DNA from: Marinicella litoralis
GTDB lineage: Bacteria; Pseudomonadota; Gammaproteobacteria; Xanthomonadales; Marinicellaceae
Reading direction: 5' to 3'
Length of the DNA stretch: 56,550 bases
Assembly (NCBI RefSeq): GCF_002591915.1
Contig: NZ_NIHB01000004.1
Coordinates: 22,678 to 79,227 of the forward strand
Positions 1 to 56,550 of this stretch are shown one piece after another. A model generated the notes under the pieces. The model was not told the origin of the DNA. It was given only the letters and a program-made list of their open reading frames with translations, and ran no database searches. Positions within the stretch are counted from its first letter, which is position 1, and each line of letters begins with the position of its first letter. The position numbers were made by a program, and so were the translations under genes.

Positions 1-218
1 AGAATCTACGCCACCACTTCTTTTGCTGCGCAAAAACCGTAATGGCTGCGATAAAAGTTAATGGTCGCAGCTGCTGATTCGCTGCGCTCACCAACGGCTG
101 CTCGCCAGAATCTACGCCACCACTTCTTTTGCTTCGCAAAAACCGTAATGGCTGCGATGTAGTTAATGGTCGCAGCGGCTGATTCGCTGCGCTCCCTAAC
201 GGCTGCTCGCCAGAATCT
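1..218. repeat. Tandem direct repeat, two units of about 106 bp, cut by window edge
   Basis: Unit 1 (1-106) and unit 2 (107-211) are nearly identical, and a third copy appears to begin at 212 but diverges after about 7 bases. Each unit holds an inverted repeat of GCTGCGA with TCGCAGC (45-51 with 65-71 in unit 1) and several extra GCTGCG words, so the transcript or single strand could fold. A 96-codon minus-strand reading frame (6-296) runs through both units. Its peptide simply repeats with the DNA and has no recognisable domain, so I treat the region as a non-coding repeat. The array may continue to the left of the window. Confidence 0.75.
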
Positions 219-325
219 TCGATATTTGTGAATGGGTGTCAGCCTTTTGCAGGCATAAACAAAGCCGATAAATGATGGGTTTACCGGCTTGATCAATATT
301 GTGTGAACAGATTTACAACGTAGGC

Positions 326-1666
326 TTATTCAAAACCATCAGCAAAAATCAGATCGACAAAATTGGCATCACTGATCAGAACGACAGAATTTGACAATAC
401 GTAATACAAGTTGCCTTGTTCGTCTTCACCGAAACTCCGGATGTTGCCTGGGCGGTCTGACAATAGGCTGGCTTGATTCCATGTGCCATTGTCATTGACA
501 CTCCAAAAAATTTCACCGGTACAAAAATCGCCATAGATATAAACCCCCTGCCAGGTGGATTCTGGTCCACGGTAAGGAAAACCGCCTATGACCGAGCAGC
601 GACCAGAGCTGACATAATCAATGATGGGGTCAACAGCATTGGCCACGGTACAGGTTACACTGGGGTTGGCAATAAAGCCTTCGCGACACACCCAGCCATA
701 ATTTTCACCACCACTTGAGGTGGCTGGTTGGTAATTAACTTCTTCTCTTTCGAGCTGGCCCACATCGCCGATGTACAGATCACCCAGGGTACGATCAAAA
801 CCCCAACGGTAAGGATTTCTTAGGCCCCAGGCCCAAATTTCACCACAGTCATTGTTGCCATCACTGAATGGGTTGTCGGCTGGGATGCCGTAATTAACAC
901 CTTCACCGCAGGCATCACTGACATTAACACCAGGGTTGTCAACATCAATTCGCAACATGGCTCCAAGTAAGGCGCGCGAGTCGGCATTGCCTCCTTGAAT
1001 TAAAAAGTCATTATCAACTGGGCAAGATGTGCTGTTGCTGTCATTGGCAGGCAGGTCATCTGGATCGATGGTTTGTCCGCGTCGACACGGATCATCACCA
1101 TCGCCACCATCGCCCATGCCAATGTAGAGGTATCCGTCTGCAGGACTGAAGTGGATGTCGCCCCCGTTGTGGTTAGGGAAATCTTGATTGATACTGATGA
1201 TCTTGAGTCTGGAAGTGTCATCTGCAACGTCTGGATCGCCAGGACTGACAGAATACCTGGCGATGATGGTGTCGCCATTCAAATCAGTGTAATTGATGAA
1301 AAAATAGCCATTGACTGCATAATTGGGGTGGAAAGCCAGGCCCAAAAGTCCCCTTTCTCCACTGCCGTTGGTCAAGGCATCTATGTCTAAAAATGGCGTT
1401 GGCAGGGTGATGCCATTCTCAATGATTTTTATCAAACCGCCTTGTTCAACCACAAACAATCGATCGCTGCCATCACCTGCATTTCTGACTGCAACAGCAC
1501 TGCTAAAACCTGCTTGAATCGTGGTGAATTCAGGGGCGAATGGTGCTGCGGTTCCAGCCATTAAAGGACTGGACAACAGCATCAATAAGGCAACAATTGG
1601 CCTCAGTTTATAGGCACAGTTTTTGGCTGCGAATGGATGATGGATATTGTTTGTAGTTATTGTCAT
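326..1666 (-). CDS. Secreted PQQ-dependent sugar dehydrogenase-like protein (GSDH family)
   Basis: A 446-residue beta-propeller protein of the glucose/sorbosone dehydrogenase family, whose members oxidise sugars with PQQ. Residues 21-40 form a signal peptide with a long N-region. Family motifs in order: a D-x-L-T-N-G-S-G-E-R-G-L-L-G-L block (96-110), FPNHNGGDI (163-171, containing the family's active-site His), MGDGGDG (184-190), WGLRNPYRWGFD, GDVGQ...EEVN, NYGW and GGFPYRG. The C-terminus ends DLIFADGFE, a tail shared with three other secreted proteins here. It starts 10 bases after the upstream minus-strand gene stops, so the two are probably co-transcribed. True substrate and PQQ dependence cannot be told from sequence. 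Confidence 0.85.
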   Translation of the reverse strand: MTITTNNIHHPFAAKNCAYKLRPIVALLMLLSSPLMAGTAAPFAPEFTTIQAGFSSAVAVRNAGDGSDRLFVVEQGGLIKIIENGITLPTPFLDIDALTNGSGERGLLGLAFHPNYAVNGYFFINYTDLNGDTIIARYSVSPGDPDVADDTSRLKIISINQDFPNHNGGDIHFSPADGYLYIGMGDGGDGDDPCRRGQTIDPDDLPANDSNSTSCPVDNDFLIQGGNADSRALLGAMLRIDVDNPGVNVSDACGEGVNYGIPADNPFSDGNNDCGEIWAWGLRNPYRWGFDRTLGDLYIGDVGQLEREEVNYQPATSSGGENYGWVCREGFIANPSVTCTVANAVDPIIDYVSSGRCSVIGGFPYRGPESTWQGVYIYGDFCTGEIFWSVNDNGTWNQASLLSDRPGNIRSFGEDEQGNLYYVLSNSVVLISDANFVDLIFADGFE

Positions 1667-1676
1667 GTTTATTAGC

Positions 1677-2144
1677 TCACTTTATGCGTTTAACTTTGAC
1701 ACTTTTGTTGCCGTCGCCTCTTAACAGCCATGAACCCATCATTGCAGGTTCAATGGTCACCAAATGGCGGCCGTCTTTTTTTATAAAAATGGAACCAGAG
1801 GATATGCGCTTCCAAATTTGTCCATTGTCTAATTCATAATAAGTATCGCCTAATTTGTCATTGTAAGTTTTTTCTAATCTGGCTTTGATTTCACGTTTCT
1901 CAGAGACTTGTCTGCGCTGCTCAAAACCGGCGTTTCTTTGTCTGATTTCACGGTCAATTTCCGCTTGTTTGTTTTTAATCCAATCAGACAAGGCATTCAA
2001 CTCTTCAGCCGATAATTTATTCAGCCCGGTCAGTTGTTTTTCTTCATCTGTCATGACGCTTAAATCTGGAGATTTAGCCTGCGCCAAAGAAAACATTAAA
2101 ATCATCAATAACAAGGTCAGCTTTTTTATCATTTGTTTACTCAA
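1677..2144 (-). CDS. Small periplasmic protein of unknown function
   Basis: 155 residues. An N-terminal hydrophobic stretch (about 6-22) ends in AQA, a typical signal-peptidase I site. Then comes an L-x-x-L-S-A-E-E-L-N-A-L-S-D-W segment, a charged helical region rich in E, R and Q (60-95), and a C-terminal part that looks like a small beta barrel (Y-E-L-D-N-G-Q-I-W-K-R; K-K-D-G-R-H-L-V-T-I). Similar short proteins with an LDNGQxW motif are common in gammaproteobacteria without a known role. The upstream start at residue 1 was kept, but residue 5 is an alternative Met. It lies just upstream of the sugar dehydrogenase-like gene. Confidence 0.7.
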   Translation of the reverse strand: MSKQMIKKLTLLLMILMFSLAQAKSPDLSVMTDEEKQLTGLNKLSAEELNALSDWIKNKQAEIDREIRQRNAGFEQRRQVSEKREIKARLEKTYNDKLGDTYYELDNGQIWKRISSGSIFIKKDGRHLVTIEPAMMGSWLLRGDGNKSVKVKRIK

Positions 2145-2347
2145 TAATGGGAAGCTGACAAATATACAACAATATGGCTAAAATTTGGGTTGTAAAATGG
2201 TTGTTGAGTCACAAAAAAGTGGTTTTTTATGTTAATTAATGGCTGTTATAACAAACTTTTAACACCAGTTTTTAAAAAACAAGTAAAATTCGCATTAGAA
2301 AACCACAAAATTAAAAAAACGCAACTCAAATAATAGGTACCATAGTA

Positions 2348-4186
2348 ATGAATAAATCATATATTGTATTGGGACAATTCCTGATTACATTATTAACTTT
2401 AGCAACAGCTAACCAGTCAATGGCTTTGACTGTCTCTTTCAGTGATTCACAACCTTTGAATTTGTACGATGAAGTCCAATACCATTTATCTGTCAATGAA
2501 GTGGACTTCTTTGTTGGTGATCCAGTGATTTGTCATACTAAGTTGGGTTTGCCTGTCAGTGGATTGGCAGCTGTGGTAACCGATGCCAACAGTGGTCCAG
2601 GCACCATTTTACCCATCAGTGAAAGTATCCAATACGATGTGCCTAGTCAAACCATATTGGCCAATGTGAACAGTAAGGACGCCGCTTGTGTCACACCAAA
2701 TGGCAAATTATTTGCAGATGTCATATTCAGCTCCGATTTTGACAGTGTCACCGCATTTACAGTTGAATATGTCAACCTACCAGACTTGGTGGTTTTGGAT
2801 CAAACCCTCGACTACAACATCATAATACAAAACCTTTCAAATCAAGAATTGGTATTCGATGTACTTGAGTACGTTTCTGAAGTTTCAATTCAAAACACCG
2901 CTTATTTCAGTGGATTGAATGTCAGTTGGGATTGCGTCAATGAATTTTTACCTGATGTAGATTGCGGTAGTAGCATTGCTGATCGCTATGGGGCGAGAAG
3001 TGTCATTCTACAACCGGGTGAGTTTGCTGACATTTTGGTTTCAAGAACCGTATCAACACAATCTGTGTTGAATCAAACCATTGATATGATGACTGCAGTT
3101 TTTGTAAAAAATCAAGCTGGTGATTTCATTGATGTTAAATCCATCGATAAGCAATTGGAGGTGGTTGAAAATGAAGCCCCTCAGTTAAGTTGGATTAATA
3201 GCACTTTAAATACCTTTTTGGAAGATGACACAATTGGTCAAGTCTTGAGTTTCAGAATTGAAGATGGTTCAGGTGCTAATTTTTCTGCAGCGACTTTAGA
3301 GCAGGCCATCTTAAGTTATAACAACAAAGTTGAATTTTCAAACATCACAGTGCAAGAGGTTGTCTCGGGTGTTTATGATGTCAGTTTCACTGTCATGCCA
3401 CAAGCCGATAAGTTTACCGACTCACAAAACTCAGAGTTCATTTCTATTCAAGTCAGTGATATTTTTAATGTTTATTCGAACACATTGATTTTAGAAGTAG
3501 CCATCACACCGGTGAACGATGCGCCCAGTTTTGATGTCAGCTGTACCCATTTAATCCTGGATCCATCACCGTTGAACAATGGTTCAGATGTGATTTGTGC
3601 TTCACAAGTCGGCAATGCCAATACACAAAGAAGTGGGGTTTATACTTGGGATGACTTCCTTATCAATGTTTCACCGGGTCCCTATGAAAATCAATCAATC
3701 AGTTTTGAGCTTACCAATGTAACCGGTGATGCGATTATTGACGATTTGGTGATTGGCTCGAACATGAGTGACTTGTGGTTGCTTATGCAGGACGGTGCAT
3801 CAGGTACGGCTGTGATTAATTTACAGGCAACCGACAATGGCGATACCCTTAATAATGGTGAAAATCAATTTGAATTACCGACTGATATCACCATTGAGTT
3901 GCTGCCTGTGACCTACACCATCTCTGGGGTCGCCAATGACTTCCCTACCATAGATCCGGCTTCTGAAATAACTGTCAGATTATCAGTGGGTGGCGATGTG
4001 GTTGATTTAGAAGTGGATGCCAACAACGCCAACGATTTCATTTTTGGTTATCAGTTGGCTGACGGTGCCAGTTACACGGTTCAAATCATTGGTCAAACCT
4101 TGGCTAATTGCTCAATCACCAATGGTGCTTCAGGTACAATTTCAGGCAGCAATGTGACTGATTTAGTAATAGATTGTGGTTTATAA
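2348..4186 (+). CDS. Secreted protein with cadherin/Ig-like repeats
   Basis: 612 residues with a clear signal peptide (1-26, cut after NQSMA). Most of the chain is predicted beta sandwich. Two linker motifs typical of bacterial cadherin-like repeats are visible: V-E-N-E-A-P near residue 278 and I-T-P-V-N-D-A-P-S-F near 391. The last ~90 residues form a domain starting T-Y-T-I-S-G-V and ending with two spaced cysteines (N-C-S-I-T-N-G-A-S-G-T and V-I-D-C-G-L), a layout seen in many secreted proteobacterial proteins. No catalytic motif is visible. Unlike four other secreted proteins here, it lacks the GFE tail. A strong terminator follows. Confidence 0.75.
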   Translation: MNKSYIVLGQFLITLLTLATANQSMALTVSFSDSQPLNLYDEVQYHLSVNEVDFFVGDPVICHTKLGLPVSGLAAVVTDANSGPGTILPISESIQYDVPSQTILANVNSKDAACVTPNGKLFADVIFSSDFDSVTAFTVEYVNLPDLVVLDQTLDYNIIIQNLSNQELVFDVLEYVSEVSIQNTAYFSGLNVSWDCVNEFLPDVDCGSSIADRYGARSVILQPGEFADILVSRTVSTQSVLNQTIDMMTAVFVKNQAGDFIDVKSIDKQLEVVENEAPQLSWINSTLNTFLEDDTIGQVLSFRIEDGSGANFSAATLEQAILSYNNKVEFSNITVQEVVSGVYDVSFTVMPQADKFTDSQNSEFISIQVSDIFNVYSNTLILEVAITPVNDAPSFDVSCTHLILDPSPLNNGSDVICASQVGNANTQRSGVYTWDDFLINVSPGPYENQSISFELTNVTGDAIIDDLVIGSNMSDLWLLMQDGASGTAVINLQATDNGDTLNNGENQFELPTDITIELLPVTYTISGVANDFPTIDPASEITVRLSVGGDVVDLEVDANNANDFIFGYQLADGASYTVQIIGQTLANCSITNGASGTISGSNVTDLVIDCGL

Positions 4187-4212
4187 GTTTACTTAATAAA
4201 TCAATAAAATGG

Positions 4213-4242
4213 AAAAAGCAGCGGGTATCGCTGCTTTTTTTT
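4213..4242 (+). terminator. Rho-independent terminator after the 612-residue gene
   Basis: A perfect 11-bp stem (4213-4223 with 4229-4239) encloses a 5-base loop and is followed by a T-run on the plus strand. The A-run before the stem gives a T-run on the minus strand, so it may also end the convergent ELM1-like transcript that stops at 4275. Confidence 0.9.
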
Positions 4243-4274
4243 GCATAAAATTTAAGCTGTCTACGCCCGTCTGT

Positions 4275-5219
4275 TTATTTGTTGATTGCGGCTATTAAGG
4301 TTGATATCAATAGGGGATGAACTGTGATTTGATCCAATGCATAAGCGCTTGGTTTACCTGTATCAAGCGAATCCAAGGCACATAGCCTGGTTTGTATGGA
4401 TTGGATGAATCGTTGGTGTTTGGGTGATGCGGTGAATTGGTTGGCCAGAATGCTGACAGGTGCTGCACTTTGGCAAGATTCATTGATCATATTGATGCTG
4501 TCAGCAGTTATGAATAATTTCTTGGCATTTTTTAGCAGCGATTGATAAGGGTTGTTGCCGTGGGCTGGGTCAAGCCAAAGCCGATCAGTGGTTTTGGCAG
4601 CACTAAAAATCAAAGTTTTGCTGCGTTCATCTAACCTGGGCGATCCACAAAAATACAATGGGTTGTTGGGAAATTTGGATCGTATCAAACTTATTTCTTC
4701 GAAAAATTGAGATGCAAAATAAGCGGGCTTGGGATTTCCAATGATGATGGCCATATATGAGCCTAATTCTGGGCAGTCAGCTTGAAACCATTGGTGGTTA
4801 TATGGGTGGATGCTGCCATGGAAAGTAATCACATTCGGCCCCTTGATGTTGTCATGTTGTGGCGCCAACAGCAAATCATATTTTTTGAAGTTGTCTTTGG
4901 GGTTCAGTATTTGTAAGTGGAGACAGTTGTGGTTGTGCTGCTTTAGTTGGTCTAGGATGTGCTTGCCAACGGCTGCGGCTTTCCTACCCGTGGTGATCAA
5001 GAGTTTGGGTTTATCTGGTAAACTGGGTTGGGTTCCATGCCAATTCAACGCCAGCTTGAATTGTGGCATTCTTCTTGGTGCAAAGGTTACCCAAGGCTGT
5101 TTCAGGCTGAATTGAAATTTTTGAAGATTGGATGACAGCGCATGAGCCAATGTCATGCTTTGAATTTCATGTCCTTTTTGTCCATCGGATAATACCCAAC
5201 ACAGATTTACTTTATTCAA
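4275..5219 (-). CDS. ELM1 / DUF1022 family protein (glycosyltransferase-like)
   Basis: 314 residues matching the bacterial 'mitochondrial fission ELM1' family (DUF1022), which has a glycosyltransferase-B-like fold and usually lies in lipopolysaccharide gene regions. Visible motifs: W-V-L-S-D-G-Q-K-G-H-E-I-Q (8-20), I-T-T-G-R-K-A-A, C-G-S-P-R-L-D-E-R-S and I-T-A-D-S-I-N-M-I-N-E-S, the last being the nucleotide-sugar-binding type loop in the C-terminal half. The only in-frame start at the right place is TTG at 5219, with GATGAG immediately before it. It is divergent from the zinc-finger/LPS block on the plus strand. Biochemical role is unproven for the family. Confidence 0.8.
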   Translation of the reverse strand: MNKVNLCWVLSDGQKGHEIQSMTLAHALSSNLQKFQFSLKQPWVTFAPRRMPQFKLALNWHGTQPSLPDKPKLLITTGRKAAAVGKHILDQLKQHNHNCLHLQILNPKDNFKKYDLLLAPQHDNIKGPNVITFHGSIHPYNHQWFQADCPELGSYMAIIIGNPKPAYFASQFFEEISLIRSKFPNNPLYFCGSPRLDERSKTLIFSAAKTTDRLWLDPAHGNNPYQSLLKNAKKLFITADSINMINESCQSAAPVSILANQFTASPKHQRFIQSIQTRLCALDSLDTGKPSAYALDQITVHPLLISTLIAAINK

Positions 5220-5365
5220 CTCATCACACGGTTTATAATACCCAACCCATTATAGTGTTCGGTTCAATTCTTGCATAGTTGATATGTCAGAAAACAGGCG
5301 ATGATTCATCATAAACAGACAAATGCTGTTATGATTTTTACAATTATTTGAAATCAGGATAATTC

Positions 5366-5551
5366 ATGAACGATAAAGCTGCCAATACCCAAAAAGTGTA
5401 CCATGTTAAAAAACAAGATTTGCCGGTGTCTTGCCCCGGAGCTGATATGAAAATATGGAACTCTCATCCCAAAGTTTATTTGCCATTGGAAAAAACAGGT
5501 GAAGCGGTTTGTGAATACTGTGGTGCAAAATACATATTAGACCTTGATTGA
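5366..5551 (+). CDS. Small zinc-finger domain protein (zf-CHCC, NDUFS6-like)
   Basis: 61 residues. The zinc ligands fit the CHCC family: Cys 23 (V-S-C-P-G), His 34 (N-S-H-P-K-V-Y-L-P-L), and C-x-x-C in V-C-E-Y-C-G-A-K-Y near the C-terminus. The family is related to the C-terminal domain of the mitochondrial complex I subunit NDUFS6, and small free-standing versions are widespread in gammaproteobacteria. It sits 54 bases upstream of the GT4 gene and starts the plus-strand LPS block, so co-transcription is likely. Confidence 0.85.
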   Translation: MNDKAANTQKVYHVKKQDLPVSCPGADMKIWNSHPKVYLPLEKTGEAVCEYCGAKYILDLD

Positions 5552-5605
5552 TTATTTGCTCATCGTTTACTTCTACCCATGTGTTGAGTACTTCAGCGAG
5601 GAAAA

Positions 5606-6730
5606 ATGATTGCAGCTGAAGGCACAAATAAGCCACTCAAAAAAAAATTAACCATTATGCAAGTGCTGCCACGAATGCATGTGGGTGGTGTGGAACGTGG
5701 GACACTTGAGTTTTCAATCTATCTGAAACAACAAGGCCATCGACCCATTGTGGTTTCTCATGGTGGACCGTTGGTGGATGAACTGCAGCGGAATGGCATC
5801 AAGCACATTCAGCTCAATGTGGCAAAAAAATCACTGCTCTCCTTGTTGTCGATTAAAAAGATAAGGAAAATCATCATTGAACAAGGTGTTGAAGTGGTTC
5901 ATGCGCGATCACGAATACCTGCATGGTTGTGTTATTGGGCACTCAAGAACATGCAACAGCGACCTTGCTTTATTACCACCTTGCATGGTTTGCATTCGGT
6001 GAATAAATACTCTTCGGTGATGGCCAGGGGTGATCGGGTTATTGCGGTTTCTGCCACTGCCAAGGCCTATTTGAACGAACATTTTACAGCCCAGCTGAAA
6101 CATGACCCGGTGCTTATTTATCGTGGCGTTGATGCACAGTTTCAATATGGCTATACCAACCGTCACCAATGGTTACAAAATATGTGCGAACAATTCAATG
6201 GTTTCAATGCTTGGAAAAAAGTATTGTTGCCCGGTCGCTTATCTGCTGTTAAAGGTGCTGAACATTTATTGTCTTGGTTAACGGGTGCGCCAGCGGCTAC
6301 TCGCTTGTTATTGACTGCATGTCCTGATGAATCCAATTACAGTCAAAATTTTCATAAAAAACTGCAAGCATTGGGTTTGGACGAAAAGGTGGTTTGGCTG
6401 GGCGTTGTGCGAGCAATGCCTGATCTTTATGCAGCTGTAGATGTGGTGGTCTCAACCAACAACAAACCTGAAAGTTTTGGTCGTACGGTTTTGGAAGCAT
6501 TGACTGTGGGTAAACCAGTGGTGGCGTTTGATCATGGCGGGGTGTCGGAAATCATGAATCGCTTATACCCAGAAGGCTTGGTGGATAATGGTGATGACAT
6601 GGCATTGGCAGAGAAAATCAATCAATTTTTACAGCATGCCCCCACAGTGAAACCTCACGATGAATTTCAAAACACATCCATGTTTGAACACACTTTGGCA
6701 TTGTATCAAGAAGCTTTGGGTCAAACTTGA
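5606..6730 (+). CDS. Glycosyltransferase family 4, LPS core/O-antigen type
   Basis: 374 residues with a GT-B fold. The N-terminal acceptor domain has V-L-P-R-M-H-V-G-G-V-E-R-G-T-L-E (20-35), S-H-G-G-P-L-V and A-R-S-R-I-P-A-W. The C-terminal nucleotide-sugar domain has the E-x7-E motif in P-E-S-F-G-R-T-V-L-E-A-L, followed by G-K-P-V-V-A-F-D-H-G-G-V-S-E-I. The ATG at 5606 has GAGGAAA upstream. The stop overlaps the next start (TGATG), indicating translational coupling to the O-antigen ligase. The sugar transferred cannot be predicted. Confidence 0.88.
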   Translation: MIAAEGTNKPLKKKLTIMQVLPRMHVGGVERGTLEFSIYLKQQGHRPIVVSHGGPLVDELQRNGIKHIQLNVAKKSLLSLLSIKKIRKIIIEQGVEVVHARSRIPAWLCYWALKNMQQRPCFITTLHGLHSVNKYSSVMARGDRVIAVSATAKAYLNEHFTAQLKHDPVLIYRGVDAQFQYGYTNRHQWLQNMCEQFNGFNAWKKVLLPGRLSAVKGAEHLLSWLTGAPAATRLLLTACPDESNYSQNFHKKLQALGLDEKVVWLGVVRAMPDLYAAVDVVVSTNNKPESFGRTVLEALTVGKPVVAFDHGGVSEIMNRLYPEGLVDNGDDMALAEKINQFLQHAPTVKPHDEFQNTSMFEHTLALYQEALGQT

Positions 6731-7953
6731 TGGAAATTAAACCGCAAATCAGATTGAATGCAATGGACAAAGTACAGGCCTTTTTGTTTATTGCAGTGAT
6801 CGCTTTGTTGCCTTTTGGTCGGCTGTCTGAAATACCGATATTGATCCTTGGTTTTTGGGGCTCGGTTCATTTGGTAGGGCATTTTTCAAGCATAAAGTCG
6901 CAACCATGGTTTAAATCATTTTCTTGGTTCTATTTTGCTTTTCTGGCCTTGTCAGTGATTTCTTCTCTGGACTCCTATTGGCCTGAAAAAAGCTGGTTGG
7001 TGAGTTTGTCTTCCATTCGATTTTATTTGATGGGTGTGTTGCTATTGAACCACCTAAAGTCCACTCAAATGTTGGTTGTCTTGATTCGATGGGTGGCGTT
7101 GTTAATGTTTATTTGGTCAGTCGATGCATTGATTCAAGCGGGATTGGGTTTTAACCTTTTGGGCCAGGAATCATACCCAGGAAGGTTGACAGGGGTGTTT
7201 GGACAAAATGTCAAATTAGGTCCTGTACTGGCTTTGTTTTTATCATTGGTACTTATTCAGTCCTACCAATTCCCTCAATGGATGCGTTGGTTGCTGGTGC
7301 CATTGGTGGTTGTGGTAATCTTATTAAGTGGTACCCGGTCGGCTTGGTTGATGGCAGCCTTTGTGTTGGCGATGTTTTGGTGGCATCATGTCAAAGGTCG
7401 ACGATTGTTGTTATTGCTTAAAGTAACGGGGTTGAGCCTGGTTGGTTTGGTTTCATTGTGGTTTATATCTGATGATTTTCAAAAAAGGATGGAGCGCTCT
7501 GTTGTTGTGTTTCAAGGTGACATGAAAGCCATTGATTATGCTTTGGCTGACCGTTTACCCATCTGGCAAACAGCGCTCAATATGTATCAAGACCATCCAA
7601 TCAATGGTGTAGGTGCGCGGGCTTTTCGCAAAGCCTACGTGGCTTATGCGGAAACCAATGACGTGTGGGTGGCACAACAAGGCAGTGGTTTGCATGCCCA
7701 TCATTGGGTACTGGAGATTCTGGCAGAAACCGGTACCATTGGGCTGTTGATTTTTGTGGCCATGTTGGCTTGGGTGGTTAGACTGACCAGGCCTTGTTTT
7801 CAAAGCAATCAGGTTTGGCCATTTGGCGTGGCATTGATGGCGGCCTTATTACCAGTGGTGTCATTGTATTCGTTGTTTTCATCATTTTGGTCCATTTGCC
7901 TGTGGTGGTTGGTGATTCTGTTGTTTATGGGAGTAAAGAATGAACAAAGTTAG
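6730..7953 (+). CDS. O-antigen ligase family membrane protein (WaaL/Wzy_C)
   Basis: About 407 residues, with roughly ten hydrophobic helices separated by a large loop. The Wzy_C signature is visible in the periplasmic loop region: R-L-P-I-W-Q-T-A, H-P-I-N-G-V-G-A-R-A-F and then G-L-H-A-H-H-W-V-L-E-I-L-A-E-T-G near 317-335, with the conserved His before a glycine-rich helix. The family joins O-antigen to lipid A-core, or polymerises O units. I chose the ATG at 6730, which overlaps the GT4 stop. An in-frame TTG at 6727 would add one residue. Its end overlaps the start of the GT2 gene by 14 bases. Confidence 0.87.
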   Translation: MEIKPQIRLNAMDKVQAFLFIAVIALLPFGRLSEIPILILGFWGSVHLVGHFSSIKSQPWFKSFSWFYFAFLALSVISSLDSYWPEKSWLVSLSSIRFYLMGVLLLNHLKSTQMLVVLIRWVALLMFIWSVDALIQAGLGFNLLGQESYPGRLTGVFGQNVKLGPVLALFLSLVLIQSYQFPQWMRWLLVPLVVVVILLSGTRSAWLMAAFVLAMFWWHHVKGRRLLLLLKVTGLSLVGLVSLWFISDDFQKRMERSVVVFQGDMKAIDYALADRLPIWQTALNMYQDHPINGVGARAFRKAYVAYAETNDVWVAQQGSGLHAHHWVLEILAETGTIGLLIFVAMLAWVVRLTRPCFQSNQVWPFGVALMAALLPVVSLYSLFSSFWSICLWWLVILLFMGVKNEQS

Positions 7954-8692
7954 TGCAGTGGTCACCTGTTTCAATTCTGAAAAAACCATTGAGAAATGCA
8001 TTCAGAGCTTGTCATGGGCCGATGAAATTGTGGTTTTGGATTCTTTCAGTGAAGACAACACCATCGAAATCGTTAAGCAGCAAGAAAAAGTCGTGCTGAA
8101 ACAACAATCATTCAAAGGGTTTTCGCAACAAAAACAAGATGCCATTGACTTGTCATCTCATGATTGGGTGATGTTATTGGATGCCGATGAATGTTTGCTG
8201 CCCAAATCAATCAAAAGAATCAAACGGTGGAAAAAAACTGCCGCCAAAGCCGACGCATATAATTTACCGCGAATCGAGTGGGTGTTTTGGCATTGGGCCC
8301 ATCCATGGGTGAAGCGCAATGAATTTATTCGTTTGTTTGACAAGCGCAAATCGCACATGAGCCAAGATTTGGTTCATGAATCCATCATCGTTGATGGCCG
8401 AGTTAAAAAAATGTATGCACCATTCAAGCATTATGGTGAAACCTCCATCAAGGTGAAGCTGGATAAAATCAACCGATATTCTGCACTGGCTGCTCAGCAG
8501 AAATATGATCGGGGTAAGCGTTGCAGCCCTGTGCGTTTGTTTTTATACCCCATTTTTTACTTTTTTCGTCAATACCTGATTAAACGACAAATTTTTAACG
8601 GTGTGGCCGGAGTGATCAATGCCACCCTTAATAGTTATTACGCCTATTTGAAATACGCTAAATTGTATGAGTTACAGCAAAAAAAAGACTGA
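7940..8692 (+). CDS. Glycosyltransferase family 2, WaaE/KdtX-like
   Basis: 250 residues resembling the LPS core beta-1,4-glucosyltransferases of the WaaE type. N-terminal GT-A motifs: S-A-V-V-T-C-F-N-S-E (4-13), A-D-E-I-V-V-L-D-S-F-S-E-D-N-T and F-S-Q-Q-K-Q-D-A, then the metal-binding L-L-D-A-D-E-C near residue 80. The C-terminal half is basic and aromatic, fitting a peripheral inner-membrane enzyme. It overlaps the ligase gene (14 bases) and the lipid A acyltransferase gene (26 bases), supporting one operon. Sugar specificity is inferred only from family resemblance. Confidence 0.85.
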   Translation: MNKVSAVVTCFNSEKTIEKCIQSLSWADEIVVLDSFSEDNTIEIVKQQEKVVLKQQSFKGFSQQKQDAIDLSSHDWVMLLDADECLLPKSIKRIKRWKKTAAKADAYNLPRIEWVFWHWAHPWVKRNEFIRLFDKRKSHMSQDLVHESIIVDGRVKKMYAPFKHYGETSIKVKLDKINRYSALAAQQKYDRGKRCSPVRLFLYPIFYFFRQYLIKRQIFNGVAGVINATLNSYYAYLKYAKLYELQQKKD

Positions 8693-9563
8693 CTTTCAAG
8701 TGAGGCTGGCTCAATGGTTGGCCAGACGCAAGCTGAGCAACCAAATGCGGATAGGGCGGATGATTGGTCGTTTGTTTAACTGGATACCCAATTCCAGAAA
8801 GTCAATTGCACGAACCAACATTAAAATCTGTTTTCCTGAATTGAATCCCAAGCAAGCCAAACGATTACTCAAACAAAACCTGGTTTCAACCGGGCAAGGC
8901 ATTGTTGAAATGATGGCGGCGCTCTGGGCAGGACAAGATCAGGTCGAAGGCAAGTTTGAGATCGACGGATTAGAACACCTGCATGAGGCCATGCAAGACG
9001 GTCAAGGCTGTTTGTTGCTGAGTTGTCACACCACATCGATAGAATGGGGCATCAGGGGTTTAAACCAACAATTGAAAGAATTACAGATACCTGTGGGTCA
9101 TATGTTGGCTCGGCAGCACAACAACAAATTACTGGAAGCCCATTTAGAGACTGCCAGATTGAGTTTTGTTGAGAAATTGATCGACAAAAAGAACATCAGA
9201 GGTTTGTTGTCATCCATCAAATCAGGCCACCCAGTCTATTATGCGCCAGATCAAAACTTTTCTTATCAGGTTACCTTCACAGATTTTTTTGGTCGACCTG
9301 CTGCCACCACTGTAGGTACGCATAAACTGGCGCAAAAAGGCGTTAAAGTCATACCCTGGTTTTGTTTCAGAACAGGTCCTTGTGAATGGCGCATTGAAAT
9401 CCACCCTGAATTAAGTCAGTTGGGGATGCAAGAGGAGGCCGCGGCATCGGCACAAATCAACCGCTTATTCGAGCAGCAAATTAAACGACATCCCGAACAG
9501 TATTTGTGGGTTCATCGACGGTTTAAGAATCAACCTGAAGGATTTGAAAATCCTTATCAATAG
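8667..9563 (+). CDS. Lipid A acyltransferase, LpxL/HtrB-type
   Basis: 298 residues of the LABLAT family, which adds secondary acyl chains to Kdo2-lipid IV A at the inner membrane. The catalytic H-x4-E motif is in S-C-H-T-T-S-I-E-W-G (His about 121). Other family blocks: the N-terminal R-S-I-A-R-T-N-I-K-I-C-F-P-E, Y-Y-A-P-D-Q-N-F, F-F-G-R-P-A-A-T-T-V-G-T-H-K-L-A, and the terminal Y-L-W-V-H-R-R-F-K. The first strong membrane helix of classical LpxL is weak here. It overlaps the GT2 gene by 26 bases and ends the LPS operon. Confidence 0.87.
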   Translation: MSYSKKKTDFQVRLAQWLARRKLSNQMRIGRMIGRLFNWIPNSRKSIARTNIKICFPELNPKQAKRLLKQNLVSTGQGIVEMMAALWAGQDQVEGKFEIDGLEHLHEAMQDGQGCLLLSCHTTSIEWGIRGLNQQLKELQIPVGHMLARQHNNKLLEAHLETARLSFVEKLIDKKNIRGLLSSIKSGHPVYYAPDQNFSYQVTFTDFFGRPAATTVGTHKLAQKGVKVIPWFCFRTGPCEWRIEIHPELSQLGMQEEAAASAQINRLFEQQIKRHPEQYLWVHRRFKNQPEGFENPYQ

Positions 9564-9679
9564 GTCTGTGTTGCCTTGATATTCAGCCAATCGTCACAGT
9601 GGCGCATGGTCACTGTTGCAGGCCTGCTAATTCACTAAAAGTCAAATAATAGTAACAATCAATCATCGCTAAAGCTGTA

Positions 9680-10375
9680 TTATTTCCAACCACATGCAGC
9701 TATCACACCGATCAGTGCGCAATGAATTTTGGTGCCATATTGAGTGGTGAATGTTTTGCTGATGGTGATTTTGTCAAAGAATTTTTCCAGAGAGCCCTCA
9801 ATGCCTTCTGCATAAAATTTCATTTGGATGGTGGGTCGATCCACCGATTCATCTAAAAATGGGATGTCAGCCAACCAATTTTCTATTTCAACTGTAGGGA
9901 TTTGAAAGTTTTGTTGGTTCGCTGAACGTGCTTGAAACTCTGGTGATATGAATACTGATGTCCGGTTTTTTGCGGCCAATAATATATCACCACTGCTTAT
10001 TTTTTTCTTGGTGGCTGTGTCAGCTTGTATTTTGACTGGTTGGTTGGTCGGAGGCTGGTCAGTGACATTATTTTTAGGTTGATTATTTGGCTGCGGAAGT
10101 GGTGCCTTTTTTGCCTTTGAGGCTTGGCTTTCTGTTTCAAGTTCAGGTAAAGGTTCTGATTCGGTTACCGGCACAGTTTGCGGCATTGGTTCGGTCTCTT
10201 TCGGTTTCAGTTCAATTTCAAGCACCGACGAAAATACATTGAATGTCTGTTTAATCCAAGGATTGGGCAGCACCAGTAAGATCAGGATTAAAAGCAGCGG
10301 CAAGAGGCTGTGTTTCAGCCAATGGCTGAGTTTGCTTGGGTGTTGCCAGTTTGATTGAGCTACAAAGACTTCCAA
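9680..10375 (-). CDS. Single-pass membrane protein with proline-rich linker, unknown function
   Basis: 231 residues, not recognised. After a short basic cytoplasmic segment, one strong hydrophobic helix (about 24-42) is followed by a long stretch rich in P, E, Q, T and K (55-120). The C-terminal ~90 residues look folded: I-E-N-W-L-A-D-I-P-F-L, then Q-M-K-F-Y-A-E-G and an ending with two cysteines (H-C-A-L...A-A-C-G-W-K). The layout (anchor, flexible Pro linker, small periplasmic domain) resembles TonB or envelope-spanning adaptors, but no TonB signature is seen. It stands alone, convergent to the LPS block. Confidence 0.65.
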   Translation of the reverse strand: MEVFVAQSNWQHPSKLSHWLKHSLLPLLLILILLVLPNPWIKQTFNVFSSVLEIELKPKETEPMPQTVPVTESEPLPELETESQASKAKKAPLPQPNNQPKNNVTDQPPTNQPVKIQADTATKKKISSGDILLAAKNRTSVFISPEFQARSANQQNFQIPTVEIENWLADIPFLDESVDRPTIQMKFYAEGIEGSLEKFFDKITISKTFTTQYGTKIHCALIGVIAACGWK

Positions 10376-10465
10376 ATGAGTGATGCAGTGATTTCAGAAA
10401 CTGTATTATAGATGTTGGGTGTTAAGGTGATGTAAATTCTGAGCCATCAGTCGCTAAAGATGTCG

Positions 10466-10936
10466 TTAAAGTTTGATCTTGAAAAATTTAAACACCACCC
10501 AAGCAGGGCCAATCAGTAAGAATTGTAAATCTTGTAAAAAAGAAGGTTTTTTACCTTCTATGTGATGACCTATGAACTGACCAATCCATGCCAATACAAA
10601 CACCACAACAGCAATCCAAAGCAAGGGCAGCGCCTGGGCTTCAAGCCAGAAGTTGATACCTAAGCAGAGTGCAGAAAATACCAGCATACAGGCAAATACT
10701 TTGACGCTTTTAAGTAAGTAGTACAGCATCAATAATGTCATGACTACCAGGGCCAAGTTAATCACCACGGGTATTTTAACCAGCCATAACAAAGCTGAGA
10801 TGGACCAAAATATCAACGGTACACATACATAATGAATCAATTGATTGGTTCGATTGATGTGCGACTTGTGGTATTCAGTCATCAAATGGTTGATTGAGTC
10901 AGAATGCTTTGCCTGTGATTTTTCTGAAGGCTTCAT
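10466..10936 (-). CDS. DUF962 / Mpo1-like membrane protein
   Basis: 156 residues with about four hydrophobic helices. The family's conserved histidines are present: E-Y-H-K-S-H-x-N-R-T-N (21-31), L-I-H-Y-V-C-V-P and [14 protein letters not shown]. Yeast Mpo1 of this family is an Fe-dependent alpha-dioxygenase acting on 2-hydroxy fatty acids, but the bacterial role is less clear. The ORF start at 10936 overlaps the purC end by 38 bases. An internal Met at 10882, at M-T-E-Y-H-K, would avoid the overlap but lose 18 residues. Confidence 0.85.
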
Positions 10937-11762
10937 GGTATTTCTCTGCTGTTTTATCGATCAATTCACTTGGAATGCTTGGACCAGGTGCTTGTTTATT
11001 CCAATCCAAGGTTTCCAGGTAATCTCGGATGAATTGTTTGTCATAGCTTTCAGGGCTGGTACCCACTTGATAAGTGTCGGCATTCCAGAACCTAGATGAA
11101 TCGGGCGTCAACACCTCATCCATCAAAACCAATTCTTCATTTTCATCCAAACCGAATTCAAATTTAGTGTCTGCAATGATGATACCATTTTCTTCGGCAT
11201 GACTGCTGGCTTTCTGGTAAATAGCCAATGAAACAGTCCTTAATTGTTCAGCACGTTCTACGCCAATCAAATCAGTTAATTGTTTAAAAGTAATGTTTTC
11301 ATCATGATCGCCCACCTGCGCTTTGGAAGATGGGGTGAATATGGCAGCGGGTAATTTTTCTGCTTGTTTTAAATTTTCTGGTAATGCAATACCACAGACT
11401 GAGCCTGAATGTTTATAGTCTTTCCAGCCTGAGCCAATGATGTAACCTCTGATGATGGCCTCACAGGGCAAGGCTTTGAGTTTTTTAACCACCACAGCAC
11501 GACTAATTAAATCATCATCTGCTCCTGGAATGACTTGTGCCACTGGTAATTCAGTGAGGTGATTCTTTATAATAGGCGCCATCATATCAAACCAATAATT
11601 TGAAATTTGAGTCAATAAAGCACCTTTGTTAGGAATGACGTCAGGTAACACAACATCAAATGCACTGAGACGATCGCTGGCTACCATCAACAGGTGTTTG
11701 TCATCGACCTCGTAGACATCTCTGACTTTACCTTGATGAATTTTATTTAATTGAATTTCCAT
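10899..11762 (-). CDS. purC: Phosphoribosylaminoimidazole-succinocarboxamide synthase
   Basis: SAICAR synthase of purine synthesis, joining CAIR and aspartate with ATP. About 287 residues, the longer version of the family. Motifs: [10 protein letters not shown] (near the start), [45 protein letters not shown] and [12 protein letters not shown]. The open frame extends to a TTG at 11783, but the ATG at 11762 (M-E-I-Q-L-N-K) fits family N-termini better. The downstream DUF962 gene overlaps its end. Confidence 0.95.
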
Positions 11763-11827
11763 GTTTTGGCTTGATTGAAGCAAAGGTGTATTTTAACTAG
11801 GGTATAGACGCGAAGCAATTAATTAAT

Positions 11828-12631
11828 ATGGGCATAATAATAGGCAGTTTGTTGGGGTATAAGTTTGGCGGTTGGTTCGGCATGCTGATGGGCGCGTGGG
11901 TTGGACACACCATAGAACAATCCATAACCGGTGGGCGAGCTGGTGACAGCAAGAAACAAACCCAAGAAAGCTTTTTCAATGCCTTGTTTTTGTCAATGGG
12001 TAAATTGGCTAAGGTGGATGGTAAAGTCTCGCCTTCTGAGATAGAAAGAACAGAAGGCATTATGCAACACATGAAGTTGAATCAAGAGATGCGCCAACGA
12101 GCAATCAATTTATTCAATCAAGGCAAGGACCCCAGTCATAACATTGACAGTGCATTGTCTCAGTTTGGTCGTTTGGCCAGACGTTCATTGTCGTTGAAGC
12201 AAATCTTTTTAGAAATGCTGATTGATGTCGCTGAAGCCGATGGCATGATTTCTCAAGCCGAACATCGTATGATAGAACAGACTTGTCGTTTGATTGGCTA
12301 TCCAGTTCAGTTGTTGAGTGCCATGATGAAAATGCGTGGCTTCAGAAGCGCCGGTGGCTACCAACAGAATCAACAGCAAGGCGCTAATCGACAGCAAAGC
12401 AGACGCCCGACCAACAGAAATGCACCGTTCAACCCTTATCAAGTATTGGGTGTGGGAGAAAGTGACAATAAAACCACCGTACGCAAAGCTTACAAAAGGT
12501 TGATGAGTCAGCACCACCCAGATAAATTGGTTTCAAAAGGATTGCCACCAGAAATGATGAAAGTGGCAGAAGAAAAGGCCAAGCAAATTCAACTGTCCTG
12601 GGAAAAAGTCAAAGATTTAAAAGGCTGGTAA
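11828..12631 (+). CDS. djlA: DnaJ-like co-chaperone DjlA
   Basis: 267 residues with the DjlA order: an N-terminal glycine-rich membrane segment (about 3-30, with G-Y-K-F-G-G-W-F-G), a TerB-like helical domain (about 50-165), a Q/N/R-rich linker (175-197), and a C-terminal J domain (about 200-265). The J domain has the HPD tripeptide in S-Q-H-H-P-D-K-L (about 229-231), which stimulates DnaK ATPase. It is divergent from purC. Confidence 0.92.
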   Translation: MGIIIGSLLGYKFGGWFGMLMGAWVGHTIEQSITGGRAGDSKKQTQESFFNALFLSMGKLAKVDGKVSPSEIERTEGIMQHMKLNQEMRQRAINLFNQGKDPSHNIDSALSQFGRLARRSLSLKQIFLEMLIDVAEADGMISQAEHRMIEQTCRLIGYPVQLLSAMMKMRGFRSAGGYQQNQQQGANRQQSRRPTNRNAPFNPYQVLGVGESDNKTTVRKAYKRLMSQHHPDKLVSKGLPPEMMKVAEEKAKQIQLSWEKVKDLKGW

Positions 12632-12692
12632 TGTTGACAATAATCAGGCTCAATGACAAACTTCAACAACCCCATTAATGTAACTGATTATT

Positions 12693-13376
12693 ATGACTGA
12701 ATTTATCATTGCTCCATCCATTTTATCGGCAGATTTTGCTCGTTTAGGGGAAGACACCCAAGCGGTTTTGGATGCCGGTGCCGATTGGGTTCATTTTGAT
12801 GTGATGGATAACCATTATGTGCCCAATTTAACCATTGGTCCTTTGGTGTTAAAGGCGTTAAGGAATTACGGCATCACAGCACCCATCGATGTTCATTTGA
12901 TGGTTAAGCCCGTAGATCGAATTATAGGTGACTTTGCGCAAGCCGGTGCCAGCATCATTACCTTTCATCCAGAGGCATCAGAGCATGTGGACCGGTCTTT
13001 GGCCTTGATCAAGGAAAGTGGCTGCAAAGCTGGGTTGGTATTGAATCCAGCCACTCCAGTGCATGTTTTGGAGCATGTTATGGATAAACTGGATGTGATT
13101 TTACTGATGAGTGTAAACCCAGGCTTTGGGGGGCAATCCTTTATTGATGGGACCTTAAAGAAGCTTGAAACAGTCAGAACCATGATTGACCAATCTGGTT
13201 TTGACATTCGTTTAGAAGTGGATGGTGGGGTTAAAGTAGACAATATTGCTGAAATTGCGGCAGCAGGTGCCGATACCTTTGTAGCTGGTTCAGCTATTTT
13301 TAACACCGATGATTATGCCAACACCATCACAAATATGAGGCAAATGATTCAGCAGAAATTCAGTGAAGTGCGCTAA
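12693..13376 (+). CDS. rpe: Ribulose-phosphate 3-epimerase
   Basis: 227 residues, a TIM-barrel enzyme of the pentose phosphate pathway interconverting ribulose-5-phosphate and xylulose-5-phosphate. Motifs: [12 protein letters not shown] (7-18), [19 protein letters not shown] (metal-binding His), [16 protein letters not shown] and A-G-S-A-I-F. The stop lies 9 bases before the PepSY-like gene, so the downstream two-component genes may be read through from rpe. Confidence 0.96.
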
Positions 13377-13385
13377 AATAGTGAA

Positions 13386-13787
13386 ATGAGAACAGTTATA
13401 GCCATTATATTGTTGTGTTTAATCAGTCTGCAGCTTGAAGCCAAGAAAGCAGAGAGCCTGAGTGACGCCGTAAATCAAGCCAAGACTGAAGGACGCGTGT
13501 TGTCTGCCAGAACGGTAGATGGTAGGCATGAGGTTAAGATTTTAACCAACTCAGGTACAGTCAAGACCATCAATAAACCTGCGAGCAATGCCGATAACAA
13601 ACCCAACTCATTGAGATCAGATTATTTCAAAAATGGTGGAAAGTCCAGACGCAACGACAAACAAAATTCATTGATACCCAATCACTTTAATTCACAACAA
13701 AAAGTGATGAAAATCGATCGTCGGCCTAACAGTGCCAAATCGGCATCCAGAAAAAATAAAACCAATAAGAAAAATAAAAATCAATAA
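13386..13787 (+). CDS. PepSY-like small secreted protein beside a two-component system
   Basis: 133 residues. Signal peptide 1-19 (ends LQLEAKK). Residues about 25-60 have the A-V-N-Q-A-K-T-E-G-R-V-L-S-A-R-x-V-D-G-R-H-x-V-K-I-L-T-x-x-G pattern of short PepSY-like proteins often found directly upstream of PhoP/OmpR-type regulators. The C-terminal 70 residues are basic and low complexity (N, K, R, S-rich), ending in a run of K and N. It ends 3 bases before the response regulator. A periplasmic partner or inhibitor of the sensor kinase is an inference from position. Confidence 0.75.
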   Translation: MRTVIAIILLCLISLQLEAKKAESLSDAVNQAKTEGRVLSARTVDGRHEVKILTNSGTVKTINKPASNADNKPNSLRSDYFKNGGKSRRNDKQNSLIPNHFNSQQKVMKIDRRPNSAKSASRKNKTNKKNKNQ

Positions 13788-13790
13788 AGT

Positions 13791-14468
13791 ATGCGCGTAT
13801 TAATAATCGAAGATGATGACAACCTAAGGAACACCCTGATCAAACGTTTTGAAGAAACAGGGTATGTCGTTGATGCCGCTGACAATGGTGAAGATGGCCT
13901 GTATAAGGGACAAGAATACCCTGCTGATGTGGCCGTGATAGACTTAGGTTTGCCAAGAATATCTGGCATGGAAGTGATTCAAACCCTGCGTCAAGATGGT
14001 GTGGAATTTCCGATTATCGTTTTGACAGCCAGGGGGTCTTGGCAAGACAAAGTAATGGGATTGGATGCTGGCGCTGATGATTACTTGGTTAAGCCGTTCC
14101 ATTTTCCTGAGCTGTTGGCGCGGGTCAATGCCTTGGTTCGTCGTTCCAGTGGTAATACCACCCCTGAAATTGCATGTGGCAATCTGACCATGAACATGAG
14201 TACTCAAGAAGTTAAACTCGCTGGGCAGGTTATCGACCTGACTTCCTATGAATACAAAGTCTTGGAATACATGTTGCACCATCAAAATGAAGTGGTTTCT
14301 AAAACCACACTAACCGAGCACATCTACCACCAAGATTATGACAGAGACAGCAATGTGATCGAAGTTTTTGTTGGTCGATTGCGGAAAAAGTTAACGGCCA
14401 TAGAACCCGAGACTAAATACATTGAAACCTTGCGTGGTCGAGGTTACAGAATGCGCTCCATCAGTTAA
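13791..14468 (+). CDS. OmpR/PhoP-family response regulator
   Basis: 225 residues. Receiver domain 1-115 has acidic residues E7-D10, phosphoacceptor D51 (V-I-D-L-G-L-P-R), T/S in V-L-T-A-R and the lysine in L-V-K-P-F. The C-terminal winged helix (125-223) ends L-R-G-R-G-Y-R-M. It is directly followed by the sensor kinase gene. The combination with a PepSY-like protein and a short-sensor kinase recalls PhoPQ-type systems, but the stimulus is unknown. Confidence 0.93.
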   Translation: MRVLIIEDDDNLRNTLIKRFEETGYVVDAADNGEDGLYKGQEYPADVAVIDLGLPRISGMEVIQTLRQDGVEFPIIVLTARGSWQDKVMGLDAGADDYLVKPFHFPELLARVNALVRRSSGNTTPEIACGNLTMNMSTQEVKLAGQVIDLTSYEYKVLEYMLHHQNEVVSKTTLTEHIYHQDYDRDSNVIEVFVGRLRKKLTAIEPETKYIETLRGRGYRMRSIS

Positions 14469-14471
14469 TTG

Positions 14472-15830
14472 ATGGCTTCTGTGACTCAAAGTGTGTCACT
14501 GACAAAGCGGGTTTTACTGACCTCCAGCATTGCCTTATTGGCTGCATTAACTGGCATAGGCCTGGTGATGGAGCAAGCTTTCAAAGACAAAACCCTTCAT
14601 TTAGTCAAAGAACGCTTAGAAAGCTATGTGCTTGCCATCATATCCAATACCGAAGTACAGGGTGATGAGCTGATTTTTCCTGAATATTTTCCAACACCTA
14701 GAATGGACCAACCCGGTTCAGGCATGTATGCGCAGATGGTTGTAGGTAACCAAACCTGGCAATCTCCATCCGTTTTGGGTCAAGAGTTACCTGAAGTTAC
14801 CGCAGTGGGTGTAAATGAACGAATTTTCGACGCGCCCATAGAATTTCAACAAGAACGCTTGTTTCGCATGCGACAAGGCTTTTCTCTTGAAGCCGAGAAT
14901 GGTTCAATTGAATTGACTTTATCTGTCACTGAGCATGCAGGTAATTTTTATCGTGAATTGGCAGAATTTGAAGAAACCTTACTAACCTGGCTGATTGGCA
15001 TCAGTTCCATTCTGGTTTGTGTGCAATGGATCATCATGTACTGGGCCACCAAACCCCTGAAGCGATTGATGTCAGATTTACTGCGTTTAGAGAAAGGTGA
15101 TGAGCTGATATTTTCTGAGGACTATCCCAGTGAGTTAAGGGGATTAACCACCAGCTTAAACCGGTTGATTGTCAATGAAAGGAACAATTTATCCAGACAG
15201 AGAAGGACTTTGGGTGATTTGGCCCATTCATTGAAAACGCCCTTGGCGGTTATACATTCGGAACTGGAAAACGAAGAAATTGACAAGGATTTGCTGCAAC
15301 AACAAATCATGAATATGGATGAAATCGTAGCTTATCAACTCAAAAGGGCCGCTGTGGCTGGTCACCGCACCTTTGTGACGGGTGTGCCAGTTATTGATGT
15401 TTTGGATAAAATCATTAAAACATTAAAGAAAGTACACCCCAGCCGCAATATTCAGGTAAAAACCCAAATTGCACCTGGTGCTGAATTTTTTGGTGAGAAG
15501 GGCGACTTGATGGAAGTGTTAGGTAACCTGTTGGAAAATGCATTTAAATGGTGTGATCAACATGTCGATGTGTTGGTCAAAACCCTGTATATGGAAGGTC
15601 GCAGACGAACAGGCATTGTTATTGAAATTGGAGATGACGGCCCCGGCATTCCTGTAGGTAAACGCAATGAATTGCTGCAACGTGGAGTCAGGGGTGATGA
15701 ACAAGTTAAAGGGCATGGGATTGGCCTTTCCATAGTGACAGATATTGTCGAATCATATCAAGGAGAGTTAGAAATCAAGACCCATGAAACACTCAAAGGT
15801 GCTTGTTTCAAAGTAATCTTACCACCTTAA
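14472..15830 (+). CDS. Sensor histidine kinase (PhoQ-like)
   Basis: About 452 residues. Two membrane helices (about 10-32 and 168-190) flank a periplasmic domain. Then come a HAMP-like segment, the H-box L-G-D-L-A-H-S-L-K-T-P-L (His about 252), the N-box L-G-N-L-L-E-N-A-F-K-W, the G1 box I-G-D-D-G-P-G-I-P and the G2 box G-H-G-I-G-L-S. The S-L-K-T-P variant of the H-box and the lack of a loop Asn-rich insertion resemble PhoQ-type kinases. I chose the ATG at 14472. An in-frame TTG lies one codon upstream, directly after the regulator stop. It ends 5 bases before the chosen mazG start. Confidence 0.92.
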   Translation: MASVTQSVSLTKRVLLTSSIALLAALTGIGLVMEQAFKDKTLHLVKERLESYVLAIISNTEVQGDELIFPEYFPTPRMDQPGSGMYAQMVVGNQTWQSPSVLGQELPEVTAVGVNERIFDAPIEFQQERLFRMRQGFSLEAENGSIELTLSVTEHAGNFYRELAEFEETLLTWLIGISSILVCVQWIIMYWATKPLKRLMSDLLRLEKGDELIFSEDYPSELRGLTTSLNRLIVNERNNLSRQRRTLGDLAHSLKTPLAVIHSELENEEIDKDLLQQQIMNMDEIVAYQLKRAAVAGHRTFVTGVPVIDVLDKIIKTLKKVHPSRNIQVKTQIAPGAEFFGEKGDLMEVLGNLLENAFKWCDQHVDVLVKTLYMEGRRRTGIVIEIGDDGPGIPVGKRNELLQRGVRGDEQVKGHGIGLSIVTDIVESYQGELEIKTHETLKGACFKVILPP

Positions 15831-15835
15831 ATTTT

Positions 15836-16606
15836 ATGAAAAAATTACTAAAAATCATGCAACAATTGCGTGACCCACAGACGGGCTGCCCATGGGATGT
15901 TAAACAAAGTTTTCAGACCATCGCACCGTACACCATTGAAGAAGCCTATGAAGTGGCTGATGCCATTGAACAAAATGACATGCAAGGGCTGAAGTTAGAG
16001 TTGGGCGATTTGTTGTTTCAGGTTGTTTTTCACTCGCAAATGGCTCAAGAAGCCGGTTTGTTTAATTTCACTGATGTGGTTGATTCAGTTTCGGATAAAA
16101 TGATTGAGCGCCATCCCCATGTGTTTCAGACAGCAGGCGCTCAACTCACTGCAGAACAACAAACGTTGGCTTGGGAACAAGCCAAGAGTCAAGACAAGGC
16201 AAGTGTTGTGGATGGCATTGCTAAAAATTTACCAGAATTACTCAAGGCGGTAAAGTTGACCAGGTATGCCGCAGTCATCGGATTTGACTGGCCTGATGTG
16301 AGTCATGTCTTTGATAAATTAACCGAGGAAGTTGATGAATTAAAAGAAGCGATGGTTGCCGAGGACCAGTCACACATAGAAGAAGAGTTGGGGGATGTCT
16401 TATTTGTCATTGCTAACCTCGCAAGGCATTTACAGGTTGATCCATCCTCCGCATTGCGCAAAGCAAATATTAAATTTGAAAAAAGGTTTCGTAAAGTTGA
16501 AAAGCTGGCTAAGGAATTGCAGCCTAAAAAAGAAAGCTTTGACCTGGATATTCTGGACGAACTGTGGGACCAGGTCAAAGCAGAACTACAAAATCATGAT
16601 GATTGA
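15836..16606 (+). CDS. mazG: Nucleoside triphosphate pyrophosphohydrolase MazG
   Basis: 256 residues with two MazG domains, each with an E-E-x-x-E/E-x-x-D metal-binding helix pair: T-I-E-E-A-Y-E-V-A-D with L-E-L-G-D-L-L-F-Q, and E-E-V-D-E-L-K-E with E-E-L-G-D-V-L-F. The G-C-P-W-D motif near residue 20 is typical. It hydrolyses NTPs/dNTPs to monophosphates. The frame is open upstream to a TTG at 15803 inside the kinase gene, preceded by AAAGGT. The ATG at 15836 matches family N-termini, so I prefer it. A GT-loop hairpin begins at the stop codon. Confidence 0.93.
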   Translation: MKKLLKIMQQLRDPQTGCPWDVKQSFQTIAPYTIEEAYEVADAIEQNDMQGLKLELGDLLFQVVFHSQMAQEAGLFNFTDVVDSVSDKMIERHPHVFQTAGAQLTAEQQTLAWEQAKSQDKASVVDGIAKNLPELLKAVKLTRYAAVIGFDWPDVSHVFDKLTEEVDELKEAMVAEDQSHIEEELGDVLFVIANLARHLQVDPSSALRKANIKFEKRFRKVEKLAKELQPKKESFDLDILDELWDQVKAELQNHDD

Positions 16607-16654
16607 ACGGCACACCCTTTAAGTGTGTGTGCGTGTGTGTGAAAGGAATGCCGT
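16607..16654 (+). terminator. Hairpin with GT-repeat loop just after mazG
   Basis: Imperfect inverted repeat: ACGGCA (16607-16612) pairs with TGCCGT (16649-16654), and CCTTT (16616-16620) with AAAGG (16642-16646), separated by a small internal loop. The 21-base loop is almost pure alternating GT (16621-16641). It begins at the base after the mazG stop. It lacks a following T-run, so it is not a standard intrinsic terminator. A 3'-end stabiliser or binding site is equally possible. Confidence 0.6.
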
Positions 16655-16788
16655 CCAACACATCGATGATGTTCTAATGAGCTAAATATAAAATACCGAA
16701 GCTCTGTTTTATTATTATTACTCCCTCCTCTTGAAGCAAAACTGAGTTATTTACAGCTTCGTCTTCAATAAAGTTTATAGTCATGTGA

Positions 16789-16838
16789 CTGATATTTTTA
16801 TAAAGTGTGTGTGTAGTGTGTGTGTATAAAAATATCAG
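16789..16838 (-). terminator. Perfect 14-bp hairpin with GT/CA-repeat loop, 3' of the EGTG-repeat gene
   Basis: CTGATATTTTTATA (16789-16802) pairs perfectly with 16825-16838. The 22-base loop 16803-16824 is alternating GT on the plus strand, so CA in the minus-strand transcript. It lies 26 bases past the stop of the minus-strand EGTG-repeat gene. Its loop is nearly the same as that of the hairpin after mazG, while the stems are unrelated. Confidence 0.7.
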
Positions 16839-16864
16839 CCAACATAGACGTTTGGTTTAAAACA

Positions 16865-17422
16865 TTAATCCATGGTAATGAGCGCTGATGAGTCGCAGCT
16901 CATTAATTCACCATCCAGATAAATGGTCTCAAATTCTATGGTGATGGTGGCTTCTTCACTTTCCACCGTTCCTGTAGCGTAAGCGGTCGAGTCGCAATCG
17001 AGGATTACCGTTAAAATGGTTTCTGGAAGCGGTATTGGCAAACCGCCTGTTCCATCATCAGATGATTTTCTACCCGTACCATCATCAGAAGATTTACTGA
17101 TGTGTTGAGTGTTGTTGATGCCACTGTAAACCCCGTTTTCAACGAATCCTTCAATTTGTTGCACGGTGTTCGTGGCTGTATCATGTAACACGCCCTGATA
17201 GGTGTTGTCGTCTTTGTCATCACTGAATAAATACAATGAGCTACCAAATGATGTGCTACTGATCAGCAAACACATCAATATCAAAGTGGTTTTGATGCCA
17301 GTTCCTTCAGATTCTGATCTGAAGGAATGGCGGTTCGATTGAATGGTATTGGAAATTCCAGTGCCTTCAGATTCCGAAAAATGCTTTTTCATGGTGTTTG
17401 ATGTTTTCATGGTTGATCTCAT
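16865..17422 (-). CDS. Small secreted protein with four SxxEGTG-type repeats
   Basis: 185 residues, family not certain. Two copies of S-E-S-E-G-T-G-I (16-23 and 36-43) precede the only hydrophobic segment (about 45-60, likely signal peptide ending S-F-G-S). Two copies of K-S-S-D-D-G-T-G (110-117 and 119-126) follow it. Between them is a segment with Y-Q-G-V-L-H-D and I-E-G-F-V-E-N-G-V-Y-S-G. The C-terminal ~50 residues form beta-rich sequence with two cysteines (D-C-D-S-T and S-C-D-S-S). The N-terminal extension before the signal is unusual, and Met 11 is an alternative start that keeps both repeats. It follows the DUF6502-like gene by 22 bases. DUF6502 neighbours are often DUF5666-type proteins with GTG motifs, a resemblance recalled rather than checked. 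Confidence 0.7.
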   Translation of the reverse strand: MRSTMKTSNTMKKHFSESEGTGISNTIQSNRHSFRSESEGTGIKTTLILMCLLISSTSFGSSLYLFSDDKDDNTYQGVLHDTATNTVQQIEGFVENGVYSGINNTQHISKSSDDGTGRKSSDDGTGGLPIPLPETILTVILDCDSTAYATGTVESEEATITIEFETIYLDGELMSCDSSALITMD

Positions 17423-17444
17423 AATAAATAATTGTTAACGTGGG

Positions 17445-18281
17445 TTAATCTTCAAAATAAAAAATGCCCAGACCGACTGGTTTGTTTTTTGCCCTTGACT
17501 CTAAGGTTTCTAACTGACTTTCAATCTGATCAAACTCAGGTGTGATTATTTCGTGATAAATCTTTCGAATCATTTCATTGGCCCTTCTTTTGAACTCAGC
17601 TGCATGTTCCTGTTTTATTCGAATGGAATAGAGGTTGCGCTGAAAGTTAGGCTCATCATCACTGAAGATGTTGTGATGAATGGTGTTGATTATTCTTTTG
17701 ATGGATGCCGCGGCAATGTTTGACATTTCAATGTTAATACCTGAAGGCGGTGTATATGATTTATTGAGAAAATGAACTTTGTTATCAATAATCTCAACAC
17801 ATTTTGCTTTCAGTAGAGAGTCAAGAATAGGGCCATGGCTGATGTTTTTACCAAAACGTTGGCACAAGGTCTCAAATGACAGGCCTTTACCACTTCTTTT
17901 CAGAGGAATTGGATTGCCAGCTTCATCACAAAATGGTGGCATGTGTTTCCAATGTTCTAGAATATTGGCTTCGCGTGATCTGTTCTGTTCAATGTAATCA
18001 CTTTTTTCTTCTGAATTTTTAATGATTTTAGAAACTTCTCTGCGGTCCAATCCAGTTTGATAGGCAATGGATGAAATTTTGCCGCGACTGTTTTCTGAAG
18101 TTTCATCAATGTACCTTTCAGCTTCCTCAACAAAAAGTTCTCTGACTAAGTTTTGAAATGAATTGAATTCAACTTTCTGTTTCACCAATATTTTTATCAA
18201 TGGTCTCATGCAGGTTCGAATGAAACTCAGCCAATAAACATCAAATGACAGGTTTCGATTGTTTGTAACTTGTTGGTTCAT
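17445..18281 (-). CDS. DUF6502-like protein with HTH-type segment
   Basis: 278 residues. The N-terminal part has R-T-C-M-R-P-L-I-K-I-L-V-K, then F-V-E-E-A-E-R-Y-I and S-S-I-A-Y-Q-T-G-L-D-R-R-E-V-S-K-I (about 70-86), which reads as a winged or plain helix-turn-helix and fits the DUF6502 family pattern (SRIAxxTGLxRKxV). The middle has L-S-F-E-T-L-C-Q-R-F-G. The C-terminal ~90 residues are helical and charged. No membrane segment. Its start overlaps the EAL gene stop by 4 bases (ATGA), so the two are translationally coupled. A regulator controlling the downstream EGTG-repeat gene is an inference. Confidence 0.7.
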   Translation of the reverse strand: MNQQVTNNRNLSFDVYWLSFIRTCMRPLIKILVKQKVEFNSFQNLVRELFVEEAERYIDETSENSRGKISSIAYQTGLDRREVSKIIKNSEEKSDYIEQNRSREANILEHWKHMPPFCDEAGNPIPLKRSGKGLSFETLCQRFGKNISHGPILDSLLKAKCVEIIDNKVHFLNKSYTPPSGINIEMSNIAAASIKRIINTIHHNIFSDDEPNFQRNLYSIRIKQEHAAEFKRRANEMIRKIYHEIITPEFDQIESQLETLESRAKNKPVGLGIFYFED

Positions 18282-18985
18282 TGGTGATTTACTCCATCAA
18301 AATACCAGCCTTGAAAGTTATCAAAGCCTTGCTTCATTCCGGTCATGAGGTCTTGCTCGTTTTCGACACCTTCTAGAACTGAAATGATGTTCATCGATGC
18401 TGCAAACTTGGCCAATCCATTGGTGAAATTATTGTGACTGCTGTGTTTGATGTTTTGTGATGCCACCTTGATGACATTGATCAAACCCATTTGTAATAAT
18501 TCCCAATGCGCAAATCCTGATCCAAAATCGTCTAAAGCCAACCAGCCGCCTTTTTCTTTAAAGTGTTGTAAGACCTTAATGGCACTAGAGCACAAAGGGG
18601 GCATGGAATCTGTTTCAACAATTTCAATGCACAATTGACGGGGATTGATGATGTTGTAATCAATGAGTTGCCACAATAAGTCGCGAAACTGCGGGCTCAA
18701 TAAGCTGATTGGCATCAAATTAATACTTAAACGTTTGGGGTTGTGCGTCTCCAAAACAGACTCAATTTGCGAAAATATTTTGATGTCTAAATCTATTTTT
18801 TGTTGCACGCTTAAAGCTTTGAAAAATTGTTCTACGTTCCTGTGTCCCATTAAAGTTTGCGGCCTATACAGCATTTCAAGCCAATCCTGGTGATTGGCAT
18901 TGGCATCCACGATATCTTGAAACTGAAAGGTCAGTTTCTGATCGGTGGCGGATTTAAATGCTGCTAAATTCATAAACATGGTCAA
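18278..18985 (-). CDS. Stand-alone EAL domain protein (cyclic-di-GMP phosphodiesterase-like)
   Basis: 235 residues, a single EAL domain with no sensor part. The signature EAL is E-M-L (W-L-E-M-L-Y-R). Later motifs: I-N-L-M-P (Asn kept), I-E-I-V-E-T-D-S (Glu kept), L-A-L-D-D-F-G-S-G-F (both Asp kept), V-I-K-V-A (Lys kept, the usual following Asp replaced by Ala), L-E-G-V-E-N (Glu kept), F-Q-G-W-Y-F (Gln kept). Most metal and catalytic residues therefore remain, but the changes make activity uncertain. It may act as a c-di-GMP receptor. It is the first gene of the three-gene minus-strand operon. Confidence 0.85.
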   Translation of the reverse strand: MTMFMNLAAFKSATDQKLTFQFQDIVDANANHQDWLEMLYRPQTLMGHRNVEQFFKALSVQQKIDLDIKIFSQIESVLETHNPKRLSINLMPISLLSPQFRDLLWQLIDYNIINPRQLCIEIVETDSMPPLCSSAIKVLQHFKEKGGWLALDDFGSGFAHWELLQMGLINVIKVASQNIKHSSHNNFTNGLAKFAASMNIISVLEGVENEQDLMTGMKQGFDNFQGWYFDGVNHQ

Positions 18986-19169
18986 GATTGAACAGGTTTA
19001 TTATGTCGCAAGAATTATTGAATGTAAACAATAATCGCCAAATCTTTTTAAAAATTTCGGCTTAAATTATTCGTAAATAGTGATATTTAAATGAAAAAGA
19101 CATTAATAACAGTCACATACAGCAGTAATGTGAGTCGAAAAATATATGTAGAAAAGGTCGAAATTTAGA

Positions 19170-19577
19170 CTACTTATTGAGTAGGTTGATGATTTTAAGG
19201 TTGGCAGCAGGGAGTTTGACTGATGACAATTTTGATTTGTGGTGCCATATCATGGCCTGTTTTTCATTGGCGTGGACTTGTGGATTGTGCGCTAAACAGT
19301 GGTACACATGTAATTGTACAGTCTTGTTGGGATAGGAGTGAGTCAGCTTGATGAGTAGGGTGGGATTAATGGGTTGGTAATTGATTTCTTCCAAAGATTC
19401 CCGTTCCAAAGCTTCGAGTAATGATTCTGGGGCTTCAACTTTGCCGCCTGGAAATTCCCAGTATCCCTCGAGGTGTTTGCCGGCTTGTCTTTGGGTCAAA
19501 AGGATGTCGCCTTGGCTATTTTCTAAAACCAAGACGACGATTTGTTGCGGTTGGTTTAACTCAATCTGCCGTGACAT
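19170..19577 (-). CDS. mutT: MutT-type Nudix hydrolase
   Basis: 135 residues. The Nudix box G-x5-E-x7-R-E-x-x-E-E-x is complete: [20 protein letters not shown] (about 42-61), then E-I. W-E-F-P-G-G-K precedes it as in 8-oxo-dGTPases. The gene lies directly downstream of secA, overlapping its end by 22 bases. This secA-mutT neighbourhood is common in gammaproteobacteria. The chain is short enough that no extra domain is present. Confidence 0.9.
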
Positions 19578-22291
19578 TGTTTAAATTTCTTGCCTGACCC
19601 ACAAGGACAAGGGTCATTGCGACCTACTTTCTGTCCGTCACGAATAAATGTTTCTACTTTTTCATCTGGCTGAGTGGGCTGCGAAGAGGAAGATTGGTGT
19701 TGGAAAGTCACATTTTGTTCTTCTTTGTGTTCCATGGCTGCCACATCTTCTTCTTGTTGTACTTTTACTCGAGATATGATCCTGATGGTTTCGTATTTAA
19801 TCTTATCCAACAAGTCTTTGAACATTTCAAATGATTCACGCTTGTATTCTTGAATGGGTTGTTTTTGCGCATGTGAACGCAAGCCAACGCCTTGTCTTAA
19901 ATGATCCATTTGAGCCAAATGCTCTTTCCACAGTTGGTCTAAGGTGTTGAGGTAGGCTGCTTTTTCAAAGTGACGCATCACATCGGTGCCTGTCATGGTT
20001 TCTTTTTCTTTGAAGAACCTATCTATGTGATCATGAATTTTATCTGTTAAGCCATCATCGTCCAAGTGCTCATCGCGTTCAAGGATCCTGTTGATGTTGA
20101 TTTCGATACCAAATTCATGTGATAAAACACGTTCTAACTGTGGTACTTGCCATTGTTCTTCCACACTCTCTAAAGGAATGTGTTGGCGTATGACGTTATC
20201 AAACACTTCTTCTCTGACATCGCTGATGTATTCACCAATTTCTTCGGCTTCCAGTAGATCAGAGCGTTGTTGATAAATCACCATTCTCTGGTCATTGGCC
20301 ACATCGTCGTATTCCAGCAAGTGTTTACGAATATCAAAGTTATGTGACTCTACTTTGCGTTGGGCGTTCTCGATGATGCGAGTGATCCATTTGTGCTCAA
20401 TGTATTCATCTTCTTTCATGCCGAAGCGTTTCATATTATCCATCATGCGACTTTGACCAAATACACGCATCAAATTGTCTTCCAATGAAATATAAAATCG
20501 AGATGAACCTGGATCGCCTTGCCGTCCAGCACGCCCACGAAGTTGGTTGTCAATTCGGCGTGATTCGTGTCGTTCTGTGCCAATAATTCGCAATCCGCCA
20601 CTGTCTAAGACTTGTTGATGACGTGCTTTCCAGTCAGCTTCTAATTGTGCTTTCTCGGACTCACTGATTTGTCCTTTACTTTCTAACTCCACTGCCAAGT
20701 TACCGCCCAAGACAATGTCGGTACCACGACCGGCCATATTGGTTGCAATGGTTACCGCACCAGGTAAACCGGCTTCAGCCACAATCATCGCTTCGCGTTC
20801 GTGTTGCTTGGCATTCAAGACATTGTGTTTGATTTTCTGTTGCTTCAGTTGCTCTGATAACAGCTCAGAAACCTCAATCGAGGCCGTACCAACCAGCACA
20901 GGTTGCTGTCTTTCTGTGCAACTGACAATGTCTTCAATGATGGCTTCAAATTTGGCTTTTTGACTGAAGTAAACCAAATCACCCGCATCATCACGGATCA
21001 TTGGTTTGTGGGTGGGAATAACGATAACCTCTAAGTTGTAGATGGTTTGAAATTCATAAGCTTCGGTATCTGCGGTACCGGTCATGCCTGACAGCTTAGG
21101 GTAGAGTCGAAAATAGTTTTGGAAAGTAATCGATGCCAATGTTTGGTTTTCTTTTTGAATCGGAACATTTTCTTTGGCTTCAACGGCTTGGTGAAGACCA
21201 TCAGACCAACGCCTGCCTTCCATGGTTCGTCCGGTGAATTCATCGACAATAACAATTTCGCCTTCATTGACAATATAATCAACGTCTTTTTCAAACAGGT
21301 GGTGAGCTTTCAATGCAGCACTGACATGGTGCATCAATGAAATGTGCTGTGAATCATACAGTGAGTCATCAGGACCCATTAAGCCATTTTTCTTTAACAA
21401 ATCTTCAGCATTTTGCATGCCTTGTTCTGTTAAAAAGATTTGTTTGGATTTTTCTTCTACAGAAAAGTCTCCATCAGGCTCTGGCAAGGCCTGTTTATTC
21501 ATGATGGCTTTGCTGATTTCCTTTTGATCAACTTCCTCAGTGGCTTTGACCAGCAATGGAACCAATTTATTGACACGGTTGTAGATTTCAGGTGATTCAT
21601 CAACTTGGCCAGAGATAATCAGTGGTGTACGTGCTTCATCAATTAAGATCGAATCAACCTCATCGATGATCGCAAAGAAAGGCTCACGTTGTACTTTGGC
21701 ATCTAAGCTAAAGGCCATGTTGTCACGTAAAAAATCAAAACCTAATTCATTGTTGGTTGCGTAGGTGATGTCACATGCATAGGCCGCTCGTTTGGCTTCA
21801 TGCGATAAGCTGGGTATAACCACACCAACACTCATACCTAAAAAGTTGTACAACGGTTCCATCCATTTGGCATCACGACTGGCCAAGTAATCATTCACCG
21901 TAACAACATGAACGCCATTGCCTGCCAAGGCATTGAGATAAGCAGGTAAAGTACACATCAAAGTTTTACCTTCACCGGTTCTCATTTCAGATATTTTTCC
22001 ACGGTGAATAACAATACCGCCTATCAACTGAACATGGTAATGACGCATTCCCATGGTTCTGACTGATGCTTCACGGACCAAGGCAAATGCTTCTGGCAAT
22101 AAGTCATCAAGAGGTTCACCAGCAGCAATTCGGTCCTTCAAAGCTTGGGTTTGTAATGGAAAGTCAGCATCGCTGAGTGCTTGGTATTTGGGTTCAAGTG
22201 CGTCTATGCTGTCCGCAATTTTGTCTAATTGTCGGATGTACCTTTGATTTCTGCTGCCGAATACTTTGGTGAATAGTGAAGTGATTGCCAT
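19556..22291 (-). CDS. secA: Preprotein translocase ATPase SecA
   Basis: 911 residues, full length. The motor of Sec export. Motifs: Walker [10 protein letters not shown] (about 103), [15 protein letters not shown] (about 210), [12 protein letters not shown] (about 505) and [15 protein letters not shown]. The C-terminal zinc-binding tail [13 protein letters not shown] binds SecB and lipids. Preceded by a terminator that separates it from the M23 gene. Confidence 0.98.
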
Positions 22292-22353
22292 AATTTGTTT
22301 TCAGTTGCCTGCGTTAATGATTCAATGTGGATTCATTAAGTGATTATTCAAGT

Positions 22354-22387
22354 AAAAAGGGCAAATAAAAATGAATTTATCTGCCCT
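22354..22387 (-). terminator. Rho-independent terminator between the M23 peptidase and secA
   Basis: On the minus strand, a stem with outer arms AGGGCA / TGCCCT (22358-22363 and 22382-22387) and an inner AT stem with one mismatch is followed by a run of five T (22354-22358 complement). It ends the M23 transcript, so secA probably has its own promoter. Confidence 0.75.
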
Positions 22388-22406
22388 CGATGTTTCTATA
22401 TATTGG

Positions 22407-23336
22407 TTATGAATTGATGAATGGAAGGGGGTTGACCTTGTGCCCATTCTTAAGTATTTCAAAATGCAAATGCTCTGAAGTGGCACGACCAGACTTGCCC
22501 ATGGTTGCAATGGGGTCTCCGGCTGTTACTTTTTGACCCAGTTCCACGTTGATTGATTCTGCATGGGCATAGCGTGTCATGAATCCATTGCCGTGGTCAA
22601 TTTCAATCATTCTGCCATACGAGCCTCTTTGGCCAGCCCAAACCACAACGCCATCAGCTGCTGCAATGATGTCAGATTTATAACCGCCAGAATAGTCCAT
22701 ACCTGCATGACTGGCTTGTTGGCCTGTGAATGGGTCAATGCGTTTACCATAGTATGAAGATACCCAGCCTTTATTCAAGGGTAACAAATGTGGTGTGGCA
22801 TTTTGATCGACTGTTTGTTCACTTAACAGTTGTGACAATATATCGAGATTTTCTTGTTGTTTGCTGAAATTGTCCTCTAGATTGAACAGGTTTTCATAAA
22901 GGGATTGTGCCGTGTTCGATTCACCCGTCAATTCCAAGTCAGCACCACCTATACCTGGTTCATCTGACAAGTTGAATTCATTGGGATTAATTTCTGCCAC
23001 CACAGTCAGCCTGTTACCTAAGGCATTTAATCGTGTGGATTGAGCCATTAATTTACCAATTTGAAGGGTCATGGAATCTATGTCATTTTGTACTGATTTC
23101 TTGTGTTGAATCAGTTCTTGTTGACGCAAATCAACCAATGCTTGCAGTTCTGCGACTTGGGCTTCATTGGATTCTGAGTGACTAAAAAAAACTGATCCCA
23201 TCAGTGCGCCGGTTGCAAAGACCACCAATGAAAACAATGCAGCCACAGAAATCAATTTAATTTTGATTTTATGATCACTTAAAGGGTATTGCACAATTCC
23301 CGTTTTTTTGTGTTTTATTATTGTTAGATTATTCAT
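22407..23336 (-). CDS. M23 family metallopeptidase, membrane-anchored
   Basis: About 309 residues. One membrane helix (about 26-46), then a coiled-coil region (55-105, rich in Q, E, L), then the lysostaphin-type peptidase domain. Zinc-site residues are visible: H in S-H-A-G-M-D-Y-S, the following D, and H-L-H-F-E-I near the C-terminus. Y-G-R-M-I-E-I-D-H-G-N-G and T-R-Y-A-H are also typical. Such proteins cleave peptidoglycan crosslinks or regulate amidases. The frame is open to 23408, but the ATG at 23336 (M-N-N-L-T-I-I-K) avoids crossing the divergent dciA start. Confidence 0.88.
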   Translation of the reverse strand: MNNLTIIKHKKTGIVQYPLSDHKIKIKLISVAALFSLVVFATGALMGSVFFSHSESNEAQVAELQALVDLRQQELIQHKKSVQNDIDSMTLQIGKLMAQSTRLNALGNRLTVVAEINPNEFNLSDEPGIGGADLELTGESNTAQSLYENLFNLEDNFSKQQENLDILSQLLSEQTVDQNATPHLLPLNKGWVSSYYGKRIDPFTGQQASHAGMDYSGGYKSDIIAAADGVVVWAGQRGSYGRMIEIDHGNGFMTRYAHAESINVELGQKVTAGDPIATMGKSGRATSEHLHFEILKNGHKVNPLPFINS

Positions 23337-23380
23337 AAAAAAAACTTGCTTATCATTATTATTAAGATTCAAATATCCCC

Positions 23381-23689
23381 ATGCGAAGATCCAAAGGATT
23401 TCACACAATTACTGACAGTATGACTCAAGATAAAACTTTATCTGGATTGATACAACGTGCCAATCAACTCAAAAAGTTAGATGACCAACTTCAAATGTGT
23501 TTGCCTTCCCAAGTTAAGGGTTTGTGCCACTTAGCTAATATTAAGGGCGAAACGGCTGTTTTTGTTTGTTATACACAAATGGAGGCCAGTAAAATTCGTA
23601 TGTACAGCCGGAGCATTTTACAGATAATGCAGACAGAATTCAAAATATCTGTAAAGAAACTACAACTTAAAGTCGAATTAAAACGTTAA
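23381..23689 (+). CDS. dciA: DciA-like (DUF721) helicase-loading protein
   Basis: 102 residues. The DUF721 pattern is seen in L-x-x-L-I-Q-R-A-N-Q-L-K-K-L-D (20-35), L-P-S-Q-V-K-G-L-C-H-L-A-N-I, V-F-V-C-Y-T-Q-M-E-A-S-K-I-R-M-Y and the C-terminal V-K-K-L-Q-L-K-V. DciA loads the replicative helicase DnaB in bacteria lacking DnaC. The M23-secA neighbourhood is the usual one. It is divergent from the M23 gene with only 44 bases between, so their promoters must overlap. Confidence 0.8.
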   Translation: MRRSKGFHTITDSMTQDKTLSGLIQRANQLKKLDDQLQMCLPSQVKGLCHLANIKGETAVFVCYTQMEASKIRMYSRSILQIMQTEFKISVKKLQLKVELKR

Positions 23690-23799
23690 TTTCTGATTTT
23701 TTAACGACCCAATCTCTTTTTTATATTTCCATATGATAAAGCTGACTTGTGTATAAGGTCAGTTTATAATGCGATGCTGTTATTCAATTTGACCCAATC

Positions 23800-24615
23800 A
23801 TGAACTTAGAAGCCCAAATCAATGCCGCATGGCAAGCCAAAGCTGAACTCAATCCAGCACAATTAAAAAGTGAATACGGACAAGTGATCGAATCGGTTCT
23901 AACAGGCCTGGAAGCTGGCCAACTAAGAGTCTCTGAACCCAATGGTGATGGGTGGCAAGTGAATGAATGGCTGAAGAAGGCCGTGTTGTTGTATTTCACC
24001 ATAGCAGACAATCAAGTGATGGCGGGTACAACTCATAATTATTGGGATAAAGTGCCTTGTCGTTTTAAAGAGGCCACAGCAGAAGAATTTAAGAAGACGG
24101 GAGCCAGGGTGGTGCCTCCAGCAACCATTCGACGTGGTGCATTTTTAGGTAAAGGTGTGGTATGTATGCCATCTTATGTCAACATCGGTGCATTCGTTGA
24201 CGATGGTACCATGGTTGATACGTGGGCTACGGTAGGCAGCTGCGCGCAAATTGGAAAAAATGTTCACTTATCGGGTGGAGTGGGAATTGGTGGTGTATTG
24301 GAACCATTGCAAGCTGCGCCCACCATCATTGAAGACGGTTGCTTTATTGGTGCCAGAAGTGAAGTGGTTGAAGGCGTCAGGATAGGAAAAGGCAGTGTCA
24401 TATCTATGGGTGTTTTCATTGGACAAAGCACCAAGATTTATGATCGTGAAACCGATGAAGTCAGTTATGGATTTGTACCTCCTGGTTCAGTTGTTGTGTC
24501 TGGTACTTTGCCGGCTGCAAATGGCAAGTATGCATTGGATTGTGCAGTCATTGTGAAAAAAGTCGATGAAAAAACCCGTTCAAAAACCTCAATCAATGAA
24601 TTACTGCGCTCATGA
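23800..24615 (+). CDS. dapD: 2,3,4,5-tetrahydropyridine-2,6-dicarboxylate N-succinyltransferase
   Basis: 271 residues. Lysine/diaminopimelate branch, succinyl-CoA-dependent step. The N-terminal helical domain (1-100) is followed by a left-handed beta helix of hexapeptide repeats (about 105-235), with [13 protein letters not shown] and [11 protein letters not shown] and the C-terminal [19 protein letters not shown]. It is followed by an ATGA overlap with the ArsC/Spx-like gene, and by dapE. Confidence 0.97.
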
Positions 24616-24911
24616 TTATCTATGGTATCAAAAATTGTGACAAAGTCAGGGCAGCGATGAAACAAGCCCTGGCCAGTGGTTTGAAGCCACAGTTACATGA
24701 TTTCAGAGTGGATGGCATTGACCAAGTGTTGGTGGAAGGAATGCTTAACGACATTGCTATGTCTGAACTGTTGAACAAAAGAAGCACCACTTGGAAACAA
24801 TTGAGTGACTTTCAAAAAATTGAACCCAATGTGGGTTTATTGGTGGCCAACCCCACACTGATTAAGCGCCCCGTTGTGTTTGACGGCAGTAAATACCGCA
24901 TAGGTCTTTAA
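24612..24911 (+). CDS. ArsC/Spx-like family protein (YffB-like)
   Basis: 99 residues, thioredoxin-fold ArsC family. The N-terminal [15 protein letters not shown] carries the single Cys (C9), followed by R-S-T-T-W (57-61) and the C-terminal P-T-L-I-K-R-P-V-V, typical of YffB/Spx-like proteins. These are glutathione-dependent reductase-like, role uncertain. Placement between dapD and dapE, with a 4-base overlap with dapD, is the standard gammaproteobacterial order. Confidence 0.9.
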
Positions 24912-24926
24912 AACAGAGAAGTCATT

Positions 24927-26060
24927 ATGGAACCTGAAGTCATCAACCTGGCTAAACAGCTGATACAAAAACCATCCTACACACCTGATGATGCAGGCTG
25001 TCAGCCTTTGTTGATGAATCGATTGGGTGGACATGGTTTTCTGGGTGAGCATCATCGATTTGGCGAAGTGGATAATGTGTTGATCTGGCACGGTGATGAA
25101 CCTGGTCCAGCATTGATGTTTTTAGGTCACACCGATGTGGTACCGCCTGGCGACTTGGCTGCATGGACACATGACCCTTTGTCAGCCCATGTTGAAGCTG
25201 GGGTTTTATATGGTCGCGGTGTGGCAGACATGAAAGGATCGGTGGCAGCGATGGTATTGGCGATGGAGAAATTCGTCGGCCAATACCCCAACCATCGAGG
25301 TAAAGTGGCATTGATGCTCACCAGTGATGAAGAAGGCATAGCGCATGATGGGGTGAAAAAATTCATGCCGTTGATGGCTGACAAACACCCTTTTGATTAT
25401 TGTTTGGTGGGAGAACCAAGCAGTTCAAAAGTGATTGGAGATACGGTCAGGGTTGGACGGCGTGGGTCTTTACATGTCGAAATCAGAATCAAAGGCAAAC
25501 AAGGTCATGTGGCTTACCCACAAAATGCGGCAAACCCCGTCTTTTTAGCCGCCAAAGCCATTGATGAAATGGGTGGTTTTATGTGGGATGAAGGCAATGA
25601 GGATTTTCCACCAACCAGTTTCCAAATTTCAAACATCAATGCAGGCTCCGGTGTGACCAACATCATTCCAGGAGAGCTGGTGATCACTGCCAACTTCAGG
25701 TATGCGCCGGTTTCAAGTCAGCATAGCCTGGAACAACAATTACAAATGATTTTAGATCGGCATCAGCTGAAGCATGAGTTGGTGTGGCAACTATCAGGAG
25801 CACCTTTTCATTGTAAGGATGAAAATTTTAAAGAAGCTGTGGCAGAATCGGTGTTTCAAATAACAGGTGTGCGACCTGAATTCAATACAGGTGGTGGTAC
25901 ATCGGATGGTCGATTTGTTGCACCGCATGGCATTGCGACTATGGAGCTGGGCCCAATCAATAAAACCATTCATCAAGTCAATGAATGTGAAAAAATCAGT
26001 CACTTGGTTCAATTAGAAAATATTTATTTGGATCTGATCAAACGGTTGCTCCTAAAATGA
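24927..26060 (+). CDS. dapE: Succinyl-diaminopimelate desuccinylase
   Basis: 377 residues, M20 zinc peptidase-like enzyme of the DAP pathway. Metal and catalytic residues seen: H and D in F-L-G-H-T-D-V-V-P, D in G-V-A-D-M-K-G-S, E-E in T-S-D-E-E-G, E in V-G-E-P-S-S-S, and the final H in K-T-I-H-Q-V-N-E-C. T-G-G-G-T-S-D-G-R is also present. It overlaps dusA by 4 bases (ATGA). Confidence 0.97.
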   Translation: MEPEVINLAKQLIQKPSYTPDDAGCQPLLMNRLGGHGFLGEHHRFGEVDNVLIWHGDEPGPALMFLGHTDVVPPGDLAAWTHDPLSAHVEAGVLYGRGVADMKGSVAAMVLAMEKFVGQYPNHRGKVALMLTSDEEGIAHDGVKKFMPLMADKHPFDYCLVGEPSSSKVIGDTVRVGRRGSLHVEIRIKGKQGHVAYPQNAANPVFLAAKAIDEMGGFMWDEGNEDFPPTSFQISNINAGSGVTNIIPGELVITANFRYAPVSSQHSLEQQLQMILDRHQLKHELVWQLSGAPFHCKDENFKEAVAESVFQITGVRPEFNTGGGTSDGRFVAPHGIATMELGPINKTIHQVNECEKISHLVQLENIYLDLIKRLLLK

Positions 26061-27046
26061 ATGCGGTCATCAATGATGTGATAGACAGGCGGTTGTCTGT
26101 AGCTCCTATGTTGGATTGGACTGACAGGCACTGTCGGTTTTTTCATCGTTTGATTTCCGATCAAGTGTTGTTGTACACAGAGATGATTACCACCGGTGCT
26201 TTGTTGAATGGTGATCAAGAAAAATTATTGGGTTTTTCACCCTCAGAAGAGCCGGTGGCCATCCAACTTGGCGGCAGTAACTTGGATGATTTGGCCACTT
26301 GTGCAAAGATGGCTGAAGACATGGGCTACAGTGAAGTCAATTTAAATGTAGGCTGTCCAAGTGACCGGGTGCAAAAAGGTCGTTTCGGTGCTTGTTTGAT
26401 GAAAGAACCAGATTTGGTGGCGGATTGTTTTGCGGCCATGCAAAAAGCCGTCAAAATTCCCGTGACCATCAAATCCCGAATTGGTGTGGATGATGATGAC
26501 TCGTTTGATTCCTTTGAGCGTTTTGTTGATACAGTCAGTTCTGCAGGGTGCCAAACGTTTGTGGTTCATGCGCGAAAAGCCTTGTTAAAAGGATTGAGTC
26601 CAAAGCAAAATAGATCGGTACCGCCACTAAAATATGAGTATGCTTATGACATTAAATCAAAAAATCCGAATTTGAATGTTGTATTGAATGGTGGCATTGA
26701 AACAGTAGAACAAGCGGTTGAGCAGCTCAACCATGTTGATGGTGTGATGGTCGGCCGCGCTTTTTGGAATGCACCTTGGTTGATCAGGGACATGCACAAT
26801 GCCATGGCAATGGGTGAACAAAAGTTAACCCGAGATGAGGTGTTATTGGCCTATGTTGATTACTGTCAACACATGGTAAAACAAGGGTTAAGTTTACATT
26901 GGTTAATCAGACCTATTTTAGGTTTGTATCATGGATTTCCAGGCAATAAAAAGTGGAAGTCCCATTTAGTGACAGAAGCGCCGCGCAGAAAAGACGACGT
27001 GACGGTGATCAAAGAAGCAAGAGATTGGGTGACATATGCTGGTTAA
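26057..27046 (+). CDS. dusA: tRNA-dihydrouridine synthase A
   Basis: 329 residues, FMN TIM barrel reducing U20/U20a in tRNA. Motifs: S-V-A-P-M-L-D-W-T-D-R-H-C-R, N-L-N-V-G-C-P-S-D-R-V-Q-K-G with catalytic Cys in G-A-C-L-M, K-S-R-I-G-V-D, V-H-A-R-K-A, N-G-G-I-E-T and G-V-M-V-G-R-A-F. The C-terminal helical RNA-binding region is present. Coupled to dapE upstream and overlapped by the next gene by 11 bases. Confidence 0.96.
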   Translation: MNAVINDVIDRRLSVAPMLDWTDRHCRFFHRLISDQVLLYTEMITTGALLNGDQEKLLGFSPSEEPVAIQLGGSNLDDLATCAKMAEDMGYSEVNLNVGCPSDRVQKGRFGACLMKEPDLVADCFAAMQKAVKIPVTIKSRIGVDDDDSFDSFERFVDTVSSAGCQTFVVHARKALLKGLSPKQNRSVPPLKYEYAYDIKSKNPNLNVVLNGGIETVEQAVEQLNHVDGVMVGRAFWNAPWLIRDMHNAMAMGEQKLTRDEVLLAYVDYCQHMVKQGLSLHWLIRPILGLYHGFPGNKKWKSHLVTEAPRRKDDVTVIKEARDWVTYAG

Positions 27047-27956
27047 AAACATTGCAGACTTCAAAAAAGTCCAAGAATTAAAGCAATTTAACATCAAACA
27101 AGAAGTGGCTATGAAAGCCGCGTTTATGGTAAGTCCTGTTGGGTTTTCATTGAATGAACAAACGGCGCAAGACAATGAATATATGCAGATGGATGCCAAG
27201 GTCGATGAAAAGCTTGCCGTGTATCAACAAATGCAATTGGCCCGTACATTGACTGATTTTGGCATTCCTGTCATTACCTTTCCTGGTTCGGAAGACACGC
27301 CTGATGCGGTGTTTCCGAACAATGCTTTCGCCACCAACCACAACCGACGTTATATTGTGGGTTCAATGAAATACCCCAATCGACAATTAGAAACACAGCG
27401 GCACGATATCCGTAAATTTTTTGGTGGTGTTTTGGGTTATGAGGAATATGAAATTGAGAATCACCGCGCCATTGCAGAATTAACAGGTGTTTTGGTACCT
27501 GATCGTGGCCGCAATGTAGGCTTTATTGGCATGACTGAACGGGTTGATGAGGCCGGTGCAGTAGAGTTAGATGAAGGTTTTCAGTTGGATTTGACTTTTC
27601 AGTTTGACCTGGCTGAAGGTGAATACCACACCAATGTAGTGATGGCTTGTTTGGCCAGTGTGGGTTGTGTGATGCATAAAGACTCGTTTGCTGACCCTGA
27701 TGTGGTACAAGCGATTGATGATTTTTACGAAGGTCGTGTGCTGTACCTTTCAGATGAGGAGAAATTGGCATTTTGTGGAAACTGTATTTCCATCACTGAT
27801 CGGGATGTGCTGTTCAGCCAGACAGCTTATGATACCTTGTCGGTGTCTTCAAGGAAGGTGTTAACCAACTGGGGGCTGGAAATTCATGGGGTTGATGTGT
27901 CCGAATTGGAAAAAGCTGGAGGCAGTCTGCGATGCATGATCGGTGAAATCTTCTGA
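27036..27956 (+). CDS. Amidinotransferase/arginine deiminase-fold protein (CtlX-like)
   Basis: 306 residues of the guanidine-modifying superfamily. Motifs: D-T-P-D-A-V-F-P-N-N-A-F-A-T (about 87-100), V-P-D-R-G-R-N-V-G-F-I-G-M, T-N-V-V-M-A-C-L-A, and the C-terminal G-G-S-L-R-C-M-I-G-E-I-F, whose Cys is the expected nucleophile. Members deiminate arginine or citrulline-like compounds, and exact substrate is unknown. The ORF start (27036) overlaps dusA by 11 bases. An internal ATG at 27111 (M-K-A-A-F-M-V-S-P) matches the usual family N-terminus and is a real alternative. Confidence 0.85.
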   Translation: MLVKNIADFKKVQELKQFNIKQEVAMKAAFMVSPVGFSLNEQTAQDNEYMQMDAKVDEKLAVYQQMQLARTLTDFGIPVITFPGSEDTPDAVFPNNAFATNHNRRYIVGSMKYPNRQLETQRHDIRKFFGGVLGYEEYEIENHRAIAELTGVLVPDRGRNVGFIGMTERVDEAGAVELDEGFQLDLTFQFDLAEGEYHTNVVMACLASVGCVMHKDSFADPDVVQAIDDFYEGRVLYLSDEEKLAFCGNCISITDRDVLFSQTAYDTLSVSSRKVLTNWGLEIHGVDVSELEKAGGSLRCMIGEIF

Positions 27957-28091
27957 CGAAAAATGTGAACGCGAACCTCTGCGTTGGTACTGGCTTTTGA
28001 TACCATCAGGTACATTCGTACGCTCAGGCATTCAAAAGTCATTACCGCCTTAATCTTCAAAGCCAAATTCGTTGTCAGTGAGCAAAATTAT

Positions 28092-28127
28092 GCCGTCATT
28101 CTGAGCGAGGCACGAGTCGAAGAATCT
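28092..28127. repeat. Possible dispersed repeat of the GTCATTCTGAGCGA type
   Basis: The segment contains GTCATTCTGAGCGAGGC and ends GAAGAATCT, so ATTCT and AGAAT form an imperfect dyad. Words of this kind are a well-known short intergenic repeat in many bacterial genomes. It lies in the 209-base gap between the amidinotransferase-fold gene and DUF1761. Only one copy is visible in this window. Confidence 0.4.
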
Positions 28128-28165
28128 CCCAAAGACCATGCGATCCCATTTGGTAAACTGATAAG

Positions 28166-28576
28166 TTAAAACCAGCCTAATATCGCGCCCATCAAGGTCA
28201 ATGCCAATGTAGAGTACCCCGCATTGATAGCCAAAATTTTCCAATCGCGCCCTTCAAAGGCATAATGAATTCCCATGAATGGGGTGATGCAGCCTATACC
28301 GATGAAAAATCCTGTCATGGCTCCCAAATGAAAATCTGCATCGGGTTCAATAAATAAGGCCAGCATGATGGCAGCAACTGATGTCCACATAATGGCCATG
28401 CCAAAAACTTTGCCCGGATGTCTTTGGTTGACTTCATCGGAGGATAAGCCAAATGCCTTCATCCACGGTTTACTGAACAAGGGGCCATACCAGATGCCAC
28501 CTAAGATAAAAGCAGCTGCAGTGGCGATAAGCACTGCCAACCAATTCAATTGTTGTAAGTCGAAATGTATGTGCAC
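28166..28576 (-). CDS. DUF1761 membrane protein
   Basis: 136 residues with four hydrophobic helices. The family pattern is clear: L-N-W-L-A-V-L-I-A-T...F-I-L-G-G-I-W-Y-G-P-L-F-S-K-P-W (10-41), A-F-G-L-S, F-G-M-A-I-M-W, and a C-terminal helix pair. Function is unknown. The gene stands alone, divergent from the BNR-repeat gene. Confidence 0.88.
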   Translation of the reverse strand: MHIHFDLQQLNWLAVLIATAAAFILGGIWYGPLFSKPWMKAFGLSSDEVNQRHPGKVFGMAIMWTSVAAIMLALFIEPDADFHLGAMTGFFIGIGCITPFMGIHYAFEGRDWKILAINAGYSTLALTLMGAILGWF

Positions 28577-28900
28577 AGAGACCCTTCCATATGATTGAGA
28601 CTATCATTGTAGCCCAGGCTTGAAATTGATTCAAAAAACATAATAAGGGCGCTGATTATTGATCATGACTTCGTGTCTAAGCCATATATTCAACTAATTT
28701 GAGATTGCAGTTGTTTCTAAATCATATATCTACAATAATTAACTGCGCCAATCAGTTTAATCAGTCCATGCTGAGCTGTAGGTTGTATAAAAACTTGAAT
28801 ACATCATTTTACTCAATTGTTGATGTTGAGAATGATGCACGAAACCAAAAACTGATTTGACAAAAGTTCGTTTCTGTCAAACCAATTAACAGAGACCACT
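28577..28900. other. 324-base AT-rich gap between divergent genes
   Basis: No gene seen. It must carry promoters for DUF1761 (minus) and the BNR protein (plus). An inverted repeat TTTGACA / TGTCAAA (28856-28862 and 28875-28881, 12-base spacer) lies 20 bases before the ATG of the BNR gene and contains a TTGACA word. No good TATAAT lies 17 bases after it, so it looks more like an operator than a complete promoter. Confidence 0.4.
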
Positions 28901-30592
28901 ATGAAAATTAAAGCCATCCTCTTATTTTTAGTTGCTACCCACAATGTGAGTGCCCAATTCATCGATAATTCATTGGGTGTTGATCCCCGTGTTAATTATC
29001 AAAAACTGACAGAATTAGGACCTTGGGATGATAGAAATTATGATTTAACGCTAGAAGATTTGGCATGGTTGAGTGACAACGAACATGAATTGAAAGAGAT
29101 GGTGCCGGCATTTTACCGGGTGCAATTCAGAAAAGAATTTCCAGATACACCTCGAATTGGCAAGGTTCAATATCCCAGAAGTTTATTGAACTACTATGTC
29201 CTTAAATACGATGGATACTTGATCGATGGCCTGATTTATCGAGCTGGAAAATGGCTGAATGATTATCACAGTTTCGAAGTTACGATGGAAAATGGTTTGA
29301 CCCCAGGGGAAATTTTCAGAGAACAAATCAAACAAAACACCAGAACTTTGAGTGGTGAGGTTTTGGTGTTTTCTGGTGCCGAATCAGCTGTTTCTGTCAG
29401 TCCAGCTGATCCAGAATTGGTGGTGGCCGGTTTAAACCGCAACGGCCAAGAAATGTTGTATTCTTCTGACGGGGGGGACACATGGACCAGTGCCCCTGAT
29501 TTAACCGGAAGTGAGTGTTGTGATCCAGCCATGGATTGGAAGTCCGATGGTTCTTATGTTTACAATGTGACTCTTGGCGGTAACCAAGTATGGTTTTATC
29601 GATCTGATGACAATGGACAAACTTGGGACAGTCTTGCAGACATCACCCCTGGCGATAACAGGCGAGAATTGTCAGGTCCCACAGGTTCGTTGAATGACAA
29701 GGAATACATCCACGTTGATCAATCGCCTACTTCTCCCTTTCAAGACAATATATACATCACTTGGCACCAAAGCAACATCATGCAATTTGCGGTCAGTGAT
29801 GATGACGGCAACACCTTTACCACCACTTCATTCACAGCTGAGGATCGTGGCATTGGCAGTGACATAGTCACAGGAAGGGATGGCACCATTTATCACTTTT
29901 GGCCGGCCTTTAATAATCCCGACATACAAATGAATAAGTCCACCAATGGTGGTACAGCATTCAGCCCAGCTGTGGTGGTAGCGCCAACAAATGATGGGTT
30001 TGATTTTCCGATTCCATCGATGGACAGTCGTTTTGTGTTTATTTATGTCGCTGCAGATATAGATTTAACCGGTGGCCCCTATGATGGAAGGTTGTATGCC
30101 TCTTGGACGGATACCTTGGGACCACAATCTACGGCGGTCAATAATCATGCCAGAATTCAAGTGGGCTATTCTGACGATGGTGGAGACACTTGGAATGTAA
30201 CAACGCCACATGAAACTGATGATGCCTTGGAGGTTGATAGGTGGCATCAATGGTTGAAAGTTGATAGAAACGGCATCGTGCATGTTATTTTTTATGACAC
30301 CAGAAATTTTGCTGACCGATCTGGGGTTGATGTTTATCACAGCTATTCAGTGACGGGTGGTGAAAATTGGAGTGCGCCCACCAGGTTGACTTCTGTTTCT
30401 TCACCAGAAGGCAGTGGTTTCCAATTTGGTGATTACAACGGTATGGATTTTGGTGACAGCGATGATGGCGTGGCTATTTTTTCTGATAACCGTGCTGAAG
30501 GTGGTGGCTCTCCTGATATGGACGTGTATGTGGCACCCGTTTTGGGTCCAATCGATTTGATATTTGAAAATGGATTTGAGGCAATCAATTAA
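28901..30592 (+). CDS. Secreted sialidase-like BNR/Asp-box propeller protein
   Basis: 563 residues. Signal peptide 1-18 (ends NVSAQ). Residues about 150-520 form a propeller with at least five Asp-box motifs: Y-S-S-D-G-G-D-T-W, R-S-D-D-N-G-Q-T-W, V-S-D-D-D-G-N-T-F, S-T-N-G-G-T-A-F and Y-S-D-D-G-G-D-T-W. The sialidase Y/FRIP arginine motif is not visible, so glycosidase activity is not supported. The tail reads D-L-I-F-E-N-G-F-E-A-I-N, the GFE-type ending shared with three other proteins. The small lipoprotein gene begins directly after its stop. Confidence 0.8.
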   Translation: MKIKAILLFLVATHNVSAQFIDNSLGVDPRVNYQKLTELGPWDDRNYDLTLEDLAWLSDNEHELKEMVPAFYRVQFRKEFPDTPRIGKVQYPRSLLNYYVLKYDGYLIDGLIYRAGKWLNDYHSFEVTMENGLTPGEIFREQIKQNTRTLSGEVLVFSGAESAVSVSPADPELVVAGLNRNGQEMLYSSDGGDTWTSAPDLTGSECCDPAMDWKSDGSYVYNVTLGGNQVWFYRSDDNGQTWDSLADITPGDNRRELSGPTGSLNDKEYIHVDQSPTSPFQDNIYITWHQSNIMQFAVSDDDGNTFTTTSFTAEDRGIGSDIVTGRDGTIYHFWPAFNNPDIQMNKSTNGGTAFSPAVVVAPTNDGFDFPIPSMDSRFVFIYVAADIDLTGGPYDGRLYASWTDTLGPQSTAVNNHARIQVGYSDDGGDTWNVTTPHETDDALEVDRWHQWLKVDRNGIVHVIFYDTRNFADRSGVDVYHSYSVTGGENWSAPTRLTSVSSPEGSGFQFGDYNGMDFGDSDDGVAIFSDNRAEGGGSPDMDVYVAPVLGPIDLIFENGFEAIN

Positions 30593-30596
30593 AAAC

Positions 30597-30899
30597 ATGA
30601 TGAATTTAAATAAATACATCCTTATATCTGTGTTGGTATTTTTAAGTGCCTGTTCAAGCGACAATGAATTCAATGACCCAATGAAAAAGCCGTTGGTTTT
30701 TGAAAACCCTACAGGCATGATGCAAAAATTAACAAAAATCGAAGATGAGATTGGTCAACAAAACTACATTTTATTAACTGATGCCATCGCCATATTGAAA
30801 GCCTATGATGTAATCAACAATTCCTTGGATGGATTTTATATGAAATTATCGGGATTGACGCCGCGTGAAATCATTGAAAAAGCCCAACAACATCAATGA
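30597..30899 (+). CDS. Small lipoprotein, unknown function
   Basis: About 100 residues. The N-terminus M-M-N-L-N-K-Y-I-L-I-S-V-L-V-F-L-S-A-C-S-S has a lipobox L-S-A-C. Asp is not at position +2, so outer-membrane sorting is likely. The rest is a small helical domain ending P-R-E-I-I-E-K-A-Q-Q-H-Q. The longer frame from 30564 lies inside the BNR gene and lacks a signal, so I use the ATG at 30597 (the next codon is also ATG). Not assigned to a family. Confidence 0.65.
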   Translation: MMNLNKYILISVLVFLSACSSDNEFNDPMKKPLVFENPTGMMQKLTKIEDEIGQQNYILLTDAIAILKAYDVINNSLDGFYMKLSGLTPREIIEKAQQHQ

Positions 30900-31029
30900 C
30901 GTTTAGAACAATGAAGCAAATTGAATTCAAGCACCAATAAGATGAGAACGGGATGTTTAACATTTATTCACCTGTATAGGTATTGAGATTGCCTATAATG
31001 TCTGATTGGTATAATTTACAGGAAGGGTT

Positions 31030-32946
31030 TTGAAGAATAAATCGATCATGTTTTGGGTGGTGCTGACTTTGTTGGTCATTGGTTCATTGCCTTTTTTGTT
31101 GTCATGGTACCAAATCAATCAGTCAAAAGAAGCCGTGGTTGATCAAGCACAAAAAAACCACCTGATTATTTCCCGTGCCACAGCCGAGAGGATCGCTACC
31201 TACCTCACCAAATACCAAGATGTAGCGAGAAACATTGCGATTGATCCCAGTGTCTATATTGCTCCGGATGCAGCAACTGCGACTGAATCATTGAAAAGAG
31301 GCCTGCTACTGCACAGCAACATTCAGTTAATCGGCTTGATGCTTAATGAACAAGGACAGCCATCCCAAGTCATTCAATTGGCCAGAAAAAATGAATCCAG
31401 TGACATTGATTTTGACGCCTTAAAAAACCAACTGGTGCAAGAGGTACAGTTGACCTCACAAAAAGGACAAAAATACCTAGGAATCAAAGTATCTTCAGCC
31501 AGGCCCAACGTGGACGTTGTGATGTTGGTGAGTTTAGATACCAATCAATGGCTCAATCCACGCATATTGGGACAAGCAGCCAGTCTCAGTTTGGTCGATA
31601 ATGAAGGCCAATTGATTGAACATTCGGGTGATGCGTTTGTGCCGGTTTCGGCTGAATGGTTGGTGATGATGAAAAATGGGTCTGTTACTGGTGTAGCCAA
31701 TCGATCGGGAAACAAGACTTTGGATAAATTCATATCAGCCTTTGCCAAAATTGAGCAGCAACCTTGGTACATTATTTCAAGGCAATCGGTTGAATTTGCT
31801 GAGCAGTCAACGGCTGCCATGAGCAAAACTGCATGGCAGATTTTTGGTTTGGTGTTGCTGGCGATGTTGGTGCTGTTAACCATGGCTTATTTTTCATGGG
31901 TCAAACCCATCAGGAGAATCGTCAAGGCGCAAAATGCCTTGTTAGGAGACAACAGTGCCGAATCCGATTGGAAAGGTGGTGAGGTCCAGGCCTTGGAGCA
32001 CAGCTTTGATGCCCTGACCAAACACATCAATGATCGAAATGCCTTGGGTAAAATATTTGTCGACAGGTATCAGGTGATTAGCCCCATTGGAAAAGGTGGT
32101 ATGGGTACTGTTTTCCTGGGCTGGGATCCAAAGCTCGACAGGCATGTGGCATTGAAGACTCTACCCATTGGCAATCAATTTGGCACCCGTGAAAACATGA
32201 GTCAAACCTTGGTTCAAGAGGCCATCACAGCTGCAAGGATTTCACACAGGAATGTGGTTTCAATTTATGACGTGGTTTCTACTAAAACCACTGCCTTCAT
32301 TGCCATGGAGTACATCAAAGGCGAGTCTTTAAGCTCATTGTTGCAACGCAAAGGATCTTTAAGTCTGCCTTTGACATTATCGATTGCCATTGCAGTGCTG
32401 CGAGGGCTTCAGACTGCCCATGATATGGGTTTTGTGCATCGAGACGTTAAACCAGCTAATATTCTATTGGATGTCAATGGCGACATTAAATTAACAGATT
32501 TTGGCACAGCAACTTTGGTCAAAGGCATTGGTGCCGATGACATCACCGGAACCATAGGTTATATGGCTCCAGAAACATACCAACGTGGTGAAGTGACCAT
32601 AAAAAGTGATTTATTTGCAGTGGGTGTACTGATTGCTGAATGTTTGCTCGGAGTCAATCCATTCAAAAGCAAAAAAATACATTTAACAAAAAATAACACG
32701 ATAAACAAAGCCGTGATTTTTCCGGCTGATCTCAGACAACCAGCAGCTGAAGAGTTGTTTAAAGTTTTTGATAGGTTGTTGGATAAAGAACCCAATAAAC
32801 GACCCCAATCAGCCACAGAAATGGCTGAGTTGATTGTGCACTCCACGCCATGTGCAATTAAATGGGACTCAGAGGTGGCCGGTGTAAGGATTCAAAAAAA
32901 TGAAGAAAGAAATGAAGAAGAAGATACCATTGTTGCTCATTCTTAG
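31030..32946 (+). CDS. Transmembrane Ser/Thr protein kinase with extracytoplasmic sensor
   Basis: 638 residues. Helix 1 (about 8-27), an extracytoplasmic domain (28-265) with double-Cache-like character, helix 2 (about 270-289), a HAMP-like linker (290-340), then a Hanks-type kinase (347-615). Kinase motifs: G-K-G-G-M-G-T-V-F-L-G (Gly loop), H-V-A-L-K (Lys), V-H-R-D-V-K-P-A-N-I-L, L-T-D-F-G-T-A and G-Y-M-A-P-E. The start is TTG at 31030, preceded by AGGAAGGG at ideal spacing. Topology is inverted relative to PknB-type kinases (sensor N-terminal, kinase C-terminal). Its end overlaps the next gene by 47 bases. Confidence 0.9.
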   Translation: MKNKSIMFWVVLTLLVIGSLPFLLSWYQINQSKEAVVDQAQKNHLIISRATAERIATYLTKYQDVARNIAIDPSVYIAPDAATATESLKRGLLLHSNIQLIGLMLNEQGQPSQVIQLARKNESSDIDFDALKNQLVQEVQLTSQKGQKYLGIKVSSARPNVDVVMLVSLDTNQWLNPRILGQAASLSLVDNEGQLIEHSGDAFVPVSAEWLVMMKNGSVTGVANRSGNKTLDKFISAFAKIEQQPWYIISRQSVEFAEQSTAAMSKTAWQIFGLVLLAMLVLLTMAYFSWVKPIRRIVKAQNALLGDNSAESDWKGGEVQALEHSFDALTKHINDRNALGKIFVDRYQVISPIGKGGMGTVFLGWDPKLDRHVALKTLPIGNQFGTRENMSQTLVQEAITAARISHRNVVSIYDVVSTKTTAFIAMEYIKGESLSSLLQRKGSLSLPLTLSIAIAVLRGLQTAHDMGFVHRDVKPANILLDVNGDIKLTDFGTATLVKGIGADDITGTIGYMAPETYQRGEVTIKSDLFAVGVLIAECLLGVNPFKSKKIHLTKNNTINKAVIFPADLRQPAAEELFKVFDRLLDKEPNKRPQSATEMAELIVHSTPCAIKWDSEVAGVRIQKNEERNEEEDTIVAHS

Positions 32947-33961
32947 TGGTTTGAGCGGGTCTGCTTGGGTTTCAGCAAGTGAAACAATTGCAGCCAATAA
33001 AGAAGAGCAACAGTCAATTCATGGCGGTGTGTTTGATACAACATCTGATGTATTGGCCGGTACCAATGGAAACAATCAAGTGTTATTAAAGGATTCCAGT
33101 GGGAAAGTCAGGGTGATCGGTGAAGGTGCGGTTGGTTCCTCCAACAGTGCGTTGGAAAAACTAACAATTTTGGTTGATCGAACGCCACCAGTCATTACTT
33201 TTCAGTGGCTGAATGCCATGGAGCAAGCGGATGAGGTCATCATTGGTCCCAAAAGTGAAGTCAACATCGCTGTAAATGAAGCGCAGCTCAAACAAATAAC
33301 AATCGATGACCAGATACTGAATGTCCCCGGAATGACCCAAAGGATTAAATTTAATCTAGCGGCAAAATCATTGCAGGTATTGGCCGAAGATGAATTTGGT
33401 AACGTCAGTCAAAGTAAGTTGGTGTTGAAGCCTGACTTTGAAAGTCCCAGCATCACTTGGGATTTAACAGCGCCTGCCATCAAAAAAGGTGGCCAATGGT
33501 TTGCTGGAAAACAAGCAGACTTGGTTCTCAGTGCGACCGATAATGTGGCCATGGGCACAGTACATTTAAACCAGCAGGCTGTTGACTGGATTGATCATCC
33601 TTTGTCAGTGAATGAAGGTGATGAGTTGCAAGTAACCGACGCATTAGGAAACGTCACGACCGAAAAGCTGGCCTGGCAAGTGGATTCAATGGCTCCAACA
33701 GTTGTGGTCACTGTAGAAAATGAAAAACAAGCAGCCACCAAACGTTTCAGCGTCAGGGTCAATGAGTTAATTGACCTCACTACAATGGATTTGGGGGTTG
33801 GTGTAAAACTACAAAAATACAAAGGTAAGTCGAGAAAATGGCTGCCTTTACCGAAAAAGTTTCGTTTCACCAGTAAAGGAAATTATCGCATAAAAGTGAT
33901 CAGTGAAGACCAGGTTGGCAACACACTTGAAACAACCCTTAAATTCAAAGTAAAGAGATAA
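32900..33961 (+). CDS. Secreted protein with three Ig-like repeats
   Basis: 353 residues. Signal peptide 1-27 (M-K-K-E-M-K-K-K then I-P-L-L-L-I-L-S-G, cut after VSA). Three bacterial Ig-like/OmpL47-like repeats start with D-R-T-P-P-V-I-T-F (about 94), F-E-S-P-S-I-T-W (about 178) and D-S-M-A-P-T-V-V-V (about 264). The sequence V-I-I-G-P-K-S-E-V-N resembles V-V-G-P-K-A-Q-I-T in the next gene, so the two share a domain. The start lies inside the kinase gene in another frame. Met 5 is an alternative. It ends 4 bases before the LysM-FecR gene. Confidence 0.8.
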   Translation: MKKEMKKKIPLLLILSGLSGSAWVSASETIAANKEEQQSIHGGVFDTTSDVLAGTNGNNQVLLKDSSGKVRVIGEGAVGSSNSALEKLTILVDRTPPVITFQWLNAMEQADEVIIGPKSEVNIAVNEAQLKQITIDDQILNVPGMTQRIKFNLAAKSLQVLAEDEFGNVSQSKLVLKPDFESPSITWDLTAPAIKKGGQWFAGKQADLVLSATDNVAMGTVHLNQQAVDWIDHPLSVNEGDELQVTDALGNVTTEKLAWQVDSMAPTVVVTVENEKQAATKRFSVRVNELIDLTTMDLGVGVKLQKYKGKSRKWLPLPKKFRFTSKGNYRIKVISEDQVGNTLETTLKFKVKR

Positions 33962-33965
33962 ACAC

Positions 33966-35294
33966 ATGGCATTGATATTCAAAACAATGGTTTTAATACT
34001 TTTGACTGGTGCTCAAAGCACAGCAGTTGAACAAACAGACACCTTGGTTCAGCACGTGGTTCAGCCTGGTGAGAACCTGCATACAATCACCCGCAGTTAT
34101 CTGGGCACCGATATATTGTGGCAAGACAACTGGGAACTCAATCCACAAATTAAAAATCCACACCAATTGAAAGTCGGTCAGGAATTAACCATTATTAAAG
34201 AACGGATCATTCCAGCGGAAAAAGCCAAAGTGTTGAATGTGGTTAATCGGGTTGAAAAGAAACCATCAGAGGGCGACTGGTTATCAGCGGTAAGTGGTGA
34301 TGAGTTGGTACAACAAGAAGGTGTCAGGACGTATGAAAAATCTTCTGCTTTGTTAGAATTCAATGATGAATCTAAACTAAAAATATTGGAGTTCTCTCAA
34401 ATTTTCTTAAAAAGCAGGTCAACCGGTTTAACCGGCACGGACAGTGCCACCATCGAAGTGGTGAAAGGTGACGCTGAGTTGAGTTGGGAGCCTATAGTTA
34501 ATAACCAAACCGAGATTTTCATCGTCATGGGAGGAACGGTATCTAAGCCCGAAGTAAAAACCGGCCAAGTGGCGGAATTGCGAACTGGTTTGACCACGGC
34601 TGGAAATTCAGTGATTTCAGTTTATCAAGGAAACAGTGCGGTAAGCGCTGCCGGTGGTGAGGTGAATGTCAAACAAGGCATGGGAGTAGCAGTTAAACCA
34701 GGTCAAGCACCGCCTGCGCCGCAACCCTTGTTGAAAGCACCAAAAATCTCTGTGGGCGTCAAAAATATATACACATACACCAACCCAGTACTCAATTGGT
34801 CAAAGGTAGATGGTGCCGCTCAATATCTGGTGGAAATTTGTGCCGATGAAACTTGTCAGCAGGTTTTGAAACAACAAGCTGTAGACAACAATCAATGGCA
34901 AATCAATGATTTTAATCAAGCCGGGCAGTTCCATTTCAGAGTGGGTGCCGTAAGTGAAGACGAAATTGTGGGCTATCGCACCGCAGCCCAAAGTCTGGAA
35001 TTCACTGGTGCTTCAGATGATGTGGCACCACCACTGTTGGCGATTGATATCAGTGGTAAACGGAATCAGCAAGAAGGACAGTTGGTGGTTGGACCCAAAG
35101 CACAAATCACACTGTATGCATATGATGAGTTGGCCGGTTTGAGCACCTTGGCATATCGCTGGGACAGTGGTGAATGGCAAACTTATCAGGGTCAAGCCAT
35201 TAACTTACCAGCAGCGGATGCCAGTTTACAGGTGCAAGCGACAGATCATTTGGGCATGTCTGCGATGGCAACTTATGAATTTTTGACACAATAA
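33966..35294 (+). CDS. Secreted LysM-FecR domain protein with C-terminal Ig/FN3-like repeats
   Basis: 442 residues. Signal segment 1-20. LysM domain (about 29-78: V-V-Q-P-G-E-N-L-H-T-I-T-R-S-Y-L-G, then L-K-V-G-Q-E-L-T-I), expected to bind peptidoglycan. FecR-like domain (about 95-240: L-E-F-N-D-E-S-K-L-K-I, V-V-K-G-D-A-E-L-S-W, V-S-V-Y-Q-G-N-S-A-V). FN3-like stretch (255-350, with a C-A-D-E-T-C pair) and a last Ig-like repeat with V-V-G-P-K-A-Q-I-T. It is the third gene of the kinase cassette and is followed by a strong terminator. Confidence 0.85.
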   Translation: MALIFKTMVLILLTGAQSTAVEQTDTLVQHVVQPGENLHTITRSYLGTDILWQDNWELNPQIKNPHQLKVGQELTIIKERIIPAEKAKVLNVVNRVEKKPSEGDWLSAVSGDELVQQEGVRTYEKSSALLEFNDESKLKILEFSQIFLKSRSTGLTGTDSATIEVVKGDAELSWEPIVNNQTEIFIVMGGTVSKPEVKTGQVAELRTGLTTAGNSVISVYQGNSAVSAAGGEVNVKQGMGVAVKPGQAPPAPQPLLKAPKISVGVKNIYTYTNPVLNWSKVDGAAQYLVEICADETCQQVLKQQAVDNNQWQINDFNQAGQFHFRVGAVSEDEIVGYRTAAQSLEFTGASDDVAPPLLAIDISGKRNQQEGQLVVGPKAQITLYAYDELAGLSTLAYRWDSGEWQTYQGQAINLPAADASLQVQATDHLGMSAMATYEFLTQ

Positions 35295-35299
35295 ATAAA

Positions 35300-35330
35300 A
35301 AAGCCACTTCAAATCAATTGAAGTGGCTTT
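35300..35330. terminator. Terminator between convergent LysM-FecR gene and typA
   Basis: Perfect 13-bp stem (35300-35312 with 35318-35330) with a 5-base loop. An A-run precedes it and TTT ends it, so it can stop transcripts from either side. LysM-FecR ends at 35294 and typA at 35352. Confidence 0.88.
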
Positions 35331-35351
35331 ATATCGTACATTACTCAGTTT

Positions 35352-37169
35352 TTAGGCTTCGCGGCTGGCGCGTTTTCTTTCATGCTCGAGCAGATGTCTT
35401 TTTCTGATTCTGATTTCATCTGGTGTCACTTCAACCAACTCGTCATCCTCAATAAACTCCATTGATTGTTCCAAGGTCATGGTGATGGGCGTAACCAAGT
35501 TAATCGCATCGTCTTTTCCAGAAGCCCGTACATTGGTTAATTGTTTACCTTTCAGTGCATTAACCGTTAAGTCATTGTCACGTGAGTGGATGCCAACAAT
35601 TTGACCTTCATAAACATCGACATTGGCATTGATTAACATGCGACCACGTTCTTGTAAGTTCCACAAAGCAAAACCAAGGGCTTTACCCGTTCCATTGGCA
35701 ATCAACACCCCATTTTTTCGGGTGCGTTCAATGGTGTTTAATTTACGTCCGTAATGATCAAATACATGTGTCAGGATGCCTGAACCTGAAGTGGTTGTTT
35801 TGAACTCAGACTGGTATCCAATCAAGCCTCGGGCTGGGATAACAAACGTCAAACGAACACGACCTGTGGCGTCTGGCACAATGTCTTTGACTTCTGCCCT
35901 GCGACCCAATAATTGTTCCATCACTGAACCTTGGTGTTCTTGTTCGATGTCTACCACCAAATCTTCATAAGGCTCACAAAGCTCGCCATCAATTTCACGG
36001 AAAATAACTTGTGGTCGAGAAATGGCTAACTCAAACCCTTCACGACGCATGGTTTCAATCAACACAGACAAATGCAATTCGCCGCGACCTGATACCTTGA
36101 ATTGATCAGAGTTTTCAGTTTCTTCAACACGCAATGCCACGTTGTATGTGGTTTCACGTTCCAAACGGTCTCTGATTTGACGTGAAGTCAGGAACTTACC
36201 GCTCTTACCCGCAAAAGGTGAATCATTGACACAAAACAACATCGAAATGGTTGGCTCATCAACCGTTAATGGTGGTAAAGCTTCAACATGATCGCGATGA
36301 CACAATGTGTCAGAAATGCCAATGTTATCGATGCCTGACATGGCAACAATGTCGCCAGCAGATGCTTCCTTGACCTCAACCCTTTCCAGGCCTTTGAATC
36401 CAAATATCTTTAAAATCCGACCATTTCTGGTTTTGCCTTCTGAGTCAATCACTGCCACTGGGGTATTGGTTTTGACTGTCCCTTTTTTAATTCGACCGAT
36501 GCCAATCAATCCCAAAAAGCTGTTGTAATCCAAGGTTGAAATTTGCATTTGGAAAGGTGCTTCCACGTCGACATCTGGCGGGCTAACTTTTTGCGTGATG
36601 GTTTCAAACAGAGGACGCATGTCGCCTTCACGGTTTTCATCATCTTCTGAAGCATAGCCATTGATGGCTGATGCATAAATAATCGGAAAGTCCAATTGCT
36701 CATCAGTGGCGCCCAGTGAGTCAAACAAATCAAAAGTTTGATCAATTACCCATTGGATGCGAGCACCGTCACGGTCAACTTTATTGACCACAACTACAGG
36801 GGTGAAACCCATTTCAAAGGCTTTGGAAGTCACAAAACGAGTTTGTGGCATTGGGCCATCAACCGCATCTACCAATAAAAGCACAGAATCAACCATACTT
36901 AAAACGCGTTCTACTTCACCACCAAAGTCGGCATGGCCAGGGGTATCAACGATGTTGATTTTATAGCCTTCCCATTCGATAGATGTGTTTTTAGATAAAA
37001 TCGTGATGCCACGTTCTTTCTCTAAATCGTTGGAGTCCATTAACCTGCTTGGATCTTCAGCGCGTTCGTCAAATGTACCTGACTGTTTGAGTAATTCATC
37101 AACCAAGGTGGTTTTACCATGATCAACGTGTGCAATGATTGCGATGTTTCTGATTTTATCTGTGGACAT
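35352..37169 (-). CDS. typA: Ribosome-associated GTPase TypA/BipA
   Basis: 605 residues. GTPase motifs: [10 protein letters not shown] (P-loop, 13-22), R-G-I-T-I-L (G2), [14 protein letters not shown] (G3), N-K-V-D-R (G4). EF-G-like domains follow, with the BipA-specific C-terminal domain ([15 protein letters not shown]). It ends in a basic tail. BipA assists ribosome assembly and translation under stress. It is divergent from htpX with a 207-base gap. Confidence 0.97.
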
Positions 37170-37376
37170 GAAAAGTACTGCCGGTGCTTTAAAAGCCGCG
37201 CATTATAGCGTAATAGCACCAATAAATCGTTTAAAACTGGCGGATAAAAGGTTAAATATAGTGATATTTGCTGGTATATGACCTTCAGCAGGCTTGTGGT
37301 TTGAATTTTTGAACCTATTTCTTGCTTACCAATCTAAAGGTTTAGATTTTTAATATATTGATATTTGGATGAAAAA

Positions 37377-38279
37377 ATGAAAAGAGTATTTCTGTTTATG
37401 GCAACTAACATAGCCATTCTGGCGGTTATTTCAGTGGTAATGCGGGTATTTGGCTTTGATCACTATTTAACTGAAAATGGATTGGATTATCAAGCTTTGG
37501 CAGTTTTTTCATTGCTTTGGGGCTCCGTGGGTTCATTCATTTCATTGGCCATTTCAAAATGGATGGCAAAAAAATCCATGGGTGTTCAAGTGATTGAACA
37601 TGCCAGCAATGCCGATGAACAGTGGTTGCTTGATACCGTCAGGCGACAGGCGCAAGATGCAGGTATAGGTATGCCTGAAGTGGGTATATTCCAATCGCCC
37701 AGTCCCAATGCTTTTGCCACCGGCATGAAGAAAAATGATGCTTTGGTAGCAGTCAGTACTGGCTTGTTACAAACCATGGATAAAGGTGAAGTTGAAGCTG
37801 TATTAGGCCATGAAGTGGCACATGTGGCCAATGGTGATATGGTAACCATGGCATTGATACAAGGTGTGTTGAATGCTTTTGTAATTTTCTTTTCCCGCAT
37901 TATTGGGTATGCCATCGCGGCCGCATCCAGAGACAGTCGAGGAGGTGGTTATACCATGGGTTCTTTTATTGGAACCATGATTGCTCAAGTTGTGTTGGGA
38001 TTTTTGGCCGCCATCATCGTTAATTCCTTTTCAAGGTGGCGTGAATTTCATGCCGATCAAGGTGGTGCGAAATTGGCAGGGAGCCAAAATATGATCAACG
38101 CATTGAAAGCCTTACAACGCAGCTCACGAACTGAAAAGTTAGAGGGTGAGTTTGCAGCCTTCGGAATCTCAGGTGGTAAGGCCACATTGGCCAAATTGTT
38201 TTCTACCCATCCACCGTTAGAAGATCGCATTGCTGCTTTGGAAAAAGCACAATTTTCAAACAACAATGTAATCAGCTAA
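37377..38279 (+). CDS. htpX: Membrane zinc protease HtpX
   Basis: About 300 residues. Helices near 3-24 and 35-60, then the M48 catalytic motif V-L-G-H-E-V-A-H-V-A-N-G-D-M, two further helices (about 155-215), and the third zinc ligand region R-E-F-H-A-D-Q-G-G-A. C-terminal S-T-H-P-P-L-E-D-R-I-A-A-L is typical. HtpX degrades misfolded inner-membrane proteins. The frame is open to a TTG at 37365, but the ATG at 37377 (M-K-R-V-F-L-F-M-A-T-N) matches the family. Confidence 0.96.
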   Translation: MKRVFLFMATNIAILAVISVVMRVFGFDHYLTENGLDYQALAVFSLLWGSVGSFISLAISKWMAKKSMGVQVIEHASNADEQWLLDTVRRQAQDAGIGMPEVGIFQSPSPNAFATGMKKNDALVAVSTGLLQTMDKGEVEAVLGHEVAHVANGDMVTMALIQGVLNAFVIFFSRIIGYAIAAASRDSRGGGYTMGSFIGTMIAQVVLGFLAAIIVNSFSRWREFHADQGGAKLAGSQNMINALKALQRSSRTEKLEGEFAAFGISGGKATLAKLFSTHPPLEDRIAALEKAQFSNNNVIS

Positions 38280-38293
38280 AAACCACTGGATTT

Positions 38294-38324
38294 TATATAG
38301 CCAGCTGAACGTGCTGGCTATATA
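38294..38324. terminator. Perfect 12-bp hairpin after htpX
   Basis: TATATAGCCAGC (38294-38305) pairs with 38313-38324 around a 7-base loop, 14 bases after the htpX stop. There is no T-run, so it may act as a weak terminator or transcript-end stabiliser. Confidence 0.5.
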
Positions 38325-38412
38325 TCCTGTGTTTGGATAGTAGGGTGCCAAGCCAGACAACTCATTGAAAAGCACTGATTGAAACACACATTAAAATTAT
38401 CAAGGCCAGTCA

Positions 38413-40569
38413 TTAAGTGCCTGCCTGTTCAAATGAATTTTTAAATATCACATCTGATATGGTTCGGCTGATGGTAATCAACTCACCTGCAGAAGTATCA
38501 ATACCCCCATTGTCAGTGCCACCATCGTCAACCAGTTGAATCATTAGAGTGACCTGTCCTTCAGCCTGATCTGATAAATCAAAACTCAAGGTGCCGGTAC
38601 TGGCATCAACAAAGGGTTCAACCGTAAAAAAGCTGGCATCACCTTCAATGTAAGAAATGATGAATGACAGTTGTTGGTCGGCTTCATTGTCAGCACCTGA
38701 ATACATGTTGATGGCCCAGTCTTCATAAGTGACGTATGGAGTGCTATCAGCAAAACTGAAATGGGAAAATCCCTCCAGTAGAAAAGAAGGGGCGTCATTG
38801 ACCGGTAAAACGATGACAGTGAATGCTGCAGTATCGTGGTTGTAACGGTCCGAAATTTGATAACTTGTTGTTGCTGTCCCGAATTCATTGCTGCCTGGTG
38901 TGTAAGTAAAGCCACCATCTACCATTAAATTTAAGTTGCCAGCATCGGTCATATCGATGGAATCTGGCACAAAACTACCAGCCGTCAGTACCCACAAAGA
39001 ATCGTTATCTAAGTCATTGACCAGCAAGCCATTGTCGTTGTCATCCGCGGGTGTGAAATTGCCATCCACATCATCAGCAATCAAGGAAAAGTCTTCCAAC
39101 ACAACATAAGTGTCTGGAATTGCATTGGGTGCTGGATTGTCACTGATGGCCCCATCTTCATAAGCGCCAATGTCACAGCCGTCAACAAAATCAGTCACGG
39201 TTTTGTTGTCAATGATGCGTGAGGCTTGAAGTTCGTTTTTATGGCCTCTTTGATCAGTCGTTGCATTGCCGCATTTCCCTTGGTCAATCAATGGCGAACC
39301 TGGTCGAATGGCTCTGGTCAAGGTTGGCCCTCCGTTATCTGCCAATAAATCAAGGTTTGGCCCACCTGCTGCAGGTACCACAAAATCATCATTGACATTG
39401 GGCGAACCGAACGGAAATGTGCCTGATATACCTTGATTGCCATTGATGTAATTGTGTCCAATGGTATTGAAGTTGCCCGATAAATTTGGGCGGCTACTGA
39501 CTGAGTTATCGCGATTGCGTGCAATCACATTGTTGAATACATTAACCAAATCGCTGGTGGATGAAAAAATACCACCACCAGCGTCACTGGTGTCTGAAAA
39601 GTTGGCATCGGCTGTGTTGTTGGTGATGGTGTTGTGCTTGATGTCAACCAGTGAATAATCGGCAGGAAACCCAGGTCCGCCTATGGAAATGGCTCCACCC
39701 ACACCATAGGCTTGGTTGGAATCAAATGTAGAACTGTCAATGGTCAATGTAGACGTGGCTAAAGATGTGGATGAAAGCATCCATATAGCACCGCCAATGC
39801 CATCTCCAGTTGGCTGAGGGGCCGTGAGGTTCCTGGCTTGGTTGCCAGTGAAGGTGGAATGACTGATGATGACGTCTTGATAAGCAGCAATAAAGATGGC
39901 ACCACCACCTCCAGTGTTGCCGTTAATTTGTACTTCAGACCCAATCGTCCAATTATCAATGAATTCACTGTGGGTAATGGTGGTCAGGTTATTACTCGAA
40001 CCACCATAGCCAATGGTCATAGCCCCACCAGCGTATTCGGCATTGTTGTTGACAAATCTGGATCGCTCAATCAATAAGCTTGATTCCGCCAAAGACACCA
40101 TCATGGCACCACCTGTATTGTCGGGAATGTTGCCTATACCTGCGTACCCACCGGCGATGGTTATGTCCGAAATGGTGTGCGTTTGATTGAGCTTGGGTAC
40201 AATCTCAATCAAACGATCAGAGGCAATTCCAGTCAAAGTTAATAAATCTTTGTGCGGACCTGATATATGCAGTGACTCAGAAATAAACACAGCCGATTCA
40301 ATGGCCAAGGTAGCGGGTAACATTTCAGGGGTAAATAAGATTTGGTCAACCACTGGGCTGGGATCACCAGCTGAACACTCACCAGCCGTGTTGCCTGAGG
40401 ATATATTGTTTTCACTGGCCTCGATGGCTTCAAGAAAAGTACATCTGCCATCATCCTGAAAAGGATTGGTTGTTTGATCAGTGTTGACCCAAATTTCGGC
40501 GGCTTGCACGCTCAGTGACATGGTGCATAGCAACAGTGATATGCGGGTTGTTTTTAGTTCATTGATCAT
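38413..40569 (-). CDS. Secreted parallel beta-helix protein (choice-of-anchor Q / CSLREA-like)
   Basis: 718 residues. Signal peptide 1-23 (ends VQAAE). The start of the mature protein has R-C-T-F-L-E-A-I-E-A-S and G-E-C-S-A-G-D, a CSLREA-like entry to a right-handed beta helix (about 100-390) with repeated N-N-T, G-G-A and I-S-H-S-T-F-T-G-N-type rungs. P-G-S-P-L-I-D-Q-G-K-C marks its end. Residues about 470-690 hold cadherin-like repeats (V-L-P-V-N-D-A-P-S-F). The tail is S-D-V-I-F-K-N-S-F-E-Q-A-G-T. A strong ribosome-binding site (GGAGAGGA) precedes the ATG. Divergent from the next gene with a shared inverted repeat between. Confidence 0.82.
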   Translation of the reverse strand: MINELKTTRISLLLCTMSLSVQAAEIWVNTDQTTNPFQDDGRCTFLEAIEASENNISSGNTAGECSAGDPSPVVDQILFTPEMLPATLAIESAVFISESLHISGPHKDLLTLTGIASDRLIEIVPKLNQTHTISDITIAGGYAGIGNIPDNTGGAMMVSLAESSLLIERSRFVNNNAEYAGGAMTIGYGGSSNNLTTITHSEFIDNWTIGSEVQINGNTGGGGAIFIAAYQDVIISHSTFTGNQARNLTAPQPTGDGIGGAIWMLSSTSLATSTLTIDSSTFDSNQAYGVGGAISIGGPGFPADYSLVDIKHNTITNNTADANFSDTSDAGGGIFSSTSDLVNVFNNVIARNRDNSVSSRPNLSGNFNTIGHNYINGNQGISGTFPFGSPNVNDDFVVPAAGGPNLDLLADNGGPTLTRAIRPGSPLIDQGKCGNATTDQRGHKNELQASRIIDNKTVTDFVDGCDIGAYEDGAISDNPAPNAIPDTYVVLEDFSLIADDVDGNFTPADDNDNGLLVNDLDNDSLWVLTAGSFVPDSIDMTDAGNLNLMVDGGFTYTPGSNEFGTATTSYQISDRYNHDTAAFTVIVLPVNDAPSFLLEGFSHFSFADSTPYVTYEDWAINMYSGADNEADQQLSFIISYIEGDASFFTVEPFVDASTGTLSFDLSDQAEGQVTLMIQLVDDGGTDNGGIDTSAGELITISRTISDVIFKNSFEQAGT

Positions 40570-40634
40570 AGTCCTCTCCAGCTTTTAATTTGATGTTCAA
40601 AGCATAACTTGTGGCTATTAATCAATCCTTTGCC

Positions 40635-40704
40635 AACCCTGATTTAATCCTGAATTCTTTAAAAAATGGATCCTGATTGACAAACTCAGAATTAAATCAG
40701 GGTT
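40635..40704. promoter_or_regulatory. Inverted repeat between two divergent secreted-protein genes
   Basis: AACCCTGATTTAAT (40635-40648) and its perfect complement (40691-40704) are separated by 42 bases in the 200-base gap between the beta-helix gene and the WD40-like gene. A TTGACA word lies between the arms (40677-40682). The spacing, just over six helical turns centre to centre (56 bases), suits two dimers or a loop. Function is inferred. Confidence 0.5.
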
Positions 40705-40769
40705 TGGTCAGTTTATTGTTTTCACAACAACTTAAGCTTTTAGTCATTCTCTAAACTGGAAGTGTAATT

Positions 40770-43538
40770 ATGAAAATAGCAACGGTATTGGTGTTGGTTT
40801 TATCTTGGTCACATGTGTTTTCTCAAGCCTTAACTTGGCTGTCTAAACCGCAACATGAAATGGGTATGGTGGCAAATTCTGATGTTTTTGATCAAAAGGT
40901 TTCAGCCAATGGCAGGTATCTGACATTTGTCAGCGACGCAGGTAACTTGGTTGTTGGTGATGGTAATTATAGCGATGATTTGTTCCTAAAAGATCTGGTC
41001 AGTGGTCAAATCTTACGGGTGTCAGAAACCAGTAATGGCAGTGAAATAGATACCAGCAAAATTTATCATTTCAGCCGAGCCAGTGATGATGGACGTTATG
41101 TGTCATTTACTTCAGATGCTGATAATTTACCCATGGCCAATGGTGGGCCCATCGTGTATTTAAAAGATTTGCAAACTGGGGTTTTGGTGGCTGACAGCGT
41201 AGACGCGTCAGGTCAAAATGTATTCAATGTTGAAGCTTATGTGGGTGCATTAGAGCAGTCAAGTGATGGTAGGTATTTGGCATTCACCAGTGATGCCAAT
41301 GTGGTCAATAATGCCGCGGAGACCAAGAATGTTTTTCGCAAAGACCGTGACAGTGGCAGCTATTTATTGGTCAGCATCAGTCACCAAGGGTCAGCAGCAG
41401 GTGGCGCTAGTTTAGAAGACATGTCATCCAATGGTCGATTCATCACTTTTCAAAGTGATGGACAAGTGGTGCCCAGCAGTCCCAATCCAGGATATGTTAC
41501 CAATTATTTGCGGGATATGAATTTTGGTACCACCGTTTTATATCACCGTGACACCAATCAAGTAGCAGTTACCGGAAGTTACTTAATCAGTGCAGTATCG
41601 AATCAGGGGACTGTGGCATTTTGCTCTTTTTCAGATGATTTGATTGCCAATGACAGCAATGGTCGAAGTGATGTTTTCATTTACGAAGCTGGAATCATCA
41701 GCAGAATCAGCCAAGATGTCAATCAAGGTCAAATCAATGATGCAGAATGTGAAATCTATTATATTAAACGCAATATAGAAATCAGTGATGATGGTCAATA
41801 TATCGGCTTTCTTCATGCTTCTGATGCATTGACTGCGGAAGACAATCAAGGGCGGGTTCAGGCCTATTGGTTCAATCGCAACAACAACCAAACCACGATG
41901 CTGTCAAAATCGGGTGCAGGCATGTCTGCTGATCAAGATGTGGTTGGCATCAGCATGTCTGGTGATGGTCAACGTATCAGTTTGCTGACAGCTGCCAACT
42001 CTTTGCCGCACCCCAGTCCCAACTATATTTATCAAAATCTATACTTATACAACCAGAATGTAGGGGGGCTGTCAGGCGTCAACTTGGCACAGGTTGCGGT
42101 CCAACATTTGCTCGCTGATACCAGTAAGCCGGTCATGTCTGCGGACATGTCTACCATCCTGTTTTCATCCAAAGCCCCCAATGCATCTGGTTTGAGTGAG
42201 GTGGATGACAGTACTCATTTATACAGCATCAATCGGAACACAGGAGAACAAGTTTTGCTGGTTAAACATATCAAGCCTGGCTCTCAAGACTTGTCTGATA
42301 ACGGACGTTACCTTACTTTTGTCAGCGATCGTTTTCAACCGAACTCATCAATAGAGATAGGGGTTGAATCTGTTTTTCTATACGACAGGCAAACCGATCA
42401 TTTTAGTCAGATTGCACCCGGAGATTCGCCGAAAGTGAATGACCATGGCTGGGTAGTATTTGAATCAACTGATGACAGTTTGAGCCCCATTGATGACAAC
42501 AATACCACAGACATATACCTGTATGAGCCAGTAAGCCAGAATTTAAGTTTGGTGACCCAAGCCCTGGCTGGTGACGCGGCCAATGCCTTAAGTTATTCAC
42601 CAGATATTGCTGGTGAAGGCGTTTCAACTTGGATTGTATTTATTTCATTTGCTGACAATCTAATTGCTGATGATGATGAAAATATCAGTGATGTGTTTAT
42701 GATTAACTGGCAACAAAGCCCAATCCAGAGGGTCACTGAAAATGCTTTGGGGGAAGGGCAAAATGCCGACAGTTACCAGGTGGCGATTTCTTCAAACACC
42801 CAGACCATAGCCTTGGCCTCATATGCACAAAATTTAACCAGTGATGTCCATCCTTATTTTTCATTGCAAGTATATGCCTATGACAGGATTAATAACCAGT
42901 TCACCCTGGTGACATTAGACCAGTCGGGAGATCCACACAATGAGAATAATTTTGTGAGCCACATTGGTTTATCTGCTTCTGGACGGTATATCAGTTACAA
43001 CACCTATGGTTATTTTGGTAACGACCCTGACGAAAACAACCTCAGCAGTGTCTATGTATATGATCAATTGTTGCAAACCAATCAACGCATATCTCAATTC
43101 TTGGATGGCACGGAATTGCCTTCAGGCAGTCATTATGGATACATACAAGTTGACGAAACGGTTTCTCCACACTTAATGTCTGTAGTATTCAGCAATCAAG
43201 GTGATTTGTTGAACCCACTACCTAACACCCAATACCAGCAAGTCATGTTGTTTCAACAAGGTGGCCCAGGTGTGGATTTAAGCATGCAAGTCAGTGGCTC
43301 AGGCTATGTATCTGGTAATTTGGGGTATTTTTGTCAGGCCAACTGTTCAAATACTTATGACTTAGGAACCACACTTAATTTGTTGGCTATTGCTGATGAT
43401 GGCGCTACATTTCAAGGTTGGAGTGGTGATGTTTGCCAGGATGCCAATCCAAGTTGTGAAGTGGTGATGGACCAAGCCAAAAACATGCAAGCGATCTTTA
43501 CCAGTAATGATGTTATTTTTAAACACGGTTTTGAATGA
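40770..43538 (+). CDS. Secreted TolB/WD40-like propeller protein with C-terminal repeat domain
   Basis: 922 residues. Signal peptide 1-18 (ends VFSQA). Many propeller blades of the PD40/TolB type repeat the pattern S-x-D-G-R-Y-(L/V)-x-F-x-S-D-A (e.g. S-D-D-G-R-Y-V-S-F-T-S-D-A near 108; S-D-G-R-Y-L-A-F-T-S-D-A near 167; D-N-G-R-Y-L-T-F-V-S-D near 510). Residues about 845-910 form a beta domain with paired cysteines (Y-F-C-Q-A-N-C; F-Q-G-W-S-G-D-V-C), like bacterial InlB-B-type repeats. Tail N-D-V-I-F-K-H-G-F-E. The stop overlaps the DUF3592 start by 4 bases. Confidence 0.82.
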   Translation: MKIATVLVLVLSWSHVFSQALTWLSKPQHEMGMVANSDVFDQKVSANGRYLTFVSDAGNLVVGDGNYSDDLFLKDLVSGQILRVSETSNGSEIDTSKIYHFSRASDDGRYVSFTSDADNLPMANGGPIVYLKDLQTGVLVADSVDASGQNVFNVEAYVGALEQSSDGRYLAFTSDANVVNNAAETKNVFRKDRDSGSYLLVSISHQGSAAGGASLEDMSSNGRFITFQSDGQVVPSSPNPGYVTNYLRDMNFGTTVLYHRDTNQVAVTGSYLISAVSNQGTVAFCSFSDDLIANDSNGRSDVFIYEAGIISRISQDVNQGQINDAECEIYYIKRNIEISDDGQYIGFLHASDALTAEDNQGRVQAYWFNRNNNQTTMLSKSGAGMSADQDVVGISMSGDGQRISLLTAANSLPHPSPNYIYQNLYLYNQNVGGLSGVNLAQVAVQHLLADTSKPVMSADMSTILFSSKAPNASGLSEVDDSTHLYSINRNTGEQVLLVKHIKPGSQDLSDNGRYLTFVSDRFQPNSSIEIGVESVFLYDRQTDHFSQIAPGDSPKVNDHGWVVFESTDDSLSPIDDNNTTDIYLYEPVSQNLSLVTQALAGDAANALSYSPDIAGEGVSTWIVFISFADNLIADDDENISDVFMINWQQSPIQRVTENALGEGQNADSYQVAISSNTQTIALASYAQNLTSDVHPYFSLQVYAYDRINNQFTLVTLDQSGDPHNENNFVSHIGLSASGRYISYNTYGYFGNDPDENNLSSVYVYDQLLQTNQRISQFLDGTELPSGSHYGYIQVDETVSPHLMSVVFSNQGDLLNPLPNTQYQQVMLFQQGGPGVDLSMQVSGSGYVSGNLGYFCQANCSNTYDLGTTLNLLAIADDGATFQGWSGDVCQDANPSCEVVMDQAKNMQAIFTSNDVIFKHGFE

Positions 43539-44011
43539 AAAACAAATGGGCCAATGGTTGGTTGATAGTAAGCCATTGGCTGTTGTTGTTATTTATGTTG
43601 ATGTATCTGTTGGGGATCAATGTCCAAGCTCCCCAACTAGATTGGACTTCAGTTTCGGCGCAAATCATTGATGCTGAGGTGATCAGGAAGTATCAAAAAG
43701 CCGAAACACCCGAAAATAGTGATGTTCTGATTCAATTGGTTTATCGTTACATGTGGGACAATCGAGAATATGTGAACCGTGGGTTGGTTAGGCCCTCACA
43801 AGTCATCCCTGCCCATGGAGTACTGACCACATTAGAAACCAAGCAGTTGCTGTTATCAGAATGGTTGAAGCCAGGCACAGATATAGAACTATGGGTCAAT
43901 CCTGAGCACCCATCCCAAGCCATGGTTGCTTGGCACGTTAGCAATCAAGCTGTCTGGTGGTTGCTTTTGTTTTGGGCTTTATTGATGTTGTGGTTCATCA
44001 ACAGCCGATGA
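43535..44011 (+). CDS. DUF3592-like membrane protein
   Basis: 158 residues. Helix near 10-30, a soluble middle with W-T-S-V-S-A-Q-I-I-D-A-E-V (38-50), Y-R-Y-M-W-D-N-R-E-Y and W-V-N-P-E-H-P-S-Q-A-M-V, then a C-terminal helix (137-156). This is the DUF3592 layout, function unknown. Coupled by ATGA to the propeller gene. Its 3' end overlaps the convergent regulator gene by 33 bases. Confidence 0.78.
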   Translation: MKNKWANGWLIVSHWLLLLFMLMYLLGINVQAPQLDWTSVSAQIIDAEVIRKYQKAETPENSDVLIQLVYRYMWDNREYVNRGLVRPSQVIPAHGVLTTLETKQLLLSEWLKPGTDIELWVNPEHPSQAMVAWHVSNQAVWWLLLFWALLMLWFINSR

Positions 44012-46258
44012 TTGTTGGACCATGTCAGTTAAATGCTTGAGGTATTCATTGTCTGAAGATGTCCACAAGTCGGCTGATTTTTGTTGGCAAAGGTTCATGG
44101 TTTTAAGTGCTTTTATTTGCTGACCCAATTGTTCATGGGTTTGCGCCATCAGTTTAAGGTAAGGCAGCGCAAATGGTTTGTATTTGGTAGATTCTTGTAA
44201 TGCCTTCATGGCCAAATCGGCTTGATTTTGCGATAAATATATTTCAGCCAAGGTGTTATTGATGTTGATCAATGATTCACCATCTTCATTCTGTAAGGCT
44301 TGTTGTTTGGCCTTTTGCAACAACTCAAGAGCGATGTCGGACTTGTTCTCTTGCCATTTAATTCGTGCCATGAACCAATCCAATCGAGGTTGCATGCGAA
44401 TTTCATGTTGTTGATCTATGTGCTGTTGCAATTCATCTATCAATGGCTTGGTTTTTTCTAACTCCCCAGTGTCAACATACAAACTCAAAGCCAACATGTT
44501 ATTTTTAATCAACGCCCTACCATTGTTGGTCGAAGATGCCAAATCAAAATGTTGCTTGAGTTGACGCTGTGCTTCTGGCCATTGTTTTTGTTCTCTGGCC
44601 ATGTCAAAAAACAATTGTTTTGCAGCCATTTGCATGGCCGGATATTCAATTTCAATGGCAATTTTTTCTAGTTGTTGTGCCATTTTTCTGGCTTTGTTGT
44701 GTTCACCTTGAACCATCAATACATAGGTTAACTCATTCAAAGTAGCGCCTTCGCCCAGTTTAAATCCAATTGATTGGGTAATGGCCAGAGATTCATTCAG
44801 ATAGGCTTCGGCCAGCGTGTAATTGGCTTGTTGGCTGGCTATTCGTGCCAAAGCTGATAATGTTTTGGCCGCACCCAGAGAATCATGGTTGCGTTCAAAC
44901 AAATCCAAAGCTTGTTGTAAATGATGCTGGGCTGATTCTATGTGCCCAAGTTTTTGTTGGATGGACCCTTTTAATGCCAATGTGCTGGCAAGCAACGCCA
45001 CATTTTCTGATTCATTTAAATATTCAAGGACCACATCTAATTGTTGGTCGGCAACTGTGGCTTGGTTGGTGTTAACCAAAACATAACTGTATTCATAGCG
45101 TGCCTTTAATAGAGGTAGGGATACTTGGTCTTTGTATTTGGTAAATAACTCTGTATACAAAGCAATGGCTTCATCGTATTTCCCCAGGGTGTCCAATACA
45201 TAGGCTTTAAGGGAAAAACTGGCTATATTTAATTCAGTGCTGATTGGTAATTGTAGCAAAGTGTTTAATGTTGCCAGTGATTCATCGTGTTGGTTTTGTA
45301 AAGACAATACATGCGCCAATTGGTACTGAGCCAAGTAAAAAGTTGGTGCCTCTTCAGTGATGAGGTCAAGTTGTTTGCGTGCTTTGTCATAGTCATGACT
45401 GTTTAAACTTTCCATGGCACGGAGGTATAACTCTGCCACATGATCACTGGGTGGCAACAAATAGGTTTCAGTAGGACTGTGCGTATTTAATGAAAGTGCG
45501 GACTGCAGCCAGTCTGTAGCACTTTGTAAAACATGGCCCAAATGTTCCCCGTTGAATATTTGAGAAATGTTTTTGTTGTGTTGTGAAACAGTGACTGTCA
45601 ATTGAAAGTTTCCATCAATTTGTTCCATTTGAGATTCAATGGTTTGCAATCGGGGCATAAACGTCTGCTGATTAACAATGAATTGTTGATCGTCAACAAA
45701 TTGTGGTTTATCGACAAAGTCCACAACAGTCGCTAAACCAGAATAATGTATCCATTGGGACAGCAGTTGTTCGGTGCCTATTTGTGCCCATTGTTGTTTG
45801 GATTCTGCAGCAGGTATGAGCAACACTTGTGGTTTAATTGTGGGTTGATTTGGTTGTGGCTTAAATGGCCAGCCAACGATAATTAAAACCAATATTACGG
45901 CAACGGCCATTAACCATTGCCATCGTTTGGGTTCTTTGGATGGTTGGTCGATCAATGATTCCACTGTGGGTACAAATTTAACACCTTGCCCATAAACCAC
46001 TTCAATGTAGTCGCCTTCTTGGTATTGGTTGAGCGTTTTCCTTAGTTTAGAAATACTTTGATCAATGGTGTTGTCGCTGACTATGCGACCAGCCCATACA
46101 TGTTCAACCAAATCATCTTTGCTGTGAATTTTTTCTTGATTAATCAACAAATAATGCAATAAATCATAACTTCTTTTGGTGAGAGTGACAGGTTGATTTC
46201 GATGGTTTAGCTCTCTCAGTTCTGTGTTGAGGACAAAGTCAGAGAAACGATACTTCAT
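43979..46258 (-). CDS. Membrane-bound winged-helix regulator with TPR repeats (CadC-like architecture)
   Basis: 759 residues. The N-terminal OmpR/ToxR-type winged helix (1-98) has L-T-K-R-S-Y-D-L-L-H-Y-L and Q-S-I-S-K-L-R-K-T-L. One membrane helix (about 133-152) follows. The remaining ~600 residues lie outside the cytoplasm and are mostly TPR helices (about 275-740, with Y-x-x-A-x-x-L-x-x and L-x-L-x-P spacing, e.g. L-G-K-Y-D-E-A-I-A-L-Y). One-component regulators of this layout sense periplasmic signals. Targets unknown. The neighbours are secreted-protein genes. Confidence 0.86.
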   Translation of the reverse strand: MKYRFSDFVLNTELRELNHRNQPVTLTKRSYDLLHYLLINQEKIHSKDDLVEHVWAGRIVSDNTIDQSISKLRKTLNQYQEGDYIEVVYGQGVKFVPTVESLIDQPSKEPKRWQWLMAVAVILVLIIVGWPFKPQPNQPTIKPQVLLIPAAESKQQWAQIGTEQLLSQWIHYSGLATVVDFVDKPQFVDDQQFIVNQQTFMPRLQTIESQMEQIDGNFQLTVTVSQHNKNISQIFNGEHLGHVLQSATDWLQSALSLNTHSPTETYLLPPSDHVAELYLRAMESLNSHDYDKARKQLDLITEEAPTFYLAQYQLAHVLSLQNQHDESLATLNTLLQLPISTELNIASFSLKAYVLDTLGKYDEAIALYTELFTKYKDQVSLPLLKARYEYSYVLVNTNQATVADQQLDVVLEYLNESENVALLASTLALKGSIQQKLGHIESAQHHLQQALDLFERNHDSLGAAKTLSALARIASQQANYTLAEAYLNESLAITQSIGFKLGEGATLNELTYVLMVQGEHNKARKMAQQLEKIAIEIEYPAMQMAAKQLFFDMAREQKQWPEAQRQLKQHFDLASSTNNGRALIKNNMLALSLYVDTGELEKTKPLIDELQQHIDQQHEIRMQPRLDWFMARIKWQENKSDIALELLQKAKQQALQNEDGESLININNTLAEIYLSQNQADLAMKALQESTKYKPFALPYLKLMAQTHEQLGQQIKALKTMNLCQQKSADLWTSSDNEYLKHLTDMVQQSSAVDEPQHQ

Positions 46259-46329
46259 ACATGTGGTTAATGATCAAAACCATTATCTTAGCATTTTACA
46301 AAAACAATGGCAGCTTCAAAAAGTGGTAT

Positions 46330-46359
46330 AAAATGGCTGAACTGAAGTTCAGCCATTTT
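46330..46359 (-). terminator. Terminator after the class V aminotransferase gene
   Basis: Perfect 13-bp stem (46330-46342 with 46347-46359) with a 4-base loop, ending in TTTT on the minus strand just beyond the gene's stop at 46362. The T-run is longer on the plus strand, so it works in both directions. Confidence 0.82.
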
Positions 46360-46361
46360 TT

Positions 46362-48050
46362 TTAAACGATAAATTGGTTCAAATGCTCTATCTCAGGAAG
46401 TGACTGTGGTTTTCTGACAGGTAAGGACTTGGCTGCTGTTCTGAGTGTTTCGGCTTCTTGAAGAAACTGTTTGTATAACGAAGTTCTTAACATGGGTGAC
46501 AGCGGTTGTGGGTTGTCTATGTCTTGTTTAAAGGCTTCGTCTAATGACAGTTCAGGACATTTGCCATCGTCGTTGATGTGTTGCCAACAAGCTTGTTTCA
46601 AACAAAACTTATACCAGGGTAAAAATTCAGCACCATTCTCGGCAATAAATTTTACAGAATCAATGATGTACTGAACTTCTGGTTCATCCATGATGTAGTG
46701 AAAACCAACCCGACACCAACCGGGTTTGATGCCATGATAGCCTTGTTGAATCAAAGCCCGATATTGTTCAGAGGTTTCTTCATCAATGCCCAGCAGTTGA
46801 TGGCCATAAGGGCCAGCACAAGAACAGCCAGCTCTTGACTGGATGCCGAATAAATCATTCAACAAAACAGTGACGAATTTAGGATGCAGGTATTTACCTG
46901 ATGCTGTTTTGATATTAAAGGAGACAATTCCCACTCTGTTTTTTGGGTCTTGATCCCCTAAAATTTCAATCCTGGGGTGTTGTTTCCATTCATTGAATGA
47001 AAGGTTCAACCATTTTTGTTCAATGTCATGTATTTGATCAACACCAAACCTGTCTTTGACTTCAAAACACAAAGCAGCTCGCATGATTTGTAACACACCG
47101 GGGGTTCCGGCTTTTTCACGTTCTTCAATGTCTTCAATAAAATCATGATCATGTCTGGCCACATAACTGACCGTACCGCCACCAGAAACTGTGGGTCGAA
47201 GTGCGGTTTGGTAGATTTTTTTATTAAACACCAAGACGCCGGTTGAACCGGGTCCACCCAAAAATTTATGTGGTGACAGGAATACAGCATCGTAATAGCC
47301 CAATGGGTCGTCTTTGGGGTGCATGTTGATGTCAACATAGGGTGCGCTGGCCGCAAAATCAAAAAATGCCAAGGCATCATGTTGATGTAACAAACGAGCA
47401 ATTTCACGATTGTGTGAGATTAAACCAGATACATTGGAAGCGGCTGAAAATGAACCAATTTTCAATCGGTTTTTATAGGCGTCGTTGGTTAAATGCACTT
47501 CTAATTGGGCTAAATCGGCGTGGCCCCTTTCATCCAAGTCCAACTCGATCACTTCACACAAGCCATCACGCCAAGAAATTTCATTGCTGTGATGCTCATA
47601 GGGGCCGACGAAAATCACGGGTGACTGGGCTTTAATTTTATCCAAGTCACAATCAGCTGATCGTTCAATTTGTGCCCTGGTAGCTGGTGGAAGGTAAGTG
47701 CCCAAAATCTGCTGAATCTTATTGATGGCACCGGTGGCTCCAGTTCCAGTACAAATGATGCGATCGTTTTCATTGGCGCCCAAGGAGTCTTTGATTCGCT
47801 GCTCAGCATCATGTAACAGGCGAGTCATTGAACGTCCCGTCATGTCATCTTCCGTATGGGTGTTGGCATAATGACGCTGTAGCTTCATTAAGTATTTTTC
47901 GATAAAAGTCAGGGTACGACCTGAGGCAGTGTAATCACAATAAGTCATCAGTCGTTGACCAAAAGGCGTACAAAACGGAGCATCCACACCAATAATGGCT
48001 TGGCGTAAGCAGTCAGGTTTTAAATTATTATCAGTTATGCTCATAATCAT
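46362..48050 (-). CDS. Class V aminotransferase-fold PLP enzyme (cysteine desulfurase-like)
   Basis: 562 residues, longer than the usual ~400. Motifs: Y-C-D-Y-T-A-S-G-R (37-45), T-G-T-G-A-T-G-A-I-N-K, G-P-Y-E-H-H-S-N-E, D-F-A-A-S-A-P-Y, and the PLP lysine in L-S-P-H-K-F-L-G-G-P-G. The R-A-G-C-S-C-A-G-P-Y-G-H loop holds cysteines where desulfurases carry their catalytic Cys. The last ~120 residues are an extra domain. It lies downstream of metK-ahcY-metF on the same strand, 105 bases after metF. A role in sulfur or selenium transfer is plausible, not proven. Confidence 0.8.
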   Translation of the reverse strand: MIMSITDNNLKPDCLRQAIIGVDAPFCTPFGQRLMTYCDYTASGRTLTFIEKYLMKLQRHYANTHTEDDMTGRSMTRLLHDAEQRIKDSLGANENDRIICTGTGATGAINKIQQILGTYLPPATRAQIERSADCDLDKIKAQSPVIFVGPYEHHSNEISWRDGLCEVIELDLDERGHADLAQLEVHLTNDAYKNRLKIGSFSAASNVSGLISHNREIARLLHQHDALAFFDFAASAPYVDINMHPKDDPLGYYDAVFLSPHKFLGGPGSTGVLVFNKKIYQTALRPTVSGGGTVSYVARHDHDFIEDIEEREKAGTPGVLQIMRAALCFEVKDRFGVDQIHDIEQKWLNLSFNEWKQHPRIEILGDQDPKNRVGIVSFNIKTASGKYLHPKFVTVLLNDLFGIQSRAGCSCAGPYGHQLLGIDEETSEQYRALIQQGYHGIKPGWCRVGFHYIMDEPEVQYIIDSVKFIAENGAEFLPWYKFCLKQACWQHINDDGKCPELSLDEAFKQDIDNPQPLSPMLRTSLYKQFLQEAETLRTAAKSLPVRKPQSLPEIEHLNQFIV

Positions 48051-48155
48051 GTTCTCTTTTATCAGCTGAGCATTTTAGTTGACTGCAGCCGTTTAATACA
48101 GCCTTGAATATCAAAATATTAGAAAAAACTTAAGTAGTTGATATCAGCCAATTAT

Positions 48156-49010
48156 TTACTGCAGGGCTTCAACCACATCTAACGTGGCTTTGGCTCGATT
48201 TAAGGTATAAAAGTGAATTCCGGGAACGCCTTGGTCTAACAGTTGTTGGCATAATTTTATGGTGAATTCAGTGCCGAACTGCTGGATGGATTTGCGGTCA
48301 TCGCCATAGCTTTGTAATTTATATTGTAACCAACGAGGCATATCGGTGCCACAAAAACCACAAAAGCGCTTGATGTTGGAAAAGTTGGTAATGGGCATGA
48401 TGCCTGGCGTAATCGGGGTGTCTATACCTGCTTTTTCACAGTGGTCAACATAATTGAAGTAAGCGTCAGGGTTGAAAAAAAACTGAGTAATGGCTCGATT
48501 GACTCCAGCATCTACTTTTTGTTTGAAGTATTTGATTTCAGATTCAAAGGATTCAGTTTCAGGGTGAATTTCAGGGTAGCAACCTACCGTGATATTGAAT
48601 GTGTTGGGGTATTTCTCATGAATGAACTCAATCAATTCATTGGCATACCGAAAATAGCCAACTGAGCCCATACCAGAGGGCACATCACCTCGCAAGGCCA
48701 ATATATCAGTGATGCCATGTTGGATGTATTGATTCAACAAGTCTTCAATTTCTTGTGGTGTTCCACCCATACATGAAAGGTGGGGGATGACCTTGGGTGT
48801 TTCGTGGGTTTTGAGCTCAAGAACCGTTTCTGCAGTGGCAGTGATGGTCGATCCACCGGCACCAAAAGTGACTGAGAAAAAATCTGGGTTGAGTTTTCTG
48901 AGTTTTTCTTGGGTATCTAACAAAATTACTTTCTGCTCCGGTGTTTTTGGAGGGAAAAATTCGAAGCTCAGACCGAACTGTTTTTGCTTATTCATTTTAT
49001 TATCACTCAT
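48156..49010 (-). CDS. metF: 5,10-methylenetetrahydrofolate reductase
   Basis: About 284 residues, FAD TIM barrel making 5-methyl-THF for methionine synthesis. Motifs: F-G-L-S-F-E-F-F-P-P-K-T, V-T-F-G-A-G-G-S-T, H-L-S-C-M-G, L-A-L-R-G-D-V-P and C-Y-P-E-I-H-P, with F-F-F-N-P-D-A-Y-F. The frame runs to 49049, but those codons would lie in the stem-loop of a terminator. The ATG at 49010 (M-S-D-N-K-M-N) or at 48995 is more likely. No clear Shine-Dalgarno is present. Confidence 0.94.
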   Translation of the reverse strand: MSDNKMNKQKQFGLSFEFFPPKTPEQKVILLDTQEKLRKLNPDFFSVTFGAGGSTITATAETVLELKTHETPKVIPHLSCMGGTPQEIEDLLNQYIQHGITDILALRGDVPSGMGSVGYFRYANELIEFIHEKYPNTFNITVGCYPEIHPETESFESEIKYFKQKVDAGVNRAITQFFFNPDAYFNYVDHCEKAGIDTPITPGIMPITNFSNIKRFCGFCGTDMPRWLQYKLQSYGDDRKSIQQFGTEFTIKLCQQLLDQGVPGIHFYTLNRAKATLDVVEALQ

Positions 49011-49037
49011 AAAAAAAGCCAGACGTTGCCTGGCTTT
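49011..49037 (-). terminator. Intrinsic terminator touching the metF start codon
   Basis: On the minus strand, the stem AAAGCCAG / CTGGCTTT (49030-49037 with 49015-49022) and a 7-base loop are followed by seven T in total (49011-49017). The metF ATG is at 49010-49008. It lies 37 bases past the ahcY stop, so it can end ahcY transcripts or attenuate read-through into metF. Confidence 0.78.
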
Positions 49038-49073
49038 GAATTCATACAAAAAAATTGTGTGTTGCTGATAACA

Positions 49074-50495
49074 TTAATATCTGTAGTGTTCAGGCTTATA
49101 AGGGCCAGCCACTTCAACACCAATGTATTTGGCTTGCTTGTCAGTCAATGTGGTCAATTTTGCACCAACACGACCTAAATGCAATCTGGCCACTTTTTCA
49201 TCCAAATGCTTAGGTAATACAAATACATTGTTGTCATATTTGTCACCATCTTGATAAAGTTCAATTTGTGCCAACACTTGGTTGGTGAATGAATTTGACA
49301 TCACAAAGCTGGGGTGTCCAGTACCACAACCTAAGTTAACCAAACGGCCTCTGGCCAATAGGATGATGCGTTTTCCATCTTCAAAGATGACATGATCAAC
49401 TTGATCCTTGATCGGATCCCATTCACAATGCTTTTCCAGTGAAGCCACATCAATTTCATTGTCGAAATGTCCAATGTTACAAACAATGGCTTGGTCCTTC
49501 ATCGCTTTCATGTGTTCAAAAGTGATGATTTGGTAATTACCTGTGGTTGTTACAAATATGTCAGCATCCTTTACGGCATCTTCTAAAGTCACGACTTGGT
49601 AACCTTCCATTGATGCTTGTAAGGCGCAAATAGGGTCAATCTCGGTGACCGCAACGATGGCACCCAAAGCGCGCAATGAGGCTGCTGATCCTTTGCCCAC
49701 GTCACCAAAACCACAAACCACTGCTTTTTTACCAGCGATCATGACATCAGTGGCTCGTTTGATGGCATCAACCAATGATTCACGACAACCGTATAAGTTA
49801 TCGAATTTAGATTTGGTTACGGAATCATTCACATTGATGGCTGGGAACGGTAAGTCGCCCGATTTAGCCATGTCATATAAACGTTTAACACCTGTGGTGG
49901 TTTCTTCAGTCACACCTTGGATTGAAGCCAACGTTTTGCTGTACCAACCTGGTTTGCTGGCTAATCGTTTCTTGATTGAAGCGAACAAAAATGTTTCTTC
50001 TTCAGAACCTGGGTTATCCAATACGCTGGCATCTTTTTCAGCTTTGCTACCTAAGATCAATAACATGGTGGCATCACCACCGTCGTCTAAGATCATATTA
50101 GGAGCACCGCCATCAGACCATTCCATGATTCTGTGGGTGTATTCCCAGTACTCTTCCAATGATTCACCTTTGACTGCGAATACGGGAATGCCTTGATCTG
50201 CCATGGCAGCGGCTGCGTGATCTTGGGTTGAGTAAATGTTACAAGAAGCCCAGCGAACATCAGCGCCCAAAGAGCGCAGGGATTCAATCAATACTGCCGT
50301 TTGGATGGTCATGTGTAAAGAACCAGCAATACGAGCACCTTTCAATGGTTGGCTGTCTTTGTATTCTGCTCTGATTTGAACCAATCCAGGCATTTCTGTT
50401 TCGGCGATTCTGATTTCTTTGTGTCCAAACGCTGCCAAGCCAATATCGGCAATGACATAGTCAGGTTGTATGTTTTTAACTGTTTCAGTTGTCAT
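49074..50495 (-). CDS. ahcY: Adenosylhomocysteinase
   Basis: 473 residues, NAD-dependent hydrolysis of S-adenosylhomocysteine to adenosine and homocysteine. Motifs: [39 protein letters not shown], the NAD loop [24 protein letters not shown], and the C-terminal K-Y-x-x-x-x-x-x-G-P-Y-K-P-x-H-Y-R-Y. Contains the ~40-residue insertion of bacterial forms. Lies 39 bases after metK. Confidence 0.98.
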
Positions 50496-50534
50496 ATATA
50501 TTCTCTAATTTAGTGTTTTTGTGGTTAAGTTTTT

Positions 50535-51692
50535 TTATAAGCCAGCTTCTGATCTGAGCAAGGCTGCTTTGTCAGTGCGTTCCCATGTAAAGTCAGCATC
50601 TTCACGACCCATGTGGCCATAAGCTGCCGTTTTCTGGTAAATAGGACGCAATAAATCCAAGCTGGTAATGATGCCAAAAGGCCTGAGGTCAAAATGTTCT
50701 CGAACCAATTTTTCAATGGTGCTTTCTGATACTTTGTTGGTACCAAATGTGGTTACACTGATTGAAGTCGGTTCAGCCACGCCAATGGCGTAAGAAACTT
50801 GAATTTCACATCGCTCTGCCAAACCGGCTGCCACGATGTTCTTTGCTACATACCTACAAGCATAGGCTGCAGAACGGTCAACTTTTGATGGGTCTTTACC
50901 AGAAAAAGCGCCACCGCCATGTCTGGCCATACCACCGTAGGTATCTACAATGATTTTACGACCAGTTAAGCCACAATCGCCTACAGGTCCACCAATCACA
51001 AAATTGCCAGTGGGGTTGATGTGAAATTTGGTTTTTGAATCGACCCAATCGGTGGGTAAAACTGGTTTGATGATTGATTCCATCACGCCTTCACGTAAAT
51101 CCGCCAATGACACGTCTGGATCATGTTGAGTGGATAAAACCACGGCATCTATGGCCACTGGTTTGTCATTTTCATAACGGAAGGTCAATTGTGATTTGGC
51201 ATCTGGTCGCAACCAAGGAAGAATTCCTGCTCTTCTGACTTCGGCTTGTTTTTGCACCAACAAATGTGAATAAGTAATGGGCGCAGGCATTAGGACGTCG
51301 GTTTCATTTGAAGCATAACCAAACATCAAACCTTGATCTCCAGCGCCCTGTTCTTCGGGGCTTTGACGATCAACACCCATGTTGATGTCATGTGATTGTT
51401 TACCAATCAAAGACATTACCGCACAACTGTGTCCATCAAAACCAACATCTGAATTGTCATAGCCTATATCGACAATGACTTTTCTAACGACTTCGTCAAG
51501 GTCAATCCAAGTATTGGTGGTGATTTCGCCGGAAACGATGGCTGTTCCGGTTTTCACCATGGTTTCACAAGCGACGCGCGCCTTGGGGTCGTCTTTTATG
51601 ATGGCGTCCAATACGGCATCAGATATTTGGTCGGCTACTTTATCTGGGTGGCCTTCAGAAACAGATTCTGAGGTGAATAAAAAATTGCTCAT
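50535..51692 (-). CDS. metK: S-adenosylmethionine synthetase
   Basis: 385 residues making SAM from methionine and ATP. Motifs: [19 protein letters not shown] (13-31), [12 protein letters not shown] (about 117) and [19 protein letters not shown] (about 258). First gene of the metK-ahcY-metF series. A hairpin lies in its leader. Confidence 0.98.
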
Positions 51693-51698
51693 GGCTGT

Positions 51699-51730
51699 AT
51701 ATATCTCTTAATACGGATAAAGAGATATAT
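51699..51730 (-). promoter_or_regulatory. Leader hairpin just upstream of metK
   Basis: Perfect 11-bp inverted repeat ATATATCTCTT (51699-51709) with 51720-51730 around a 10-base loop, 6 bases before the metK ATG (minus strand). The 3' arm in the transcript contains AAGAGAUAUAUA, and ahcY is preceded by a similar AGAGAATATATATG. The weak Shine-Dalgarno of metK would be paired. It does not match any SAM riboswitch I recognise. Confidence 0.5.
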
Positions 51731-51843
51731 TGTATGTTTTTTTCTGCTTTTGTCTACCATATTTATCGATTATTGCTCATATTCGCTTGTATTTTATTGA
51801 CCTTTACTTATGATGCATGGGTATTTATGACATTTTTTAATCA

Positions 51844-52731
51844 ATGAAAAATTTGAAAGGAATCTTGTTGGCTGTCATTTCAATCGTAAATACCGTGGTT
51901 ATGGTAACGTTGTTGATGGTTTTTGCTGTGTTGAAACTGATCTTGCCCATTGAGGCTGTGCGTTTGTTATTATCAAAGGTGTTGGTTTGGATCGCCGAGA
52001 TGTGGATTCAGGTTAACAGCATGGCTTATCGTTTGTTTCACGGTGATAAGATCATCACTGATGAATTACCAGATCTTGCCAGGGACCAATGGTACTTGGT
52101 TGTAGCCAACCACCAAAGCACTGCAGACATTCCAATCATCCAAGCCGTTTTCAACAAAAAAATCCCTTTCCTTAAATTCTTTTTAAAAAAGGAATTAATT
52201 TGGGTGCCGTTTTTAGGTTTGGCTTGGTGGGCATTGGATTTTCCATTTATGCGAAGGTACAGTCAATCGTATTTAAAAAAACACCCACAAATGAAAGGCA
52301 AAGATTTTGAACAAACAAAGAAATCTTGTGAAAAATTTAAATCATTTCCGACCAGTGTCATCAGCTTTATTGAAGGCACCCGGTTTACTCAGCAAAAACA
52401 TGCCAAACAAAAATCACCTTTTCAGTACTTATTAAAGCCCAAGGCTGGTGGCGTGGCTAACGTGATGGGCAGTATGGGTACAGAGATGAAGCAACTGTTG
52501 TTGATTACAGTCTGTTATGAAAATAATGTACCTGGAATGTGGGATTACCTGTGTGGGAATTTTCATGGAGCAGAGGTAAAATGTGAAAAAATCGTTATAC
52601 CTGATACGCTATTGAACAAAAATTACCAAACTGATGAAAAATTCAAAACGGAATTGTTTAAATGGAGTCATCAATTATGGTATAAACAAGATAAGAAGTT
52701 AAAGGACTTTTATGAGCGAGCAAACATTTAA
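51844..52731 (+). CDS. 1-acyl-glycerol-3-phosphate acyltransferase-like protein (YihG type)
   Basis: 295 residues of the PlsC-type LPLAT family. An N-terminal membrane segment (about 6-38), the catalytic H-x4-D in A-N-H-Q-S-T-A-D-I-P (about 89-98), and the F-I-E-G-T-R motif near 180. K-K-E-L-I-W-V-P-F-L-G lies between. Size and the F-I-E-G-T-R-F-T-Q-Q-K-H block match E. coli YihG. Likely acylates lysophosphatidate, acyl choice unknown. The next gene starts within its last 20 bases. Confidence 0.9.
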   Translation: MKNLKGILLAVISIVNTVVMVTLLMVFAVLKLILPIEAVRLLLSKVLVWIAEMWIQVNSMAYRLFHGDKIITDELPDLARDQWYLVVANHQSTADIPIIQAVFNKKIPFLKFFLKKELIWVPFLGLAWWALDFPFMRRYSQSYLKKHPQMKGKDFEQTKKSCEKFKSFPTSVISFIEGTRFTQQKHAKQKSPFQYLLKPKAGGVANVMGSMGTEMKQLLLITVCYENNVPGMWDYLCGNFHGAEVKCEKIVIPDTLLNKNYQTDEKFKTELFKWSHQLWYKQDKKLKDFYERANI

Positions 52732-53371
52732 AGTTGTATTCAAAGGTAAGATAGACCGAACTATTGGGTTGGCGCGTGCCAAAGCCAATTTTGCTAAGTT
52801 GTTTAAATTGCCAGAATCCAAAGTTGAAGCGATGTTTGATGGCAAAGAAAGGACTTTGAAAAAAGAGATGCCTATGGATAAGGCCAATCACTTCAGAGCG
52901 GTGTTGAAAAAAGCGGGCATCAAAGTCAGTTTAATCAAAAATGAAGTGGAAGAAGTTGAAAAAACCATGGAAGATTGGGAGCTTAATGATCCAGGCACAG
53001 TGATTTTAAGACCCATAAAACCACCGGAAAGACACATTGAAACTTCTCACATTAAGGTCGATATTGATTTTGATCATTTAGAGGACAAACCACAACGCGA
53101 TCCACCTGAAGTTGATATTGATCATATAGTGATAGATGAATCCGAAGAACCGATCATTGTCACCAAAGAGGTTGAAGTACCCAATTTTGATTTCAGTGAA
53201 CTCGATTTAGATGAGGTGGGTTCCATCATCGTACGTCAAAAGAAAATTGAAACGCCAGACATCCCAACTGATGACTTGACTTTGGATGAAGCTGGCAAGC
53301 AAATTGTTGAGAAAAAAGAAATTCCTGAGCCTGAAATAGACATCTCGAACATCACCCTTGATGTGAAATAA
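52712..53371 (+). CDS. Protein with 25-residue tandem repeats, unknown function
   Basis: 219 residues, no signal peptide or membrane helix. The N-terminal 75 residues form a basic helical domain (V-F-K-G-K-I-D-R...N-F-A-K-L-F-K-L-P-E-S-K-V-E-A-M-F-D-G-K) seen at the front of several gammaproteobacterial proteins. From residue 89 to 213, five repeats of exactly 25 residues follow, then the start of a sixth (I-T-L-D-V-K). The best pair begins L-D-L-D-E-V-G-S-I-I-V and L-T-L-D-E-A-G-K-Q-I-V. The repeats are acidic. Overlaps the acyltransferase gene by 20 bases. Confidence 0.72.
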   Translation: MSEQTFKVVFKGKIDRTIGLARAKANFAKLFKLPESKVEAMFDGKERTLKKEMPMDKANHFRAVLKKAGIKVSLIKNEVEEVEKTMEDWELNDPGTVILRPIKPPERHIETSHIKVDIDFDHLEDKPQRDPPEVDIDHIVIDESEEPIIVTKEVEVPNFDFSELDLDEVGSIIVRQKKIETPDIPTDDLTLDEAGKQIVEKKEIPEPEIDISNITLDVK

Positions 53372-53682
53372 ACAGCTAATCCAACATTGTTTCATGTCGC
53401 ATTTTAATGGCTGAATGTCACATTAAATCAGTGAGTTGGAAGGTATTTAATGATTCCTTTAAGTTGTTTTGTAGCAGGTGATTCGCTGCAATTAAAAATG
53501 TTGCAACTTGTAAAATGTGACGCTGTTTGTCAACAATATATTGTAATGTTCTATGTACGTTTTAATCCATTTTATATGGTACTGATTTATGCCTTTATAA
53601 CTCTTTTTTAACAATTTCATATTTAACTGAAGCTGTTTATCTATACAATACCTTTGATTTTAATTAACTAAAAGGTGTGTGG
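53372..53682. other. 311-base AT-rich intergenic region
   Basis: No reading frame, RNA gene or clear terminator seen. It presumably carries the promoter of the large secreted protein at 53683. Confidence 0.5.
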
Positions 53683-56550
53683 ATGAAAAAATGCAATGCA
53701 TTTTGTGTGGCAATTATGTTGGTAATAAGCTCAGTGGCTTATTCAGACATAACGGGAACTATTTATAGAGATTTTGACGCTGACGGCCAACAGGCATTGT
53801 TAGAACCCGGATTAGCAGGCGTATTAATTAATGCTTACGATGCAACGGGTGCAGTGGTTGGAAACTCCCCTCAAACTTCTGCCTTTGATGGAAGCTATAC
53901 ACTGACAGGAATTTCATCTGATGTAAGGGTTGAGTTTACATTACCTATTGATGGTTCTTTGGATTTTATAAAAAATGGTGCTATTGGAACGAATAACAGC
54001 ACATCTGTTGTTTTTGCTACTGATGGACAAATTATCGATTATGGCTTCAACAACCCTTCTGATTTTTGCGAGTCAGACCCTCAGTTAACTTCATCATGTT
54101 TTGTAAATGGAGATCCATTGCCTGCCATGAGCCCTGCAGGAGCATTGGATGTATTGGTTACATGGCCCAGGTCTAGAGTGGGCAACAGCACACCACCTGA
54201 TCACATTGCATTCGGAAGAGAGTTAGGTTCTGTTTGGGGTTTAACATGGGACAATGAAAGAGAAATTTTGTTTGCTTCGGCTTTTTTAAGAAGGCATGCC
54301 GGTATGGGCCCAGACGGCATGGGGGGAATTTATCAAATTGATTTGTCAAATATGGCATCTCCAGTTATATCTAGTTTCTTGGCTGTTCCTAATGTAGGTC
54401 TAGATCCACGGGTTGAGGATATGGTTCCTTTACCAACAGATCCAACAGCACAAAGCGAAGATACCACGGCATTTGACAGTGTGGGTAAACGATCATTGGG
54501 AGATATGGATATTTCGGATGACAACAGTACCTTATATGTTATGAATCTAAACACACAATCACTGATCAGTATAGACATTGATACAGCTGTAATTACCAAT
54601 ACTTTCCCTGTTACAAATCCAGGTTGTGCTGCCGCCAGTGATGTGCGTCCTTTTGGTGTTGAGTTCCATGATGGGGAAGTCTATATCGGTGTAGTTTGTT
54701 CAGCTGAATCTACCAATGACACCAATGATTTAGATGCCTATGTGTTGCGTCTTAATGCTGGTGTTTTTGTTAATCATTTTGGACCCATAAATATGGATTA
54801 CCCAAGAACCAATGCTTTTAATAACGCTGCTGGTTTGATTCCATGGAATCCTTGGTCTGCAACATTTCAAACCACGGCAACATCTGGCTTTGATGGCTCA
54901 GATGTTAATTCTGTCTATCCACAACCAGTTTTGTCTGATATTGAATTTGATTCTATAGATGGTTCTATGATTTTGGGCTTCTTAGATAGACAGGGAGTAC
55001 AAACGGGCGCTATGAATTTAACGCCTGATGGAACACAAACTGTGCAAACAATTGCTGCAGGGGATATTTTACGGGTGTGTTCCAATGGAATGGGTGGTTA
55101 TGTGCTTGAAAATTCTGGAGTTTGTTTGGGCAATGGTTCAGGAACCAATGCAGGCGATGGACCTGGTGGTGGAGAATACTACGACAATGAATTTTTTAGT
55201 AATCATAAAGAAACTTCGATTGGTGGCTTATCTCATATACCAGGCACCAATGAAGTGGTTTCTACTGTAATGGACCCATTTGCTTTTAGATCAGGCGGTG
55301 TCAGAATTTTTAATAACTTCAATGGTGGCTTAATTGATGGATTTGAGGTCTATGAGATTGATGCCGTAGGGACTTTTGGAAAAGCAGTTGGGCTAGGTGA
55401 TGTCGAATTAATGTGTGGTCCTCCACCCATGGAAATTGGTAATAGGGTATGGTGTGACAATGGTTCTGGTGTGTCCGCCAATGATGGTAATGGTATACAA
55501 GACCCAGGCGAAGCAGGGGTCAGTGGCGTGAATTTAACTCTGACTTGCGGGACAGAAAGCGCAGATGTTTTAACAGATGGTTCAGGTCATTATTTATTTA
55601 CAGATCCAGTTTGGTCTGCTTCTGGCAATTCTTTAAGTTCGGTTATTCCCAGAGACAGCAGCTGTACAGTTAGTATCGACATGACGGTTCCTGCCAATGA
55701 TACTGCAGTAATGAGTGCATGTGGGTTAATTACGCCAACCCAACTTAATGCAACTTCTGCTTTGTTAAATGATGAAATTAGGGACAGTAATGGCAGTACA
55801 ACAATGCCTTCAATGATTGTGGCAATGGTTAATACCACAGGAGTTAATACCACAGGTGGCCCAGGTGAAAATGATCACACCATTGATTTTGGATTTGGTC
55901 CAACTTTGCAATTAGGTGACTTCGTTTGGTTTGACACCAATCAAGATGGTATCCAAGATGGCGGTGAACCAGGTGTTAATGGTGTGACGGTCAACTTATA
56001 TGACAACGCCACCTGTACCGCGCCCATTTTTATGACTACCACCACGCTCAATGGTGGACTACCTGCTGCTGATGGTTATTACAATTTTGGACCATTGTTC
56101 CCAGGTAGTTATTGTGTTGAGTTCAGTGATTTGCCAGCAGGTCATCAATTCACCGTGAATGATACCCCGCCTGATGATGCAGTTGATTCAGATGCCAATC
56201 CACTTAATGGACAAGTAGCTAATATTAACTTAATGGCTGATGATTTCAGCATTGATGCCGGGATATTCCTTAATGGTTCAATTTCAGGTGTAACCTGGTG
56301 TGAAAGTACGACCAATGCCAACACCAGTTATGATCCAGGTGACAGCGACACTTTACTGCCTAACATTCAAGTGACTTTGTATGAAGATGCCAATTGTTCT
56401 GATACGGTTGATGGGTCAGATGCAACGACCGCTGTTTCCATGGACACCAATGCCTCTGGTGCTTACTTGTTCAGTAATTTACCTGTGGGTCCAGTCGGTA
56501 ATGCCTTGTGTTACATCACAGAAGTTGATGTCAATGACACTGATTTGAAT
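53683..56550 (+). CDS. Large secreted protein with SdrD B-like repeats, 3' end beyond window
   Basis: An uninterrupted frame of 956 codons from ATG 53683 to the right edge, read codon by codon without a stop. Signal peptide 1-22 (ends V-A-Y-S). Residues 23-125 are a first B-like domain (I-T-G-T-I-Y-R-D-F-D-A-D-G-Q-Q). About 150-575 resemble a propeller-like region (V-W-G-L-T-W-D-N, I-Y-Q-I-D-L-S-N, D-M-D-I-S-D-D-N-S-T-L-Y-V). Then come SdrD B-like domains opening with I-G-N-R-V-W-C-D-N-G (about 585), L-G-D-F-V-W-F-D-T-N-Q-D-G-I-Q-D (about 745) and I-S-G-V-T-W-C-E (about 866). Probably a surface or secreted adhesin-like protein. Its C-terminus is not visible. Confidence 0.85.
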   Translation, partial: MKKCNAFCVAIMLVISSVAYSDITGTIYRDFDADGQQALLEPGLAGVLINAYDATGAVVGNSPQTSAFDGSYTLTGISSDVRVEFTLPIDGSLDFIKNGAIGTNNSTSVVFATDGQIIDYGFNNPSDFCESDPQLTSSCFVNGDPLPAMSPAGALDVLVTWPRSRVGNSTPPDHIAFGRELGSVWGLTWDNEREILFASAFLRRHAGMGPDGMGGIYQIDLSNMASPVISSFLAVPNVGLDPRVEDMVPLPTDPTAQSEDTTAFDSVGKRSLGDMDISDDNSTLYVMNLNTQSLISIDIDTAVITNTFPVTNPGCAAASDVRPFGVEFHDGEVYIGVVCSAESTNDTNDLDAYVLRLNAGVFVNHFGPINMDYPRTNAFNNAAGLIPWNPWSATFQTTATSGFDGSDVNSVYPQPVLSDIEFDSIDGSMILGFLDRQGVQTGAMNLTPDGTQTVQTIAAGDILRVCSNGMGGYVLENSGVCLGNGSGTNAGDGPGGGEYYDNEFFSNHKETSIGGLSHIPGTNEVVSTVMDPFAFRSGGVRIFNNFNGGLIDGFEVYEIDAVGTFGKAVGLGDVELMCGPPPMEIGNRVWCDNGSGVSANDGNGIQDPGEAGVSGVNLTLTCGTESADVLTDGSGHYLFTDPVWSASGNSLSSVIPRDSSCTVSIDMTVPANDTAVMSACGLITPTQLNATSALLNDEIRDSNGSTTMPSMIVAMVNTTGVNTTGGPGENDHTIDFGFGPTLQLGDFVWFDTNQDGIQDGGEPGVNGVTVNLYDNATCTAPIFMTTTTLNGGLPAADGYYNFGPLFPGSYCVEFSDLPAGHQFTVNDTPPDDAVDSDANPLNGQVANINLMADDFSIDAGIFLNGSISGVTWCESTTNANTSYDPGDSDTLLPNIQVTLYEDANCSDTVDGSDATTAVSMDTNASGAYLFSNLPVGPVGNALCYITEVDVNDTDLN

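Follow-up and report, generated by a model that had tools for sequence, protein, structure and literature searches.

The repeats encoded by the gene studied here are a lineage-specific amplification of a G-T-G (GTG) motif that occurs widely in the products of genes downstream of DUF6502. The linkage between GTG and DUF6502 is well supported, and among Marinicella species the divergence of the motif, here called the tag, tracks DUF6502 rather than the flanking genes or the core of the tagged protein itself. Tag peptides are alike within one protein and different between species, and most arrays are old at the DNA level, so DNA homogenisation alone is inadequate as an explanation. The window (the whole stretch of DNA that was analysed) comprises 56,550 nucleotides of Marinicella litoralis. 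We tentatively propose, at a probability somewhat short of even, that the tag is a recognition tag read by the DUF6502 protein. Reading would probably take place in the cytosol, before export or while it is under way, and would feed back on expression.

The repeat gene and its neighbours

The gene order on the minus strand is EAL, DUF6502, repeat gene (Table 1). The sequence-only reading had placed the repeat gene third in an operon with genes for a single-domain EAL protein and a DUF6502-like HTH protein, and the Pfam matches and the common strand bear out these neighbours. Its EAL member hints at a possible link to cyclic-di-GMP that would be confined to Marinicella. The convergent gene at 15803-16606 resembles mazG by eye; the MazG and S8 protease labels used here are presumptive, assigned from sequence outside the Pfam scans. 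Two TG-dinucleotide tracts (16620-16645 and 16803-16828) lie between the convergent gene and the repeat gene, and a similar tract seems to be present at a contig end of another Marinicella genome (G010, locus L063).

Table 1. Features of the cassette in the window, with positions counted from the first base of the window
Feature	Position	Strand	Basis or remark
Repeat protein, exported-looking, GTG tags on both sides of the signal segment	16865..17422	-	ORF; orthologues in 13/18 Marinicella genomes, window included
Pre-signal tag copy 1, SESEGTGI, residues 16-23	17354..17377	-	
Pre-signal tag copy 2, SESEGTGI, residues 36-43	17294..17317	-	
Signal segment, hydrophobic, about residues 44-60; signal peptidase I probably cleaves after SFG	17243..17293	-	hydrophobic core near residue 47
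Mature core ahead of second repeat set; predicted beta strands in 61-104	17102..17242	-	structure model
Mature tag copy 1, KSSDDGTG, residues 110-117	17072..17095	-	
Mature tag copy 2, KSSDDGTG, residues 119-126	17045..17068	-	
DUF6502 protein, HTH-like, candidate tag reader	17445..18281	-	PF20112 E 1.3e-27; covaries with tag
Single-domain EAL protein, first cassette gene in Marinicella	18278..18985	-	PF00563 E 1.8e-27; close orthologue in 12/18 genus genomes

Translation of the 185-residue repeat protein could start at Met1, Met5 or Met11, all of which are 5' of the first tag copy by eye. The hydrophobic segment, a putative export signal, sits between the two tag sets, and Ala precedes the mature start in the 9 aligned relatives, read by eye. 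The structure model is fair in the beta core only, with a block pLDDT of 79-88 for residues 61-100 and 61 for residues 101-110. No Pfam family matched the protein at up to E 10, so DUF5666 (PF18914) was not matched. With four GTG copies and a gene directly downstream of DUF6502, the protein is a probable member of the class of GTG-tagged DUF6502 partners, which is defined here by that motif and position together with an export signal near the tag.

Both tag pairs had been recognized in the sequence-only reading, together with exactly four codon differences per pair, all third-base and synonymous. The codon comparison agrees: TCG/TCA, GGC/GGA, GGA/GGC, and ATT/ATC in the SESEGTGI pair, and TCT/TCA, GGT/GGA, ACG/ACA, and GGT/GGC in the KSSDDGTG pair. 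In 8-residue units the first pair had a pS of 0.63 and a pN of 0; the mature pair had a pS of 0.68 and a pN of 0.09 in a register that is shifted by one residue and takes in the residue after GTG. A 23-base SESEGTGI pattern (TCN serines only) matched exactly at these two sites alone in the genome, with 2 further sites at 2 mismatches.

The DUF6502 protein scored 96.8 bits against a curated family cut-off of 27, over residues 21-278, and the 10 nearest homologues found were from M. meishanensis, M. sediminis, M. marina, and metagenome-assembled genomes of Marinicella, Lysobacterales, or gammaproteobacteria. Its AlphaFold model is poor (pLDDT 55, from an alignment of 11 sequences). The putative HTH is based on predicted helices and on two matches to HTH proteins that are not significant (E 0.04 and E 0.31); searching PDB sequences with the DUF6502 profile yielded nothing under E 0.04, and an NCBIfam search gave no meaningful match. 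The Pfam scan found the DUF6502 domain alone and no TPR domain, so a TPR fold could be present only below the level of sequence detection. No export signal was seen by eye. Among PADLOC defence profiles there was no match to the repeat protein, the EAL protein, or P0001, and the only match to the DUF6502 protein was KwaB (E 0.008 over 27 residues).

Divergence of the tag within the order

The 13 Marinicella genomes that contained the repeat protein were the same 13 that contained any DUF6502. In the five genomes without DUF6502 (G001, G002, G009, G012, and G015), neither the repeat protein nor a close orthologue of EAL was present; two of these five are less than 90% complete. The repeat protein of G013 was missed in the protein search and was located adjoining its DUF6502, the cassette of G008 lies at a contig end with its DUF6502 absent from the assembly, and the repeat gene of G010 is divided between two contig ends.

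Homologues lacking the motif, which the sequence-only reading had set against its own proposal, were looked for, and none of the 13 Marinicella homologues lacked it on either side (Table 2). That reading had also named conserved copy number and position as support for a functional motif. Copy number varies, from 1 to 4 before the signal segment and from 1 to 7 in the mature part, but the motif core and its position relative to the signal are kept. Residue -4 is S in both tag sets or A in both in all 13 species. On MazG trees this S/A type requires 4-5 changes, at least 2 of them on well-supported branches; a sign test of the S/A match has only 2 supported independent pairs, too few to reach significance.

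Table 2. Tag motifs of the repeat protein in Marinicella
Locus or genome	Pre-signal	Mature	Remark
Window and L064	SESEGTGI	SSDDGTG	L064 also has one SETEGTGI
L069 and L070	SETEGTGI	SVDDGTG	one SESEGTD in each
G010	SETEGTDI	SNSDGTG	
L071	SESDGTDL	SVSDGTG	
L066 and L067	AETEGTGI	ASDEGTG	
L065	AETEGTDI	ATDEGTG	
L073	AETEGTD	ATDEGTG	one mature copy intact, one decayed
L068	AETEGT[GD]I	ATENGTG	
L072 and L061	AES[ED]GTG	AVSDGSG	

Nei-Gojobori counts between tag copies of one protein were pooled over 12 Marinicella proteins (G010 was left out), giving a pS of 0.58 and a pN of 0.066 for the pre-signal copies and a pS of 0.50 and a pN of 0.035 for the mature copies. These final values exclude L094, which had contributed about half of the mature synonymous differences to the first pooled counts, and one chance unit of L073. 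They uphold the earlier claim of selection on the peptide and not recent DNA duplication, except in the mature arrays of L285, L292, and L293, where a pS of 0.11-0.28 includes recent duplication. The seven copies of ASDEGTGG in the mature part of L287 had 94 synonymous and 0 nonsynonymous differences, and L289 had 72 synonymous differences in the mature part, 23 before the signal, and no nonsynonymous differences in either.

The same layout was found in another family of the order, where one locus (L094) encodes six copies of IEKSGTGI, a signal segment, and 15 copies of VAGGGTG. A search with L094 gave some match in 61 of the 180 genomes of the order, many of them weak, and 25 loci were fetched (family f8, 21 loci; family f9, 4 loci). 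In 22 of these there were three to seven IE[KR]xG[TS]GI-type copies, a signal segment, and a mature array, with DUF6502 directly upstream; the remaining 3 were mature-array fragments without upstream sequence. Mature arrays reached 17 copies, and their pS was 0.41-0.72 in 17 of 24 and below 0.4 in 7. The pooled mature pN of 0.125 takes in misregistered units of L320, L332, and L336. In both families the pre-signal tag was nearly constant and the mature tag variable, which counts against the tag being read by DUF6502.

Recent tandem duplication, or functionless low-complexity drift, would account for the variable copy number and for the arrays that are recent at the DNA level, namely the 7 mature arrays with low pS and the three in Marinicella. 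This explanation leaves out the 17 older arrays, the pN that is well under pS in nearly every array, and the retention of the motif in every Marinicella homologue. It is refuted by pS and pN in most lineages, and we give it almost no credence.

Thirty-six multi-copy proteins outside the repeat clades were also compared. Their GTG codons differed from copy to copy as often as expected at random (0.62 vs. 0.62), whereas agreement at residue -2 within a protein was 0.69 vs. 0.23 permuted (0 of 2000 permutations). Third bases at the first GTG were near background (GGC 0.53/0.52 vs. 0.43, ACC 0.49 vs. 0.41). If the coding repeats were instead DNA or RNA sites for DUF6502 or another factor, the HTH-like character of DUF6502 would fit, as would an 11-bp inverted repeat with a 4-base loop that was seen by eye over pre-signal copy 2 (17302-17327). 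However, the third-base and codon data, together with the high synonymous divergence of most repeats, largely refute such a role for the nucleic acid, and we consider it very improbable.

Covariation was analyzed in 12 Marinicella taxa, with G008 left out of the DUF6502 column split and both Mantel sets and G010 left out of the core-controlled Mantel set. Of the 191 variable columns of DUF6502, 10 split exactly by the S/A type of the tag, a count reached by 4 of 924 relabelings; MazG had 1 such column of 132, and a partly truncated EAL set had 1 of 95. In partial Mantel tests, which on 11-12 related taxa overstate significance, DUF6502 distance and tag distance were correlated when MazG and EAL were controlled for (r 0.81, p 1e-4), and the corresponding values given the others were 0.03 for EAL and -0.15 for MazG. 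Without the outer clade (9 taxa) the r for DUF6502 was 0.88. When the protein's own core was added as a control (11 taxa) it stayed at 0.81, and that of the core given DUF6502 was -0.34. Part of the covariation comes from joint inheritance, as DUF6502 and the core have a common history that goes beyond that of the flanking genes (r 0.69). There was no overall correlation between pre-signal and mature motif distances (r 0.24; given MazG, p 0.28), which speaks against the recognition reading. Within DUF6502, windows across residues 221-280 tracked the tag best (0.62, 0.72) and the HTH region, residues 41-80, least (0.19). This hints that the C-terminal part may recognize the tag, with the reservation that variable regions carry more signal.

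There are up to three DUF6502 matches per Marinicella genome (L059, L060, and their Marinicella counterparts). One of the other pairs adjoins an S8-protease-like gene, and another often adjoins a divergent gene for an ITKSFTGGW protein. The partners in these paralogous pairs have AQGGTG (6 loci, all beside the S8-protease-like gene) or GQGGTG (10 loci), never both.

GTG motifs beside DUF6502 in the Proteobacteria

DUF6502 was found in 100 of the 370 genomes searched in the class and in 27 of the 396 searched in the phylum. The fetched loci contained 140 DUF6502 ORFs, of which 36 gave no downstream call and one was dropped as a duplicate, leaving 103 confident calls; the survey leaves out loci L029-L058 and L095-L124, mostly short copies of later-fetched loci. 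GTG was present in the first 120 residues of the downstream protein in 85 of the 103 and G[TS]G in 92, compared with a mean of 18.6 and a maximum of 30 for GTG in 500 shuffles; loci were counted as found, with shared ancestry still in the numbers. Only 12 of 359 other ORFs of the same loci had GTG, and 3 of 59 signal-like ORFs. Outside the class, GTG was present at 12 of 14 DUF6502 loci (hand count). The common form of the tag, by eye, is G-x-G-G-T-G just behind the lipobox.

The proteins with a DUF5666 domain allow a comparison within one family. Of those encoded downstream of DUF6502, 14 of 15 had GTG in the linker that precedes the domain, vs. 4 of 22 others (hand-sorted; Fisher p 6.7e-6), and the sole downstream miss (L228) has GRTG. 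Several DUF5666 loci were unscored at first (L240, L241, L295-L297, L299, L301, and L303-L307); ten of these, all but L240 and L241, were read later and none of the ten non-downstream proteins had GTG, giving 4 of 32 in total, a set that includes genomes without any DUF6502 match (G092, G129, and G187). When GSG was allowed, 8 of the 22 scored. Among the four exceptions, L226 is upstream of a DUF6502 without a called downstream partner, and in L227 and L294 there is just DGTGG or PGTGG within a Gly-rich stretch. The fourth, L308 (G067:C18:13000-17000), carries GSGTGIGGTG and is about 9 kb from a DUF6502 without a called downstream partner, for which it is a possible partner in trans. Nine motif-bearing partners that were picked as not DUF5666-like had no DUF5666 match in any; GTG was present in 8 and GSG in one.

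Seven of the 18 downstream proteins without GTG in the first 120 residues had GSG. These 18 include three with GTG further in only (L080, L091, and L081), two with degenerate forms (L075 and L078), two loci where DUF6502 is followed by other genes (L164 and L180), and L187, L186, and L200. At L078 the downstream partner has a degenerate IIGHGG, and a 103-residue exported-looking protein with VIGTGGSPSD-type repeats (two GTG, two GIG) is encoded directly upstream of DUF6502 (3056-3367, plus strand). L200 has two tandem DUF6502 genes (1256-3417, plus strand) and then a gene for a 197-residue exported-looking protein with GISVGD repeats in place of GTG, possibly a different tag.

In most lineages the tag is confined to the mature part, which counts against the recognition reading, and by eye it directly follows the lipobox or signal region. 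This position would suit a tag that acts after export as a structural, assembly, or surface-display element, for example a tether behind a lipid anchor or a segment of stacked repeats, with DUF6502 as the transcriptional regulator of the operon only. The long mature arrays and the GTG linkers, which look like flexible tethers, would suit it as well. Such a role leaves unexplained why three families also have copies ahead of the signal segment, why the tag covaries with DUF6502 even when the core of the protein is controlled for, and why GTG is rare in DUF5666 proteins not downstream of DUF6502. We regard it as unlikely, if worth keeping in view, and rank cytosolic recognition ahead of it because a soluble HTH-like protein meets an exported partner only before or during export.

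Recognition of the tag and comparison with known systems

The sequence-only reading had suggested a recognition or processing motif. Recognition fits the linkage and covariation with DUF6502; no evidence of processing was obtained. If the tag is read by DUF6502, the repeat gene would encode its tagged exported partner, and DUF6502 would recognize GTG in the N-terminal part, still unfolded, of the preprotein from the gene directly downstream. Tags lie in the long n-region of the putative signal peptide as well as in the mature part, so several alike copies would be exposed to the cytosol as long as the protein is not exported. Those of the n-region would remain on the cytosolic side even once the signal was cleaved, so that DUF6502 could sense how much of its partner is made or exported and might tune its transcription via the HTH. 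We infer that binding is direct, that it precedes export, and that it feeds back on expression. A broader version of this reading, which we think improbable, is a tag-and-reader code in the Proteobacteria: each DUF6502 would read its own GTG variant on one exported partner, paralogous pairs would be insulated within one cell, and in lineages with the tag on both sides of the signal peptide the tagged remnants left in the cytosol would count exported molecules.

RRNPP systems pair an HTH protein with a TPR peptide-binding domain and an adjacent exported, species-specific peptide precursor, and the HTH-like DUF6502 likewise adjoins an exported-looking protein with a species-specific tag. It would be conceivable that exported tag repeats, or the released n-region, are cut to peptides that re-enter the cytosol and bind DUF6502, and the directly following exported-looking precursor and the tandem peptides that covary with DUF6502 are consistent with this. 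Unlike RRNPP regulators, DUF6502 has no TPR domain by Pfam, the system is Gram-negative, and the partners are often large lipoproteins, several hundred residues long and with one or two motifs each, unlike propeptides. In addition, the GxGGTG core varies little over the loci seen and the import route is hypothetical, making peptide signalling quite unlikely.

Recognition before or during export has partial parallels. In FlgM/FliA-type feedback a regulator senses the export status of a secreted protein, as DUF6502 would, but the DUF6502 system has no sigma factor or type III export, and its tag and reader are unrelated. In tubulin autoregulation a cytosolic factor, TTC5, recognizes the nascent chain and controls its expression; DUF6502 would also read a nascent chain in the cytosol, but the TTC5 system is eukaryotic, acts by mRNA decay, and has no tandem tags. 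The extended signal peptide region (ESPR) of autotransporters is a long n-region before a Sec signal, like that of the window protein but different in sequence; the Pfam search up to E 10, which presumably includes an ESPR model, gave no ESPR match.

In the literature searched, no paper named DUF6502, and none was found that combined a GGTG motif with a lipoprotein or Marinicella with a tandem repeat; DUF5666 occurred in 4 papers, in one of them as a table row, and neither these searches nor broader ones, judged by title, turned up a description of the tag. The tag-DUF6502 system is new as far as this literature reaches; a paper elsewhere could exist. Pfam assigns a function to neither DUF6502 nor DUF5666, both of which are common in Proteobacteria, and a tag-reader link would give both families a testable function. 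If the link is true, a short linear motif would be read around export and would tie an HTH-like protein of the cytosol to a single exported partner, an unusual case among bacteria.

Pairs of DUF6502 (PF20112) and DUF5666, annotated as domains only, were seen at four annotated plasmid loci. They likewise consist of DUF6502 and then an exported-looking protein with GxGGTG near the N-terminus, but the window partner lacks DUF5666 and its amplified tags flank the signal segment on both sides. DUF6502 matches were present on 73 plasmid records, 66 of them from Rhizobium, and 43 of the records were typed as conjugative. All five of the plasmid loci that were opened, from Rhizobium, Pseudoroseomonas, Methylocystis, Azospirillum, and Microvirga, had one or two copies of GIGGTG or GLGGTG.
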